NCBI GenBank assembly: GCA_902596665.1
Contig: CACJUN010000001.1
Location: 477,083-541,082, forward strand
Direction: 5' to 3'
Origin: an uncultured SAR86 cluster bacterium
GTDB lineage: Bacteria; Pseudomonadota; Gammaproteobacteria; Magnimaribacterales; AG-339-G14
Length of the DNA stretch: 64,000 nucleotides
Positions 1 through 64,000 of the stretch are shown piece after piece; position 1 is the first letter of the stretch; every line of letters begins with the position of its first letter. A program made the translations under genes and the position numbers. The notes under the pieces were generated by a model. That model worked only from the letters and a program-made list of their open reading frames with translations, searched no databases and was not told where the DNA came from.

Positions 1-49
1 CCGGTGCGTCCCGCCTCTAGTAAGAGATTAGTTGAGATACTTTCTCTTG

Positions 50-79
50 AAAAACCCCGCAAAGTGCGGGGTTTTTTTC
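50..79 (+). terminator. Rho-independent terminator (CCCCGC-AAAGT-GCGGGG followed by T7)
   Basis: Perfect 6-bp GC-rich stem aaaaaccccgcaaagtgcggggttttttt with a T-tract on the plus strand; ends an upstream gene outside or at the edge of the window. Confidence 0.85.
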
Positions 80-881
80 ATTCAGATGTAAGGTCGTGAC
101 CTGATGAAGCAGTTAAACCTCCATCGCAAATAATGGTCTCACCAACAGTGAAATTTCCAGCGCGTGAAGATAAAAATATTGCAAGACCTCCAACATCCTC
201 AGCAGTGCCTATTCTTTTCATAGGGTTTCTTTCAACTAAAGGATCGTAGTTATGAGCCACTGCAGACCCCAACATGTTGCTTGGAAATGGGCCAGGAGCA
301 ATTGCATTTACTAAAATATTATCTTGCACCAATCTTGAGGATAGATGTCTAGTCAAATGATGAACTGCCGCTTTAGATGCACTGTAAACATAGTTTTCAA
401 AAGCCGGTGTATTAATACCATCAATTGAACCGATATTAATCACTCTGGCTGGATTTTCTTTGGTAGATCCTTTCTTTAATAAAGGTAAAAATTTCTGCGT
501 AACAAAAAACATACTTTTGACGTTTAAGTCCATTACCTTATCCCAACCTAGTTCTGAGAATTCTTCAATCGGCTCTCCCCATGCCGCGCCAGCATTATTT
601 ACTAAGATATCTAATTTTGATTCTTTTTGATTTATTTCTTCGAAAAGTTCCTGAATACCCTCCAAACTAGATGCATTATTAGGAATTGAAATACATTCAG
701 CATTGTATTTTTCACTTAGTTCAATTGCTTTATTGTCGCAAGCTTCTGCTTTTCTAGCAGTTATATAAACTTTAGCTCCATTAGCTAAATAAGCGGAAGC
801 GATCATCTCGCCTACCCCTCTTGAACCACCTGTAACTAGTGCTACCTTATCTTTGACAGAAAAAATTTCTTCAATTTTCAT
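78..881 (-). CDS. SDR family oxidoreductase
   Basis: ORF 78..992 trimmed to MKIEEIFSVKDKVALVTGGSRGVGEMIA; Rossmann TGGxxGxG, YxxxK (YSASK) and NNAG motifs. The longer ORF start lies inside tRNA-Asp. Confidence 0.9.
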   Translation of the reverse strand: MKIEEIFSVKDKVALVTGGSRGVGEMIASAYLANGAKVYITARKAEACDNKAIELSEKYNAECISIPNNASSLEGIQELFEEINQKESKLDILVNNAGAAWGEPIEEFSELGWDKVMDLNVKSMFFVTQKFLPLLKKGSTKENPARVINIGSIDGINTPAFENYVYSASKAAVHHLTRHLSSRLVQDNILVNAIAPGPFPSNMLGSAVAHNYDPLVERNPMKRIGTAEDVGGLAIFLSSRAGNFTVGETIICDGGLTASSGHDLTSE

Positions 882-898
882 ATACAACCTTTTATTTA

Positions 899-977
899 TG
901 GCGGACCGGACGGGACTCGAACCCGCGACCTCCGCCGTGACAGGGCGGCGTTCTAACCAGAACTGAACTACCGGTCC
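899..977 (-). tRNA. tRNA-Asp(GTC)
   Basis: Cloverleaf readable on minus strand GGACCGGTAGTTCAGTT...CTGTCAC...GGTTCGAGTCCCGTCCGGTCCGCCA; encoded CCA. Confidence 0.95.
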
Positions 978-1052
978 AATTGAGGTAGACAATTATACAT
1001 AGTATGTAAAGAAAGTAACTTACTTAAAAATGAGAATGTATTTTTTTAAAAT

Positions 1053-2633
1053 TTATATTGGTTTGTTATGTTCTATTCTGAAAGAAATTGGTTTAAGTTT
1101 TCGATAATTCTTTGATTTTACTGTAGAGACATAATGAAACTTTGCTTCAATAAAATCAGAATGAACTGAAATTTCGGTGTAACCTTTATTCTTACCATCC
1201 ATCCAGACTAAATCTCTATTTGATTCAACAAAGGATTTCTCTATTGAATTTACAAGGCTTCCAAAAGTGTCAACAAAATTTGGGGAAGAAATAGAAGGCG
1301 CACCTATTTCGACTCCTATGAAATTACTTTTGTCATATAAATTAGATACCCATGAGCAGTGTGAATCTCCGGCCAAAATTATGTTTGCCTGTGAATTGCT
1401 GATAATTTTATAAAATTTATCTCTTTCTTTGGGATAACCATCCCATTGATCTGTATTGTAAGGAATTTCTTTTCCAGACAGAGCTCTGAATCTCTGTATG
1501 TATGATGGAAATTCGTCGATATCAATTTGACTTAAGATATTTGGTAAATATTTTGGTCCAATTAATATTTGCTGCCCAAAAATTGACCATTTGAATTCAT
1601 TTGAATTGTTATTTTTAATCCATTTAAACTGCTCATTTCCAAGAAGCTTTCTAGGTTTTTGTAAGTCTCTTTTATATGATTTTGTTTTGAAATTTTTACC
1701 CTCAAAATAACTTTCAATATCCAACTGCTTGTCTCTTGCAACCGATCTTGTATCTAACATCATTAGATTTATAAGATTTCCAATTTTAAAACTTCTCCAA
1801 ATTTTTTCTTTTTTACCTTTCTCGCGAATGGGCATCCATTCATAATATGCTTTGAGTGCATTTCGTTTTCTTTCTTGAAAGTTTCCCTCGTTCTTTTGGT
1901 GATTTTCAGCTCCATCTTTCCATGAATCATTAGTGAACTCATGATCATCCCAGACCGCAATCATTGGTTTATTTGCGTGTAGCTTTTTAAGATCATTATC
2001 TTTTCTGTAGGTTGCATGTCTCTTGCGGTAATCATCAAGTGAGATAATTTCGTGTTTAGGTTCAACTAATCTATTCATCTCTTTTGCTTCAGAAGATGCA
2101 TATCCATCGACTGCATATTCATAAAGATAATCGCCCAAGTGAAGAACAAGATGGATATCTGTATTTTCAGCAATTTCTTTGTAAGAATTAAAATATCCTG
2201 CTGGATAATTAGAACAACTACAAAAGGCAATATTGAAACTTCTTGGATTGTAAGAAGGTAAAGTTATTGTTTTACCAATTTCAGAATAAATTTTGTCGGC
2301 AGTAAACCTATAGAAAATTCTTTCTCCATTAAATTGATCTGGGATTCTTGCATCAACTTTCACAGTAAAATCATCGCTTAGTTTTGCAGTTACGCGTCCT
2401 TTAGCAATAATTCTGGAAAAGTCTTTTTGATCAGAAACTTCCCATCTAACTTTCTTCTTTTTGCTTTCAACTCCTGACAATTTTGTCCAGAGAATGACGC
2501 TTGAATTAGTTGGGTCTCCGCTTGCAACTCCATATTTAAAAGAGATTTTTTTATCTTGGCTAAAAGGGAAAATTCTAAATGGCAAGAGAACTAGAAGGAT
2601 GCCAAGGGTACGTAAAAATTGTCTTCTTTTCAT
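1053..2633 (-). CDS. phoD: PhoD-like alkaline phosphatase (metallophosphatase, Tat-type signal KRRQFLR)
   Basis: FKYGVASGDPTNSSVILWTKL, HLGDYLYEY, AVWDDHEFTND and LAGDSHCSW motifs of the PhoD family. Confidence 0.88.
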   Translation of the reverse strand: MKRRQFLRTLGILLVLLPFRIFPFSQDKKISFKYGVASGDPTNSSVILWTKLSGVESKKKKVRWEVSDQKDFSRIIAKGRVTAKLSDDFTVKVDARIPDQFNGERIFYRFTADKIYSEIGKTITLPSYNPRSFNIAFCSCSNYPAGYFNSYKEIAENTDIHLVLHLGDYLYEYAVDGYASSEAKEMNRLVEPKHEIISLDDYRKRHATYRKDNDLKKLHANKPMIAVWDDHEFTNDSWKDGAENHQKNEGNFQERKRNALKAYYEWMPIREKGKKEKIWRSFKIGNLINLMMLDTRSVARDKQLDIESYFEGKNFKTKSYKRDLQKPRKLLGNEQFKWIKNNNSNEFKWSIFGQQILIGPKYLPNILSQIDIDEFPSYIQRFRALSGKEIPYNTDQWDGYPKERDKFYKIISNSQANIILAGDSHCSWVSNLYDKSNFIGVEIGAPSISSPNFVDTFGSLVNSIEKSFVESNRDLVWMDGKNKGYTEISVHSDFIEAKFHYVSTVKSKNYRKLKPISFRIEHNKPI

Positions 2634-2721
2634 TTATAAAAAATAACATTTTTAATTGGAAGTAATGTTACAAAATTGGATATTTTGAACTCAAAAAGGA
2701 GAATTCAAATATTTAGATAAA

Positions 2722-2797
2722 TGGTGGGCGATACAGGACTTGAACCTGTAACTTCCACCTTGTAAGGGTGGCACTCTACCAATTGAGTTAATCGCCC
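2722..2797 (-). tRNA. tRNA-Val(TAC)
   Basis: GGGCGATTAACTCAATTGGTAGAGTGCCACCCTTACAAGGTGGAAGTTACAGGTTCAAGTCCTGTATCGCCCACCA; anticodon loop CTTACAA. Confidence 0.93.
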
Positions 2798-2916
2798 AAA
2801 GAAACGAGGATTATAGTATTCAAGTCTATGCAAGTCATCACTTAGTTAGGCTATCAACAAAATAGACAATATAGAAATATTGAGGCATATTTTATTTAAA
2901 ATTTCTTGAAAAAATC

Positions 2917-4548
2917 ATGTTAGAAGCACAACCATTAAAAACTCGTTTAAACCTAAACGATGATGAATTTATTTCAAATAAAAAATCTATGCTCGGAAAG
3001 CTCGATGAGATTGATGAACTACTCGATGAAGCTGAAGCTGGCGGTGGTCCGAGGCATCATGAAAGACTTGCTGCTAGAGGAAAGCTTCCTGTAAGAGAGA
3101 GAATTTTTAATTTTTTAGATCCTGATAGTCCATTTTTAGAAATTAGCCCACTAGCCGGTTATAAGTCTGACTATCCAGTAGGAGGAGGTTGCGTGGCCGG
3201 CATAGGAGTTTCTGCCGGTGTTGAATGTATTATTTTTGCTAATGATCCAACTGTTTTGGCTGGTGCAATGCAAGCGTTCTCAGTAAAAAAATGGATGAGA
3301 GCAATGCAAATTGCCAGAGACTGCCGCATTCCTTTTGTGCAATTTGTTGAATCAGCTGGCGGAGATTTGAGACCTAGAGGAAACCGTTCTTCAGTTGCTT
3401 TAAATGTTGGTCATTTTGCTGAGTCAGGAAGACAGTTCTATGAGATAACCGAACTATCAAAGCTAGGTATTCCAACTGTAACAATTACTTTTGGATCTTC
3501 CACTGCAGGGGGTGCTTATCAGCCGGGAATGTCAGATTACAATATTTTTGTTAAAGAACAGTCTCAAGTATTTTTGGGTGGTCCGCCATTAGTTAAAATG
3601 GCAACAGGTGAAGAATCTGATGCCGAAAGTCTAGGTGGAGCAAAGATGCATGCTGAAAAATCTGGTTTAGCGGACTATTTTGCGGAAGATGAAATGGATG
3701 CAATAAGAATTGGAAGAGAAGTTATGTCTCATCTTGATTGGTCAAAAGAAGGTAATTCTCCCGATTCTATCTATGAAGAGCCAATTAATGATCAAGAAGA
3801 TTTATTAGGTATTGTGAATCCAAGCTTAAAAAGACCTTTTGATGTTCGTGAAGTAATTTCAAGAATTGCAGATGGTTCAAGGTTTGAAGAATTCAAGCCC
3901 CTCTTTGGTCCAACAATTATATGCGGTTTTATGAAAATTCATGGGCACACAGTTGGAGTTTTGGGAAATAATGGTTCCTTATTTCCAGATTCATCTCAAA
4001 AGGCAGCCCACTTTATTCAACTTTGCAATCAGATAAGCATACCTCTTGTTTTTTTACAAAATATTACAGGTTTTAATATTGGAAAAGAATTTGAGCAGAA
4101 TGGATCGATTAAAAAAGGGGCACAAATGCTAAATGCAGTTTCAAATTCTGAGGTTCCTCATTTGACAGTTATTCTTGGAAACTCATACGGTGCCGGTACA
4201 TATGCCATGTCTGGAAGAGAATTTGGCAATGCTTTTACCTTTTTATGGCCAACAGCAAAGATTGCCGTAATGGGAGGAGAACAAATAGCTGGAGTTATGT
4301 CGATGGTAAGAAGAGCAAAAGCTATGCGTGATGGTCTCCCCTTCGATGAAAAAGAAGATGCGAGAATTGTAGAAGGTCAAAAAATTTCTCATGACAAAGG
4401 TTCTGAAGCTTTAATAGCCACAAGTGCAATTTCCGATGATGGGATTATTGATCCAAGAGATACCAGGACAGTTCTTGGTATTTGCCTTTCTGTTGTAAAC
4501 AATAAAGAAGTTAAGGGATCAGATGGATTTGGAGTGTTCAGACTATGA
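2917..4548 (+). CDS. Acyl-CoA carboxylase carboxyltransferase (beta) subunit, methylcrotonyl/geranyl-CoA carboxylase-like
   Basis: Carboxyltransferase signatures (GSSTAGGAYQPGMSDY, GGEQIAGVMS); partner alpha subunit overlaps downstream. Confidence 0.85.
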   Translation: MLEAQPLKTRLNLNDDEFISNKKSMLGKLDEIDELLDEAEAGGGPRHHERLAARGKLPVRERIFNFLDPDSPFLEISPLAGYKSDYPVGGGCVAGIGVSAGVECIIFANDPTVLAGAMQAFSVKKWMRAMQIARDCRIPFVQFVESAGGDLRPRGNRSSVALNVGHFAESGRQFYEITELSKLGIPTVTITFGSSTAGGAYQPGMSDYNIFVKEQSQVFLGGPPLVKMATGEESDAESLGGAKMHAEKSGLADYFAEDEMDAIRIGREVMSHLDWSKEGNSPDSIYEEPINDQEDLLGIVNPSLKRPFDVREVISRIADGSRFEEFKPLFGPTIICGFMKIHGHTVGVLGNNGSLFPDSSQKAAHFIQLCNQISIPLVFLQNITGFNIGKEFEQNGSIKKGAQMLNAVSNSEVPHLTVILGNSYGAGTYAMSGREFGNAFTFLWPTAKIAVMGGEQIAGVMSMVRRAKAMRDGLPFDEKEDARIVEGQKISHDKGSEALIATSAISDDGIIDPRDTRTVLGICLSVVNNKEVKGSDGFGVFRL

Positions 4549-6467
4549 TCATTAAAAAATTACTAATTGCAAATAGAGGTGAAATTGCAAGTAGAGTGAT
4601 CAGCAGCGCTCAAGATATGGGAATCTCATGTGTTGCTATTTATACACAAGATGATGCTAATTCTCCCTATGTTAAGGAGGCTGATGAAGCTTATAAATTG
4701 AAAGGCAGTTATTTGGATGCGAAAGAAATAATTTCTATTGCAAAAAATTCAGGTTCTCATGCAATTCATCCGGGATATGGCTTTTTATCTGAAAATGCTG
4801 GGTTTGCAAACTCTGTGAAAAAAGCAGGGATCATTTGGATAGGACCAAGCGGGAATGTTATTAAAAAAATGGGAGATAAAATTACCTCTAAGAAACTAGC
4901 TGAAAAGGCTGGTGTTCCGACTCTTCCTATGACTTCTGATGCCAAAGATGCAAAAAAAATTGGATATCCAATTCTTGTTAAAGCTTCTGCTGGAGGAGGT
5001 GGTAAGGGGATGAGAATTGTTGAAGATCCCAAAAAGTTAAAAGAGAGCATATCAGCTGCAGAGCGTGAAGCCGAGAGCGGTTTTGGCGATAAAAGAGTTT
5101 TTTTAGAAAGATATGTAGAAAAATCTCGTCACATAGAGATTCAAATTTTAGGTGATTCTTTTGGAAACGTTGTTCACTTAGGAGAAAGAGAGTGCTCAAT
5201 TCAAAGAAGGCATCAAAAAATTGTTGAAGAATCTCCTTCTACAGTTATTGATCAAGAGCTCAGGGACAAAATTGGATCTGCAGCCGTTCAGCTTGCTTCT
5301 TCACTTAAATATGAATCTGCAGGAACAGTTGAATTTTTATTTGATGATAAAACGAAAGAATTCTTTTTTTTAGAAGTAAACACGAGACTCCAAGTAGAAC
5401 ATCCGGTAACAGAAGAGGTAACTGGTCTAGATCTTGTGAAAGAACAAATAAAGATTGCTCAAGGCAATGAATTAGAGTTTGTTCAAGATGACGTTGAATT
5501 GATAGGTTCATCAATTGAAGTCAGGCTGTATGCCGAAGATCCTGCAAATGAATTTCTCCCAGTCACTGGAGATATAATTGCCTTTGATCCATGTGATAAC
5601 CCTTCTGTACGCTGGGATGTAGGGATCGAAAAAGGAACTGTTGTGTCCTCAAATTTTGATCCTATGCTTGGAAAGGTTATTTCCTATGCTGAAACTAGAG
5701 AGGAAGCTGCTCAAAAGCTAGCCTTGGCTCTTGAAAGAAGTCATTTTGGTGGCATGAGGACAAACCGTGATTATCTTATTTCAATCTTAAGGTCTGAAGA
5801 TTTTCTCAAAGGAAAAACAACAACCGACTTTGTTGAGAGAGTAAATCTCAACACAGAAATTGAATTATCAGAAAAAGAAATTTTTGATCACGCTGTAGCG
5901 GTAGCCATTTGGAATCAAGCTAAAAACAGAGAAAATGCTAGTGTTCTTTCTAACATTCAATCTGGTTGGCATAACGCAAGGCTTCCACATCAAAAAGTAG
6001 ATTTAATTTTTGGTGATGATGTTATTGAGGTCAAATATAAGTCAAAAAGAGGTGGAGACTTTGCTCTTTCAGATGATGCTTTAGTAAAAATTTATGAATT
6101 TGATGATGAATCAATAGATATTGAAATTGATGGAAAAAGGATCATTTCAAAAATTACATATCATGAAGGAAAGTTTCTTATTCAAACCATTAAGGGAGAC
6201 TTACTGTTTGAGATGAAAGAAAGGTTTGAATCCAGCTCGATAAACGAAATAGCCGGAGGCTTAACTGCTCCTATGCCTGGAAAAGTGGTTGATGTACCTG
6301 TCAAAAAAAATGAGTCTGTTAAGTCTGGCCAAACTTTAGTGATTCTAGAAGCTATGAAAATGGAGCATAAGGTAACTGCTCCAAGTGATGGAAACGTTAA
6401 AGAAGTATTGATTGCTGTTGGAGATCAGGTTGAGAGCGGCTCAACTTTAGTGATTTTAGAAGATTAA
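4545..6467 (+). CDS. Acyl-CoA carboxylase alpha subunit (biotin carboxylase + BCCP)
   Basis: KKLLIANRGEIASRVI, KASAGGGGKGMRIV, FLEVNTRLQVEHPVTE; C-terminal biotinylation motif EAMKMEHKV; 4-bp overlap with beta subunit. Confidence 0.95.
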   Translation: MIIKKLLIANRGEIASRVISSAQDMGISCVAIYTQDDANSPYVKEADEAYKLKGSYLDAKEIISIAKNSGSHAIHPGYGFLSENAGFANSVKKAGIIWIGPSGNVIKKMGDKITSKKLAEKAGVPTLPMTSDAKDAKKIGYPILVKASAGGGGKGMRIVEDPKKLKESISAAEREAESGFGDKRVFLERYVEKSRHIEIQILGDSFGNVVHLGERECSIQRRHQKIVEESPSTVIDQELRDKIGSAAVQLASSLKYESAGTVEFLFDDKTKEFFFLEVNTRLQVEHPVTEEVTGLDLVKEQIKIAQGNELEFVQDDVELIGSSIEVRLYAEDPANEFLPVTGDIIAFDPCDNPSVRWDVGIEKGTVVSSNFDPMLGKVISYAETREEAAQKLALALERSHFGGMRTNRDYLISILRSEDFLKGKTTTDFVERVNLNTEIELSEKEIFDHAVAVAIWNQAKNRENASVLSNIQSGWHNARLPHQKVDLIFGDDVIEVKYKSKRGGDFALSDDALVKIYEFDDESIDIEIDGKRIISKITYHEGKFLIQTIKGDLLFEMKERFESSSINEIAGGLTAPMPGKVVDVPVKKNESVKSGQTLVILEAMKMEHKVTAPSDGNVKEVLIAVGDQVESGSTLVILED

Positions 6468-7252
6468 TCCCACTTTGGTTCTCTTTTTTCCAAAAAAGCT
6501 GAAATGCCCTCTTGAGCATCTGGACCCGCAAAGGTTTCCGCACTTTTTTTACCTAAATAAGGTAAAGCTTCATCAAAATTCATTCCATCCTGATTGACAT
6601 AGGCTTCCAGTCCAAATTGCATGGTACCCGGAGCAAGGTTAGCAAGGTCACTTGCAAGGCTATCTACCCTTTCATCTAACTGATCGTTGGGTACAGATTC
6701 ATTTATTAAACCCCACTCCTCTGCTTTTTTTGCATCAATCGCTTGGCCTCTCATGCAGAAATCTAATCCAGCTCTTTTAGGCATTACTCTAAATAGGCCT
6801 GCCATTACCATATGCGGCCAAACTCCTCTGAGTATTTCTGGCGCTGAAAATTTTGCATTTTCCACTGCAATAGCATGAGTGCAATTTGTAACCATCAATA
6901 ATGCGCCGGCATGGACAGAACCCTGAATTTTGCAAATTACGGGTTTATATAAATGCCTTATGGACATACTTATGTCATCAGAGCCTTCTATCCTCGGAAC
7001 ATTTGATTCTTCTTGCTTTCTATTTAAATCTGCTCCAGCACAAAAAACGTCACCTTCGGCAGCGATGATAACTACCCTGATGCTTCTCTCTTGTTTTGCG
7101 TAAGCTAGAGCATAATTAATTTCATTCATCATGACGTTGTTTAATGCGTTCTTTTTCTCTGGTCTATTTAGGGTAAGAGTTAAAACATTGTTGGTAATGT
7201 TTAACTTTGTTGCTTGAAAATTTAAGCCCTCTAAAGATAATTTATCTGTCAT
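6464..7252 (-). CDS. Enoyl-CoA hydratase/isomerase family protein
   Basis: Crotonase fold: LTLNRPEKKNALNN, FCAGADLNRK, KIQGSVHAGALLMV. Confidence 0.9.
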   Translation of the reverse strand: MTDKLSLEGLNFQATKLNITNNVLTLTLNRPEKKNALNNVMMNEINYALAYAKQERSIRVVIIAAEGDVFCAGADLNRKQEESNVPRIEGSDDISMSIRHLYKPVICKIQGSVHAGALLMVTNCTHAIAVENAKFSAPEILRGVWPHMVMAGLFRVMPKRAGLDFCMRGQAIDAKKAEEWGLINESVPNDQLDERVDSLASDLANLAPGTMQFGLEAYVNQDGMNFDEALPYLGKKSAETFAGPDAQEGISAFLEKREPKWD

Positions 7253-7260
7253 ATTTTTTC

Positions 7261-9027
7261 CTATAAAAGTTGTTTGGGTGCTTGAATTATTTTTGCCCTT
7301 AAATATTCCCCGAGTGATTTAGCTTGAGGATCCATTCTAGTCGAAGAAGAAACTCCATCTTGAAGAATTCCACGGACATAGAAATTTAGTGAAAGAATGT
7401 TTGGTAATTCATACCTTTCAATTTCAAAGTTACTTAGATCAGGCAATAATTCCTTAAATTTGTCTACAGTTAAAAAGTCATACAGGAAAGCATAACTGTC
7501 TTTATTTTTTGCCCAAACTCCAACATTCGCACATCCACCCTTGTCGCCTGAACGTGTTCCGTAAAGATTGCCAAATGGAACTTCTTCCAGAATTGTTTTA
7601 TCAACTTCTGGATTAGAGTAAGGTTCTTTTTGATAGAGAATCTCTTCGTAATCAAGCTGGCTTGTTGGAACCACTTCTTTCGTCTCTCCTAGAAAATGAA
7701 CTTGTTCCCTAACAAATTTGCTGTCGACTAAAGCTGGCCAATATTCTATGAAAGGTCCGCTAGGTACTACCCCGCTTCTTCCTGTCCAACCAGGAAAATT
7801 AGCTAAAGCTAGTTCTACAATTTTTGCATTGAATAATCTGCCAACTTTATCAGCATCCTTAGACATTACATCAATTCTTAAGAATGCTTGGGCCTCCTCA
7901 TTACTGTTTGGATTAATTTTATCGGTTCTGTGGAGTTGAACGTCTACCTTATCAAATTGTTCTCTTCCGCCTACATTTTCGAAAATTGAATCAGTAATCA
8001 AATCTGCTTTTTCTTCTATATCTAAACCTGTTAATAAAAGTTCAATTCCGTTTCTAAAACCTCCAGCTAAATTAATACAAACCTTATGTTTGTCTGGAGG
8101 GCTGCTTCCTTTGCAACCACTGACATAAACTCTATCGTTGGATTCTTGTTCGATTTTTAGAGTATCAAAATTGGCAATTACGTCAGGATTAATATAAGCG
8201 GGACTGCTTATTTCATATAGAAGTTGTGCCGTTACAGTACCAACAGAAACCAATCCTCCGGTATTAGGATGTTTAGTAATTGTAAAATTTCCATCCTCTT
8301 CTATTTCTGCAATGGGATAACCAACGTTACTGAATGAAGGCACTTCTCTAAAGAATGAATAATTACCTCCGGTAACTTGCGCTCCACATTCAATTAGGTG
8401 GCCAGCTGCAAGAGCACCAGCTAATTTATCGTAGTCATTTCTTTGCCAATTGAACTTCCAGGCAGCAGGACCAATTACTACTGCAGCATCTGTGACTCTT
8501 GGACAAATAATCACATCTGCTCCTGAGTCCAGCGCTTCTTTAATACCCCAAGCGCCAAAGTAAGCATTTGCAGTTACAGCTTTTTTATCATAATCAAAAA
8601 GAGATACATTCGTATCAATATTTTTTATTTCCTCTCCTGATTCATTTAATTTTGATAATTCAGGCATGAGGTCATCACCATCGATATAAGCTACTTTTAA
8701 CTCTAAATTGAGTTCTGAAACAATGTCTTCAATCATTGAAGCCATGCCTTTTGGGTTTAATCCCCCTGCATTGGTAACAATTTTTATTCCTTCTTGCTGA
8801 CATTTTTCGGCTACATCCTTAAATTGTTTTAAAAAGGTTCCCACATAACCATGATCTTCACCTCTTTTAAGCTTTTGGTTATAAAGAATGGTCATAGTTA
8901 ATTCAGCCAAGTAATCTCCAGTTAGAACATCTATCGGACCTCCATCAACCATATCCTTAGCAGCAGAGAGTTTATCTCCATAGAAACCGCTGCAATTTGC
9001 AATTTTTATTACTTCATTTTTTGTCAT
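7261..9027 (-). CDS. AtuA-like (acyclic terpene utilisation / DUF1446) family protein
   Basis: ANCSGFYGDKLSAAKDMVDGGPIDVLTGDYLAELTM and IVTNAGGLNPKGMA are typical of the AtuA/DUF1446 family. Confidence 0.85.
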   Translation of the reverse strand: MTKNEVIKIANCSGFYGDKLSAAKDMVDGGPIDVLTGDYLAELTMTILYNQKLKRGEDHGYVGTFLKQFKDVAEKCQQEGIKIVTNAGGLNPKGMASMIEDIVSELNLELKVAYIDGDDLMPELSKLNESGEEIKNIDTNVSLFDYDKKAVTANAYFGAWGIKEALDSGADVIICPRVTDAAVVIGPAAWKFNWQRNDYDKLAGALAAGHLIECGAQVTGGNYSFFREVPSFSNVGYPIAEIEEDGNFTITKHPNTGGLVSVGTVTAQLLYEISSPAYINPDVIANFDTLKIEQESNDRVYVSGCKGSSPPDKHKVCINLAGGFRNGIELLLTGLDIEEKADLITDSIFENVGGREQFDKVDVQLHRTDKINPNSNEEAQAFLRIDVMSKDADKVGRLFNAKIVELALANFPGWTGRSGVVPSGPFIEYWPALVDSKFVREQVHFLGETKEVVPTSQLDYEEILYQKEPYSNPEVDKTILEEVPFGNLYGTRSGDKGGCANVGVWAKNKDSYAFLYDFLTVDKFKELLPDLSNFEIERYELPNILSLNFYVRGILQDGVSSSTRMDPQAKSLGEYLRAKIIQAPKQLL

Positions 9028-9907
9028 GATTACTCTTTCTCTCGTTTAAACCCGCAATATAAATTCCTATAATCAAAATAATACCACCTAAGATCTGTTG
9101 AAATAAGAGCAGTTCATTAAAGAGAAACATACTCAATATTGCTGCCGTTAAAACTTGTAAAAGCAAAATGAGAGATGTGAATTGCGCGCTTATCTGAGAT
9201 AAGCCATAAATGACTAATCCTTGTCCAATGATTTGAACCAGCGTGGACTGTAATAAAAGATTCCCTGCTCCCTGAAGAGAAATTGGAAACTTTATACCGG
9301 TCTCAAAAAAACCAAGAGCTAAAAGAGGAATGCAACCAAACAAAGCTGAGTAAAGCATGAGCTGAAATGTATCTAAATTGCTTGATAGTCTTCTCACAGA
9401 TACCAAATATCCTGCATAAAAAATTGCAGCCAGCAAAGAAAGTAAGTCCCCTCTAAGGTTTTTGCCTAAAAAAATATCAAAATTTTGAAGGTTAAGAATA
9501 ATTAAGCTGACGCCTATAAAAGAAAGAATTAAGGAGATTAGAAACAATTTACTAATTCTTTCCTTAAAAAGTAAAAAGGATATGATTCCGACGTATATTG
9601 GCGCAGTGTTAACTAACAAAGCCGCATTAGTTACAGGAGTGATCATGATTGCCGTATGCCATAGTGCAATGTCTGCACCAAAAAATATTCCAGGCAATGC
9701 AAGAATATAAAGATTTGTATTTACGAAAAATTTCTTGCCTTTAATAGCTCCGTAAATCAGTAAAATTAAGAAAGCAAAAAAGAAACGATAAAACCCTGTC
9801 ATCGAGGGAGAAACTTCACTGTAACGCATAAGTATTGGAGCTAATCCAATTAATATCGCACCGATTACCGTGGAAAGGTAAAAAGGATATTTATTTTGAA
9901 CACTCAT
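9014..9907 (-). CDS. DMT superfamily transporter (EamA domain)
   Basis: Ten-TM pattern with two EamA repeats; ORF extends to 9925 but start is more plausible at MSVQNKYPFYL. Confidence 0.85.
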   Translation of the reverse strand: MSVQNKYPFYLSTVIGAILIGLAPILMRYSEVSPSMTGFYRFFFAFLILLIYGAIKGKKFFVNTNLYILALPGIFFGADIALWHTAIMITPVTNAALLVNTAPIYVGIISFLLFKERISKLFLISLILSFIGVSLIILNLQNFDIFLGKNLRGDLLSLLAAIFYAGYLVSVRRLSSNLDTFQLMLYSALFGCIPLLALGFFETGIKFPISLQGAGNLLLQSTLVQIIGQGLVIYGLSQISAQFTSLILLLQVLTAAILSMFLFNELLLFQQILGGIILIIGIYIAGLNERKSNHDKK

Positions 9908-9944
9908 CTTTAAGCATTTATTCAAGATTAGCTATACTGCACTA

Positions 9945-11303
9945 ATGAACTGGAATGATCAAAAGGACAATAGATACATCTTCACAGTTAGCGAATTAAA
10001 TAATTCAGCAAAAAAAACTTTAGAAAATTCATTTTCAGATATCTGGATTAAAGGTGAGATATCAAATTTTAAATCTTATCCATCTGGGCATTGGTATTTC
10101 ACTCTTAAAGATGAGGAATCTCAAATTCAATGCGTTATGTTTAAGTTCAAAAATTCATTATTAAATTTTATCCCCAAGGAAGGAGATGAATTTATTGCTT
10201 TAGGCAGTGCTTCAATGTACTTGGCAAGAGGAAATTATCAGTTTCAAGTTGAATCACTGGAAAAAGATGGGATTGGAAAGCTTTATGAAGAATATGAAAA
10301 ACTTAAGACTAGACTGAACAATCAAGGATTATTTGATGAAAGCAACAAATTAGAAATACCTAGCTATCCTCAAAAAATTGCATTGATTACATCTGAAAAA
10401 GGAGCGGTGCTTCAAGATATTAAGAATGTCTTAAATAGAAGAGCCCCGAGCATTGAGGTCAATTTATTCTCATCTCTTGTTCAAGGAGAGGAAGCAGAAC
10501 AGAGTATTCTCAACAACTTAAATCTGATAAATGAAATTCAACCACAATATAAATATGATTTGCTTGTATTTGCCAGAGGTGGAGGATCGATTGAAGATCT
10601 GTGGGTTTTTAATTCAGAAAAAATTGCTTTAGCAATATCTAAACTAAATATTCCAACTATAAGTGCAATTGGTCATGAGACAGATTTTACAATATGTGAT
10701 TTTGTTTGTGACTTAAGAGCACCAACTCCGTCCGGTGCAGCGGAAATTATTTCTTCAGAAATATTTCAAATTTCTAATTCTTTAGAAAATTATGAAAAAT
10801 TTTTAAATAAGGTTTTTTTTAATAATTTAAATTTTCTTAATCAAGAAGTTAAAAACCTTAGTCAAAGAATCATAAACCCATTGAATAAAATAAATGAAAA
10901 TTTTCTTAAACTAGATGAGAGCACTCTTAGATTGCATAATTCATTTTTGAGTGGATTCAATAAAGTGAGGGAAATCATAAACTTCTCAAAAAGGTCCATA
11001 GATTTATTAAACCCAAATTCTAAATTGGCTCGATTTAAGGAAAATATAGATGATAATTTATCAAAAATTAAAACGCTTCATTCAAAGCATCTTAGTGAGA
11101 AACAAAATCTCATCACATCGTATTCTTCACAGATTGAGCAACTAAGTCCTTTCAATGTTTTAGAAAGAGGTTATTCAATTGTCAGGAATAAAAAAGGAGT
11201 TGTGGTCAAATCAATAGATGATATTTCTTTGGAAGATAAAATATCTGTCACTTCTGCGAAAATATCCTATGAAGCTGATGTTACAAATATAAATAATGAT
11301 TAG
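9945..11303 (+). CDS. xseA: Exodeoxyribonuclease VII large subunit
   Basis: OB-fold WIKGEISNFKSYPSGHWYFTLKD; RGGGSIEDLWVFN; AIGHETDFTICDFVCDLRAPTPSGAAE. Confidence 0.97.
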   Translation: MNWNDQKDNRYIFTVSELNNSAKKTLENSFSDIWIKGEISNFKSYPSGHWYFTLKDEESQIQCVMFKFKNSLLNFIPKEGDEFIALGSASMYLARGNYQFQVESLEKDGIGKLYEEYEKLKTRLNNQGLFDESNKLEIPSYPQKIALITSEKGAVLQDIKNVLNRRAPSIEVNLFSSLVQGEEAEQSILNNLNLINEIQPQYKYDLLVFARGGGSIEDLWVFNSEKIALAISKLNIPTISAIGHETDFTICDFVCDLRAPTPSGAAEIISSEIFQISNSLENYEKFLNKVFFNNLNFLNQEVKNLSQRIINPLNKINENFLKLDESTLRLHNSFLSGFNKVREIINFSKRSIDLLNPNSKLARFKENIDDNLSKIKTLHSKHLSEKQNLITSYSSQIEQLSPFNVLERGYSIVRNKKGVVVKSIDDISLEDKISVTSAKISYEADVTNINND

Positions 11304-12108
11304 AAAATTATTTCCGATAATTTTTTTAATTGTTATTTCCTGTTCAAATAGAATAATAAGTATTAAAAACGACTGTAACTTTCCTAAATCTAATCTTGTT
11401 CCAGGCGGACACATCACAGTTACTTCAAATGATTATCAGGAAAATTTTCAAGGTATTCAGTGTTTTAATAGCGATAGAACCTTTACTTTGGTTTACCCAG
11501 TCCCATTGGAGCTTAAAAACCAAAGAATTTATGTTTCTGATAGAGTTTTTGTTATTCAAGAAAAAAAATTTAGGGAGTCCAGAATCACTATAGAGGACCA
11601 AAATTTTATAAAAATATCTCCTGAATCAAGGAAAAGAATAAGAGAAGAACAAGTAATATTAAATTCCAAATATGAAGTTAACTCAGATCAAATAAATTTA
11701 AATTGGCCTATGATTCAGCCAGTTTCTGGTTATATTTCAAGTAGATTTGGATTGCGTAGATTTATAAATGGTTCTCCTAGAAACCGCCATCTCGGTCTTG
11801 ATATTGCTAACAGCGAAGGTACAAAAATAATTGCTCCATTAAATGGAAGAGTCATTTTTGTAGGAAACCTTTTTTACAAAGGGAACAATATAATACTTGA
11901 TCATGGGAATGGATTTCTTTCTTCTTATTCTCATTTAAATGAGATATTTGTAAACGAGAATGAATATCTTGAAAAGGGTCAACTAATTGGAACCGTTGGC
12001 TCTTCAGGAAGGGTGACCGGCCCTCATTTACATTTTGAAATCTTCATTAAGGGAAGAAGAATTGATCCCGAAGGTCTAATTAACGAGCTCCAATCTTTGG
12101 ATTATTGA
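11296..12108 (+). CDS. M23 family metallopeptidase (LytM domain)
   Basis: SSRFGLRRFINGSPRNRHLGLDIANSEGTKIIAPLNGRV and GPHLHFEI motifs; lipoprotein-like N-terminus. Confidence 0.92.
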   Translation: MIRKLFPIIFLIVISCSNRIISIKNDCNFPKSNLVPGGHITVTSNDYQENFQGIQCFNSDRTFTLVYPVPLELKNQRIYVSDRVFVIQEKKFRESRITIEDQNFIKISPESRKRIREEQVILNSKYEVNSDQINLNWPMIQPVSGYISSRFGLRRFINGSPRNRHLGLDIANSEGTKIIAPLNGRVIFVGNLFYKGNNIILDHGNGFLSSYSHLNEIFVNENEYLEKGQLIGTVGSSGRVTGPHLHFEIFIKGRRIDPEGLINELQSLDY

Positions 12109-12519
12109 CTCTTTTGTTTGTGGACCTCTCAAAACTTCTTTCACATTTAAATCTCTATCAATGATTACCGTCACGGGAAGAGTTTCTGGAATGTCAATTC
12201 CAAAGATTTGATAGGGACTTGTTAAGAGAGAAGGTATCCTTGCATTGAACCTTATTAGTTGTTCGTCTAATTCTGCTCCAGCAAGTTCATCGAAGTGAAA
12301 TAAGTAAACATTAAGTTCATCTTTATTCTCTTCATATAAAGCATTCAATTCAGGAATCTCTTTAATACAAGGTGGGCACCAGTCTGCCCAAAAATTTATC
12401 ACTGTGTTCTTTTCCTTTAAATCTTCCAGCATCAAACCATTTTGTTTATGAATCATAAGATCTGATTCGGAGCATGCCGTAATGATTAGTAAAAAAAAGG
12501 ATAATTTTATAATTCTCAT
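12076..12519 (-). CDS. TlpA/thioredoxin-like lipoprotein
   Basis: NFWADWCPPCIKEIPEL active site; lipobox IITAC. Confidence 0.88.
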   Translation of the reverse strand: MRIIKLSFFLLIITACSESDLMIHKQNGLMLEDLKEKNTVINFWADWCPPCIKEIPELNALYEENKDELNVYLFHFDELAGAELDEQLIRFNARIPSLLTSPYQIFGIDIPETLPVTVIIDRDLNVKEVLRGPQTKESIIQRLELVN

Positions 12520-13205
12520 GACTCTAAGATTTCTTTTAACAAAGGCACCGTGATATTTCTTTTTTTTGATAGGGAGTATTCATCAATTTTTTGAACTAAG
12601 TTAATTATATTCTCAAGGTTTCTAGAGCTTCTTTCTAAAGCGTACGATAGTACAGACTTATCAATCGATATGCCTCTTTTATTGAAAATTAATTTCATCA
12701 ATATTCTTTTTTCCTCATCGTTTAATTCAGCAAAACTCATAGCAGAAATTGATGCGATTCTTGATTGAAGATCCTTCAAATTAAATTCGATTGAATTAAG
12801 AGGTTTATCAGAAAGAAAAATAATTTTATTTTTATCTGCTTCATTTAATTCGTTGTAAAGGTTAAAAATTCCTAACTCCCAATTGGAATCAGTAGGAGCA
12901 AGATCTAACCTATCCAATACTATTAAATCGAAATAAGATATACCTTCTAGGATTTGTTCAGAAAAATAATCATCTTCTAGTGATGCATAAAAAATTTTTT
13001 TATCAAAATGAAAACAATTGATAAACGAATTTAAAATATACTTCTTCCCTGACCTTTCGTCTCCGTAAAGCAAAATAAATTTATTATTTTCAGAAAAGAA
13101 ATTCTCAAGCTGTTTAAAGTTTTTCTCAAATGTATCAATTGACTGCAAATTCTCTTTTGATAGATAAATTTCTGAATTGAACTTGAAAGTCTTTTGATCC
13201 ATCAC
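12516..13205 (-). CDS. hda: DnaA regulatory inactivator Hda-like (DnaA AAA+ domain)
   Basis: Short DnaA-like ATPase without a DNA-binding domain; YGDERSGKKYIL; synteny with pgsA/DUF2066/purM. Confidence 0.8.
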   Translation of the reverse strand: MMDQKTFKFNSEIYLSKENLQSIDTFEKNFKQLENFFSENNKFILLYGDERSGKKYILNSFINCFHFDKKIFYASLEDDYFSEQILEGISYFDLIVLDRLDLAPTDSNWELGIFNLYNELNEADKNKIIFLSDKPLNSIEFNLKDLQSRIASISAMSFAELNDEEKRILMKLIFNKRGISIDKSVLSYALERSSRNLENIINLVQKIDEYSLSKKRNITVPLLKEILES

Positions 13206-13747
13206 TTTATGTTGCGTAGGATTTTTATGCCAGGATCAATGAAATAAACTATCAAGCTTAAGGTATTTGTGAATATAAAAAGGATTGATATCCAGTAAAT
13301 TGCTATATCAGTAACTAAAAAGCCAACGGCATCAATTAAAATAATGCCAACCAATAAGAGTAAAATTGTTGTATTTAATTTTCCAAGATAATTTGGAGCA
13401 ACTTGATAATCAGATATCAAGTAATTTGCCAGTACTACCCCTACAATAATTAATAAATCTCTGCCAAGAACCATAAACATAAACCAGTTTTCGATGAGGT
13501 CTATTGAACCTAAAGAAATTATTGTTGCCACCACCAATGTTTTATCTGCAACTGGATCAGCAATTTGTCCAAATCTTGATTGCCATGAAAATTTTCTAGC
13601 TAAAAATCCATCTAGTAAATCTGATATCCCCGCTAAAAAAAATATTCCTAAGGCCAAAAAAAATTGTTCCTCTAATATGAAAATTATGAGGGGATACACA
13701 GAGAGAAGTCTCAATACCGTAAGGATATTTGGAATATTTGAAAGCAT
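13202..13747 (-). CDS. pgsA: CDP-alcohol phosphatidyltransferase (PgsA-like)
   Basis: DLLDGFLARKFSWQSRFGQIADPVADK matches the CDP-alcohol phosphotransferase signature DGx2ARx8Gx3Dx3D. Confidence 0.82.
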   Translation of the reverse strand: MLSNIPNILTVLRLLSVYPLIIFILEEQFFLALGIFFLAGISDLLDGFLARKFSWQSRFGQIADPVADKTLVVATIISLGSIDLIENWFMFMVLGRDLLIIVGVVLANYLISDYQVAPNYLGKLNTTILLLLVGIILIDAVGFLVTDIAIYWISILFIFTNTLSLIVYFIDPGIKILRNIK

Positions 13748-14740
13748 TTAATTTATATTCTGAAAAATTATTTCTTCAGACGATTTGCTGCTCAAAGTTA
13801 GTAAATTATCAGTCAGCATTACTTCAACAAGGTCATCGGAATCAGAGTCAGTGGTAACTATAAAACTAAACATATTATCCTCTAGTCTGTGAAGAAATGA
13901 CTTTTTAACCAAGAAATTTTGGTTAAGGAACTCTTTGAATGTCTGAAGAGCGTCAAAAGATGTATTTCCTTGAACGGTAATGAGAATCTTTTTATTTTTT
14001 GATCCAGATTTCACTCTGTAAGGATCCGATATATTGTCTAAAAGACCTTGGATTGCATCGAAAGGAAGAAAGCTATTATAGGGATTTAAATTAGAAAAAA
14101 CATTATTTGGTTCCTCAGGCAGGTAACAAAGAAATCCTTTTTCTCTATAACAATACATCCATCCATCGGGAGAATATTTCTCATTATTAAAATAAATGTT
14201 TTCAAAGCTTTCCATATTTTTCCCTTCATAGAAGGTGATTTCTGTTGAGTCTAGAATTGGATATATAGCTCTCCCTCCCCTTTTTTTGGCTTCAGAAGAA
14301 ATAATGTCTTTTAAAACGTTACATTCATCTAAGGCCATCTGATATGTTTTTGATTTTAGTTCGCTTGATAAATTACAGTTTACCCAAACGACTGCTTTTA
14401 ATTTTTTTTCTGTAAATAAAGAAAAATTTAAATCAAATAATTTTGATCTCAGTTCTACAGCATCGATTTTAATTTCAATAAAATTTTTATTTTGCTCTTG
14501 TAAGAACTTGTATTCCCTGACGTAAGAGTTCAAGTCAAGATCCATAATTTTTTTTGAATTCCTTGTCTCCTCAAAATTTCCAGTTGCTCTAACAATTGCT
14601 TCTAGAACTGCTTGATCTAAGTAAAAAGAAATATCGTTTCCAGTATCTTCAATTTTTACTGTATAGACCTCAGGAAGATCAGATTGACTGGCTAAAAAAA
14701 TAGCTTGGAAAAAAAGAAAAATTAAGAATACCTTCCTCAT
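13748..14740 (-). CDS. DUF2066-like protein with signal peptide
   Basis: Signal peptide; conserved position upstream of purM on the opposite strand; VYTVKIEDTG start. Confidence 0.65.
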   Translation of the reverse strand: MRKVFLIFLFFQAIFLASQSDLPEVYTVKIEDTGNDISFYLDQAVLEAIVRATGNFEETRNSKKIMDLDLNSYVREYKFLQEQNKNFIEIKIDAVELRSKLFDLNFSLFTEKKLKAVVWVNCNLSSELKSKTYQMALDECNVLKDIISSEAKKRGGRAIYPILDSTEITFYEGKNMESFENIYFNNEKYSPDGWMYCYREKGFLCYLPEEPNNVFSNLNPYNSFLPFDAIQGLLDNISDPYRVKSGSKNKKILITVQGNTSFDALQTFKEFLNQNFLVKKSFLHRLEDNMFSFIVTTDSDSDDLVEVMLTDNLLTLSSKSSEEIIFQNIN

Positions 14741-14787
14741 TGCTAAATCATTATAATGATTATTTCAAAAAAAAATTCACTGAAATA

Positions 14788-15831
14788 TTGAGCAAGCAGA
14801 AGAAGATAACCTATAAATCGTCTGGCGTTGATGTCAACTTAGGTTACAAGCTTGTCGACATTATTAAACCTTTTGCAAAAAAGACGCTTAGAAAAGAAAT
14901 AGATTCAAACATAGGTTCATTTGCTGCTCTTGCTTCTATACCAAAAAACTATAAAAGCCCTAAACTTGTTGCATGTACTGATGGAGTTGGCACAAAAATT
15001 TCAATAGCAGAAAAACTTAATGATCACAGCACTGTTGGTGAAGATCTTGTTGCCATGTGCGTGAATGATTTGATAACTGTAGGTGCTGAGCCTCTTTTCT
15101 TTTTAGATTATCTTGTGACAGATAAAATTAATTTAAGAAAAAAGAAACAAATCTTTAAAGGAATATCAAAAGGCTGTCTGGCAGCTGGATGCTCTCTTAT
15201 CGGAGGGGAAACAGCTGAACATCCAGATGAATTTCCAAAAGGAAAATATGATTTGGCAGGTTTTTCAGTTGGAGTAGCAGAAAAAAATAAAATACTAAAA
15301 ATTAGCAATGTAAAAAATAATGATCTTATTTATGGCCTCTCATCTACTGGGTTACATTCAAATGGATTCTCATTAATAAGAAAGCTCATACAAGCGAGAA
15401 AGATAAATTTGAAAGCTCGAATGGGGAAAACAACTTTAGGCAAAGCAATTCTTAAACCAACGAAAATTTATGTAAATGTTGTCCGTGAGTTATCCAAATC
15501 TATTTCTCTCAAACAAATTTGTCATATTACCGGAGGCGGCATCGTAGAAAACTTACCAAGAGTTATTCCAAATGGTAAATGTGCTCATATAGATTTTTCC
15601 AGGGGATACCCTTTTCATAAAGATCTTTTTGATCTAATTTCCTCAAAAGCTAACCTAACAATTAAGGAAATGACTGAGGTCTTTAATTGTGGAGTTGGGT
15701 TGATAGTAATTATTCATCCCGCTGACAAAGCTAATTTAGAATACAAACTGAAAAAATCTAGACAGCCGTTTGTCAGACTAGGAAAGGTAGTAAACGATAA
15801 AACGAAGAAATTAGAGATACAATTTGGGTGA
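14788..15831 (+). CDS. purM: Phosphoribosylformylglycinamidine cyclo-ligase
   Basis: KSSGVDVNLGYKLV, CTDGVGTKI, GGETAEHP; ORF from 14740. TTG at 14788 (SKQKKITYKSSGVDV) fits the family N-terminus better. Confidence 0.95.
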   Translation: MSKQKKITYKSSGVDVNLGYKLVDIIKPFAKKTLRKEIDSNIGSFAALASIPKNYKSPKLVACTDGVGTKISIAEKLNDHSTVGEDLVAMCVNDLITVGAEPLFFLDYLVTDKINLRKKKQIFKGISKGCLAAGCSLIGGETAEHPDEFPKGKYDLAGFSVGVAEKNKILKISNVKNNDLIYGLSSTGLHSNGFSLIRKLIQARKINLKARMGKTTLGKAILKPTKIYVNVVRELSKSISLKQICHITGGGIVENLPRVIPNGKCAHIDFSRGYPFHKDLFDLISSKANLTIKEMTEVFNCGVGLIVIIHPADKANLEYKLKKSRQPFVRLGKVVNDKTKKLEIQFG

Positions 15832-16462
15832 TATCAAAAAACTCGCTGTTTTAGTATCTGGAAACGGAAGTAATCTTCAATCAATCATTGATTCTATAAA
15901 TATTGGTGAAATTAATGCAAACATTTCACTTGTTATATCTAATATTGAAACCGCTTTTGCATTAACAAGAGCTAAACAAGAAAATTTGAATAGTGCTTTC
16001 TTGAATCATAAAAATTTTTCATCAAGAGAGAGTTTTGATCAAGCACTGAGTGAACTACTGATTAAACATGAAGTAGATTTAATTGTTTTAGCAGGTTTCA
16101 TGCGGATACTGTCTAATAGTTTTATAGAAAAATTTAATAGAAAAATTATCAATATCCATCCTTCTCTTCTGCCTAAATATCCTGGTCTCAACACTCATGA
16201 AAAAGTAATAAATAACAAGGATAAGTTTCACGGAGTGACAATTCATCTTGTAGACGAAGGCTTGGATAGCGGTCCAATAATTGCTCAAGCTAGATTTAAA
16301 GCTACCAAATATAAAGATATTGATGGTTTGATTACAAAAGTTCACTCAATAGAACATAAACTTTATCCAATGATTATCAAGATGATAGTTGAAGGAGAAA
16401 TTAACCTTAATGAACTTAATGGAAAAAATTTTAAATGTTACGAGGATGAATTTGATTTATAA
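15824..16462 (+). CDS. purN: Phosphoribosylglycinamide formyltransferase
   Basis: LAVLVSGNGSNLQSIID; NIHPSLLPKYPGLNTHEK; TTG start overlapping purM. Confidence 0.95.
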   Translation: MGDIKKLAVLVSGNGSNLQSIIDSINIGEINANISLVISNIETAFALTRAKQENLNSAFLNHKNFSSRESFDQALSELLIKHEVDLIVLAGFMRILSNSFIEKFNRKIINIHPSLLPKYPGLNTHEKVINNKDKFHGVTIHLVDEGLDSGPIIAQARFKATKYKDIDGLITKVHSIEHKLYPMIIKMIVEGEINLNELNGKNFKCYEDEFDL

Positions 16463-17063
16463 AATCAGCTTAAGCTTTCTTTTTGTGATAGCTAGCAACC
16501 TTTTTCCTATTAATGAAGAAAGCTATACATTTAAATATAAGGAATCAGAGTTTAAAGTAAATCTCACCAATCTGAACGATGAGTGGAATATTACTTACGA
16601 AATCTCTCATCCTTTCTTTAAGTTAAGCCAAGATACTCAATTTAGTTATACAAATTTAATTCAGATATCTGAGATAAAAAGAAATTTAATCGTCATGGGA
16701 GGATTAAGGAAGATAGAAGAAAGTTACAAAATAGATCATTCAAGAAAAAAAATTAAATACATAAAAGGTCAGCTAACCGAAACTCTTCAATATGATGGAG
16801 CTATTTACGATGATTTGACTGCTCATCTTTACTTAAGATTGTTAAATATTCAGACTGACGAAGAAATTACTCTTAATGTATTGGAGAGAGGAAAAATAAT
16901 ACAGAAAAAGTTTATAAAAACAATTTCTAGTCCCGACACTATTAAAATCAAGGAAAAAAAAGAAAAGGATAAATTTGAACTTTTTTTTAAGGATAACTCA
17001 AAAGAAATATTAAAAGTTATTCAGAATGTTAATGGTAGAGAGTTTGTCTGGGAGAATCTTTAA
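16446..17063 (+). CDS. DUF3108-like exported protein
   Basis: ORF trimmed to [18 protein letters not shown] signal peptide; position directly after purN is typical of DUF3108 proteins. Confidence 0.55.
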
Positions 17064-17629
17064 ACTTTGGGGGGTGTAACACCCAATTGACCTTGATATT
17101 TGCCTTTCCTATCCGCATAACTTGTTTCGCATAATTCGTCTGATTCAAAAAAAAGCATTTGTGCTACACCTTCGTTTGCATAGATCTTTGCTGGCAAACT
17201 TGTTGTATTTGAAAATTCAAGAGTTACATGGCCTTCCCATTCAGGTTCGAGAGGGGTTACGTTTACAATTATGCCGCATCTAGCATACGTAGATTTTCCT
17301 AAACAAATTGTTAGTACGTTCCTAGGAATTTTAAAATATTCCACAGTCCTTGCTAGGGCAAAGGAATTTGGAGGAATTACACACACCTCAGATTTAATAT
17401 CAATGAAGCTATCCTCATCAAAATTTTTTGGGTCCACTGTGGCTGAATTTATATTTGTAAAAATTTTAAATTCATCAGCACATCTCACATCATAACCATA
17501 ACTTGATAGCCCGTAAGAAACTGTACTTCCAGCCTCTTCTGTATGTTTAACTTGTTTATCAATGAAGGGGTCTATTAGATGACTTTCTATAGCCATTCTT
17601 TTTATCCATTTATCTGATTTTATACTCAT
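17060..17629 (-). CDS. dcd: dCTP deaminase
   Basis: [44 protein letters not shown]. Confidence 0.97.
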
Positions 17630-17654
17630 AAAAATAAGCTGTTATTATATATTA

Positions 17655-18953
17655 ATGATCACTTTCAAAAGGTATTTAAATCGCAACGTTTACTATTTAT
17701 TTTTAATAATTTATGCGGTATCACTGCCTTTAAAATCAAATGAAGATTTTTATGAAATTTATAAATATCTTCATCAAAATCCTGAATTATCTCTGCAAGA
17801 ATTTGAGACGACTAAATACCTCGAAGATTTATTAGAAGAATATGGATATGAGATTATCACTAATATTGGAGGAAATGGTTTTGCAGCTATCCTCAAAAAT
17901 GGAGGAAACAAGACAGTCTTATTTCGAGCAGACATGGATGCTCTTCCAATAAAAGAAGAGACAGGAATTTCTTTTGAAAGCGTCAAAACTACTAAACAGA
18001 ATGGAATGGACGTGCCAATAATGCATGCTTGTGGGCATGATATTCACATGACGTCTTTAATTGGAACTGCAGAATACTTTTCAAAAAATAAAGATTCATG
18101 GAAAGGGACTATTGTTTTTATTTTGCAACCAGCTGAAGAAATTGGTTTTGGTGCAAGACAAATGATAAATGCAGGATTGTTTAAAAAAATACCTTATCCA
18201 GATATAAATTTAGCCCTTCATGTTTCAGCTCAAACTCAATCTGGAACGGTCCATATAACTCCAGGCTTCGCAATGGCGAATGTTGATTCAGTCGATGTTA
18301 CTTTTTATGGAGAAGGTGGGCACGGAGCTTATCCTCATTTAACTAAAGATCCCATCGTAATGAGCTCTCAATTTATTACAACTGTTCAAACAATTATTAG
18401 CAGAAATTTAAGTCCTATTAATGCAGGGGTTGTGACTGTTGGTTCCATTCATGGAGGAACCAAACATAACATAATCCCAAATCATGTTGATCTTCAGATC
18501 ACCGTGAGATCTTATAGTGACGAGGACAGAGAGCTTATAATCTCTAGAATTAAAAAAATCGCTGAATCAATTGCAATTCAAAATGATTTGCCAAAAAATC
18601 TCTATCCAATCGTTAAGCTCAGAGACGAATACACTCCTGCCGTATTTAATAATCCAGACTTAGCTATGCGCGCCAAAGAAATTCTTTCAAAAGAGTTAGG
18701 AAAGGATAAAGTGTTTGATGGTCCTCAAGTCATGGGGGGAGAAGACTTTGGTCAATTTGGAAGAGTAGAGCCAAAAATACCTTCCCTACTGTTTTGGATT
18801 GGCGCTGTATCACAAAAGGATTACAAAGAATTTTTGAATAATTCTAAAAAATTACCGTCTCTTCATTCGAGTAAGTTTTTACCCGACTATGAAAAAACAA
18901 TTGATACTGGCATTTCAAGTTCAATTGCGTTAATTGAGGCTCACCTAAAGTAA
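17655..18953 (+). CDS. M20 family amidohydrolase (hippurate hydrolase-like), probably exported
   Basis: HQNPELSLQEFET, RADMDALPIKEETG, MHACGHDIHM, GGEDFGQF; N-terminal hydrophobic signal. Confidence 0.92.
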   Translation: MITFKRYLNRNVYYLFLIIYAVSLPLKSNEDFYEIYKYLHQNPELSLQEFETTKYLEDLLEEYGYEIITNIGGNGFAAILKNGGNKTVLFRADMDALPIKEETGISFESVKTTKQNGMDVPIMHACGHDIHMTSLIGTAEYFSKNKDSWKGTIVFILQPAEEIGFGARQMINAGLFKKIPYPDINLALHVSAQTQSGTVHITPGFAMANVDSVDVTFYGEGGHGAYPHLTKDPIVMSSQFITTVQTIISRNLSPINAGVVTVGSIHGGTKHNIIPNHVDLQITVRSYSDEDRELIISRIKKIAESIAIQNDLPKNLYPIVKLRDEYTPAVFNNPDLAMRAKEILSKELGKDKVFDGPQVMGGEDFGQFGRVEPKIPSLLFWIGAVSQKDYKEFLNNSKKLPSLHSSKFLPDYEKTIDTGISSSIALIEAHLK

Positions 18954-19544
18954 TTTTTGCCTGCTATCAAACGCATGCCTAAGGGTATTAGAGTCCACAT
19001 AGTTCAGATCTCCTCCAAGAGGCACACCTTGAGCAAGTTTAGTAATGTTTAGAGAATCTGATGAACATTTCTCAAGAATGTATTGAGCTGTTGCCTCACC
19101 TTCTAAGGAAGAATTAAAAGCTAAAATAAGTTCTTTAATTTCACCACTCAGAGCTTTTGAATTCAGCTCAGATAGACCTATTTCGTTTGGACCCCTGCCT
19201 TCAATTGGAGAAAGATATCCACCCAATACAAAATAGATTCCCTTAAATCCGCCCAGTTCTTCTATTTGAACAACTTGAGAGGTATTTTCTACAACACATA
19301 CTTGTGTATTATCTCTGCTTGAATCATTACAAATTGAACATATCTGATCTTCTGACAAAACCCTGCAGTTTTGACATGTGCCGATTAGATCTATTGCTCT
19401 GGATAGATTGTTAGCAAGATTTTTAGCATCGGCTTCATCGCCTCCTAATAAACTCATAGCCATTCGTTTTGCAGTTTTTGGTCCAACACCAGGCAGAACT
19501 TGCAAAGATTTAATCAGATCTGAGAGTAATGGACTAAATTTCAT
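18945..19544 (-). CDS. recR: Recombination protein RecR
   Basis: LPGVGPKTAKRMA, zinc finger CQNCRVLSEDQICSIC, Toprim region. Confidence 0.96.
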   Translation of the reverse strand: MKFSPLLSDLIKSLQVLPGVGPKTAKRMAMSLLGGDEADAKNLANNLSRAIDLIGTCQNCRVLSEDQICSICNDSSRDNTQVCVVENTSQVVQIEELGGFKGIYFVLGGYLSPIEGRGPNEIGLSELNSKALSGEIKELILAFNSSLEGEATAQYILEKCSSDSLNITKLAQGVPLGGDLNYVDSNTLRHAFDSRQKLL

Positions 19545-21005
19545 CTATATCTTTGAAACTTTTTTAATTTTTCCATCAAATTTTTCAAGCATTTCGTTCA
19601 GCGAAGAGTCTTTTTTAAGGTCGTCTTCTGCTTGCTTTGATTCTTTTTGAGACCTTATCTTTTCAAATTCAAAAGGAGTTTCTGTTAAATCAGATGGTTT
19701 GAAGCTAACTTTCAATTTCTTTTTAAGCAGAATTGATAATGCATCCTCAACTTCTTTTATCTGATTTTCCGTAATTATGTTCAACCTCTCTTGGTTAATG
19801 CCAAAGTGCATCTCCGAGTCATGATACTCAATCATCGATGCATGGGACATAAATTGGGCAGTTAATTTAGTCAAATCAAGATTTGAGAAATCTTCGGGCC
19901 AACTAAAATCAGTCTCGTCTTTGTTAGTGTTTAGAGATTTTTTTTTTGAGCTTTCTGGAAGGAAAGCAATCATTTTCAAAAAAGTCATTGTGAGTAGACT
20001 TTCTGGTTTCGGTGATAACTTAAAATACTCTAAATTTGAGATTCCAAGATCATAAATCAATTGAAGGTTCTGGGGTTCAATAGATAAATCAGATAGATCT
20101 GCTTTTTCGTCAAATTGAGACAATGCAACTTCTTGAATAAGCGATAAAAGATCAATCAATATTTGTTCTGGATCATAAAAATTTATCTTAACCTCCTCGA
20201 TATTTTCAATAAGTTTTTTTGAATCTCTACCTATTATTGATTTAAGAATGGATTGAATAAGCTCTGATGAAGGCAAACCCATTAATTCTTCAACTTTTTT
20301 TTCTGTAATTTTTCCCTCAGAGAATGAGATGACTTTTTCAGAAAGAGTTAATGCATCTCTCATGCTTCCCCTAGCGAGACTGGAGAGTTTTATCAATGAA
20401 TTTTCATCATATTTTATTTTCTCTTCATCAAAAATTAATTGGAGTTGATTCTTTATATTGTCTACTTTCATAGCAGAAAGATTAAACTGAACGCATCTTG
20501 AAAGAACAGTAGGCGGAACTTTATCTATTTCTGTAGTAGCAAAAAGAAAAACTACATGCTCCGGGGGCTCCTCTAGTGTTTTTAAAAGTGAATTAAAACT
20601 TTCCTTAGAAAGCATATGTATTTCATCAAGCAGGTAAATTTTAAAAGGAGAAGATGTTGGTAAGTAAGGAACAGAATCCAATAATTCTTTAGTTTCTTCG
20701 ACTCCTCTTCTAGATGCTGCATCAACTTCTTGAAAATCTATAGCACTTCCATTTTCAATGGATAAACATGAATCGCATTTCCTGCATGGCTGAGATTTCT
20801 TTTTTGAATTAGAGCAATTTATAGCTTTTGCCAAAATTCTTGCAAGAGTTGTTTTGCCAGTTCCTCTAGTTCCAGAGAATATAAAAGCATGAGGAAGTTT
20901 TTCCAAATCCAATGCACCTTTTAAGGCTTTCACTACATAATCTTGGCCTACTACCTCGTCAAAAGTGTTGGGACGCCATTTTCTTGCGAGAACTTGATAG
21001 GTCAT
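19545..21005 (-). CDS. dnaX: DNA polymerase III subunit gamma/tau
   Basis: MTYQVLARKWRPNTFDEVVGQDYV, SGTRGTGKTTLARILAKAINC, CRKCDSC, DEIHMLSKESFNSLLKTLEEPP. Confidence 0.97.
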   Translation of the reverse strand: MTYQVLARKWRPNTFDEVVGQDYVVKALKGALDLEKLPHAFIFSGTRGTGKTTLARILAKAINCSNSKKKSQPCRKCDSCLSIENGSAIDFQEVDAASRRGVEETKELLDSVPYLPTSSPFKIYLLDEIHMLSKESFNSLLKTLEEPPEHVVFLFATTEIDKVPPTVLSRCVQFNLSAMKVDNIKNQLQLIFDEEKIKYDENSLIKLSSLARGSMRDALTLSEKVISFSEGKITEKKVEELMGLPSSELIQSILKSIIGRDSKKLIENIEEVKINFYDPEQILIDLLSLIQEVALSQFDEKADLSDLSIEPQNLQLIYDLGISNLEYFKLSPKPESLLTMTFLKMIAFLPESSKKKSLNTNKDETDFSWPEDFSNLDLTKLTAQFMSHASMIEYHDSEMHFGINQERLNIITENQIKEVEDALSILLKKKLKVSFKPSDLTETPFEFEKIRSQKESKQAEDDLKKDSSLNEMLEKFDGKIKKVSKI

Positions 21006-21460
21006 TAATAACCTATCACTTGTCTGTAAGAAAGATCAAAATCAAAACCTCTTCTTTGCAAAAAGTTTATTGCCTTTGCCTTTGTTTTTTCTTCTTCAAA
21101 GTTATATTTTGTCTTTGGAAATTTTTTTAGAAGCAAGTCGTTTATTTCTTTTTCCCAATTAATTTCAAGTTCAGAAAATTTTTTATCTAGAAAATTATTT
21201 GAAATTCCTTTTTGAGCTAGCTCCATTTTAATTTTTATGGGTCCATAACCAGCTTGAGTTTTACTTCTTATGTATGCCTCTGAAAACCTTTCATCTGATT
21301 GGAGTCCTTCGTTAGCTAATCTATCAATTTCTTGATTAAGTAATTCCAAATCATTAACCCTTTTAAAAAGCTTATTAAAAAGTTCTTTTTTTGAATGCTC
21401 TCTCCGAGATAAAAAATCCATTAATTTTTTTCTGATTAAATTGTCTTCAATATTATTCAA
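21005..21460 (-). CDS. recX: RecX-family regulatory protein
   Basis: LSRREHSKKELFNKL, DERFSEAYIRSKTQAGYGPIKIKMELAQKGIS, FLQRRGFDFDLSYRQV. Confidence 0.88.
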   Translation of the reverse strand: MNNIEDNLIRKKLMDFLSRREHSKKELFNKLFKRVNDLELLNQEIDRLANEGLQSDERFSEAYIRSKTQAGYGPIKIKMELAQKGISNNFLDKKFSELEINWEKEINDLLLKKFPKTKYNFEEEKTKAKAINFLQRRGFDFDLSYRQVIGY

Positions 21461-22776
21461 TTTTTAGAGGAGTATGTAAGCCTATCGAGATCTGCTCTTA
21501 AATCTACTGGATGTCCGAGAACTTGCGTCATGTGAACTAAAACAATATCTTCTACTGGATCGGCCCAAAAAATTGTAGACGCAGCTCCTCCCCAGCTTAA
21601 ACTTCCTTCAGATTGATAAAATTGACTAAAAGCAGGGTTAGTTATTTTTGCCATACATATAGCCTGACCCATTCCAAGACTAACAACACCCAATAAACCA
21701 AAATTTTCCATATAGCTTTCTGATAACATTGAAAAAGCCTCTTCGCTCAGAATAGTCTTTCCTCCAAAAGAACCTCTATCATTTAGCATCTGACCAAATT
21801 TTAAATAATCTTCAGCTGTTGAAATAAGACCGGAACCACCATCTTCAACTTTGTTCATTTTTAGATAAGGACTTTCTTCATATGAATCCATTAAGATTAA
21901 ATCGTCAGGAAAAATTTCATCGTTGAATTCTCTTTGAATATCTCCAACACTGGCACCCTTATGTGTGTACATGCTAGTGAATCTATTGATTTCTGACTCA
22001 GGTACAGCAAATGAAGTATCTTTCATGCCTAAAGGATCAAATATGTTCTCTTGCATAAAGTTTCCAAAAGTCATGCCTGATACTTTTTCTATGATGCATC
22101 CAAGCAAATCCATGCCAACACCATAGGTCCATTTCTCGCCGGGTTGATGGACTAAAGGAGCTGAAGCAAGTTCTTGTGCAAATTCACATATATTTGAAAA
22201 TGGTTTTCCTGGCGGAATTGAAAAATCTGTTTGATCGGCAGTCACTTCAAGATCTAAATAATAGTAAGGATGCAGATTCTTTTCTTCGTATATATCATTA
22301 GCAATGGTTTCAGTAGGAAGCCATGCATAAATTAGTCCTGAAGTATGAGTGGCTGCATCCAAGACTGTGACTGGCCTATCTAGATTAAAAAAGTCTCCAG
22401 CCTCGTTAACTACTTTTGTATTTTTAAACTCAGGAATAAATTTAGAAATAGGATCGCTTAATTTTATGAGACCTCGATCAACCAAAATCATCAAAGCTAC
22501 TCCTGTGATTGGTTTAGACATCGAATAAATTCTAAATAAAGCATCTTCCTTCATAGGAATTTTTTTATCGATGTCTTTGTAGCCATTTACAACTTTTAAT
22601 ATAGGTTTTCCATCTTTAGTGATGATTGTCACAAACCCAGGAAATTGTTTTTCCTCTACTAGATCATCCAACATCGCTGTGATCCTTTGCAAACGCTCAT
22701 CGCTGAAACTAGAGGCGGATAAAAAATTAATAGAAAAGATCAAGAAAAGAAAAATGTTTAGGCGCTGAAAATTCAT
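21457..22776 (-). CDS. Serine hydrolase, class C beta-lactamase/esterase EstB-like
   Basis: SxxK motif (YSMSKPITG), YGVGMDLLG, signal peptide from MNFQRLNIFLFL. Confidence 0.88.
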   Translation of the reverse strand: MNFQRLNIFLFLIFSINFLSASSFSDERLQRITAMLDDLVEEKQFPGFVTIITKDGKPILKVVNGYKDIDKKIPMKEDALFRIYSMSKPITGVALMILVDRGLIKLSDPISKFIPEFKNTKVVNEAGDFFNLDRPVTVLDAATHTSGLIYAWLPTETIANDIYEEKNLHPYYYLDLEVTADQTDFSIPPGKPFSNICEFAQELASAPLVHQPGEKWTYGVGMDLLGCIIEKVSGMTFGNFMQENIFDPLGMKDTSFAVPESEINRFTSMYTHKGASVGDIQREFNDEIFPDDLILMDSYEESPYLKMNKVEDGGSGLISTAEDYLKFGQMLNDRGSFGGKTILSEEAFSMLSESYMENFGLLGVVSLGMGQAICMAKITNPAFSQFYQSEGSLSWGGAASTIFWADPVEDIVLVHMTQVLGHPVDLRADLDRLTYSSKN

Positions 22777-22780
22777 TAAA

Positions 22781-23461
22781 TTACCAATTATTAAAAAGAT
22801 TAAATGTTTCATATGAATAATATTCTTTAAAATTATCCAGTTCAAATAAATTACAGATTGAATTTAGCTCAAATTTTTCATCAATATAATCATAAGAATG
22901 ATTATCTTTTAATTCTGTTTTGAGCAGAAAGTCATACTCCTCAGAAGTAATTTTAGGTTTAAGTAAACTTATGTCTGTTCTTGTTAAAGGTATTGAAGTA
23001 TTTCTACAGAAAATAAAATATGTAAAAAAAGGATTGGTTAATTTACTATGCTCTCTATCTTTCTCAGAACCATATTCAAGATAATCAAAACAATCAAAAG
23101 TATTAGATCCTTCAAAAATAAAAAGATCATGTAAATTGAAATCAATGTCAGTTTTGTCATTAACCTCAATAGTTGATTCAATTAAAAAATCATAACTTCC
23201 TACATCAAACTCGGGCTTAAGATAATTTATGGAAATTTTTTGATTATTCTTTCTTTGATTAAAAATCAGTTCAAAATCCTTTATAAATTTAAATAAATCC
23301 AAAGTATCCATTTCATCATTTAAGTTACACCATGAATATTTAAATTGAGTTGAATACACCTCGGAATTATTTTCAATCGAACAAGAAGAAGAAAATAAAA
23401 AAATAATTAACAAAATTCTTTCGAAAAATTTTCGAGAAGATTTATTACTTTTAATGATCAT
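22781..23461 (-). CDS. Hypothetical lipoprotein
   Basis: Complete ORF with hydrophobic N-terminus and lipobox-like FSSSC; no family recognised. Confidence 0.6.
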   Translation of the reverse strand: MIIKSNKSSRKFFERILLIIFLFSSSCSIENNSEVYSTQFKYSWCNLNDEMDTLDLFKFIKDFELIFNQRKNNQKISINYLKPEFDVGSYDFLIESTIEVNDKTDIDFNLHDLFIFEGSNTFDCFDYLEYGSEKDREHSKLTNPFFTYFIFCRNTSIPLTRTDISLLKPKITSEEYDFLLKTELKDNHSYDYIDEKFELNSICNLFELDNFKEYYSYETFNLFNNW

Positions 23462-23528
23462 TGTCAGTTCGATAACTTGTGATTATGAGTTTTGGCTCCA
23501 TTATACTTAATGCAAAGATAATATATTC

Positions 23529-24080
23529 ATGAGCGACTCTTTAAAAAATAAATTTCTTTTTTATTCTCCTACAGAATACGAAGAAAAGGATTACTTTGCT
23601 AATGCCTTAATCTATGTGTGTGAAAATAATGATGAAGGTTCATTGGGGTTGATCGTAAATAGATCTATAGATGTTCAAATGGTTGATAATTTTTTAGATG
23701 TCAAAGAAAAGAAACATCTTAATCAGAAAATAGCTTTAGGTGGGCCAGTAGAGTCCACTTCTATCTTTGTTCTGCACACGATAGATAAAGTTAATAAGCC
23801 TGATGTTCGGATAACAAATGAGATAGGTTTTTCATCAAATAAACAGGTGATAGAAAATATCCTTAAGGGTAAGTTTCCGGATAAATTTATAGTTTCTTTT
23901 GGATACACTGGATGGGGTCCAAATCAGCTAGAAAATGAAATAGCACAGAATGCATGGGAAATAACTGATGCCCATCAAGAAATTCTTTTTGATACTCCGA
24001 ATAATTTAAAAATTAATAAATTAACTGAAGTTAGTGGTTTTGATCCTAGAATAATTAATCAAACTCAAGGTAGTTCATGA
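23529..24080 (+). CDS. YqgE/AlgH family protein (UPF0301)
   Basis: FANALIYVCENNDEGSLGLIVNRSID and GYTGWGPNQLENEIAQNAW are diagnostic. Confidence 0.93.
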   Translation: MSDSLKNKFLFYSPTEYEEKDYFANALIYVCENNDEGSLGLIVNRSIDVQMVDNFLDVKEKKHLNQKIALGGPVESTSIFVLHTIDKVNKPDVRITNEIGFSSNKQVIENILKGKFPDKFIVSFGYTGWGPNQLENEIAQNAWEITDAHQEILFDTPNNLKINKLTEVSGFDPRIINQTQGSS

Positions 24081-26080
24081 AATTTAAATTTTTTATTCTA
24101 ATTTCGCTTTTCTTCAGTTTGCATACTCAGGCAACGCTTTCCATAAATGACAGTCATTCAAAACTAAATTTCTACCCTGAGAGTAATGAAATTAATGCCA
24201 ATTCAGAAAACATTTTAACTATAGAAATTAGTATGGATAAGGGTTGGCATACTTATTGGATCAATCCTGGGGACTCAGGTGATCCTGCTGAGTTTGAATG
24301 GGAACTTCCTGAAGGATTTCAAATGAGTGGACCGATCTGGCCAAGTCCGGACAAAATTCCTTTCCCGCCTTTAATGACCTATGGCTTTGATGATCAAGTA
24401 ATATTGCCTTTTATTCTTAAAACTCCAAAAATCATTCCCAAACAATTCGAAATAGGTTTAAAAGCAAATTGGCTTGTTTGTAAAGAAATATGCATACCTC
24501 AATCTGGATCAGGGAAAATCAAATTCCCCTATCAAAATGTAAATTCTCTGAGCAACGATCAATTAAAAGAAATTAAAACGCGAACCGTCCAAAAGATAAA
24601 CCTTAAAAACTTTAAAGTTATTTCCGATAAGAACTTTGAGACATTCAATTTATCTTTTGACTATCCATCAAATATTTATGAGTCTTATTTTTTTCCTTAT
24701 GAGTATGGATTTATAAATTATGCTGAACCACAAAATTTATCGAAAATTATTAATTCTTATAATTTGGAAATTCAGAAAGCTATTGATAACAAAGAACTTA
24801 GTTTGTTATCCGGCGTTTTAAGTATTAAGACTCAAGATGGTGTTTTTAATTATGAAATCAAAGGCAATAGCAAAGTCCTTTTTCAAGAAAGTAACATTAA
24901 TGAAATCTCTTTTTTTACAGCTCTATTGTTTGCATTAATCGGTGGGCTTATTCTGAATTTGATGCCTTGCGTCTTTCCTGTGCTATCTCTAAAGATATTT
25001 AACTTTATTGAAAAGTCTGATTCCCCGAAAGAAGTTAAAGCTCATGGATTAATCTTTGCTTCCGGAGCAATACTCACATTTTTATTAATTTGTAGCCTAA
25101 TTTTATTATTCAAATATTTTGGAGTTCAGGTTGGCTGGGGATTTCAACTGCAATCGCCTATTTTTCTTACCTTGTTAATTTTCTTATTTATTTTTTTATC
25201 TGGTTTTTTTATTTCTTCTCTAAATCTTAATTTAGCTTTTTCTGGTAATGCAGTTTCAGGTTCATCTGGATACTCAGGTAGTTTCTTTACAGGGTTCCTT
25301 GCTGTAATAGTAGCAACTCCTTGCACGGCTCCCTTCATGGGTTCTGCACTTGGTTTAGCGCTGCTTCAACCTAGTTATCAAACTTATCCAATTTTTTTGT
25401 CTTTAGCGTTAGGTTTTTGTCTCCCCTATCTTGTTCTTAGTTTTAATCCTAGATTAATTTCATTTTTACCAAAACCAGGGCCTTGGATGGAAAATTTGAA
25501 ACAATTTATGGCTTTCCCAATGGGATTGACGGCTATTTGGTTGTTCTGGATATTGTCAGCTCAGCTTAATAGATTTGACCTATCTCTAGTTTTAGTTGGA
25601 TCTTTAGTCACAATCTTCATAGTTTGGCTTTCCAATCTAAAAAGATCAGAAAGACATCTTCTAAATTATGTAAAAAATTTACTAATTATTTTATCGATCA
25701 TTTCATTAACTTTTTTTGTTCCTATGAGTTCAAGTTCTGAGGAAAGCTCAAAAGTTGAAACAATAATTGATACGAATGATTTTGAATTTCAGAATCCTAC
25801 TTTTGTAAATTTTACAGCTGACTGGTGTATTACTTGTAAAGTGAATGAGGCCCGAGTATTAAAATCTTCCACTGTTTTAGAATATTTAGATACAAATAAA
25901 ATTGATTACATTGTCTACGATTGGACTGAAAGAAATGAAAATATTTCAGCTGTTCTTGAAAGTTACGGCAGAAGCGGCGTTCCTTTGTATTTATTATTTA
26001 AAGGCGATGGAACTGATGCCATAATACTTCCAGAAATTCTTACAGAAACTATGGTTTTAAATGCTTTGAGAAAATTATGA
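24077..26080 (+). CDS. DsbD/ScsB-like thiol:disulfide interchange protein
   Basis: N-terminal DsbD-like domain, membrane domain NLMPCVFPVLSLK and ATPCTAPFMG, C-terminal thioredoxin TADWCITCK. Confidence 0.9.
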   Translation: MKFKFFILISLFFSLHTQATLSINDSHSKLNFYPESNEINANSENILTIEISMDKGWHTYWINPGDSGDPAEFEWELPEGFQMSGPIWPSPDKIPFPPLMTYGFDDQVILPFILKTPKIIPKQFEIGLKANWLVCKEICIPQSGSGKIKFPYQNVNSLSNDQLKEIKTRTVQKINLKNFKVISDKNFETFNLSFDYPSNIYESYFFPYEYGFINYAEPQNLSKIINSYNLEIQKAIDNKELSLLSGVLSIKTQDGVFNYEIKGNSKVLFQESNINEISFFTALLFALIGGLILNLMPCVFPVLSLKIFNFIEKSDSPKEVKAHGLIFASGAILTFLLICSLILLFKYFGVQVGWGFQLQSPIFLTLLIFLFIFLSGFFISSLNLNLAFSGNAVSGSSGYSGSFFTGFLAVIVATPCTAPFMGSALGLALLQPSYQTYPIFLSLALGFCLPYLVLSFNPRLISFLPKPGPWMENLKQFMAFPMGLTAIWLFWILSAQLNRFDLSLVLVGSLVTIFIVWLSNLKRSERHLLNYVKNLLIILSIISLTFFVPMSSSSEESSKVETIIDTNDFEFQNPTFVNFTADWCITCKVNEARVLKSSTVLEYLDTNKIDYIVYDWTERNENISAVLESYGRSGVPLYLLFKGDGTDAIILPEILTETMVLNALRKL

Positions 26081-26658
26081 AAAAACTTATCATCCTGCTC
26101 TTTCTTGTATCTTTAAATGTTTCAGCTTTTAATATCAATGATATAAATTTTATAAATTCAGAGGGAAAAGAGGTTGATCTTTCTCAAATAGACTCTGAAA
26201 TCATTTTTGAATGGTCAAATCTAGAATGCCCCTACGTCAAAAGACATTACGGATCAAATAACATGCAAACTACTCAAAAGTTTGCCAAAAGTAAAAACGT
26301 GATTTGGATTACAGTGATTTCGTCTGCTGAAGGTAAACAAGGATATATTCAACCAAACGATGCAGTGAATACTTTTGCATCTTTTGGAAGTTTTCCTGAT
26401 CATATTTTAGTTGATGAGAATGGTGACTTAGGTAAAAAATTTAATGCAAAAACCACGCCTCATATTTTCATTGCTGATAAAAATAAAAATATTGTTTATC
26501 AAGGTGCGATTGATGATGCTGGAGGTTCAAGGTTTTGGACAACGGACTTAAATCAATCTACTAATTTTGTAAAAAAAGTTATAAATGATATTAAGTCGAA
26601 CAAACCCCTGTCTGTTTCAAAAACGAGACCTTACGGTTGTTCAGTCAAATACGGATAA
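26077..26658 (+). CDS. Redoxin/thioredoxin-like exported protein
   Basis: WSNLECPYVKRHY motif; signal peptide; translationally coupled to the DsbD-like gene. Confidence 0.8.
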   Translation: MKKLIILLFLVSLNVSAFNINDINFINSEGKEVDLSQIDSEIIFEWSNLECPYVKRHYGSNNMQTTQKFAKSKNVIWITVISSAEGKQGYIQPNDAVNTFASFGSFPDHILVDENGDLGKKFNAKTTPHIFIADKNKNIVYQGAIDDAGGSRFWTTDLNQSTNFVKKVINDIKSNKPLSVSKTRPYGCSVKYG

Positions 26659-26659
26659 T

Positions 26660-27172
26660 TTAGGCAACTATATACTCTCTCCACATATCGTCTTTATATT
26701 CGATTTGAGAGTTCTGGCCTTTTAATAGTGCTTTATAACTTGGTTTTATTGCCACAGGCGAAGGATCTAAAGATTTATCAGCTTTAGCAATATTGCAATC
26801 TTTGCATGCTGTAACGACATTCTCCCAGCTCGATCCACCTCCTTTTGATTTTGGAATTATGTGATCTATGGTTAATTCCTTTCTTTGAAAGACTTCTTTG
26901 CAATATTGGCATGTGAACATATCCCTGAGAAAGACGTTGGATCTAGAAAATTTTACGTGATTTGTATACTTGTAATATTTCCTCAACATAATAATGCTTG
27001 GAACTTTGAGTTTCATGCTGGGTGAATGAACAAACCAATCTGGATGCTCTCTAACAATTATCACGTTTCTGGTAACGACTAACTTGATAGCAGTTTTCCA
27101 ATCTACAACAGATAAAGGAAAGTAGCTTATTGGCTTTCCATTTCCATTGAGTAGCAAGCAATCCTGTGACAT
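26660..27172 (-). CDS. HNH endonuclease family protein
   Basis: CQYCKEVFQRKELTIDHIIPKSKGGGSSWENVVTACKDCNIAKADK. Confidence 0.92.
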   Translation of the reverse strand: MSQDCLLLNGNGKPISYFPLSVVDWKTAIKLVVTRNVIIVREHPDWFVHSPSMKLKVPSIIMLRKYYKYTNHVKFSRSNVFLRDMFTCQYCKEVFQRKELTIDHIIPKSKGGGSSWENVVTACKDCNIAKADKSLDPSPVAIKPSYKALLKGQNSQIEYKDDMWREYIVA

Positions 27173-27263
27173 TGATTTAATATGTCACAGTCAAGAAAAT
27201 TTGCAATAGTCTCATCTTGGAATATTCAAAGAATTTACAATCTTTCAATGTTAGAATACTTTC

Positions 27264-28280
27264 ATGGAGTTTCTTGGCAATCATATCCTCTCCATAGATC
27301 AGTTTGACAAAGACGATATCGTAAAAGTTTTTTCAATAGCTGAAAAAATGATCCCATATGCTAACCGGGAGAAAAAAACTAGAGTCCTTCAGGGAGCTAT
27401 TCTGAGTAATATGTTCTTCGAAGCCAGCACAAGGACAAGAATTAGTTTTGGAAGTGCTTTCAATCTTTTAGGCGGAGAGGTAAGAGAAACTACCGGCATT
27501 GAAGCTTCCTCTCTCGCAAAAGGTGAGTCTTTATACGACACTGCCAGAGTATTGAGCGGCTATAGCGATTTAATTGTCATGAGGCATCCTGAAAAAAATT
27601 CTGTCCAAGAATTTTCTGAGGCCTCAAGAGTTCCTGTAATCAATGCAGGAGATGGAGAAAATGAACACCCTAGTCAAGCTTTATTAGACTTATTCACTAT
27701 CAAACTTGAACTGGAATCTAAAGGTAAGTCCATCGATGGAAGCAACATTGCTCTTGTTGGAGATTTAAAATTTGGAAGAGCCGTTCATTCTCTCTGTAAA
27801 GCATTAAATTTATTTAAAAATATATCCTTCAACTTAATATCGCCTGAACAATTAAAACTTCCTCCTGAAATTAGACAAGATCTAGTCTATAACGGAATGA
27901 AAATAAATGAATTCAATTCAATAGAGTCTGGTATTGGTGATGTAGATATTATTTATGTCACCAGGGTTCAAGAAGAAAGATTTGATTCTCCTAAAGAGGC
28001 TAATAAATACAAAGGCCTTCTTAAACTAAATCAAAATATCTACACTGAAAATTGTGAGCCAAATACAGTTATTATGCATCCACTTCCAAGAGACTCTCGT
28101 CCTGATGCTAATGAACTTGATACTGATATGAATGAAAATCCTAACCTAGCCATATACAGGCAGACGGATAATGGTCTTCTCGTTCGTATGGCTTTGATCT
28201 CTCTTATTCTTGGAGTTGATCAAACTCTATCGGATTATGACGAAGATATTTCGTGGGTATCTAGTAAAAAATCTAACTGA
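27264..28280 (+). CDS. pyrB: Aspartate carbamoyltransferase catalytic subunit
   Basis: [38 protein letters not shown]. Confidence 0.95.
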
Positions 28281-29535
28281 CTTTTGGAAGATCGTTCCAA
28301 GAAGTTGTATATCTAGGTGATTGGATCTCTCTCTTCATTGACCATTTTCTCTTAATCCCCTGAGCTAAGAAATAAACCGGCGGTAATCCCTTCTTATTTA
28401 TTTTATCTATGGTATTCATGAGTTGATCGCTGTGTAAGGTCCTTTCTTTAGGGTAAAAAAAATCATACTGCTGAATTTGATCATCGTAAAAATCTGAAAG
28501 TAATATTCCTGCCTTTATATAATTAAAACCCGATCTATATATGGCTCTGAGACTCTTTTTTGCGTTTTGAATAATATCTCTAGTATCGCTAGTTGGAGCA
28601 ATCAACCTAGTTGTTCCTGAGTTTCTATATTGTCTATCTTGCGTCCTGAAAGGATTTGTTCTGATAAAAACAGAAACATAAAGACATCTTCTATTTTCTC
28701 TCCTAAGCTTAGCTGCTGCTCGTGCTGCATAGTCGCTTACCGCCTCTTCTAAAGTCCTCAAATCATCTACTCTTTTACTAAAGGTTCGACTAACCACAAT
28801 TTGTTTTTTTGCAGATGGCTGGTCTTCGAGGCCAATGCAGGGTTCCCCCCTAAGTTCTCTAACTGTTTTTGCAAGAACTATGTTGAAGTTATTTCTTACG
28901 TATTTTGTATCTATCATTGCAAGATCTAGGGCAGTCCTAATACCAATTTGGTTTAATCTTTTGTGAATCTTTCTGCCTACTCCCCAGACTTCTTGGACAG
29001 GCACCAAATTTAATAGTTTTTTTTGTCTTTCCGGTTTAGATAAATCCACTACTCCTTGCGTAGCTGGATAATATTTGGCTCCATAACTTGCTATTTTAGA
29101 TAAAGTTTTAGTTGGAGCGATGCCTACTCTTACGGGCATTCCCGTCCATTGTTTGATTGTTTCTTTGCATTGCATTCCAAAATCCTGCAAATTTTGACAA
29201 TTATTAACTCCCGTTAAATCTAGAAAGGCTTCATCAATACTATAGATTTCTATATTAGGAGACAGTCGTTCCAGCGTTGTCATTATGCGTGCCGATATAT
29301 CGGCGTAAAGCTCATAATTAGAAGAAAAGGCATAACCTCCTTTTTTGGTATAAGAAGACTCAATCTGATACCAAGGATCACACATCTTAATACCAAGCTT
29401 TTTGGCCTCTTTTGAGAGAGCCACTACACAGCCATCATTATTTGATAAAACGACCACTGGTTTATCTTTTAGATCTGGTCTAAAAACTCTCTCGCAAGAA
29501 GCATAAAAGCTGTTGCAATCTACTAAAGCAAACAT
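28273..29535 (-). CDS. umuC: DNA polymerase V subunit UmuC
   Basis: Y-family polymerase: [50 protein letters not shown]. Confidence 0.96.
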
Positions 29536-29542
29536 CTCTTAA

Positions 29543-29956
29543 TCAAAATTGATTGATGGCGGCCAATACAACGCCAATTATTTCAAAATCTTCCTTTTTA
29601 TCTATTTTAATAGGCGGATATTTAATATTTTCTGCGACCAATCTAGGCTCAGGATAAAGTTGTAATCGCTTACAGGTATAAGATCCGTCGACCGAAGCGA
29701 TGACTATCTTGCCGTCAGTTGGCTCGATACTTCGGTCGACTATTAAAATTGCATCATTATGTATACCCACATTAATCATAGAATCGCCAGCAGCTCTTAA
29801 AAAGTAGGTCGCAGCTGAATTCTTTATCAGGTACTCATTTAAATCTATTGATCTCTCTACGTAATCATCTGCAGGACTAGGCCAACCAACAGCAATTTTG
29901 TCATTGAAAAGAGGCAGATTTACCCTGCGCTTTTGATCTTCAGATATCATTCGCAA
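29543..29956 (-). CDS. umuD: UmuD translesion synthesis protein (S24 peptidase)
   Basis: GWPSPADDYVERSIDLNEYLI, AAGDSMINVGI (Ser), TCKRLQL (Lys); upstream of umuC. Confidence 0.95.
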   Translation of the reverse strand: MRMISEDQKRRVNLPLFNDKIAVGWPSPADDYVERSIDLNEYLIKNSAATYFLRAAGDSMINVGIHNDAILIVDRSIEPTDGKIVIASVDGSYTCKRLQLYPEPRLVAENIKYPPIKIDKKEDFEIIGVVLAAINQF

Positions 29957-29976
29957 AAATAAAAAAATAAATTAAG

Positions 29977-29996
29977 TACTGTATAAATATACAGTA
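29977..29996. promoter_or_regulatory. LexA-type SOS box (TACTGTATA-AA-TATACAGTA)
   Basis: CTGT-N8-ACAG with perfect 9-bp symmetric arms, about 20 bp upstream of umuD. Confidence 0.92.
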
Positions 29997-30024
29997 TATT
30001 GCTTAATAATAAAAGTAGACTTAT

Positions 30025-30540
30025 CTAGATTATTTTTGCTACTTTGACTGCAGATGAAGATCCCCACCCTACAATTTTCATCCAGAAGTTTAGAAGGAAT
30101 CCAGGAGTAGATCTTTTTTTAATTGCGGACTCATTTTTATGCTCAATCTCATCATCCTGACAGGATTGGAGGAGATCTATAAGGGCTTGATCAGGATCAT
30201 TCTGTGCCCTTAAGTATTTGAGTTGTTCTTCGTAATGATCTTCTACAAAAGACTCAACTGCTTCAATTGTTGCAAAAACTATTCTGGGGCCAAAGAGAGA
30301 AGGAAGAAAACCTAGAAGATAGCCAGCAACTTTCCAAATGCCAACTAACTTGCTTCTTTTGCTTACCGGAAGAACTTCTTCTATCTTTCGTAAATGTTCT
30401 TTTTCTGTTTCTAAATGTCTTTTTGAAAACTCAACCAAAGCCGGGTCTTTAGCAATGGAGAGAATCCCTTTATATATGTAAACAGCGCCTACTTCGCCAG
30501 CATGATCAGAACGAAGAAAAGATTCGAGCAATTTATTCAT
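30025..30540 (-). CDS. coq7: 2-polyprenyl-3-methyl-6-methoxy-1,4-benzoquinone monooxygenase (Coq7-type)
   Basis: RSDHAGEVGAVYIYKGIL, EKEHL, VEDHYEEQL, DEIEHK di-iron motifs; ORF trimmed to MNKLLESFLR. Confidence 0.93.
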   Translation of the reverse strand: MNKLLESFLRSDHAGEVGAVYIYKGILSIAKDPALVEFSKRHLETEKEHLRKIEEVLPVSKRSKLVGIWKVAGYLLGFLPSLFGPRIVFATIEAVESFVEDHYEEQLKYLRAQNDPDQALIDLLQSCQDDEIEHKNESAIKKRSTPGFLLNFWMKIVGWGSSSAVKVAKII

Positions 30541-30584
30541 CAAAGAATAATATCTGTAATTTGTCTTATAAGATAATTCTAAAA

Positions 30585-30661
30585 TGGTAGACACGCCCGG
30601 ACTCGAACCGGGGACCCCTACCATGTCAAGGTAGTACTCTAACCAACTGAGCTACGTGTCT
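30585..30661 (-). tRNA. tRNA-Val(GAC)
   Basis: AGACACGTAGCTCAGTTGGTTAGAGTACTACCTTGACATGGTAGGGGTCCCCGGTTCGAGTCCGGGCGTGTCTACCA; anticodon loop TTGACAT. Confidence 0.94.
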
Positions 30662-31919
30662 ATATATTTCTGGGAACGAATTCTAACACAGTTGCATTGA
30701 TGCAATATCTGGGAAGTCCATTAGGCCCATCCTGAAAAACGTGTCCGAGATGAATTCCTGAAGATTTAGATTTAATTTCAACCCTGGTCATTCCATAACT
30801 GTAGTCCATGTGCTCTGTAACAGACCCATCTACTGGTTTAGTAAAAGATAACCATCCCGTTCTGGAATTAAATCTATCTTTTGTATCAAAAAGAGGTGCT
30901 CCGCTGAGCTTATCAATGAAAACTCCTTCTGGGGTATCTTTAAATAACTCATATTCTTTGCAAAAGACTGGGTCCGTTCCTTGATTAAAAGCAACGCTAT
31001 AGGCTTCACTTTCTCCTAATTTAAAAATACCAAGGGCCTTATAGAAGTTTTCTCTTTGAACAAATCCTTGAAGAGAAAATTTCTCTACGCCATCTTCAAT
31101 AAAAAAGATAGTTGGTGTTGCCCAAGTAGGAGATGATAATTGAAGATCATGCAAATCTGAGGAATATCTATAATGTAACGGGATTGAACCTTCATAATCA
31201 GACAAAACTTCATTTTTGAGCTTAGTACAGTAAGGACAAAATTCTGAATCCAAAACTAAAATATACTTGCCAGCAAGTAAATAACTGTTATCAATCTTAG
31301 GTTTTTCAACTTCTTCAAACACAATACCGGTTGAATGATCTGGACAGTAGCCATTAGGATTCTTAACTAAGTAATCTTGATGATATTCTTCTGCAGGATA
31401 AAACTTTTTTAATTTCTTTATATTTGTAACTATATCTCCATAACCTTCTTTGCTTAGCAGCATTTGATATTCATCTTTTAGTTCGATGGATAACATTTCT
31501 TCGGATTGATCATTAAATAATATTAGAGATCGGTACTGAGTTCCTATGTCGTTACCTTGTCTATTTTTTTGCGTTGGATCATGCAGTTCAAAGAAGAATT
31601 TAATTAAATCGGTTAAGGAAATTGAATTCCTATCGTATGTAACTTCGACAACCTCAGCAAAATTATCAGGATTGAATTTATTTTTAAACTTTGTTATTTC
31701 AGAATATCTAGGTTCAAGACCAATACCGTCAGCGTAACCAGATTCAACGTTTATCACTCCTGGTAATTCTGCAAATTTTTTCTCAACGCTCCAAAAACAT
31801 CCAGCTCCAAAAACAATTTTGTCTTCATGAATAGTTATATTTTTTGAAGAAAAAGCAGTGGAAGCAAAAATAATTAATATGAACAGAAAAGGCTTATAGA
31901 GATTTGGCAAGCAAGCCAT
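30660..31919 (-). CDS. msrAB: MsrA-thioredoxin-MsrB fusion methionine sulfoxide reductase, exported
   Basis: MsrA GAGCFWSVEKKF; central CPYC thioredoxin-like segment; MsrB FNSRTGWLSFTKP and RYCINATVLEF; N-terminal signal. Confidence 0.9.
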   Translation of the reverse strand: MACLPNLYKPFLFILIIFASTAFSSKNITIHEDKIVFGAGCFWSVEKKFAELPGVINVESGYADGIGLEPRYSEITKFKNKFNPDNFAEVVEVTYDRNSISLTDLIKFFFELHDPTQKNRQGNDIGTQYRSLILFNDQSEEMLSIELKDEYQMLLSKEGYGDIVTNIKKLKKFYPAEEYHQDYLVKNPNGYCPDHSTGIVFEEVEKPKIDNSYLLAGKYILVLDSEFCPYCTKLKNEVLSDYEGSIPLHYRYSSDLHDLQLSSPTWATPTIFFIEDGVEKFSLQGFVQRENFYKALGIFKLGESEAYSVAFNQGTDPVFCKEYELFKDTPEGVFIDKLSGAPLFDTKDRFNSRTGWLSFTKPVDGSVTEHMDYSYGMTRVEIKSKSSGIHLGHVFQDGPNGLPRYCINATVLEFVPRNI

Positions 31920-31934
31920 TTGAGAAAAAGAAAA

Positions 31935-32348
31935 TTATCCTTGCTCTTCTGTAATTGTAATTACAGTAGGAGAACAGTTATCGATCTGCAAGGTTTCTAT
32001 TTGTTCGAGTAATAATTGAAGTCTTCTAAACTCGTATACAGCTGGATTCACAGATTCAGAACCAACTCCAAAATAATTTTTCCCAGTCAGAGGATTGTTT
32101 GTCCTGAATCCAAAAAAAACAGATGACACATTTCTATCCGCTTCGTTAACTAACTTGTCAGCAAGATCTTCTACAATATTGGAAACTCTTACAGATTCTT
32201 CTGATAATTCAATACAGTTCAATAGTGTTGGATCAAAATCAAAGTGCAGATTCAATGGTTGAGGTGTTTGATACCAGAAGATGGGTTTTGCGCAACCAAC
32301 TGCAAAAGTTAATAACAAAAGTAAAGAAATGCGGAATGGTTTTTTCAT
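31935..32348 (-). CDS. Hypothetical lipoprotein (possible type VI TssJ-like fold not assigned)
   Basis: Signal peptide with lipobox FAVGC; complete ORF; no family assigned. Confidence 0.55.
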   Translation of the reverse strand: MKKPFRISLLLLLTFAVGCAKPIFWYQTPQPLNLHFDFDPTLLNCIELSEESVRVSNIVEDLADKLVNEADRNVSSVFFGFRTNNPLTGKNYFGVGSESVNPAVYEFRRLQLLLEQIETLQIDNCSPTVITITEEQG

Positions 32349-32400
32349 AAATCCTCAGGTGACATTATATCTAATTTAATAAACTTGAGAACAAAGAATA

Positions 32401-33555
32401 TTATTTTTTATCCTCAGCTTCATTATTGATTAAAGCAGAAGCATGTACGTCATTTTCATCCATAATTCCGTCTGAGCCACCTGATTCAACATATATTGAC
32501 CTTGAAGGGAAGGCAAATTCACTTCCGCTGGATCTAACTATATCAATAACTGAATATACAAGATCTTGCTTGATGGTTGAGAACTCAGTGAAATTACAAG
32601 GATTAGTAAAACATAATATTTGGACGTCAATAGAGCTTGAATTAAAGGCGACAGTTTTTGCAAAGGATTCTTGCTTTACGTTTTCCACTAGTCCTTCATA
32701 GTCCTTTATAAACTCATCAATTTTCGAGCATATTTCTTTGAGTTGCTCGAGAGTTGTTGAATAGACAAGGTTTATTTTCCAATCTATTCTTCTGTGATAC
32801 ATCTCACCGTGATTGATAACTTTTACATCAGATAAATCTTTATTGGGAATAATCATAGGAGAGGTATTGAAAAGTCTAATGACTGTTGATCTAAATCCAA
32901 TTTTATCAACCATTCCGTGAAGATGACCCTCGACTTCAATTCTATCGCCTGGCTGAAATCTATTTTCAGCAATTATTAAAATTCCAGAGATTAAATTCTT
33001 GAAAAGATCTTGAGCTCCTAATGCAACAGCAACTGAGAATAACCCCAAACCTGCAATAATGGGACCTATTTGAATTCCAAATATATCTAAAATTATTGCA
33101 AAGCCTATGACCCAAATTAAAACTCTTATGGCTTTCTCAAGCCACATTGTCATTGCGGCGGTTAAAAAGCTGGTGCCAGTCAGCATAGAAAAGAGCGGTG
33201 AAACACTGTTGGTAAAAACGCTAAAAATTGTGAAAGCTAGCGATGCTTTGACTAAATTTTCTATAAATAAACCCAGAGATCCTGATAAAGGTAAATAAAT
33301 ACTTATTAAGTAAAGAGCAAGCGTTATAGGAACATAACCTACTGGTTTCCTGAGGGACTCAAATACAACATCATCAACTTCTGTTTCTGTATTGTCAGCT
33401 ATAGATTCCAACCACTTAAAAAATCTACTGACGATGAAAGCTCTTAGCAAAAGAGCAATAACCAAAATTCCGATGGATATAAAAAGTTCTGTAAGACCGA
33501 TTCCTAAAAGGCCCTCCTCCCAAACTTCTTTAAAAATATTAAAAAATCCGTCCAT
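32401..33555 (-). CDS. MscS family mechanosensitive ion channel
   Basis: ALGAQDLFKNLISGILIIAENRFQPGDRIEVEG and IPNKDL motifs. Confidence 0.92.
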   Translation of the reverse strand: MDGFFNIFKEVWEEGLLGIGLTELFISIGILVIALLLRAFIVSRFFKWLESIADNTETEVDDVVFESLRKPVGYVPITLALYLISIYLPLSGSLGLFIENLVKASLAFTIFSVFTNSVSPLFSMLTGTSFLTAAMTMWLEKAIRVLIWVIGFAIILDIFGIQIGPIIAGLGLFSVAVALGAQDLFKNLISGILIIAENRFQPGDRIEVEGHLHGMVDKIGFRSTVIRLFNTSPMIIPNKDLSDVKVINHGEMYHRRIDWKINLVYSTTLEQLKEICSKIDEFIKDYEGLVENVKQESFAKTVAFNSSSIDVQILCFTNPCNFTEFSTIKQDLVYSVIDIVRSSGSEFAFPSRSIYVESGGSDGIMDENDVHASALINNEAEDKK

Positions 33556-34988
33556 TAATTCCTCAAGACTAATGCACCGTCATCAATTTTCTTGAATTTA
33601 ATATCAAAAAGATCTTGAAAGTAATTTTGATTATTTCTCCAAGGAGATTTTTCACCCTGTTTTGGAAATAAATGCATTGACCTCATCAAATAACCTGAAG
33701 AAAAACCATTTAACCAATCATCCTCTTTAACTTGGATATCTGGATCTGGTAATGAATGAGTTATTTTATTTTCATCCATATAATTAATTAACTTGCACAT
33801 AAATTCACATGTTAAATCCGATCTTAGCGTCCAAGATGCATTAATGTATCCAAAAGAATTAATCAGGTTAGGCACGCCTGTGTACATCATTCCTTTGTAA
33901 GCAACAGTATTTGGCATATCAATATCTCGATTATCAACTTTCACATCAGCTCCACCTAAAAATTGCATTTGCAAGCCTGTCGCAGTAACAATAATATCTG
34001 CTTGGATTTCTTCTCCTGATTCCATTTTAATGCCTGTCTCAGTAAAAGAGTCTATATGGCCTGTAATAACAGATGCTCTTTTTTCGTTTATAGCATTAAA
34101 TAAATCACCCTCTGGCAGAGCACAGATTCTCTGATCCCATGGATTGTAGGTTGGAGTGAAGTGTTTATCTACGTATTCATCAGGTAAATGTTTTCTCACT
34201 TCATCTAAAAGAAGATTCTTAACTCTTTCTGGATTTTTCTTGCTATGTTTGAAAAGTGTTTGCTGTAGCCAAACGTTCCTAGTTCTCACAATTTTATATG
34301 CCAACGAATGGGGCAGAATCTTTTTTAGAAAAGCACCGAATGCATTAACTTCAGGTACAGGGAAATAATAAGTTGGAGATCTTTGAATCATGTAAACATG
34401 ATTAGCTTTCTCAGCTACCGCTGGAACAACAGTTGCAGCCGTGGCGCCACTTCCAATGACAGCAACAGTTTTATTTTCATAGTCTAAATCTTCAGGCCAA
34501 TGTTGGGGATGGATTTTTATTCCTTTATACGAATCTGATCCTTTAAAATCAGGAAGATAACCATTTTCATAGTTGTAATATCCAGTGCCCATAAAAACAA
34601 ATTTCGCTTTGATCTGCTTTTCTCCTTCAGGAGTTACTAAATCAAGCGTCCAACAGGCTTCATTAGAATTCCAATGTAGAGATGTCAGTTTGGTGTTGAA
34701 GCTAATTTTGTCTCTGAGATGATATTCATCAATAGTCTCATCTAAATATCTTAGGATTGACGATCCGTCAGCAAGTGTTTTATCTTCCTTCCATGGTTTG
34801 AAAGAGTAACCCATCGTATACATATCGGAATCTGACCTAATTCCTGGGTATTTGAACAAGTCCCAAGTTCCACCAATATTTTTCCTTGATTCGATAATTT
34901 GAAAACTCTTATTTGGACATTTCATTGTCAAATAAGAAGCTGCACCTATCCCAGAGATACCTGCGCCTATAACTGCTACATCAATCAT
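33555..34988 (-). CDS. FAD-containing monooxygenase (EthA-like Baeyer-Villiger type)
   Basis: GAGISGIGAA, GGTWDLFKYPGIRSDSDMYTMGYSFKPW, YKGIKIHPQHWPEDLDY (BVMO fingerprint variant), GSGATAATVVP. Confidence 0.9.
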   Translation of the reverse strand: MIDVAVIGAGISGIGAASYLTMKCPNKSFQIIESRKNIGGTWDLFKYPGIRSDSDMYTMGYSFKPWKEDKTLADGSSILRYLDETIDEYHLRDKISFNTKLTSLHWNSNEACWTLDLVTPEGEKQIKAKFVFMGTGYYNYENGYLPDFKGSDSYKGIKIHPQHWPEDLDYENKTVAVIGSGATAATVVPAVAEKANHVYMIQRSPTYYFPVPEVNAFGAFLKKILPHSLAYKIVRTRNVWLQQTLFKHSKKNPERVKNLLLDEVRKHLPDEYVDKHFTPTYNPWDQRICALPEGDLFNAINEKRASVITGHIDSFTETGIKMESGEEIQADIIVTATGLQMQFLGGADVKVDNRDIDMPNTVAYKGMMYTGVPNLINSFGYINASWTLRSDLTCEFMCKLINYMDENKITHSLPDPDIQVKEDDWLNGFSSGYLMRSMHLFPKQGEKSPWRNNQNYFQDLFDIKFKKIDDGALVLRN

Positions 34989-35006
34989 AATATTCTTTAT
35001 CTAGTA

Positions 35007-35381
35007 TTAATCCTCTATGGGAAAACCTGAAGACTGCCATTCAGAGATTCCGCCTTTCAAAGATGAAACTTGATTATAACCCATACGTTTTATGCTTTCG
35101 CAAGCTAAAACCGACCTAAAACCTGATTGACAATAAATAATAAGTTTTGTGTCTCGATCGGGGATGTTTGCTTCAACCATTTTTTCGATCAATCCTTTGC
35201 TCATATGGACCGAATTAGGAATTCTAGAAGTATCCCATTCTTCCCTTTCTCTACTATCGATTAGAATAAAATCCTCTTCGTTATCTTTGGCATGTTTTAG
35301 TTGAATACAATCCACTTCATCAACGTTAACCAATGCTTCTTCAACTATATCTAAAAATGATTTTTTCATTTGAACCAACAA
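35007..35381 (-). CDS. Rhodanese-like domain protein
   Basis: LIDSREREEWDTSRIPNSVHMSKG, IYCQSGFRSVLAC. Confidence 0.9.
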   Translation of the reverse strand: MLVQMKKSFLDIVEEALVNVDEVDCIQLKHAKDNEEDFILIDSREREEWDTSRIPNSVHMSKGLIEKMVEANIPDRDTKLIIYCQSGFRSVLACESIKRMGYNQVSSLKGGISEWQSSGFPIED

Positions 35382-35569
35382 ATTTTTGCAGCTTGCTCTT
35401 CAGATTCTACGACACAACCATCTTCATGAGAATAGATAATCACACCGACAATAATTCCAATGGAGATGGAGAGCGCTATGGCGATGGATTTGCCAAATTT
35501 CCTTGTTAAATAGGTAACTAACATGGAAGTGACCAACACAATTCCAATACCAAGAATTAATCTAATCAT
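35366..35569 (-). CDS. Small membrane protein, hypothetical
   Basis: 67 aa, two hydrophobic stretches, overlaps neighbours in an operon-like run. Confidence 0.55.
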   Translation of the reverse strand: MIRLILGIGIVLVTSMLVTYLTRKFGKSIAIALSISIGIIVGVIIYSHEDGCVVESEEQAAKICWFK

Positions 35570-35771
35570 TTATATATTTTTTTTTCAGTACTCGAACCAA
35601 ATAGTAGATGGGAGAGAGAATTAAAAAGCATATAAGAAATTCTAAAGTAGCATTCAATGTCATGAAATCTCTAAAAGCTTGAATAAAAAATAAACTGCCA
35701 AAGCCCATAATTCCATAGATAAAAAAGAGAAGGTAATCTATTTTTTTTAAGAAACTAAATAAACTCGACAT
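35562..35771 (-). CDS. Small membrane protein, hypothetical
   Basis: 69 aa with two hydrophobic segments; overlaps the next gene. Confidence 0.5.
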   Translation of the reverse strand: MSSLFSFLKKIDYLLFFIYGIMGFGSLFFIQAFRDFMTLNATLEFLICFLILSPIYYLVRVLKKKYIND

Positions 35772-35825
35772 AAAAGTTATTTTACCTGTAAGTTACTAAC
35801 TAGAATAAAAAAATACAGAATTATT

Positions 35826-36602
35826 ATGAACTTAGAAAAACTAAATGACTTGGTATTTGAGTTAAAAAATCATACTGCCTACATAAAAATAAATAGGCCG
35901 CCAAACAATTTTTTTGATGCAGAATTGATAGGCGAAATTGCCGATGTCCTCGAAGAGATGGACAAAAATGATGAATGTAGATCAATCATACTTTATTCCG
36001 AAGGCAAACATTTTTGTGCGGGAGCAGATTTCACCAGATCATCTATGAAGGAAGAGTCAGATCCTTATGAAAAGTTGTATCAACAAGCTATCAGATTGTT
36101 CAGAACAAAGAAACCAATTATTGGAGTCATTCAAGGTGCTGCCGTTGGAGGTGGGCTTGGCGTTTCTTTGGCATGTGATTTTAGAGTTGCCTGTCCTGAA
36201 TCAAGATTTAGTGCAAATTTTGCGAAGTTAGCTTTTCATCAAGGCTTCGGGACGACAATTACGTTGCCAAGAGTTGTAGGTCACCAAAAGGCTGCACTAA
36301 TGTTGTTAACTGGTAGAAGAATCACTGGCGATGAGGCTTTTGATATTGGATTAGCTGATTATTTAGTATCCAAAGAAGAGTTAATGTCTTCAGCAGAGAA
36401 TTTAGCTCATGAAATTAATTCGGCTGGTCCGCTTGGAGTTCAGGCCATAAGGTCAACAATCAAAGAAGGTTTGGCTGATGAAATTGAGAAAATTACTCAG
36501 TGGGAACTATCTGAGCAAAATAGATTAAGAGAAACTGATGATTTCAAAGAAGGAATAAAAGCATCTCTCGACAGGAGAGAACCAATCTTTAAATCTAAAT
36601 AA
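35826..36602 (+). CDS. Enoyl-CoA hydratase/isomerase family protein
   Basis: IKINRPPNNFFDAEL, HFCAGADFTRS, GVIQGAAVGGGLGVSLACDFRVA. Confidence 0.92.
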   Translation: MNLEKLNDLVFELKNHTAYIKINRPPNNFFDAELIGEIADVLEEMDKNDECRSIILYSEGKHFCAGADFTRSSMKEESDPYEKLYQQAIRLFRTKKPIIGVIQGAAVGGGLGVSLACDFRVACPESRFSANFAKLAFHQGFGTTITLPRVVGHQKAALMLLTGRRITGDEAFDIGLADYLVSKEELMSSAENLAHEINSAGPLGVQAIRSTIKEGLADEIEKITQWELSEQNRLRETDDFKEGIKASLDRREPIFKSK

Positions 36603-37071
36603 TTGACTTAATTTTTAGTTTGATATCGAAGGGATAAGGGGCACTTAAATCATGATCCTTTTTCATATCCGCCATAGTTTTGTAAATTTCATCTGACATT
36701 TCAGATGATTTCCTAATCGACATATCAATGTGAATTTCAACAGTTTCCACCAAAGCAGCAACCTCATCATTCTCTTTACAGATAGCGCAGACATAATGAT
36801 AAAGCTTTTTATTAACGTTCAGCATACGAAAACGAGGAGTAAGTACCTCGCCTTTGAGACATTCTTTAAGGTAACTAATATTTTGTTCGATAGTAAATGA
36901 AGAATATCCCTTGGAAATATAATCTTCTCCAAATCCAAGGCTATGATAAAAATTACCTTCGTAGTCCATGGGAATTGTTTGATAGAACCTAACGTTCATA
37001 TGACCATTCATGTCGCACATTTCATCAGTGACTGTTACTGATCCACCAGGAGTAGGAAAAATATTTTTCAT
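36595..37071 (-). CDS. Acyl-CoA thioesterase-like hotdog protein
   Basis: DEMCDMNGHMNVRFYQTIPMD matches the hotdog DxNGHxNNxxY motif. Confidence 0.8.
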   Translation of the reverse strand: MKNIFPTPGGSVTVTDEMCDMNGHMNVRFYQTIPMDYEGNFYHSLGFGEDYISKGYSSFTIEQNISYLKECLKGEVLTPRFRMLNVNKKLYHYVCAICKENDEVAALVETVEIHIDMSIRKSSEMSDEIYKTMADMKKDHDLSAPYPFDIKLKIKSII

Positions 37072-37111
37072 AAAATTATTACGTTAGTTAAAAATGAATC
37101 GTTAATATTAC

Positions 37112-38596
37112 GTGGTGCAGAATAATCTATTAATTGTCTTAGGAAATCAATTATTTCCGTTAGAAGAGCTAAAAAAATATAACTTTAATCATGTATTAAT
37201 GATTGAAGATTATGATCTATGCACTTACGTAAAGCATCACAAATCAAAAATTCTAATGTTTTTAACCTCGATGCGTGAATATAGAGATTCTCTTCTCTCA
37301 TTGGACAAAACCGTCCATTACATAGAGTTAACAGAAAATAAAAAAAGTTACTTAGATAATGTCACGGATGTAATCAGGAAAAATAAAATTAAGAAGTTAT
37401 ACTTTTTTGAGCCTGCAGATAAAGCATTTAAGGAACAACTCTATGCATTTTTAGAGACTAAGAATTTGGATTATGAAGAACTACACAATCCTATGTTCAT
37501 TCTTCAAAAAGGTGAGTTCAAAGACCTCATGGACGGTAAAAGACTTTTTATGGCTGACTTTTATAAAAAAATGAGAAAAAAGCTAAATATTTTGATGAGT
37601 GACGATAAGCCTATTGGAGGTAAATGGTCGTTTGATGAAGAAAATCGTAAAAAGTTACCTAAAGGTCTGTCTATTCCAAAAATTCCAAAAATAAAAGATT
37701 CAATTTATAGGGAAGAAATAAAAAATATCATCATGGAAAAATTTTCTAATCATCCTGGGGAACTTGATGGTATGAAAATCCCCTGCAACAGAAACGAAGC
37801 AAAAAAATGGTTGAAATCTTTTTTAGAGGAGCGGTTTTCACTTTTTGGCGATTATGAGGATGCAATAGATACAAATGAAACTTTTTTGTTTCATTCTCTG
37901 CTTAGCCCCCTTTTAAATATCGGCTTAATAACTCCTGATGAAGTTATAAATCAGTCTTTAAGTTACGCAAAGAAAAATAATATCCCATTAAATTCTCTCG
38001 AAGGATTTATCAGACAAATTATAGGTTGGAGAGAATTCATAAAAGGTGTTTACGACTTGAGGGGTGTTGATCAAGAGAATTCTAATTTCTTTAATCACAA
38101 TAAAAAATTAAAAGATTGCTGGTATGAAGGTTCAACTGGAATTGATCCCTTGGATAAAGCAATTAAGGATTCTATCGATCATGGCTATACCCATCATATA
38201 AACAGACTCATGGTTATCGCTAACATCATGAACCTAGCAGGAGTGTCGCCTAAAGAAATTTACACTTGGTTTATGGAAATGTACTTAGATTCATCAGAAT
38301 GGGTGATGGTTCCAAATGTTTTTGGAATGAGTACTTATGCAGATGCGGGCATTATGTCGACTAAACCTTACATATGTGGTTCGAATTATCTTTTAAAAAT
38401 GAGTAATTTTAAAAGAGGAGATTGGTGTGAAATCGTGGATGGTTTATATTGGAATTTTATTTCTAGGCACAGCGAATTCTTTAAATCTAATCCTAGGTTG
38501 TCGTTGATGACAAGATCTTTGGATAAAATGAACAAAGATAAAAAAGAAAGGATTTTTAAACTTGCTGAAGACTTTATCAGCTTAACGACATACTAG
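37112..38596 (+). CDS. Cryptochrome/photolyase family protein (PhrB/FeS-BCP-related)
   Basis: N-terminal DPRP domain [72 protein letters not shown]. Confidence 0.9.
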
Positions 38597-38600
38597 TTTC

Positions 38601-38735
38601 TTGAAAAAACCTCTCCCAGAAAAGAAATGTAAAAGGTGCAACAAGCCTTTTTCATGGAGAAAAAAATGGGAACGTGATTGGGATAACGTAGTCTTCTGCA
38701 GCGAGCGCTGCAGAAGAACTAAAAAGACTAACTAG
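38601..38735 (+). CDS. DUF2256-type small zinc-finger-like protein (44 aa), absent from the ORF track
   Basis: TTG start; (M)[43 protein letters not shown]; CxxC...CxxxC pattern of DUF2256; immediately downstream of a photolyase-like gene. Confidence 0.85.
38693..38716. repeat. Perfect 10-bp inverted repeat CTTCTGCAGC-GAGC-GCTGCAGAAG
   Basis: Read directly; lies inside the DUF2256 gene near the convergent junction. Confidence 0.85.
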
Positions 38736-39993
38736 GCCTTCCTACGTATACGTCTGGCGAACCATCTTTAGCTGCTTGTGCTTGATGTTTACCAAGTTCT
38801 AATCTGGCAACAGTTCTTCTGTGAACCTCATCAGGACCGTCTGCAAGTCTTAAGGTTCTCATGCTTGCGTACATTCTGGCTAAAGGCGTATCTTGAGAAA
38901 CTCCCGCTCCGCCATGAATTTGAATTGCTTTATCGATAACTCTCAAAGCCATATTTGGAACAGCCACTTTAATTTGAGCAATTTCACTTTTGGCAATTTT
39001 GTTACCTACGGTATCCATCATATGAGCAGCATTTAGAGTAAGTAATCTGCAGCTGTCGATTTCAATACGGCAATCGGCAATGACATCATAGTTTCCTCCT
39101 AACTCAGCAAGAGGCTTACCAAATGCCTCTCGATTTGTAGCTCTCTCACAGAGAATATCTAAAGCTCTCTCAGCAACACCAATTGTTCTCATGCAGTGAT
39201 GAATTCTTCCTGGACCAAGTCTTCCTTGAGCGATTTCAAAACCTCTACCTTCTCCTAAAAGAAGATTTTCTTTAGGTACTTTCACGTCTGTAAATCTCAA
39301 ATGACCATGTCCATGCGGGGCATCATCTGATCCAAAGACATTCATCATTCTTAAGATTTCGATTCCAGGAGTATCCATAGGGACAAGAATTTGTGATTGT
39401 CTCTGATGTTTCGGATTGTCTGGATTAGTTACACCCATGAAGACAAGAATCTTACATCGAGGATCCCCTGCACCAGAAGTCCACCATTTTTCACCGTTGA
39501 TGACGTAATGATCTCCAGCATCAACAATTGAACTAGAAATATTAGTCGCATCAGAAGACGCAACATTTGGCTCAGTCATGGCAAACGCTGATCTGATCTC
39601 ACCGTTAAGCAATGGCTCGAGCCATAATTTTTTGTGCTCATCATTTCCATATCTTTCTATGACTTCCATGTTTCCTGTATCAGGAGCCGAGCAATTAAAT
39701 ACCTCAGAAGCAATGCCGCTTCTACCCATTAATTCAGCCAAAGGCGCATATTCAAGGTTAGTCAATCCAAACCCATAAGAACTCTCAGGTAAAAAGAAAT
39801 TCCAAAGCCCTTCTGCTCTAGCTTTCTTTTTAAGTTCTTCTACAATTGGAACAACTTGCCAAGGATTGCCTTCGTCTCTAAAAGCCTGCATTTGTTCTGC
39901 ATACACGGATTCAGCTGGATAAATATTGTCATCCATAAATTTAGATACTCTAGCTAATAAGTCTTTTACTTTGTCAGAATGTTCAAAGTTCAT
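38728..39993 (-). CDS. Acyl-CoA dehydrogenase family protein
   Basis: [63 protein letters not shown]. Confidence 0.95.
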
Positions 39994-40067
39994 TTTTTTC
40001 TCCTCATAAAAAATATATCATTGTTAGAGTATACGAAAATTGAAATCCTGACTACTGCTCATAATTA

Positions 40068-40913
40068 ATGATTAAATCGATAGATCACATTTTAATAGCT
40101 GTAAAAAATCTTGAAGAATCGTCTCTTCAATATGAAAAAGTTTTAGGTCTCAAACCCACTTGGCGCGGTAAACATCCTAGTCTTGGAACTGAAAATATCT
40201 TGTTCCCTTTAGAAAATCTTTATTTAGAATTGATTGCCGGAACTTCAGAAGGATTTTTAGCAGATCAAGTTAACGACCATATCAAGGAAAATGGAGAAAG
40301 TATCTTTGGTATCGCATTGGAAGTTGAAAATATTGAAGAAGTTCTTCAATCTAAGGAATACTCTAATTTCCAAAATATAAAAGTTACATCTGGTGAGGGA
40401 ATAAATTTAGATTCAGGCTCTAAAAGAGAATGGAAAAATATTATGCTCCCAAAAGAATCTACTCGTGGAGTCTTTACTCTCTTGATTGAGCATACTTCAG
40501 GGATTCTTCCAAGATACGAATCTTTTGAAAACGATCAAATTGAACGTCTCGATCATATTGTTATTAACTCCAATGATCCAGATGGATTAATAGAACTTTA
40601 CAGAGATACTTATGGAATCAGACTCGCTTTGGATCAATTCGTAGAAAAATGGGGAGGAAGAATGCTGTTTTTTAGAACGAATCAAACAACGATTGAAGCC
40701 ATTGGAATTAAAAACGATGCAGATAAACCTATTGATACAGCCTGGGGTTTAGCTTGGACAACCAAAGATATAAAAAAAACGCATGCCAGATTGGTATCGG
40801 AGGGAGTGGAAATTTCAGATGTGAAAGATGGCAGAAAACCAAATACCCTCGTTGCGACTATAAAGTCTCACACTTGCAACATACCTACTCTTCTAATTGA
40901 GCATTTGAAATAA
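40068..40913 (+). CDS. VOC (glyoxalase-like) family protein, two VOC modules
   Basis: SIDHILIAVKNLEESSLQYEKVLGLKP and second module LDHIVINSNDPDGLIELYRDTYGI. Confidence 0.85.
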   Translation: MIKSIDHILIAVKNLEESSLQYEKVLGLKPTWRGKHPSLGTENILFPLENLYLELIAGTSEGFLADQVNDHIKENGESIFGIALEVENIEEVLQSKEYSNFQNIKVTSGEGINLDSGSKREWKNIMLPKESTRGVFTLLIEHTSGILPRYESFENDQIERLDHIVINSNDPDGLIELYRDTYGIRLALDQFVEKWGGRMLFFRTNQTTIEAIGIKNDADKPIDTAWGLAWTTKDIKKTHARLVSEGVEISDVKDGRKPNTLVATIKSHTCNIPTLLIEHLK

Positions 40914-40921
40914 ATTGACTT

Positions 40922-41006
40922 TGGTGCGGATAGAGGGAGTCGAACCCCCACACCTTTCGGCACTAGAACCTAAATCTAGCGTGTCTACCAGTTCCACCAT
41001 ATCCGC
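40922..41006 (-). tRNA. tRNA-Leu(TAG)
   Basis: Long variable arm; GCGGATATGGTGGAACTGGTAGACACGCTAGATTTAGGTTCTAGTGCC...GGTTCGACTCCCTCTATCCGCACCA; loop TTTAGGT. Confidence 0.95.
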
Positions 41007-41024
41007 GTAGAAAGTAAATATAAA

Positions 41025-41654
41025 TTATTTATCCTCTAAAGCAATCTCTAAACTGCTCAGGTCAGCTTGAATCCGAATTAATGCCTCGCTTATCTGCTCT
41101 CTGAAAGCCATATTAGATTTATTGGCCTCTTCAATTTCTGCTATTTTGGATTCGATTTGATCAAAGGAATTATCAGCTCCTGATATTCTTGCCACGAGTT
41201 TTCTTGTTTTATCTAGAGATAAAGCAAGTCTTTTCAAAGACTCCTCATTCAATTGCGATTTTTTGACCATATCGTCTGATTGTTCTTGGAGTGTTTCTAG
41301 GGATTTCATGGTAGTTTCTATGTTTCTTCTGTTCCTTTTATTACTTAAATCCCAGAGTTTTCTAATTTCAAAGTTTGCGTCTTTTAAATTTTGCTCCAGA
41401 GATTCCAAAGTTATCTGAGAAGTTTCTCCAAGGTCAGCCTGATTTTTTTCCATAGTTGAAAGCCTCAAGTTAACGTCAGATATTTCTTTTTGGAGTTTGT
41501 TTTGGTTCAAGCTTATGAAAACTGTACTTAAAATTACTACAACTATAAGTATTAGAGGAACTAAGAGGCTCGATAAACTTATCGAAGAAGATGCAGAAAT
41601 CTTCCTTGAAGACAGATCTTTATAAGGTCTAATATTTTTAGAATTATTTTCCAT
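41025..41654 (-). CDS. Hypothetical single-pass membrane protein with coiled coil
   Basis: One TM segment (SLLVPLILIVVVILSTVFISL) followed by a long heptad-rich region. Confidence 0.6.
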   Translation of the reverse strand: MENNSKNIRPYKDLSSRKISASSSISLSSLLVPLILIVVVILSTVFISLNQNKLQKEISDVNLRLSTMEKNQADLGETSQITLESLEQNLKDANFEIRKLWDLSNKRNRRNIETTMKSLETLQEQSDDMVKKSQLNEESLKRLALSLDKTRKLVARISGADNSFDQIESKIAEIEEANKSNMAFREQISEALIRIQADLSSLEIALEDK

Positions 41655-41731
41655 ATATAAGTTATATGGGATTACATTCTAATGATAGATGGTTACAATG
41701 AAATGTTTTTTTTGAGAAATATGGAGGAGAT

Positions 41732-42841
41732 ATGAATTTTGAATTTTCTGATGATCAATTGGTCATGAAAGAAGAAGTGAGAAAACTTTTTGAAAAAGAA
41801 GATTCCGTTAAAAGGAATAGAAATATTTTAGAAGGCGAAGAAAATTTTGATAAAGATCTATGGAATAAAGTTGTTGAGATGGGTCTTACAGCTATAACAA
41901 TTCCTGAAGAACATGGCGGTATTGGGCTTGGATTTCTTGAGCTTTGTGTGGTCGCTGAAGAAATGGGAAGAGCTATAGCTCCAATTCCATATTCTTCCAG
42001 TGTTTATTTGGCTACCACTGCGATCATAAACTCGTCAAATGATGATGTAAAAAAAGAATACCTACCAAAACTTGCCGCGGGAGAGATGATTGGAACATTT
42101 GCACACTCTGAAGAACTAGGAACACCCACATCTGATAATGCTAAAACTACTTTTCAAAATGGAAAGTTGAGCGGAGACAAGATAGCAGTCCCAGACGGCG
42201 ACATAGCAAATCTATTTGTTGTTTCAGCTAAATGCGGAGATAAGGTTGGACTTTTTCTAGTAGATGCTGATAGCAAAGGTGTAGAAGTTTCAAAAGCCGA
42301 GTGTTTTGATGGTTCTCGTTCCTATGCAAACATCAATTTTAAAGATGTAGATGCAAAAATTATTGAAGATTCTTCTTCAGAAGCAATAGATAAGCTTTTA
42401 AATCAAGCAGCTGTCTTATTTGCTTTTGAACAAGTTGGTGGAGCAGAAGCCTCAATGAATATGGCAAAAGAATACGCTATGGGAAGATACGCCTTTGGAA
42501 GGCAAATAGGTTCTTTCCAAGCAATAAAACATAAACTAGCTGATATGTATATTTCTCTTACTCTGGCTAGATCAAACTGTTACTTTGGCGCCTGGGCTTT
42601 AGGTAACGATGCACCAGAACTTCCTGTTGCTGCTGCGACTGCAAGAGTAAGTGCAACAAAAGCTTTTTATGAATGTTCCAAAGAAAACATCCAGACTCAT
42701 GGTGGAATGGGTGCAACTTGGGAATTTGATTGTCACCTCTTTTATAGAAGAGCAAGATTATTATCTGCTAACATAGGCGGACAAAGCTTATGGAAAGATA
42801 AGCTCGTTTCTTCGATTGAAAGAAGTAATTTACCTCAATAA
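41732..42841 (+). CDS. Acyl-CoA dehydrogenase family protein
   Basis: ITIPEEHGGIGLGFLELCVVAEEMGRA; YAFGRQIGSFQAIKHKLADMY; IQTHGGMGATWEFD. Confidence 0.93.
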   Translation: MNFEFSDDQLVMKEEVRKLFEKEDSVKRNRNILEGEENFDKDLWNKVVEMGLTAITIPEEHGGIGLGFLELCVVAEEMGRAIAPIPYSSSVYLATTAIINSSNDDVKKEYLPKLAAGEMIGTFAHSEELGTPTSDNAKTTFQNGKLSGDKIAVPDGDIANLFVVSAKCGDKVGLFLVDADSKGVEVSKAECFDGSRSYANINFKDVDAKIIEDSSSEAIDKLLNQAAVLFAFEQVGGAEASMNMAKEYAMGRYAFGRQIGSFQAIKHKLADMYISLTLARSNCYFGAWALGNDAPELPVAAATARVSATKAFYECSKENIQTHGGMGATWEFDCHLFYRRARLLSANIGGQSLWKDKLVSSIERSNLPQ

Positions 42842-42855
42842 TTTAGGAGTACTAA

Positions 42856-44106
42856 ATGGATTTTAATGATACCGCTGAAGAAGCAAAATTTAGAAAAGAA
42901 GCCTCTGATTGGCTAAGTGCAAACGCAGAAAAGAAAGAGCATTCTCGTGACGTTTACCGTCCAGCAGAAATGACTGGAGAAGGTGGTGAATCAAGTGCCT
43001 TACAAGATGCCAAAGATTGGATGACCAAAAAATATGAAGCTGGCTGGGCTTGTCTTCATTGGCCTAAAGAATACGGAGGCAGAGATGCTACTGCAATCGA
43101 GAGAGTAATTTGGGCTCAAGAAGAGAGTAAGTATAAAGTTCCTGGAGGTTTCCATGAAATCGGACAAGGTATGGCTGGTCCTACCATGATGCTTTATGCA
43201 ACTGAAGAGCAGAAAAAACAATATCTTCCGCCAATGGCAAAAGGTCAAGAAATATGGTGTCAGCTTTTTAGTGAGCCAGGTGCAGGTTCAGACCTTGCTG
43301 GAATTAAGACCAAAGCTGAATTGGATGGTGATACTTGGACAATAAATGGTCAAAAAGTATGGACATCAGGGGCTCATTACAGTGATTATGCAATTCTTGT
43401 CACAAGAAGTGACTTCAATGCTCCGAAGCATAAAGGATTGACTTACTTCTTTTTAGATATGAAATCTCCTGGAATAGAAGTGAGACCTATAAGACAAATA
43501 ACCGGTGGAGCCAATTTCAATGAAGTTTATTTCACTGATGTAAAAATTCCTGATTCTCAAAGATTAGGAGAAGTTGGAGATGGATGGAAAGTTGCTCTTA
43601 CTACTCTTATGAACGAGAGATTAGCAGTTGGAGATGCGTCAGGTGTCGATTTTCAAGAGATTTTTGAATTGACTAAAGAAAGTGACTTTAATGGTGAGAA
43701 TGCCATCAGTAACGGTGGAGTTCGAGAAAAACTAGCAGATTGGTACTGCGAGTATGCTGGATTGAAATATACAAAAATGAGAAACATCTCTGCCCTCTCA
43801 AGAGGTGATACTCCTGGCCCAGATGCTTCTATAACTAAAATCGTTAGCGCAAATAAACTTCAAGATATTGCAAATTTTGGAATGGATCTCATGGATAACG
43901 CATCTATCATCAAATCAGATGACAAAGATGATATTAGAGCTCTTTTTCAAGGCAGTCTGCTTGGGGCTCCGTTAATTAGAATTGCAGGTGGTACGGATGA
44001 AATTCTCAGAAATATTATTGCTGAGCAAGTTCTAGGCATGCCTCAGGATGTTAGAGTCGATAAAACTGTACCATTCAATGAAATCCCGTCTGGTTCGAAA
44101 AACTAG
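42856..44106 (+). CDS. Acyl-CoA dehydrogenase family protein
   Basis: WPKEYGGRDATAIERVIWAQE, LFSEPGAGSDLAGIKTKAELDGDTWTINGQKVWTSGA. Confidence 0.95.
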   Translation: MDFNDTAEEAKFRKEASDWLSANAEKKEHSRDVYRPAEMTGEGGESSALQDAKDWMTKKYEAGWACLHWPKEYGGRDATAIERVIWAQEESKYKVPGGFHEIGQGMAGPTMMLYATEEQKKQYLPPMAKGQEIWCQLFSEPGAGSDLAGIKTKAELDGDTWTINGQKVWTSGAHYSDYAILVTRSDFNAPKHKGLTYFFLDMKSPGIEVRPIRQITGGANFNEVYFTDVKIPDSQRLGEVGDGWKVALTTLMNERLAVGDASGVDFQEIFELTKESDFNGENAISNGGVREKLADWYCEYAGLKYTKMRNISALSRGDTPGPDASITKIVSANKLQDIANFGMDLMDNASIIKSDDKDDIRALFQGSLLGAPLIRIAGGTDEILRNIIAEQVLGMPQDVRVDKTVPFNEIPSGSKN

Positions 44107-44122
44107 ATGATAATAGAGATAC

Positions 44123-44653
44123 TTAGCTCTTTGGATAAGAGCTGAGTATTCTTTCGACCGCTTCGTCAATCATTCCCTGATCAGAAGAATAAGATTTAGG
44201 TAGTCTTGTTGAACCATACCAAACTACCTCTTGAGAACTAGATTCTTTCACATAGATAGCAAGCCTGAATTCTTTAGATGGCACGTAATTGTAAAAAGTA
44301 TCGTTGTAAAAGGGATGCCTTCTGTATTGGAAACCAAAAGATGTAGGTCGATATCTGTAATCATCCTTTGAACCGTAAGCAAAAGATATTTCAAGATCAG
44401 GATTTACTTGATCTTCATCTAAAGAAAGGCTTTCTAATGACCCAAGAATGGACCTAGATATTCTAGTAAGTATCACTGGATTTTCAGAAATATCAGAGGT
44501 TTCTGAAAAGGGCTCAGGCTTGATAAATCTAAAAGATCCATAAGAGCTCGGATCAAAACTCTCAAATTGATCTGAATATACAGGAACAGTCATTGAACAG
44601 CTAAAAGTTAGGAGAACAGTTATTAAAGCTAAAAATATATTTTTAAAAATCAT
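44123..44653 (-). CDS. DUF4136-like lipoprotein
   Basis: Signal/lipobox LTFSC; YGSFRFIKPEP, DEAVERILSSYP C-terminus typical of DUF4136. Confidence 0.7.
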   Translation of the reverse strand: MIFKNIFLALITVLLTFSCSMTVPVYSDQFESFDPSSYGSFRFIKPEPFSETSDISENPVILTRISRSILGSLESLSLDEDQVNPDLEISFAYGSKDDYRYRPTSFGFQYRRHPFYNDTFYNYVPSKEFRLAIYVKESSSQEVVWYGSTRLPKSYSSDQGMIDEAVERILSSYPKS

Positions 44654-44672
44654 ATCGAAATATTATCTCATT

Positions 44673-45296
44673 TCATGCTTTTTTGAATAAGTAATAAAAA
44701 GGATTTCTTAACTTATTCTTACAACTATTAAATTGCGATTTATATCTATTAGCATTATTTTGAACAGTCGTTGCAACATCAGTTAGCCAAGGTTTGTTCC
44801 GATAGCTACCTTTTTTGTAGCCCCCTTGTCCCTCATGATAAGCAAGATATAAAAGCCTTGCATTATCTCTTGGGATTCCAATTTTTTTGTGGCTTAAATT
44901 GTTGTACCAAGCGATGAAATCAATAGAATCATCAAAATTTCTTCTGTAAGCAAAAGTTTTTTTAGCTTCTTTTTTATATCTTTCCCATGTTCCATCAAGA
45001 GCCTGAGCATATCCATAAGCAGAACTTTTTCTTTTCCAAGGAATAAAACCCAACAATTTTGTTCTTTCGGGTTTTGCTCCCTGAATATATGAAGATTCTT
45101 GCAATATAAATGCCATATTAACTTCTAGAGGGATTTTCCATCTCTTAGAAGATTTAATTGCAGCTTTATACCAAGAGCGTTTTTCTATGAATATTGAACA
45201 TATATCGTTGGGTTTTTTTGGAGGAGAAACAGCACAAGAACTTAAAATGAGAATTATGATAAAGCCAGATAATAAACTTGGTGTTTTAAAAATCAT
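44673..45296 (-). CDS. Lytic transglycosylase SLT-domain lipoprotein
   Basis: MAFILQESSYIQGAKP, SAYGYAQALDGTWERYKKEA; lipobox LSSC. Confidence 0.87.
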   Translation of the reverse strand: MIFKTPSLLSGFIIILILSSCAVSPPKKPNDICSIFIEKRSWYKAAIKSSKRWKIPLEVNMAFILQESSYIQGAKPERTKLLGFIPWKRKSSAYGYAQALDGTWERYKKEAKKTFAYRRNFDDSIDFIAWYNNLSHKKIGIPRDNARLLYLAYHEGQGGYKKGSYRNKPWLTDVATTVQNNANRYKSQFNSCKNKLRNPFYYLFKKA

Positions 45297-47286
45297 CTTC
45301 AGTAAGAATATCTATTTTAAGTTTTTGAGCCTTTTCTAATTTGCTACCAGGATCTTCTCCGAGGACCAAATAGTTTGTTTTAGATGAAATAGACCCAGAT
45401 ACCTTACCTCCCTTTGACTCTATAATGCCTTTTAATTCATTTCGAGAAAATTTGGAAAATTTGCCGGTAATTACAAAGCTCATATCTTGGAATTCATTGG
45501 AGGATGAAATCTGCTCCTCATGAGAAATATTAACTCCCAAATCCTGCATAGTTTTAATTTTATTTATAACTTTCTTATCAGAGAAAAAAGTGCTGATATT
45601 TTCTGCAACAACCTCTCCAATATCATTTATCTCAATGAGTCTGTCAGGAGATGGAAAAAAAAGATTCTCAATTGATTTATATTCTTTAGCTAAATTCTTT
45701 GATGTCACCTCACCAACTTCTTTTATTCCAAGCGCATATATGAATCTACTCAAAGAGATATTCATACTACGTTTTATAGAAGAAATTAATTTATTAGCAG
45801 ATTTTTCCGCAAAGCCCGGCAGGGGCTCTAAATTATTTGTTGTAAGCCTAAAGATATCTTCATTTTCTTTTAAAAGACCTTTTTCAATGAACAACTCTAT
45901 ATTTTTTGTTCCAAGACCATCTATATTAAAGGCAGCCTTTGAAACAAAATGATCCATAGATTCTTGGAATTGATGTCTGGAAAAACAATTTAAATCAATT
46001 GCATCATCCATGCTGAAAATAATTTTATCTTCGAAATAACTCACCTCTCGCTTGCAGCTGTGGCAAAATTCTGGCGCTGATACTTTTACTTTATTTGTTG
46101 ATTTTTTTTCAATGACTTTTGTAATTTTAGGAATTACATCTCCAGCCCTTTTTAGGCTGACTATATCCCCTTCCTGAACTCCTAATCTCTCAATCTCGTC
46201 AATATTATGCAAGGTGGCATTAGAAACTGTTACTCCTCCAACTTGAACTGGATCTAATTTAGCAACAGGAGTTAATTTTCCTGTCCTTCCCATGTTAAAA
46301 ATTATTTTTTTGACCTTGGTAGTAACTTCTAAAGCTTTAAACTTTCTTGCTATAGCCCATTTTGGTGACCTTGCATTTAGGCCTACTTCCTCCTGAATTT
46401 TTAAGTTATCAATTTTGATGACCATGCCATCGATTTCATAATCCAAACTATCTCTTAGCAGGGAAATTTCATTGAAATATGATTCGCAATCATTTACTGA
46501 AGAGAATTCTTTGACAAGATCATTGGTAGGCAAGCCCCATTTTTTAAATTGTTGAATCATAGATGAATGAGACTCAAAGTAAGATTCATCTGATACAAAA
46601 CCTATGCCATGAGCAATCATTTTTAAAGGTCTTCTAGCAACGATTTTTGAATCTAATTGTCTTAAGCTCCCTGCTGCAGCGTTTCTTGGGTTTGCGAATT
46701 TTTTTTCTGCCAGTTGTTTATTTAGCTCATTAAAAGAAGAAAGTTCCATGTAGATTTCTCCTCTAACATCAAAGTCTTTTGGATCTTTAGTAGAAAAACT
46801 TTCAAGTTTAAGCGGAATTCCTTGGATAGTTTTTACGTTTTGAGTTACGTCTTCTCCAATGCTTCCGTCTCCTCTTGTCCCAGCAGAGTGAAAAAGGCCA
46901 TCCTTGTATCTTATTGAGATGGCAACGCCATCCATTTTTGGCTCACAAGAAAATTTAAGGTTATTGAATTTTTCTTTTGGGTTTATTCTTTTATTGAAAT
47001 CAGTAAGATCATTAATAGAAAAAGCATTATCCAAAGATAGCATTTTCTTTCTGTGAGAATATTTCTGGAATTCATCTAATGGAGAAAAACCAATTCTTTG
47101 GGTAGGTGAGTTCTCAGTATTCAGAAAATCATTATTATTTTCAAAGTCAATTAATTCTTTGAATAAAGAATCGTATTTTTCATCACTAACCTCTGAGACG
47201 TCATGTCGATGGTATGACTCGTTAAGTTCAAAAATCCGATTTTTTAAATCTGTATATTTTTTTTGAATTTCCTTTTTGGAAACCAT
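45286..47286 (-). CDS. ligA: NAD-dependent DNA ligase LigA
   Basis: SCEPKMDGVAISIRY (adenylated Lys), GTRGDGSIGEDVTQN, BRCT C-terminus FVITGKFSKFSRNELKGIIESKGGKV. Confidence 0.96.
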   Translation of the reverse strand: MVSKKEIQKKYTDLKNRIFELNESYHRHDVSEVSDEKYDSLFKELIDFENNNDFLNTENSPTQRIGFSPLDEFQKYSHRKKMLSLDNAFSINDLTDFNKRINPKEKFNNLKFSCEPKMDGVAISIRYKDGLFHSAGTRGDGSIGEDVTQNVKTIQGIPLKLESFSTKDPKDFDVRGEIYMELSSFNELNKQLAEKKFANPRNAAAGSLRQLDSKIVARRPLKMIAHGIGFVSDESYFESHSSMIQQFKKWGLPTNDLVKEFSSVNDCESYFNEISLLRDSLDYEIDGMVIKIDNLKIQEEVGLNARSPKWAIARKFKALEVTTKVKKIIFNMGRTGKLTPVAKLDPVQVGGVTVSNATLHNIDEIERLGVQEGDIVSLKRAGDVIPKITKVIEKKSTNKVKVSAPEFCHSCKREVSYFEDKIIFSMDDAIDLNCFSRHQFQESMDHFVSKAAFNIDGLGTKNIELFIEKGLLKENEDIFRLTTNNLEPLPGFAEKSANKLISSIKRSMNISLSRFIYALGIKEVGEVTSKNLAKEYKSIENLFFPSPDRLIEINDIGEVVAENISTFFSDKKVINKIKTMQDLGVNISHEEQISSSNEFQDMSFVITGKFSKFSRNELKGIIESKGGKVSGSISSKTNYLVLGEDPGSKLEKAQKLKIDILTEDDF

Positions 47287-47918
47287 CAGGATAGTTTAAT
47301 TTTTTTTAAATCTTTTTCCTCGGCCTGTTGCAAATAATGGTCATACATTTGCTTAGTCAACTTATTTCTATCTGAATCAAGCACATTTGCAGACAAGTAG
47401 GCTGCTAACTTATAGGACATCTCCGCCATATTCTGAAAAGCTTCAACACAATTATTTTGTTCATTTGCAATGAGGATCATAGTAATAATCGACGTAGAAT
47501 CTATTCCTTCCTCGGGAAGAAATTTTCCTGGTTTCAATCCATTAACCAATGAAAAATTATTTGAATTATCTAAATATATCTTAAGCCAGCCACCTTCATC
47601 TGCAAGATTGATATCGTTGCTATCAAAATAATTAAGAAGATCCTTATATTGAATTGAATTACTTTGATCGGATTCTATATGCAAATATATCAAGTCATCT
47701 GAAGAGAGCTCAGGTTCAGGTGGAATGTCATCGTCTATGTAGTCTTCTTCTGAAAAGTTTTCGAGTTCAACTTTTACTTCCTCATCATTTGAAATAGAAC
47801 TCTGTTTTGTCTTCCTAGTTGAATTCTTTCTATAGTTTATTATTTTTCTAAAAGTTAAGATTATTGTTACTGCAAGAAAAAAAGAAATTAGTAGGACTAA
47901 TATTTCTCTTAAGTTCAT
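47286..47918 (-). CDS. zipA: Cell division protein ZipA
   Basis: N-terminal TM, acidic linker, C-terminal FtsZ-binding-like domain; syntenic smc-zipA-ligA. Confidence 0.8.
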   Translation of the reverse strand: MNLREILVLLISFFLAVTIILTFRKIINYRKNSTRKTKQSSISNDEEVKVELENFSEEDYIDDDIPPEPELSSDDLIYLHIESDQSNSIQYKDLLNYFDSNDINLADEGGWLKIYLDNSNNFSLVNGLKPGKFLPEEGIDSTSIITMILIANEQNNCVEAFQNMAEMSYKLAAYLSANVLDSDRNKLTKQMYDHYLQQAEEKDLKKIKLS

Positions 47919-50347
47919 TCGTTGACAGCTAAGCTTAAAGCTTCCTCTACATCTACAGAAACAAGTCTAGAGACCCCCGCTTCTTCCATGGTTATACCCA
48001 TAAGGTGTTTGCTTTTCTCCATTGAGATTTTGTTATGGGTAATGTAGATAAATTGAATCTTTTTGGACATTTCTTCAACCATGGATATATAACGGAAGGT
48101 ATTTAGGTCATCAAGAGGAGCATCAATTTCATCTAATATACAAAACGGCGAGGGATTGAGGGAGAAGAAAGAAAAAACCATAGCAATTGCACTCATAGCT
48201 TTCTCTCCTCCGGAAAGCTGTGAAACCGATACATTTTTTTTACCAGGAGGCATTGCTTTTAAAACCACTCCAGACTCCAAGACATCTTCTCCTGTTAGCT
48301 CCAGTTTTGCGTGCCCTCCACCAAAGAGTTTAGGAAATAACTTAGCAATCTCTGAATTGACACTATCTAAAGTATCTTGGAATTTTGTTCTAGATTCTTG
48401 ATCAATTTTTTTGATGGCGCTTTGAAGAGTTTCAATTGCTTTATTCAATTCATTTAGTTGGCTTTCTATTTCTGAATTACGTTCTTCTTCGATCTTGAAT
48501 TCTTCCTTCGCAGCCAGATTTATTGGTCCAATTGATTCAATTTGACTATTAAATTTTTCAATCTCATTTTCAATGAAAGCTATGTCAAATTCAGGTTCTA
48601 GCTTATCGAGAACTATTTGCAATTCTCCATATTCAGATTGGATCTGTTTTTGTAATATTTCTGCTTCGGTTATAAATTTTTGTTTTTCAACAACAGAAGA
48701 ATTTGAAATTGATTTTAGTTCTTCGATCTTAATTTCCTCTATATTCAGATTTTTTTCTAGAGTTCTTATTTCTTCGTTTGTTCTTTCAAAATTGTTTCTT
48801 AAGGCAGTTAATTCGTTTTGGTTTCCAGATCTTTTGTCTAAGAGAGGTTTAATTTCTTCTTTTATTTCATTTATAGGAATCATGAGTGACTCTCTAGATT
48901 GAGAGAGTTCTTTTATCTTACTTTGGAATGTTTCTATCTCTTTTTGTTTGGATTGAATAGCTCCTTCTAATTTACTTATTTCTAGATTTTTATTAGCAAC
49001 TTCTTGAATAGCTCTTGTATATTTTTCTCTTTTTTCATTTAAAGCCCCTTTCTCTGCATCGCTAATATTTTTAAATTCAGCCTTATATCTTGAAAGACCG
49101 CTTTGAATGTTTGTTGAATCATTCAGAACCTCTCTTAGTTCATCTTCAAAATTGATGCCTTCAGATGATAGATTTTTAATTTTTACAATCAGGCTTCCGA
49201 TATCGTTTAATAATTTATCCAAAAATTCTTCAGGTGAACTTGAAATCTGGAGTTTTTCAAAATCGTTTTTAGCCTGTTCCAGACTATTTGCTTCTCCTTC
49301 TAAAGAGGTCCTGATTTGATCGATTGCGTTTTTTTCTCCATTAATATCAGAATTTAAAGCAATAATTTTTTTATCGATGGATTCTATTTCATTATTGGTT
49401 GAAACAACTTTCTCTTCCAAAGAAATTAACTCTTGCTCAGATTTTGATATCTCGGCACCACTGCTATAAAAGGATTCCTGCATTTTTTCAATTTGTAGAA
49501 GCAGGTTAGATTGATTATTTCTAGTTTCTTCTATTTGAGTATTTATTTTTTCTTTTTCAGAAATCTTCTTTTGTATCTCAATTTCCTGTCTTTTCTGATT
49601 AAGTTCCATTTCTTTTACTTTTTCTGAGGAAGCAAGCCAATTTGATGCAAGTCTCAGAGATCTGAATTTTTTTAAATTTTGTTTAGCTAAATCATACTTT
49701 TCTGCTGATTTAATTTGTTGTTTGAGCTTTAAGAGATTCCTATCAATTTCTTTTTTTAAATCGTTAACACGATCTAAATTTTCTTTTGTTTTTTTGATTC
49801 TACTTTCAGTTTCTTTTCTTCTTTCTTTGTAGACTGATATGCCAGCAACTTCTTCAATATGTGAGCGTAATTCTTCAGGTTTTGAGCTAATTAGTTTTGT
49901 TGCCATTTCTTGCTCAATAACCGCATAGCTTCTGGGGCCAAGCCCAGTGCCTAAGAAAATGTCTGTGATATCTTTTCTTCTGCAAGAAGAGCCATTCAAG
50001 TAATAAGAAGATAAGCCTTCATGATCTACCTGTCTTTTAACAGAAATTTCAGAATAGCTAGAATATTCTCCCCCGAGTCTTCCTGAAGAATTATCAAAGA
50101 CCAATTCAACGGATGCTCTCGAAGATGCAGGCCTGGCAACGGACCCGTTAAAAATAACATCTGACATGCTATCTCCTCTGAGATTTTTCGCAGAGCCTTC
50201 CCCAAGTACCCATCTAACCGCATCGATAATGTTTGATTTACCACACCCATTTGGGCCAACAACTGCTGACATATCTGAAGGGAAAGGTATTCTCGTGGGA
50301 TCCACGAAAGACTTGAAGCCAGAAAGGCTAATGTGTTTGAGCCTCAT
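47915..50347 (-). CDS. smc: Chromosome segregation SMC-like ATPase, short (810 aa)
   Basis: Walker A GPNGCGKSNIIDAVRWVLGEG; C-signature LSGGEKAMSAIAM; Walker B FCILDEIDAPLDDLN; no recognisable hinge. Confidence 0.93.
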   Translation of the reverse strand: MRLKHISLSGFKSFVDPTRIPFPSDMSAVVGPNGCGKSNIIDAVRWVLGEGSAKNLRGDSMSDVIFNGSVARPASSRASVELVFDNSSGRLGGEYSSYSEISVKRQVDHEGLSSYYLNGSSCRRKDITDIFLGTGLGPRSYAVIEQEMATKLISSKPEELRSHIEEVAGISVYKERRKETESRIKKTKENLDRVNDLKKEIDRNLLKLKQQIKSAEKYDLAKQNLKKFRSLRLASNWLASSEKVKEMELNQKRQEIEIQKKISEKEKINTQIEETRNNQSNLLLQIEKMQESFYSSGAEISKSEQELISLEEKVVSTNNEIESIDKKIIALNSDINGEKNAIDQIRTSLEGEANSLEQAKNDFEKLQISSSPEEFLDKLLNDIGSLIVKIKNLSSEGINFEDELREVLNDSTNIQSGLSRYKAEFKNISDAEKGALNEKREKYTRAIQEVANKNLEISKLEGAIQSKQKEIETFQSKIKELSQSRESLMIPINEIKEEIKPLLDKRSGNQNELTALRNNFERTNEEIRTLEKNLNIEEIKIEELKSISNSSVVEKQKFITEAEILQKQIQSEYGELQIVLDKLEPEFDIAFIENEIEKFNSQIESIGPINLAAKEEFKIEEERNSEIESQLNELNKAIETLQSAIKKIDQESRTKFQDTLDSVNSEIAKLFPKLFGGGHAKLELTGEDVLESGVVLKAMPPGKKNVSVSQLSGGEKAMSAIAMVFSFFSLNPSPFCILDEIDAPLDDLNTFRYISMVEEMSKKIQFIYITHNKISMEKSKHLMGITMEEAGVSRLVSVDVEEALSLAVNE

Positions 50348-50406
50348 CTATTTAAAGAAAAGTTGATATATTTTATCTAATTTATTGCCTGAATTGTATG
50401 TTTTAT

Positions 50407-51021
50407 TTAGTCTTCGAGGGATTTCAATTGTTTTAAGGCTGAGCTCATTCCCGCCATAATTACTCTTTTTTGATCAGCATCTTCAGAGTACTCAAAGGCA
50501 ATTGACCATGATTTAAGTGCATCATCATAATTTTTATCCAAGGTCTGTTTAAGGCCTTTTAGAATTAAAGCTCTTACATTTGCAGGATCTTTATTCAAGG
50601 ATTGTTGAACTAAACTTTCAATATCATCATTAAAAATTTGATTATTTGATAAATATTTAGTTTCTGCTGTTAAAGCTATTACTTCAGCATCAGTATCATT
50701 AGGGAAGTTCAGAATGAAATGCTCAAGTGTCCTAGAGGCCAGTGCATACTCAGTTTTATCAAATAAATAGTTGGCTAAAAAGTAAACTTGGGCAGGATTG
50801 TTACTGGAGAGATTAATAATGCTATCTATTTTATTTTTTTTCTCCTCGAAAGAGGCATTATCAATAAAATTTAGTTGTAAATCTTTCTGGAAATTTAGTT
50901 TTTGAAAATTTTCCTGGCCAAAAAGAAAAAAATAAATTGCAGCAGATAATGCTAAAGAAAATCCGAAAACCTTATACTTTTTTATCATTTTTTTTAAGAA
51001 AAATTCTTGCAGCAAATACAA
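50407..51021 (-). CDS. ccmI: CcmI/CycH-like TPR c-type cytochrome biogenesis protein
   Basis: TM plus TPR repeats; end of ccm operon; start may be at 50988 (MIKKYKVFGF). Confidence 0.75.
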   Translation of the reverse strand: MYLLQEFFLKKMIKKYKVFGFSLALSAAIYFFLFGQENFQKLNFQKDLQLNFIDNASFEEKKNKIDSIINLSSNNPAQVYFLANYLFDKTEYALASRTLEHFILNFPNDTDAEVIALTAETKYLSNNQIFNDDIESLVQQSLNKDPANVRALILKGLKQTLDKNYDDALKSWSIAFEYSEDADQKRVIMAGMSSALKQLKSLED

Positions 51022-51361
51022 TTAATAAAAAGAAAATCAATGGAAAAAGCCAAAGAAAAATATTGTTTTCAAAAGAAGGTTTATAAGTTACTTCTTCACC
51101 AAAAATATCTCTTAAGTTAGCTAAAATTTCTTCGTCAGATTTTCCTAATAATATTTCCGTGTAGATTTTGTTTTTGATGTCAGCTGCTATAGGAGCATTT
51201 GATCCAGCAATACTAGATCCTTCACATAATGGACAACTAACCTCTTTTTGAAGGGAATAAAATCTTTTTTCATCCGAATCATTTATGAAAGAAAAAGTCA
51301 TAAATTCATCTTCACCATAGACTAACTGAGAGAGAAGCAGAATCAGTAAAAAAGCCTTCAT
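50972..51361 (-). CDS. ccmH: Cytochrome c-type biogenesis protein CcmH
   Basis: EVSCPLCEGSSIAGSNAPIAADIKNKIY, FGEEVTYKPSFENNIFLWLFP. Confidence 0.9.
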   Translation of the reverse strand: MKAFLLILLLSQLVYGEDEFMTFSFINDSDEKRFYSLQKEVSCPLCEGSSIAGSNAPIAADIKNKIYTEILLGKSDEEILANLRDIFGEEVTYKPSFENNIFLWLFPLIFFLLIVFAARIFLKKNDKKV

Positions 51362-51864
51362 TTCTTGATCAAAGGAGCAAATTTATTTTTCCATACTTCT
51401 TTGTCTAGAACCCCCACGTGATGCATCACAATAGAATCTCCATTTTTAATTAAAAATGTCTCTGGAGCACCCGATACACCTAACATAAATCCTACCTCTC
51501 CTTGATCATCAAATATATTTTTTATGTATGGATCTCCAAATTGATCAAGCCATTTAAAAGCTTTTTCTTTATCATCTTTGTAATTTATTCCAATAATAGA
51601 TATTCCCTTTTTCTCTAACTCCATTAAGTATGAGTGCTCTAATCTGCATCCCACGCACCAAGTTGCCCAAACATTGAGCAGCGAAAGAGAATCGTTTTTA
51701 AGCTCTTCACTTGTAAAAGAATCTCCGTTAAGTAACTTTGATTTAAAAGGAGCTAAACTCTTTTGATTAAACCCTTGAACATCTGAATTAAGAAATAATT
51801 GAAAAAATAAAAGCCCAAAAAGTGATATTGCTAATAAGATCGTTAAAAGGGGATAAATTTTCAT
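51358..51864 (-). CDS. ccmG: Thiol:disulfide interchange protein CcmG/DsbE
   Basis: NVWATWCVGCRLEHSYLMEL, GVSGAPETFLI. Confidence 0.92.
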   Translation of the reverse strand: MKIYPLLTILLAISLFGLLFFQLFLNSDVQGFNQKSLAPFKSKLLNGDSFTSEELKNDSLSLLNVWATWCVGCRLEHSYLMELEKKGISIIGINYKDDKEKAFKWLDQFGDPYIKNIFDDQGEVGFMLGVSGAPETFLIKNGDSIVMHHVGVLDKEVWKNKFAPLIKK

Positions 51865-53720
51865 TTAAATTTAAATTTAGTTCTTACTAATAGTCCTGCT
51901 AGAAACATAATTATTGCTCCAAGCCAAATAAAACGTACCAGAGGTTTGATTTGAACCTTGGCAGCCCAAGCATTTTCACCAATTTTCTGCCCCAAGGAAA
52001 TATATACGTCCTTATAAACAGAAGGGTAAATTCCTGCTTCTGTAGTTTCCATTCTAGATGCCGGATAAAATCTCCTCTCTGGGTAAAGTTTCAGAATTCT
52101 ATCTTCCTCTTGGAAAGAAAATGTCACCCTATCACCGTAATAGTTATCTTCTTGTACTGATTGGGTATCTTCTAATGTGATTTTTGAAGAACCCAATAAA
52201 ACTGATTCATTTTTTTGCAAAACGAATTCCTTTTCCACAGAATTTAAAGAAGAGATAGTAATACCGAAAGTAAGAATTGCTAATCCCAGATGTCCTGCAA
52301 TCATAGAAAAGTTAATTTTACGTTTAGAGTGAAAGCTTTTGAAAGCTAAAAAACCCAACGATTGAATTAACATCAAAACGATTGCATTTCCGACAAATTC
52401 GTAAAAAGAAAAAGAGAAGAATAAATATGAGACTAAATAGCTCAGGACAATGCTTAAAATTATGATTATTCCAATTGAATTTAAATTATCTATTTTATTT
52501 CCTCCCCACTTAGTTAAAGGTCCGATTGCTTGAAAGAATAGTAAGATCAAAGCAAAAGGAACGGTAACCAAATTGAAATATGGAGCTCCAACAGTAATTT
52601 GGTCTCCACCTGAAAAAATCTCGTAGATAATTGGGTAAATGGTGCCAAGCAGAACTATTGCCGATAAAGTCACTAAAAAAGCATTATTTATAAAAAACAT
52701 AAACTCTTTGGAATAAATTCCCATGTCAGTTTTTAAACCTTTTCTATCACTTTTCAAAAAAAATAAAGAAAATCCAAGAATAACTATCACAAAACAAATT
52801 AATAACAGAAAAATACCTCTGTCAGGATCCAGTGCAAATGAGTGAACAGAAGTAATAATGCCCGACCTAACAAGAAACATCCCCAATAGGCTGCCTGCTA
52901 GCGAGAGGATTGTTAGAGCAAGAGTCCAATTGATAAAAATTTGTCTAGCGTTGGTTGCTATCGATGAATGAATTAAAGCAGTGCACAACAACCAAGGTAC
53001 TAGTGCAGAGTTTTCTACCGGATCCCAAAACCACCAACCTCCCCATCCAAGTTCATAATAGGCCCACCAACTGCCTAAGGAAATTCCCAGAGTGAGGAAA
53101 GACCACGAAACAACAGACCATGAGCGTATTGGTTCCAGTTGTTTAACCTTTTCCTGATTTAAAAGAAAATTCATAGCTATACCGAATGGAATAACTAATC
53201 CAGCGTATCCCATGTAGAGCATTGGAGGATGAATTGTAAAGGCAAAATCTTGAAGCAATGGGTTGAGATCCGAACCAGATATTGAAGAAATGGGCAGCAA
53301 CCTTTCGAATGGATTGGAAAGAAAAACCGTGAAAGCAAGCAACGCAAATAAAACAATGTTCATAAAAGCAGATGAATATTTTTGATCCTCATTAAAAAAA
53401 ACAAAGACTAGGATCCATCCAGCCAAAATAAGAAGAAATAGTAATAATGATCCTTCATGTCCGCCCCACAGTGCAGCAAATTTGTAATAAATTGGTAAAT
53501 TAGGATTCGAGTTAGTGGCTACATAAAGAACACTAAAATCATCAGTCAAAAAAGATATTTCAAGAGCTATAAAGCTCAGAAAGATGGCTAAAAAAGTAAC
53601 CAAGCTGGCTGATAAAAAAAATCTTTTGTCTTTTGGAGGATAGATAAAGGCAATACTGATTAATAAAAGGCTATTAATCATTGAGAAAATTAAAAGAAAA
53701 TTTCCAAGCTCAGGAATCAT
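51861..53720 (-). CDS. ccmF: Heme lyase CcmF
   Basis: ALWGGHEGSLLLFLLIL, YELGWGGWWFWDPVENSALVPWLL. Confidence 0.96.
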   Translation of the reverse strand: MIPELGNFLLIFSMINSLLLISIAFIYPPKDKRFFLSASLVTFLAIFLSFIALEISFLTDDFSVLYVATNSNPNLPIYYKFAALWGGHEGSLLLFLLILAGWILVFVFFNEDQKYSSAFMNIVLFALLAFTVFLSNPFERLLPISSISGSDLNPLLQDFAFTIHPPMLYMGYAGLVIPFGIAMNFLLNQEKVKQLEPIRSWSVVSWSFLTLGISLGSWWAYYELGWGGWWFWDPVENSALVPWLLCTALIHSSIATNARQIFINWTLALTILSLAGSLLGMFLVRSGIITSVHSFALDPDRGIFLLLICFVIVILGFSLFFLKSDRKGLKTDMGIYSKEFMFFINNAFLVTLSAIVLLGTIYPIIYEIFSGGDQITVGAPYFNLVTVPFALILLFFQAIGPLTKWGGNKIDNLNSIGIIIILSIVLSYLVSYLFFSFSFYEFVGNAIVLMLIQSLGFLAFKSFHSKRKINFSMIAGHLGLAILTFGITISSLNSVEKEFVLQKNESVLLGSSKITLEDTQSVQEDNYYGDRVTFSFQEEDRILKLYPERRFYPASRMETTEAGIYPSVYKDVYISLGQKIGENAWAAKVQIKPLVRFIWLGAIIMFLAGLLVRTKFKFK

Positions 53721-54138
53721 TTACAAGCGCCTTTTTTACTTCTTTTGGAATGTAATTTTCATCATGTTTAGCTAATATTTCTTTGGCATAAAAGATTCCA
53801 TCAGAATAATCATAGAAGCCTCGAGCAATAACACCTGAGTTTTCTTTGAATAAATTAGGAAGAATGCCCTCATAATAGACTTCTATAGAATTTTCTAAAT
53901 CTGTTACAAGAAAATTCGTCTTTAGACTGTCTTTACTAATCTTTATTGAGTCTTCTTGGACAAGGCCCCCTATTCTGAGACTATCTTTATTAATAATTTT
54001 TGAACTTGTTAGATCTGATGGCGTGTAATAGAAATCGACATTTTCATTCATTGCTAAAACTATGAAAATAAAGGCCACAGATAAACTAGCAACTAAAGAG
54101 GACACGAAAATAACTCTATTCCTTCTTTTTGTTCTCAT
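53710..54138 (-). CDS. ccmE: Heme chaperone CcmE
   Basis: RIGGLVQEDSI, LPNLFKENSGVIARG, AKHDENYIP heme-binding motif. Confidence 0.94.
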   Translation of the reverse strand: MRTKRRNRVIFVSSLVASLSVAFIFIVLAMNENVDFYYTPSDLTSSKIINKDSLRIGGLVQEDSIKISKDSLKTNFLVTDLENSIEVYYEGILPNLFKENSGVIARGFYDYSDGIFYAKEILAKHDENYIPKEVKKALVNDS

Positions 54139-54242
54139 TTTATTTTTTCTTTGAATTTTTTTAATCCAAACAATGCGGTTGAAGAAGTAATCAAAAAAAT
54201 AATTAAGCTCACAATCAGGACTATTTGTAGTTCGAAGATCAT
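54135..54242 (-). CDS. ccmD: CcmD-like small membrane protein (35 aa), absent from the ORF track
   Basis: MIFELQIVLIVSLIIFLITSSTALFGLKKFKEKIK; one TM plus basic tail; ATGA overlap with ccmC and overlap with ccmE. Confidence 0.82.
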   Translation of the reverse strand: MIFELQIVLIVSLIIFLITSSTALFGLKKFKEKIK

Positions 54243-54985
54243 CTCTTTTCTATAAAAATTTCTTTTACCCAGTTATGTGAAATCTCTCTTTTAAGAATTT
54301 CAACTTGCATTTTGCGCATTCCAATTGCCGTCACATACAAATAAAAACCAAATATAGAAATCAGTAACGGAATCAACATTTCATTATCAATACTTGAACC
54401 CGACAAAGTTATAGAGGCAGACTGATGGAGAGTATTCCACCATTCAACTGACAACTTAATAATTGGAAGATTAATTCCTCCAATCAATACAACAATAGAC
54501 ACAGCTTGATCAGTGGAAGCTCTCCTATCGAAGCTAGAAAAGAGACTGATTATTGCTAAATATAAAATTAATAAAATTAGGGTTGAAGTTAATCTTGCAT
54601 CCCAAACCCACCAAGTCCCCCAAGTGGGCTGACCCCATACTGCCCCTGTAAATAGAGCTAAAAAAGTGAATATAGCTCCTAAAGGGGCCATAGAAATCAT
54701 GAACACACTCGCCATCTTTATTCGCCATATAAGATATGTGATTGAAGCAATAACCATTGTGTAATAAATAGACTGAGCTACTGAAGCTGCAGGAACATGA
54801 AGGTATATGATTCTGTAAACCTCACCTTGGGTAACGTCTACTGGCGAGAAGAAAACTCCCCAAAGAACTCCGAGAAGTATTACTAAAATAGATAACAGAA
54901 ATAGATAAGGAAAACTTATTTGAGCGATCTTAAAAAAATAAGGGAATGAAATTAATTGATTAAATAATTGTCTCATTTTACTCAA
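54239..54985 (-). CDS. ccmC: Heme exporter protein CcmC
   Basis: YLHVPAASVAQSIYYTM, WGTWWVWDARLTSTLILLILY, VEWWNTLHQ. Confidence 0.96.
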   Translation of the reverse strand: MSKMRQLFNQLISFPYFFKIAQISFPYLFLLSILVILLGVLWGVFFSPVDVTQGEVYRIIYLHVPAASVAQSIYYTMVIASITYLIWRIKMASVFMISMAPLGAIFTFLALFTGAVWGQPTWGTWWVWDARLTSTLILLILYLAIISLFSSFDRRASTDQAVSIVVLIGGINLPIIKLSVEWWNTLHQSASITLSGSSIDNEMLIPLLISIFGFYLYVTAIGMRKMQVEILKREISHNWVKEIFIEKR

Positions 54986-55637
54986 AGTGAAGTCTGATGG
55001 CTCCTAGGCATGAAGCGATAAGAATTGGGATGGAAAAAAATAAAAAGGCGGCAAGTAAAAAGATGTAAAAGAATAATTCTTCATTTTTATAGGACTGTAT
55101 AGCAAGTATTCCTAGAATTAATGCTGGCAAACACATCGGGATAACAATTGATGATCCAACAATATTTCCTCTTTCAAGAGTCAATGCTCCTGCTAAGGCG
55201 CCAAACATAGATAGTATTGGGGTCCCTAAAAATAATGTTAAAGCCAGAATCAATGCAGCATCGAAAGGAAGATAAAGCATAAAAGAAGTTAGTAAAGATA
55301 AAAAAATTAAAGGAAGCGATGAAAAGTACCAATTTACAAAAATTTTAATGCTGGCCCAGAGAAATAATGATTTTCCAGATGCTAGAACTAAATCAAGCGA
55401 TCCGTCTTTGTAGTCCTCATTAAAAATAAATTGATGTGACAATAAGTTTGCTAATAGTATCGATATCCAAATAATTCCTGCTGAGAGTTCTGCAAGCTTC
55501 TCTTCATCGGATCCAAAAGCTAAAGGATAAAGTGTAATCGTAATTAAAAAAAATACGATTGGTCCTAGAAAAGAAGACGATCTAGACAAATATACTTTTG
55601 AGTCCCTTTGGAAAGTTTTAAAATAAAAACTCTTCAT
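54978..55637 (-). CDS. ccmB: Heme exporter protein CcmB
   Basis: Six TM; ccmA-ccmB-ccmC order; FNEDYKDGSLDLVL. Confidence 0.9.
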   Translation of the reverse strand: MKSFYFKTFQRDSKVYLSRSSSFLGPIVFFLITITLYPLAFGSDEEKLAELSAGIIWISILLANLLSHQFIFNEDYKDGSLDLVLASGKSLFLWASIKIFVNWYFSSLPLIFLSLLTSFMLYLPFDAALILALTLFLGTPILSMFGALAGALTLERGNIVGSSIVIPMCLPALILGILAIQSYKNEELFFYIFLLAAFLFFSIPILIASCLGAIRLHFE

Positions 55638-56194
55638 AGCACTAGCTCCCTGCTTGAAATATTATGATCCTCATGAGAAGTAAAAATAACAGATGATCCT
55701 CTGTTTTGATGGTGTCTGATAGTATTCTCAATCAATTCAATCCCCTTTTGATCTAAGTTTGCAAATGGTTCATCTAGAAGAAAAAGATCATATTTGGATA
55801 AGAATAGCTGCACCAAGGAGACCTTTTTTCTTTGCCCTTGGGAGAGATTAAATAATTTAGTTTCTTTCATTGAATTCAATTCAAATAATTTCAAAGCTTC
55901 GCTTAATGAATCAACTTCTGAATTAAAACGATAGTCTAATAAAAGGTTATCTTTAACTGATAAAGAATCTTTTAAGCCCAAGTTGTGCCCTAAAAAGAAT
56001 ACATTTTTAGTCGTGGAAAGGACTTTTCCTTGAAAGTTGTTTAATATTCCGCTTAAGATTTTTAAAAGAGTTGATTTTCCAGATCCATTTTCACCCTTCA
56101 GATGGATAATTTCGGAGGGATTTACTTCGAAATTAAGATTTTCGAGTAGAGGAAAATCATTGAAGGAATAAGATAAATTTTCAACTTTTATCAA
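55634..56194 (-). CDS. ccmA: Heme exporter ATP-binding protein CcmA
   Basis: LKGENGSGKSTLLKILSGIL, LSQGQRKKVSLVQL, LFLLDEPFANLD. Confidence 0.93.
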   Translation of the reverse strand: MIKVENLSYSFNDFPLLENLNFEVNPSEIIHLKGENGSGKSTLLKILSGILNNFQGKVLSTTKNVFFLGHNLGLKDSLSVKDNLLLDYRFNSEVDSLSEALKLFELNSMKETKLFNLSQGQRKKVSLVQLFLSKYDLFLLDEPFANLDQKGIELIENTIRHHQNRGSSVIFTSHEDHNISSRELVL

Positions 56195-56257
56195 TTTTTT
56201 ATAACCAAAATAGCTTAAATAGTTGATAATTATAACGATTTTGTAAATTTAGTTCAT

Positions 56258-56719
56258 ATGATGAAAAATAAATTTGGAAAGAGAATAAGTATAGAACAGG
56301 TAGAAGAAGGAAATTCTTTAATGCCTAAGTTTGATGACAACGGTTTGATACCAGTAATAACGGTAGAAAGTGGCACAGAATTGATACTGATGCATGGTTA
56401 TATGAATGAAGAATCGCTTGATTTGAGTATCGATACAAACTTAGCTCACTATTGGTCAAGAAGCAGAAAGAAGATATGGAAAAAAGGAGAAACTAGTGGC
56501 CAATTTCAGCATATAAAAGAAATATTAATTGATGATGATCAAGACTGTTTAATAATAAAGGTTGTATTAGATGGTCTTGGAGCAAGTTGTCATGTCGGCT
56601 ATAAGTCTTGTTTTTACAGAAAGGTTGATAAAGATTTAAGTCTTGAATTTATTGAAAAAGAAAAGGTTTTTGATCCTGAAGAAGTGTATGAAGGAGAAGA
56701 AAACCCAACTATTTTATAG
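56258..56719 (+). CDS. hisI: Phosphoribosyl-AMP cyclohydrolase
   Basis: MHGYMNEESLDLSI, AHYWSRSRKKIWKKGETSGQFQHIKEI, GASCHVGYKSCFYR. Confidence 0.95.
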   Translation: MMKNKFGKRISIEQVEEGNSLMPKFDDNGLIPVITVESGTELILMHGYMNEESLDLSIDTNLAHYWSRSRKKIWKKGETSGQFQHIKEILIDDDQDCLIIKVVLDGLGASCHVGYKSCFYRKVDKDLSLEFIEKEKVFDPEEVYEGEENPTIL

Positions 56720-56794
56720 CCCTTGTAGTTTAATTGGATAAAACGGCCGCCTCCTAAGTGGCAGCTCTAGGTTCGATTCCTAGCAGGGGCACCA
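56719..56794 (+). tRNA. tRNA-Arg(CCT)
   Basis: GCCCTTGTAGTTTAATTGGATAAAACGGCCGCCTCCTAAGTGGCAGCTCTAGGTTCGATTCCTAGCAGGGGCACCA; loop CTCCTAA. Confidence 0.93.
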
Positions 56795-56806
56795 AGTGAT
56801 TTCCAT

Positions 56807-56842
56807 AAAAAATCCCTCTCAATTAAGAAGAGGGATTTTTTT
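56807..56842. terminator. Bidirectional rho-independent terminator between tRNA-Arg and metY
   Basis: aaaaaatccctctc-aattaaga-agagggattttttt with A/T tracts on both sides. Confidence 0.85.
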
Positions 56843-56850
56843 AAATCAGC

Positions 56851-58155
56851 TTAGGATGCTTTGTCTAAAGCTTGAGAAATGTCGGCAATGATATCGTCGA
56901 CATGTTCAATACCAATTGAAAGCCTCACATATCCGGGGGTAACCCCAGCAGACAACTGCTCCTCAGGAGCTAATTGACTGTGAGTTGTTGTAGCCGGATG
57001 AATTGCTAAAGATCTAGAATCACCAATATTAGCTACATGGTACAAAAGCTCTAATGAATCAATAAATTTACTTCCAGCTTCCTTGCCGCCTGGAAGTTCA
57101 AAACCAATTAAAGCTCCGTAACCGCCTTTCATATATTTGTCAGCCTTTTCTTTTTCTGCACCCTCAAAAAGTCCAGGATAAGTAACTGATTGAACTTTAT
57201 CGTTATTTTCTAAGAATTCAGCTACAGCTTGTGCATTCTTAGCGTGTTCACGCATTCTTAATGGAAGGGTTTCCAAACCTTGAATAAACATCCAAGCACT
57301 GAATGGACTCATAGCTCCACCTAGATCCCTTAACAAAGTAGTTCTTAGCTTTAGGAGGTATGCAAATGGCAGTCCCATTGTTTTGGTAACTTGCTGATCC
57401 CAGACTACTCCTCCGTAACATGGGTCAGGAGTATTTAGTGCAGGCTGTCTATCAGCTCCTGCTTCACCCCAATCAAAATTTCCTCCATCGAGGATAAGAC
57501 CACCAATTGTAGTACCGTGACCACCTATGTATTTAGTAGTTGAGTAAGTTGTAACAGCAGCACCATGATCAAAAGGTCTACATAAAACTGGCGCAGCAGT
57601 GTTATCAACAATTAAAGGTATACCATGCTTTCTTCCAATATCAGCAACTTCTGCAATAGGAAAAACCTGCAATTTTGGATTAGGTAGAGTTTCAGCAAAG
57701 TAAGCTCTTGTCTTATCATCTGTAGCTGATTCAAAATTATTTGGATCAGTTGGATCAACAAAACGAACTTCGATACCCATTTCTTTTAAATTATTCTTGA
57801 ATTGATTATAAGTACCACCGTATAAGTGCGCAGATGAAACAATGTTATCCCCTGCTCTGGCAACGTTTTGAATTGAGTATGCAGAAGCAGTTTGACCGGA
57901 AGCAACCGCTAAACCAGCAACACCGCCATCCAAAGCAGCCATTCTTTGCTCAAGAACATCACAAGTTGGATTCATTATTCTTGTGTAAATATTTCCAAAC
58001 TCTTGTAATCCAAATAAGCTAGCTGCGTGAGCAGTATCATTGAATTGATAACTAGTAGTTTGATGAATTGGAACAGCTACTGATCCAGTATTTTCATCGT
58101 TTCTCCATCCAGTATGAAGAGCTATGGTTTCTAAATTTTTTCCTTCATATGACAT
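56851..58155 (-). CDS. metY: O-acetylhomoserine sulfhydrylase-type PLP enzyme
   Basis: ETIALHTGWRNDENTGSVAVPIHQTTSY; STTKYIGGHGTTIGG; start MSYEGKN after SD GGAG. Confidence 0.94.
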   Translation of the reverse strand: MSYEGKNLETIALHTGWRNDENTGSVAVPIHQTTSYQFNDTAHAASLFGLQEFGNIYTRIMNPTCDVLEQRMAALDGGVAGLAVASGQTASAYSIQNVARAGDNIVSSAHLYGGTYNQFKNNLKEMGIEVRFVDPTDPNNFESATDDKTRAYFAETLPNPKLQVFPIAEVADIGRKHGIPLIVDNTAAPVLCRPFDHGAAVTTYSTTKYIGGHGTTIGGLILDGGNFDWGEAGADRQPALNTPDPCYGGVVWDQQVTKTMGLPFAYLLKLRTTLLRDLGGAMSPFSAWMFIQGLETLPLRMREHAKNAQAVAEFLENNDKVQSVTYPGLFEGAEKEKADKYMKGGYGALIGFELPGGKEAGSKFIDSLELLYHVANIGDSRSLAIHPATTTHSQLAPEEQLSAGVTPGYVRLSIGIEHVDDIIADISQALDKAS

Positions 58156-58164
58156 TTTTATCTC

Positions 58165-58198
58165 CAAAAAAAACCTGCTTGTTTTGCTAAGCAGGTTT
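58165..58198 (-). terminator. Intrinsic terminator in the metY leader
   Basis: Minus strand AAACCTGCTT-AGCAAAAC-AAGCAGGTTTTTTTT: perfect 10-bp stem and T-tract, directly before SD GGAG. Confidence 0.9.
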
Positions 58199-58202
58199 AA
58201 GA

Positions 58203-58256
58203 ATCCTGTTTAGCTAATTTTTTAAAGCGTCAGCAAGTCGGTTAAATCAACGCTAT
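58203..58256 (-). promoter_or_regulatory. SAM-II (SAM-alpha) riboswitch-like aptamer
   Basis: Minus strand AGCGTTGATTTAACCGACTTGCTGACGCTTTAAAAAATTAGCTAAACAGG resembles the SAM-II core (GCG..UGAUUUAACCG..UUGC..CGC...AGCUAAA.AGG) and precedes metY. Confidence 0.9.
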
Positions 58257-58303
58257 AAATTCGATGATACACAATTTTATTTATAAAAGGTATATTTAAT
58301 TCT

Positions 58304-59161
58304 ATGAATAAAGAAACACTCAAAACAGAAAAAATAGATAAATCATTATTAATTACTTTCACTAGACCAGACGAGATGAATACATTCAGTGGAAAAATGA
58401 TGGTTGAAATTATGGAAACTTTAGACGAAGCAGAATCTGATGATTCTGTGCGTTCTGTTATTTTTACCGGCTCGGGCAGAGCTTACTGTGCTGGTGCTGA
58501 TCTATCTCAGGGAGAAAAAACGTTCGATTGGTCCAAAAGAGATTCAAAAGTTAATGGAGTTGCAAGAGATACTGGCGGAATGCTCACTTTGAAACTATAC
58601 GATTTTAAAAAACCCATCATTGCTGCGATAAATGGATCTGCAGTTGGTGTAGGAGTCACTATGACGCTCCCGATGGATGTTCGAATTGCATCCGATAACG
58701 CAAAGTTTGGATTTGTCTTTGCAAAAAGAGGCATAGTGCCAGAAGCATGTTCCTCTTGGTTTCTACCTAGAATTGTGGGCGTTAGCCAATCATTGGAATG
58801 GATGATGTCAGGAGAAGTATTTTCTGCAGAAGAAGCTCTTAAAGGAAAATTAATCAGAGAAGTTACTAGTCAAGAGAATCTGGTGCCAAGAGCATTAGAG
58901 ATAGCCCAAAAGTTTTCAGATAAGACCTCAGCAGTTTCCGTCAGTTTAACCAGACAAATGGTATGGAAAATGTTGGGAGAAAAACATCCTATGTCAGCTC
59001 ATAAAATAGACTCAAGGGGAGTGTATTATTTGGGAAGAAGTAATGATGTTGCAGAGGGAATCTCTTCTTTTCTAGAGAAAAGAGATCCTGAATTCTCAGA
59101 TACTGTTTCCAAAAATATGCCTGAATATTATCCGTGGTGGAAGGAAGAAGAATTTGAATAA
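58304..59161 (+). CDS. Enoyl-CoA hydratase/isomerase family protein
   Basis: FTGSGRAYCAGADLSQG, AAINGSAVGVGVTMTLPMDVRIAS. Confidence 0.93.
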   Translation: MNKETLKTEKIDKSLLITFTRPDEMNTFSGKMMVEIMETLDEAESDDSVRSVIFTGSGRAYCAGADLSQGEKTFDWSKRDSKVNGVARDTGGMLTLKLYDFKKPIIAAINGSAVGVGVTMTLPMDVRIASDNAKFGFVFAKRGIVPEACSSWFLPRIVGVSQSLEWMMSGEVFSAEEALKGKLIREVTSQENLVPRALEIAQKFSDKTSAVSVSLTRQMVWKMLGEKHPMSAHKIDSRGVYYLGRSNDVAEGISSFLEKRDPEFSDTVSKNMPEYYPWWKEEEFE

Positions 59162-59166
59162 TTGAC

Positions 59167-60699
59167 ATGAATTGGAAAAGCGATGTTGAAGAACTCAAGC
59201 TAAGAAATAAATTAGCTAAATCTCAAGGTGGGACAGAGGCTATTAATCTTCAGCATGCTAAAGGCAGATTAACTTTAAGAGAAAGGATAGATCTCCTTTT
59301 AGATAAAAGTTCTTTCGATGAAGTTGGAAAAATAGCTGGGGATGCAGAAAAAGATGAAAAGGGAGAAATATCAGATTTCACTCCCTCAAACTTTGTGCTT
59401 GGCTTTGGCAAAATTGATGGCAGGCAAGTTCTAGTCGGAGGGGAAGACTTTACCGTCAAAGGTGGCTCGCCAAATCCAGTTGGACTAAGAAAAAGTGTTT
59501 ATACAGAGGATTTAGCTCTTCAATATAAAGTGCCTCTAATAAGACTCCATGAAGGAGGAGGAGGATCGGTGAAAGGATCTTCAGGAAAAAAATCTTACGG
59601 TGATCCGGTGTTCTCTAAGTCAAGATTTTTATCTGTAGCTAAAACATTAAAAGAAGTACCTGTTGCAACCGCTGCCTTAGGTCCTGTCGCAGGACTACCT
59701 GCTTCTAGATTCGTTGCATCACATTTTAGAGTGATGACCAAAAAAACTGCGCAAGTTCTTATTGCGGGGCCAAAGGTCGTTGAAAGAGCTTTTGGCACTG
59801 AACTTACAAAAGAAGAATTGGGAGGATCCGAAGTTCATAAATCAAATGGAGTTGTTGATAACGTTGTAGATACCGAAAAGGAAGCATTAAATCAAATAAG
59901 GAAATTTATAAGTTATTTTCCACAAAACCGATACGAAATAGCGCCTCGCGTTCCAAATGAGGATGATATTGAAAGAAAAGATCAAGATCTTTTAGATGCT
60001 ATCCCAGAAGATAGATCCAGAACTTATGATATGAGAAAGATTCTTTCAGGAGTGGTTGATAGAGATAGCCTTTTTGAAATTACTCCCTATTTTGGAAGAG
60101 GCATGATTACAGCATTTGCAAGACTGAACGGATTTTCTGTGGGCATCTTTGCTAATGATCCAAATTTTTATGCAGGATCAATGACTGCTGACAATGCTAA
60201 GAAAACAACTCGATTTATAGAAAACTGTAATAATTTTAATATTCCTATTTTAACTTTTGTTGATGAGCCAGGATTTTTAATAGGTCCGGAAGCTGAGAAA
60301 AATGCTGGAATACTTTACGGAACTGAAACAGTTCTTACGGCCGCAGAGACAACCGTTCCTTGGGCAACTGTTATGATAAGGAAATCCTTTGGTGTTGCTG
60401 CAGCTGCTCATTTTGGTCCAGATCCTTATGTGTTGGCATGGCCTTCTGCAGAATCAGGCGCTCTTCCATTAGAGGGAGGTGTTGCAGTTGCGTTTGCCAA
60501 AGAAATTGCTGCTGCTGAAGATCCAGAAGCTAAAAGAAAAGAAATTGAAGATTCTTTAAGAAAAGCTCGCGATCCTTTTGCTAGAGGAGAGTCCTTTTCA
60601 GTGCACGAAGTTATTGACCCCAGAGAAACAAGAAAGTATCTTTCTTTGTGGGCTGAAAGAATTCAGACCCAACTTTTAACTAGAAACTATTTAAAGTGA
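59167..60699 (+). CDS. Acyl-CoA carboxylase carboxyltransferase subunit (second paralogue)
   Basis: HAKGRLTLRERIDLLLDKSSFDEVG; carboxyltransferase N and C domains; RKSFGVAAAAHFGPDPYVLAWPSAESG. Confidence 0.85.
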   Translation: MNWKSDVEELKLRNKLAKSQGGTEAINLQHAKGRLTLRERIDLLLDKSSFDEVGKIAGDAEKDEKGEISDFTPSNFVLGFGKIDGRQVLVGGEDFTVKGGSPNPVGLRKSVYTEDLALQYKVPLIRLHEGGGGSVKGSSGKKSYGDPVFSKSRFLSVAKTLKEVPVATAALGPVAGLPASRFVASHFRVMTKKTAQVLIAGPKVVERAFGTELTKEELGGSEVHKSNGVVDNVVDTEKEALNQIRKFISYFPQNRYEIAPRVPNEDDIERKDQDLLDAIPEDRSRTYDMRKILSGVVDRDSLFEITPYFGRGMITAFARLNGFSVGIFANDPNFYAGSMTADNAKKTTRFIENCNNFNIPILTFVDEPGFLIGPEAEKNAGILYGTETVLTAAETTVPWATVMIRKSFGVAAAAHFGPDPYVLAWPSAESGALPLEGGVAVAFAKEIAAAEDPEAKRKEIEDSLRKARDPFARGESFSVHEVIDPRETRKYLSLWAERIQTQLLTRNYLK

Positions 60700-60718
60700 A
60701 AACTTAAGAGAGGAAAAA

Positions 60719-62152
60719 ATGAAAGAATATCATCAGTTTTATATTAACGGATCATGGGTTGATCCAATAAATGGACTTAATAAGCTTGATGTTTTAAATC
60801 CAGCTACTGAAGAACCCATAGGTTCTATCGCTTTAGGATCTTCTGAGGATGTAAATGCTGCAGTGGATGCAGCCAAAAATGCCTTTGCCAGCTTTAGTTC
60901 GTCTGAAAAAGAGGAAAGAGTTGGTTATTTAGAGAAAATAATAGAAATTTACATGAAAAGAAGCTCGGAAATGGCTGAAGCTATTTCTTCTGAAATGGGT
61001 GCGCCAATGTCATTAGCTTCGAAAGCACACTCACCCTCAGGTTTAGGTCATTTTATGACGGCTCTGGAGACTCTAAAAAATTACGATTTTGAACAACAAA
61101 AAGATGGGTTGTTTATTAGAAAAGAAGCAATTGGCGTGGTCGGTATGATTACTCCTTGGAATTGGCCAATAAACCAAATTGCTTGCAAAGTTGCACCTGC
61201 TTTAGCTGCTGGCTGCACAATGATTTTAAAACCAAGTGAAATTGCTCCTTTCAATGCAATGCTCATGGCTGAAATAATTCACGAAGCGGGAATTCCTGAT
61301 GGAGTGTTTAATCTTGTCAACGGTGATGGACCTACGGTTGGTGAGGCTATGTCCTCTCATCCCGACATAGACATGATGTCTTTCACAGGATCAACTAGAG
61401 CTGGAATCCAAGTTGCAAAAGGTTCTGCTGATTCAGTTAAAAGAGTTCATCAAGAATTAGGTGGAAAATCTCCAAATATTATTTTAGATGATGCAGATTT
61501 TGAAAATGCTGTTATTAGAGGAACCAGACATATGTTTAATAACAGTGGGCAATCGTGTAACGCTCCATCGAGAATGTTGGTTCCTGAGTCAAGGCAAGAT
61601 GAAGCAAAAGCTGCTGCTAAAAAAGCTGCAGATGAGACCAAAGTGGGTGATCCTAATGCTGAAGATACTGTAATTGGTCCTGTGGTAAGCGAAGTTCAGT
61701 TCAATAAAATTCAAGGTCTCATTGAAAAAGGAATTGAAGAAGGAGCAGAATTAGTCTGCGGAGGTCCAGGTAAACCTGATGGTCTTAATCAAGGTTTCTA
61801 CGTTAAGCCAACTGTATTTGCTAACGTAAACAATGATATGACTATAGCCAAGGAAGAAATTTTTGGACCTGTTCTGTGCATCATTCCTTATAAAGATGAA
61901 GATGAAGCTATTGAAATTGCTAACGATACTCCTTATGGGTTAGCAGGCTATGTTTCCTCAGAGAACATAGATCATGCAGTAGAAGTAGCTAGAAAAATTA
62001 GAAGTGGAAATGTTCACATAAATAATGCTCCTTCAGGGTTAACTTCTCCATTCGGTGGTTTTAAGCAATCCGGTAACGGAAGAGAATGGGGAGAATTTGG
62101 TTTTGAAGAATTCCTAGAGATTAAATCTGTTTTAGGTGCTGGAGCTGCTTAA
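60719..62152 (+). CDS. Aldehyde dehydrogenase family protein
   Basis: TPWNWPINQIACKVAPALAAGCTMILKPSE, FTGSTRAGIQV, QELGGKSPNII, NNSGQSCNAPSRM. Confidence 0.96.
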   Translation: MKEYHQFYINGSWVDPINGLNKLDVLNPATEEPIGSIALGSSEDVNAAVDAAKNAFASFSSSEKEERVGYLEKIIEIYMKRSSEMAEAISSEMGAPMSLASKAHSPSGLGHFMTALETLKNYDFEQQKDGLFIRKEAIGVVGMITPWNWPINQIACKVAPALAAGCTMILKPSEIAPFNAMLMAEIIHEAGIPDGVFNLVNGDGPTVGEAMSSHPDIDMMSFTGSTRAGIQVAKGSADSVKRVHQELGGKSPNIILDDADFENAVIRGTRHMFNNSGQSCNAPSRMLVPESRQDEAKAAAKKAADETKVGDPNAEDTVIGPVVSEVQFNKIQGLIEKGIEEGAELVCGGPGKPDGLNQGFYVKPTVFANVNNDMTIAKEEIFGPVLCIIPYKDEDEAIEIANDTPYGLAGYVSSENIDHAVEVARKIRSGNVHINNAPSGLTSPFGGFKQSGNGREWGEFGFEEFLEIKSVLGAGAA

Positions 62153-62158
62153 AGCTAA

Positions 62159-63703
62159 ATGAGCACAGTCAAATACTACGATTGGTCTTATCATCAAGCT
62201 AGAACTAGACCGAACAAAGTTGCTGTAAAAGAAGTTTCTACCGGAAGAGAAACTACTTACGGTCAACTTGAGGAAAGATCTTGTCGACTTGCTTCATGGC
62301 TGCAAAATAAAGGAGTCAAAAAAGGTGACAGAGTTGCCATCTTAATTCATAACTGCACTGAAGTTTTTGAGCTGGAGTTCGCTTGCGCAAAAATAGGTGC
62401 TATAGAATTACCTCTCAATTGGCGTCTTACTAAACCTGAACTTGAATATATTCTTAATGATAGTTCTCCAGAAGTCTTAATTTATGGCTCGAATTTTGCT
62501 GATACAGCGAAAGCTCTCACAAAAGATTGTTCCATTAAAAATTCATTGGAAATAGATGATGAGGATCAGAATAATGAGTATGAACAAGCACTAAAAGAAA
62601 ATATTGATTTTGATGTTGTTGAAACTACACATGATGATCTGATTATGCTGATGTACACATCCGGCACAACTGGACATCCAAAAGGTGCGATGATCACTCA
62701 TGAAATGCAGTTTTATAATATAGTTAATCTAGCCGGATCATCCAGAGTAACCGATAAAACAGTCCAACTTATAGTTCTACCTTTGTTCCATACGGGGGGC
62801 ATGAATTGTTATGCAAATCCTATTCTTCATTACGGCGGTCAGATCGTTTTGATGAAAGAATTTGACCCCGGGAAGGCATTGGAAATCATTGATGATCCGG
62901 ATTATGGCATCACACATTTTTTTGCAGTGCCTGCTCCTTTTCAATTTATGATGCAGCATCCAAATTTTGATACAACTGATTTTTCAAGAATTGAAGGTGC
63001 CGGGGTTGGTGGAGCTCCGTGTGCAGAGATTATTTTGAAGTCATGGCAAAGTAAAGGTGTCGAACTTTGGCAAGGCTGGGGCATGACTGAGACAAGTCCA
63101 GGAGGTATCGGTCTTGCCGGTGAAGATGCTACGAGAAAAGTTGGTTCAGCAGGTAAACCTTTATTACATACTGAAGTAAAAATTGTAAATGAAGATGGCA
63201 ATGAAGTTGATCAGGGTGAAGTTGGAGAAATTTTGATAAAAGGTCCAAACGTCACTCCAGGGTATTGGAACAATGAAGAGGCTACAGAAAAATCATTCGT
63301 TGATGGCTGGCTCAAAACTGGAGACGCCGCCCAAATGGATGATGAAGGTTTTATTTATATAGTCGATAGACAAAAGGATATGTATATTTCCGGAGGAGAA
63401 AATGTATATCCTGCTGAAGTTGAAAACGTTATCTATCAACTTCCAGAAATTGCAGAAGCAGCAATTATTGGTGTACCTGATAAAAAATGGGGTGAAACAG
63501 GTAAGGCATACATTGTTTTAAAACCAGATTGTAATTTATCGGAAGAAGATATCATCAATCACTGCCTTAAAAATCTTGCTAAATTTAAAATTCCTGCATC
63601 AGTTGATTTCATAGCTGCTTTACCCAGAAATGCTACTGGGAAGGTTCTTAAAAGAAATTTAAGAGAAGAAGTTGTTGGAAGCGATGCTCCTGCAATTACT
63701 TAA
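62159..63703 (+). CDS. AMP-binding acyl-CoA synthetase
   Basis: MYTSGTTGHPKGAMITH, GWGMTETSPGG, PRNATGKVLKRNLRE. Confidence 0.95.
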   Translation: MSTVKYYDWSYHQARTRPNKVAVKEVSTGRETTYGQLEERSCRLASWLQNKGVKKGDRVAILIHNCTEVFELEFACAKIGAIELPLNWRLTKPELEYILNDSSPEVLIYGSNFADTAKALTKDCSIKNSLEIDDEDQNNEYEQALKENIDFDVVETTHDDLIMLMYTSGTTGHPKGAMITHEMQFYNIVNLAGSSRVTDKTVQLIVLPLFHTGGMNCYANPILHYGGQIVLMKEFDPGKALEIIDDPDYGITHFFAVPAPFQFMMQHPNFDTTDFSRIEGAGVGGAPCAEIILKSWQSKGVELWQGWGMTETSPGGIGLAGEDATRKVGSAGKPLLHTEVKIVNEDGNEVDQGEVGEILIKGPNVTPGYWNNEEATEKSFVDGWLKTGDAAQMDDEGFIYIVDRQKDMYISGGENVYPAEVENVIYQLPEIAEAAIIGVPDKKWGETGKAYIVLKPDCNLSEEDIINHCLKNLAKFKIPASVDFIAALPRNATGKVLKRNLREEVVGSDAPAIT

Positions 63704-64000
63704 GAATATATTATCTCTTTAAATCGCTGTTCTAGAGATTTGAAGTGCTGTTCCGAAGGTTTTCTCCAAGATTGCTGGACGCAGTATATTTCATTTAAAT
63801 AATCAAGATATTTTCCAACCTGAACTAGGTCTAAATCCCAGCTGTCAATTGAATTTATGCATTCCACAAGTTGGTCTCTTGATTCAGGAAATTTTGTTAT
63901 GCCTGAGATCTTAAAACAACTCTCTCCAAGAAGAATTAGTTTTTTTCCCAGAATAAGTGATTCAAGCCCTACAGTAGAGTTCAGAGTTAATGTGGCTAAA
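63700..64000 (-). CDS. Partial C-terminus of a capsule polysaccharide biosynthesis-like protein (KpsS/KpsC-type)
   Basis: Own translation: ...LATLTLNSTVGLESLILGKKLILLGESCFKISGITKFPES...EIIYS*; NSTVGLEaLllGK-type motif; runs off the window edge. Confidence 0.6.
   Translation of the reverse strand, partial: LATLTLNSTVGLESLILGKKLILLGESCFKISGITKFPESRDQLVECINSIDSWDLDLVQVGKYLDYLNEIYCVQQSWRKPSEQHFKSLEQRFKEIIYS

Follow-up and report, generated by a model that had tools for sequence, protein, structure and literature searches.

The metY gene of an uncultured SAR86 cluster bacterium is very probably (probability of roughly 0.88, as judged from the leader and its relatives) controlled by a SAM-II riboswitch that acts as an OFF switch via premature transcription termination. 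The leader, about 100 bases in length, is located on the minus strand of the analyzed stretch of 64,000 nucleotides (here termed the window), between metY and a divergent enoyl-CoA hydratase gene on the plus strand (58304 onward). In the proposed mechanism, a pseudoknot formed with bound SAM would hold GCUAAACAGG, the 3′ strand of the aptamer, leaving the 5′ arm of an intrinsic terminator free; the terminator would then form, and metY would not be transcribed. When SAM is scarce, GCUAAACAGG would pair with CCUGCUUAGC upon emergence of the latter, the terminator 5′ arm would be blocked, and RNA polymerase would continue into metY. The aptamer match, the terminator, and the complementarity with its conservation are seen directly in the sequence and in the comparison with relatives, whereas SAM binding, the direction of the response, and the efficiency of termination are inferred. 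SAR86 is an abundant marine lineage with small genomes, most of it uncultured, and such a switch would subject its homocysteine-forming step to SAM-dependent attenuation of transcription.

The host genome is that of a SAR86 cluster bacterium, and, within named genomes, the MetY proteins most similar to that of the window (up to 100% identity) come from SAR86 cluster bacteria. The gene directly downstream of the aptamer is a methionine/SAM gene; its identification as metY in the first-pass annotation agrees with the NCBIfam model score (Table 1), and its ATG start codon was read from the sequence at 58155-58153 (minus strand). Besides MetY, the genome encodes a MetX homologue, which is located on another contig without a SAM-II match and scores under the curated cut-off. 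The TGTGTAT..T motif around the −10-like hexamer recurs in another SAR86 genus, upstream of its metY aptamer (TGTGTATATT). A consensus scan for sigma-70 promoters on the minus strand of the leader reported no sigma-70-like site, TATCAT included, so that the promoter remains inferred.

Table 1. Features of the metY leader and adjoining regions, in window positions
Feature	Position	Strand	Basis
SAM-II (SAM_alpha, RF00521) riboswitch match, full model 1-79	58189..58263	minus	cmscan, 39.9 bits; gathering score, 36
P1 5′ strand AGCGUU	58249..58254	minus	Rfam structure line
P1 3′ strand GACGCU	58226..58231	minus	Rfam structure line
P1-loop CC, expected P2b pseudoknot partner of GG 58206-58205	58240..58241	minus	Sequence and known SAM-II fold; putative
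P2a, loop GCU that can pair with AGC	58234-58232 with 58215-58213	minus	Sequence and known SAM-II fold; putative
Aptamer 3′ strand GCUAAACAGG (conserved GCUAAA core), doubling as antiterminator 5′ strand	58205..58214	minus	
Antiterminator 3′ strand CCUGCUUAGC	58186..58195	minus	
Intrinsic terminator: 10-bp stem, 8-nt loop, U-tract	58166..58198	minus	Terminator scan; fold, −12.2 kcal/mol
metY Shine-Dalgarno GGAG, directly after U-tract	58162..58165	minus	Sequence
metY, O-acetylhomoserine sulfhydrylase, 434 aa from ATG	56851..58155	minus	NCBIfam TIGR01326, 601 bits; cut-off, 495
−10-like hexamer TATCAT	58264..58269	minus	Sequence and upstream strings of relatives; putative

The assignment to SAM-II, proposed before any database search, is borne out by the Rfam SAM_alpha model, whose match exceeds the gathering score (E 1.6e-5 for the whole 64-kb window). 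RF00521 matches the genome at one place only, the metY leader, and a search of 14 control genomes gave zero matches. It is also the sole Rfam match in positions 57900-58500 at E values up to 1; the other SAM riboswitches (SAM-II long loop, RF01726; SAM-V; SAM-I/IV) gave no match in this search. Alignment to the Rfam consensus revealed an intact aptamer core, with the conserved segments GAUUU, CUUGC, UUAAA, and GCUAAA and the P1 stem all present, and in another SAR86 family both sides of P1 are changed (AGCACC with GGUGCU). The Rfam structure line carries no pseudoknot, but the putative P2 pairs are possible by sequence (CC/GG and GCU/AGC), and in one genus loop and tail change together from ACC..GG to UCU..AGA. 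Plain folding of the leader gave a stability that is not unusual (z = −1.16), an unsurprising result for a leader in which alternative folds are in competition with a pseudoknot.

The terminator between P2 and the metY reading frame, likewise recognized in the first-pass annotation, is the only one found by the terminator scan in positions 58100-58400, where shuffled sequences lead one to expect 0.1. Its hairpin, AAACCTGCTT-AGCAAAAC-AAGCAGGTTT, occupies 58198-58171, with eight Ts at 58173-58166 (minus strand). Along the minus strand, GCTAAACAGG (58214-58205) is followed by the 9-nt spacer ATTCTTAAA (58204-58196) and by CCTGCTTAGC (58195-58186). Direct reading confirmed all letters and coordinates given previously, including the pairing of GCUAAACAGG with CCUGCUUAGC at nine of ten positions over a 9-nt loop, with A58209 against C58191 as the lone exception. 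The view that CCTGCTTAGC contains the 5′ arm of the terminator holds for its first seven bases, whereas the last three (AGC) belong to the loop and take no part in the terminator stem. Watson-Crick complementarity at nine of ten positions arises in 0.19% (0.0019) of dinucleotide shuffles of the downstream leader, and nine pairs including G-U arise in 5.6% (0.056); when the terminator arm and the next three loop bases are permuted, the 9/10 complementarity is reached in 0.008% of permutations.

SAM-II matches are present in 112 of 203 SAR86-order genomes, representing 19 of 22 genera (E up to 0.001); the gathering score is exceeded in only 14 of these genomes, so that SAR86 copies typically fall slightly short of it. 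A U-tract terminator was found in 43 of 45 nonredundant SAR86 metY leaders, and all 43 SAR86 metY leaders possess either ten (20 leaders) or nine (23 leaders) of the ten antiterminator pairs. When nonredundant SAR86 leaders with SAM-II and a terminator were considered irrespective of the downstream gene, at least nine pairs were present in 49 and at least eight in 60 of 61 leaders, which are mutually related and do not amount to 61 independent trials. Shuffled segments reached 9/10 in 4% and 8/10 in 23% of cases, with a maximum of seven leaders at 9/10 in any shuffled replicate.

As the aptamer fixes six of the ten antiterminator positions, ordinary covariation is a weak test, and the analysis relied instead on how unequally the two arms of the terminator are conserved. 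In the 43 metY leaders, the 5′ arm is nearly invariant (CCTGTTTAGC in 34, CCTGCTTAGC in 7), while the 3′ arm occurs in nine forms, including GCAAACAGG and GCTGGCAGG. The latter pairs with the same Us through G-U, and changes from UU-AA to UU-GG preserve the terminator. Function as a terminator would not by itself keep one arm constant, so the fixed 5′ arm opposite a variable 3′ arm argues for the antiterminator. Bases that are useless to the terminator are retained as well, specifically a bulged A in most genera and the loop AGC in the window's genus; both are needed for pairing with GCU. Covariation among relatives had been suggested earlier as a check. In six leaders of another SAR86 family (L124, L133, L145, L164, L174, and L185; downstream gene cystathionine-synthase-like by reading), U-A replaces C-G at antiterminator position 7, and the terminator 3′ arm is altered to match. 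The compensatory evidence is in effect this one event, and most positions never vary, a thinness explained by the fixation of GCUAAA by the aptamer; tail position 9 is altered without compensation in 10 of the 43 leaders, and in five an A or G at position 7 is left unpaired with G. Overall, the predicted antiterminator, which would exclude both the pseudoknot and the terminator as originally proposed, is supported by the nine of ten pairs, their conservation in 43 leaders, and one compensatory change.

Another SAR86 family (L126 1501-1620, L132, L147, L156, L160, L189, and L191) has metY leaders without a U-tract terminator. A segment complementary to the aptamer tail is kept in this group (GCUAAAUAAGAUUC/GAAUUUAUUAGC in L126; GAGAA/UUCUC in L147), and the combination of the two features makes a different output mechanism likely.

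ViennaRNA was used to fold the growing transcript; pseudoknots are ignored, and the probabilities are model values only. Before emergence of the terminator 3′ arm, the antiterminator forms with a probability of 0.999. Folding with and without pseudoknot constraints had also been suggested in the first-pass annotation; when the tail was barred from pairing, to mimic the pseudoknot with bound SAM, the terminator reached approximately 1.0. Without constraint, however, the full-length leader likewise favors the terminator (0.87-0.94), leaving 0.06-0.13 for the antiterminator once the terminator arm is complete. Since the terminator is thus favored at equilibrium without SAM, the SAM-free state of the window leader must be decided by kinetics, and its basal termination may be high. 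In the L009 and L130 leaders, the antiterminator has a probability of 0.85-0.99 once the U-tract is reached, whereas L024 resembles the window. The arrangement had been described as unusually clean, but the window copy is among the weaker versions: its antiterminator energy is −8.7 versus −12.2 kcal/mol for the terminator, it carries an A-C mismatch shared by its genus, and several relatives pair at 10/10 positions, with a more evenly balanced switch. The comparison of leaders gives good support to SAM-dependent termination in competition with an antiterminator.

The position of the Shine-Dalgarno sequence bears on two alternatives that involve translation. In addition to causing termination, the hairpin next to this sequence might hinder ribosome binding in read-through RNA, a proposal that is compatible with SAM-dependent termination and that we consider improbable. 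As such hindrance would favor, no spacer separates the U-tract from the Shine-Dalgarno sequence in the genus of the window or in part of another SAR86 family (L123 and L128-L130), but spacing varies across SAR86, with longer spacers in three other genera, the U-tract itself parts the stem from the Shine-Dalgarno sequence, and no conserved anti-Shine-Dalgarno pairing was found. Somewhat less probable still is a purely translational SAM-II riboswitch, in which a Shine-Dalgarno sequence would be concealed within the P2 pseudoknot upon SAM binding, the terminator being incidental or constitutive. The P2 3′ strand does carry a Shine-Dalgarno-like AGG (58207-58205), as in the compact Sargasso Sea SAM-II, and the metA terminator of Sinorhizobium meliloti is not predicted to be SAM-responsive, the riboswitch acting there on a distant start codon (PMC9373788). 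However, the AGG is located 49 nt upstream of the AUG, whereas the proper GGAG, 6 nt upstream of the start codon, does not belong to the aptamer: it follows the P2 3′ strand at a distance of 39 nt instead of being part of it as in the translational SAM-II subtype. Moreover, a second constraint, matching the aptamer tail, acts on the terminator 5′ arm. A constitutive terminator beside a decayed aptamer, with the complementarity as a by-product of the A+T-rich leader (compare the shuffles with G-U above), is strongly disfavoured by the intact aptamer core, by the retention of aptamer, terminator, and pairing in 43/43 metY leaders, by the 49/61 leaders at 9/10 versus 4% of shuffles, and by the divergent gene on the opposite strand.

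Several other SAM-II loci were noted. A second SAM-II type (GATTTGATCCTATTGC ... GCTAAAACGGAA ... TTCCnAGGATTTAA) occurs in the SAR86 relatives L016 (1501-1575), L014, L033, L039, L151, L182, L183, and L202, where it precedes the gene of a membrane protein of approximately 373 aa that contains a fatty-acid-desaturase/AlkB-like domain (PF00487, tested on L016); two tandem copies are present in L182 and L202. By reading, this type is also found before homocysteine methyltransferase-like and metH-like genes. It has no U-tract terminator, and the aptamer loop TTTGATCCT is matched by the complementary AGGATTTAA, which together suggest another expression platform. In L026 (1501-1689), the gene of an OmpW-family outer-membrane protein (PF03922) follows SAM-II with a terminator and then a SAM-I/IV aptamer (RF01725, 61 bits). 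Similar OmpW-like leaders are present in L040, L154, L162, L165, and L169 (the Rfam scan covered L026 only). SAM-II/SAM-I-IV tandems are reported to be rare, with seven examples (PMC9481103), and SAM control of an outer-membrane protein would be unexpected. SAM-II matches in L138 (1501-1575), L136 (1501-1575), and L034 (1871-1945) also precede genes for surface proteins and not for methionine enzymes, namely TonB-dependent-receptor-like proteins (Plug domain in L138) and a lipoprotein of approximately 570 aa. In L181, SAM-II and a terminator stand directly before the start of a peroxiredoxin-like gene (MSIRINSEIPNLVVETTQGSFALRDW), and a second SAM-II nearby precedes a cystathionine-synthase-like gene, both genes being identified by reading. 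Pelagibacter metY leaders (L096, L097, and L102-L109) show, again by reading, a SAM-II-like aptamer followed by a SAM-V-looking element (GGTAGGCATTTGAACTATATTGTGCGCC) and are without an obvious terminator.

The first-pass annotation regarded SAM-II as usually acting on translation, a description that applies to the much-studied Sargasso Sea example but not to the class as a whole. Putative intrinsic terminators are present in many SAM-II members (Corbino et al. 2005, PMC1273637), and, among the aptamer classes, SAM-II alone seems to be linked mostly to regulatory terminators in alpha- and betaproteobacteria, its aptamers reaching the expression platform through the distal pseudoknot (Barrick & Breaker 2007, PMC2258182). 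For the S. meliloti metZ leader, termination upon SAM binding was predicted and a terminated RNA of ~100 nt was detected in vivo (PMC9373788). In the originally reported SAM-II/SAM-V tandems, the terminator always comes after SAM-II (PMC9481103), and metY is the core SAM_alpha target in two alphaproteobacterial orders (PMC4239095). A study on covariation of whole riboswitches names SAM-II in its reference list only (PMC13273304), and a full-text search for SAM-II with SAR86, or SAR86 with riboswitch, returned no title or abstract describing this leader. The idea that the leader represents an uncommon or novel application of SAM-II was rejected on the basis of PMC1273637, PMC2258182, PMC9373788, and PMC9481103.

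The window switch is most likely an ordinary SAM-II transcription-attenuation riboswitch, in an arrangement that is real, conserved in relatives, and of a known kind. It leaves the knowledge of riboswitches unchanged and offers a compact, well-conserved three-strand switch suited to in vitro work. More tentatively, SAR86 might possess its own fixed SAM-II expression platform, in which the invariant ligand-binding segment GCUAAA itself would be the antiterminator strand and the terminator would keep a bulged or looped A for complementarity, so that one short sequence would bind the ligand, act in antitermination, and also contribute to termination through its near copy in the terminator 3′ arm; we regard this as possible but doubtful. 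The GCUAAA-antiterminator form may be undescribed for gammaproteobacteria.

Compared with known systems, the leader shares with RF00521 SAM-II (PMC1273637) the P1 stem, the conserved loop, the GCUAAA 3′ strand, a downstream methionine gene, and a terminator between P2 and the reading frame; unlike in the consensus, the P2 loop strand is four bases shorter and the host is gammaproteobacterial (SAR86). As in S. meliloti metZ (PMC9373788), the SAM-II aptamer is predicted to bring about Rho-independent termination upstream of a gene of the methionine pathway, although leader sequence and host differ. In metY leaders of marine alphaproteobacteria (OCS116 and PS1 clade; L060-L066 and L113), the aptamer 3′ strand and the terminator 5′ arm form a local hairpin as well, but with other letters (CUGGG/CCCGG pairing) and with the P2 strand after GCUAAA in place of GCUAAA itself. 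With the Pelagibacter SAM-II/SAM-V tandem (PMC2704228, PMC9481103), the leader has in common a marine bacterial host and a SAM-II aptamer with predicted termination control, whereas it has, by Rfam, no second SAM aptamer.
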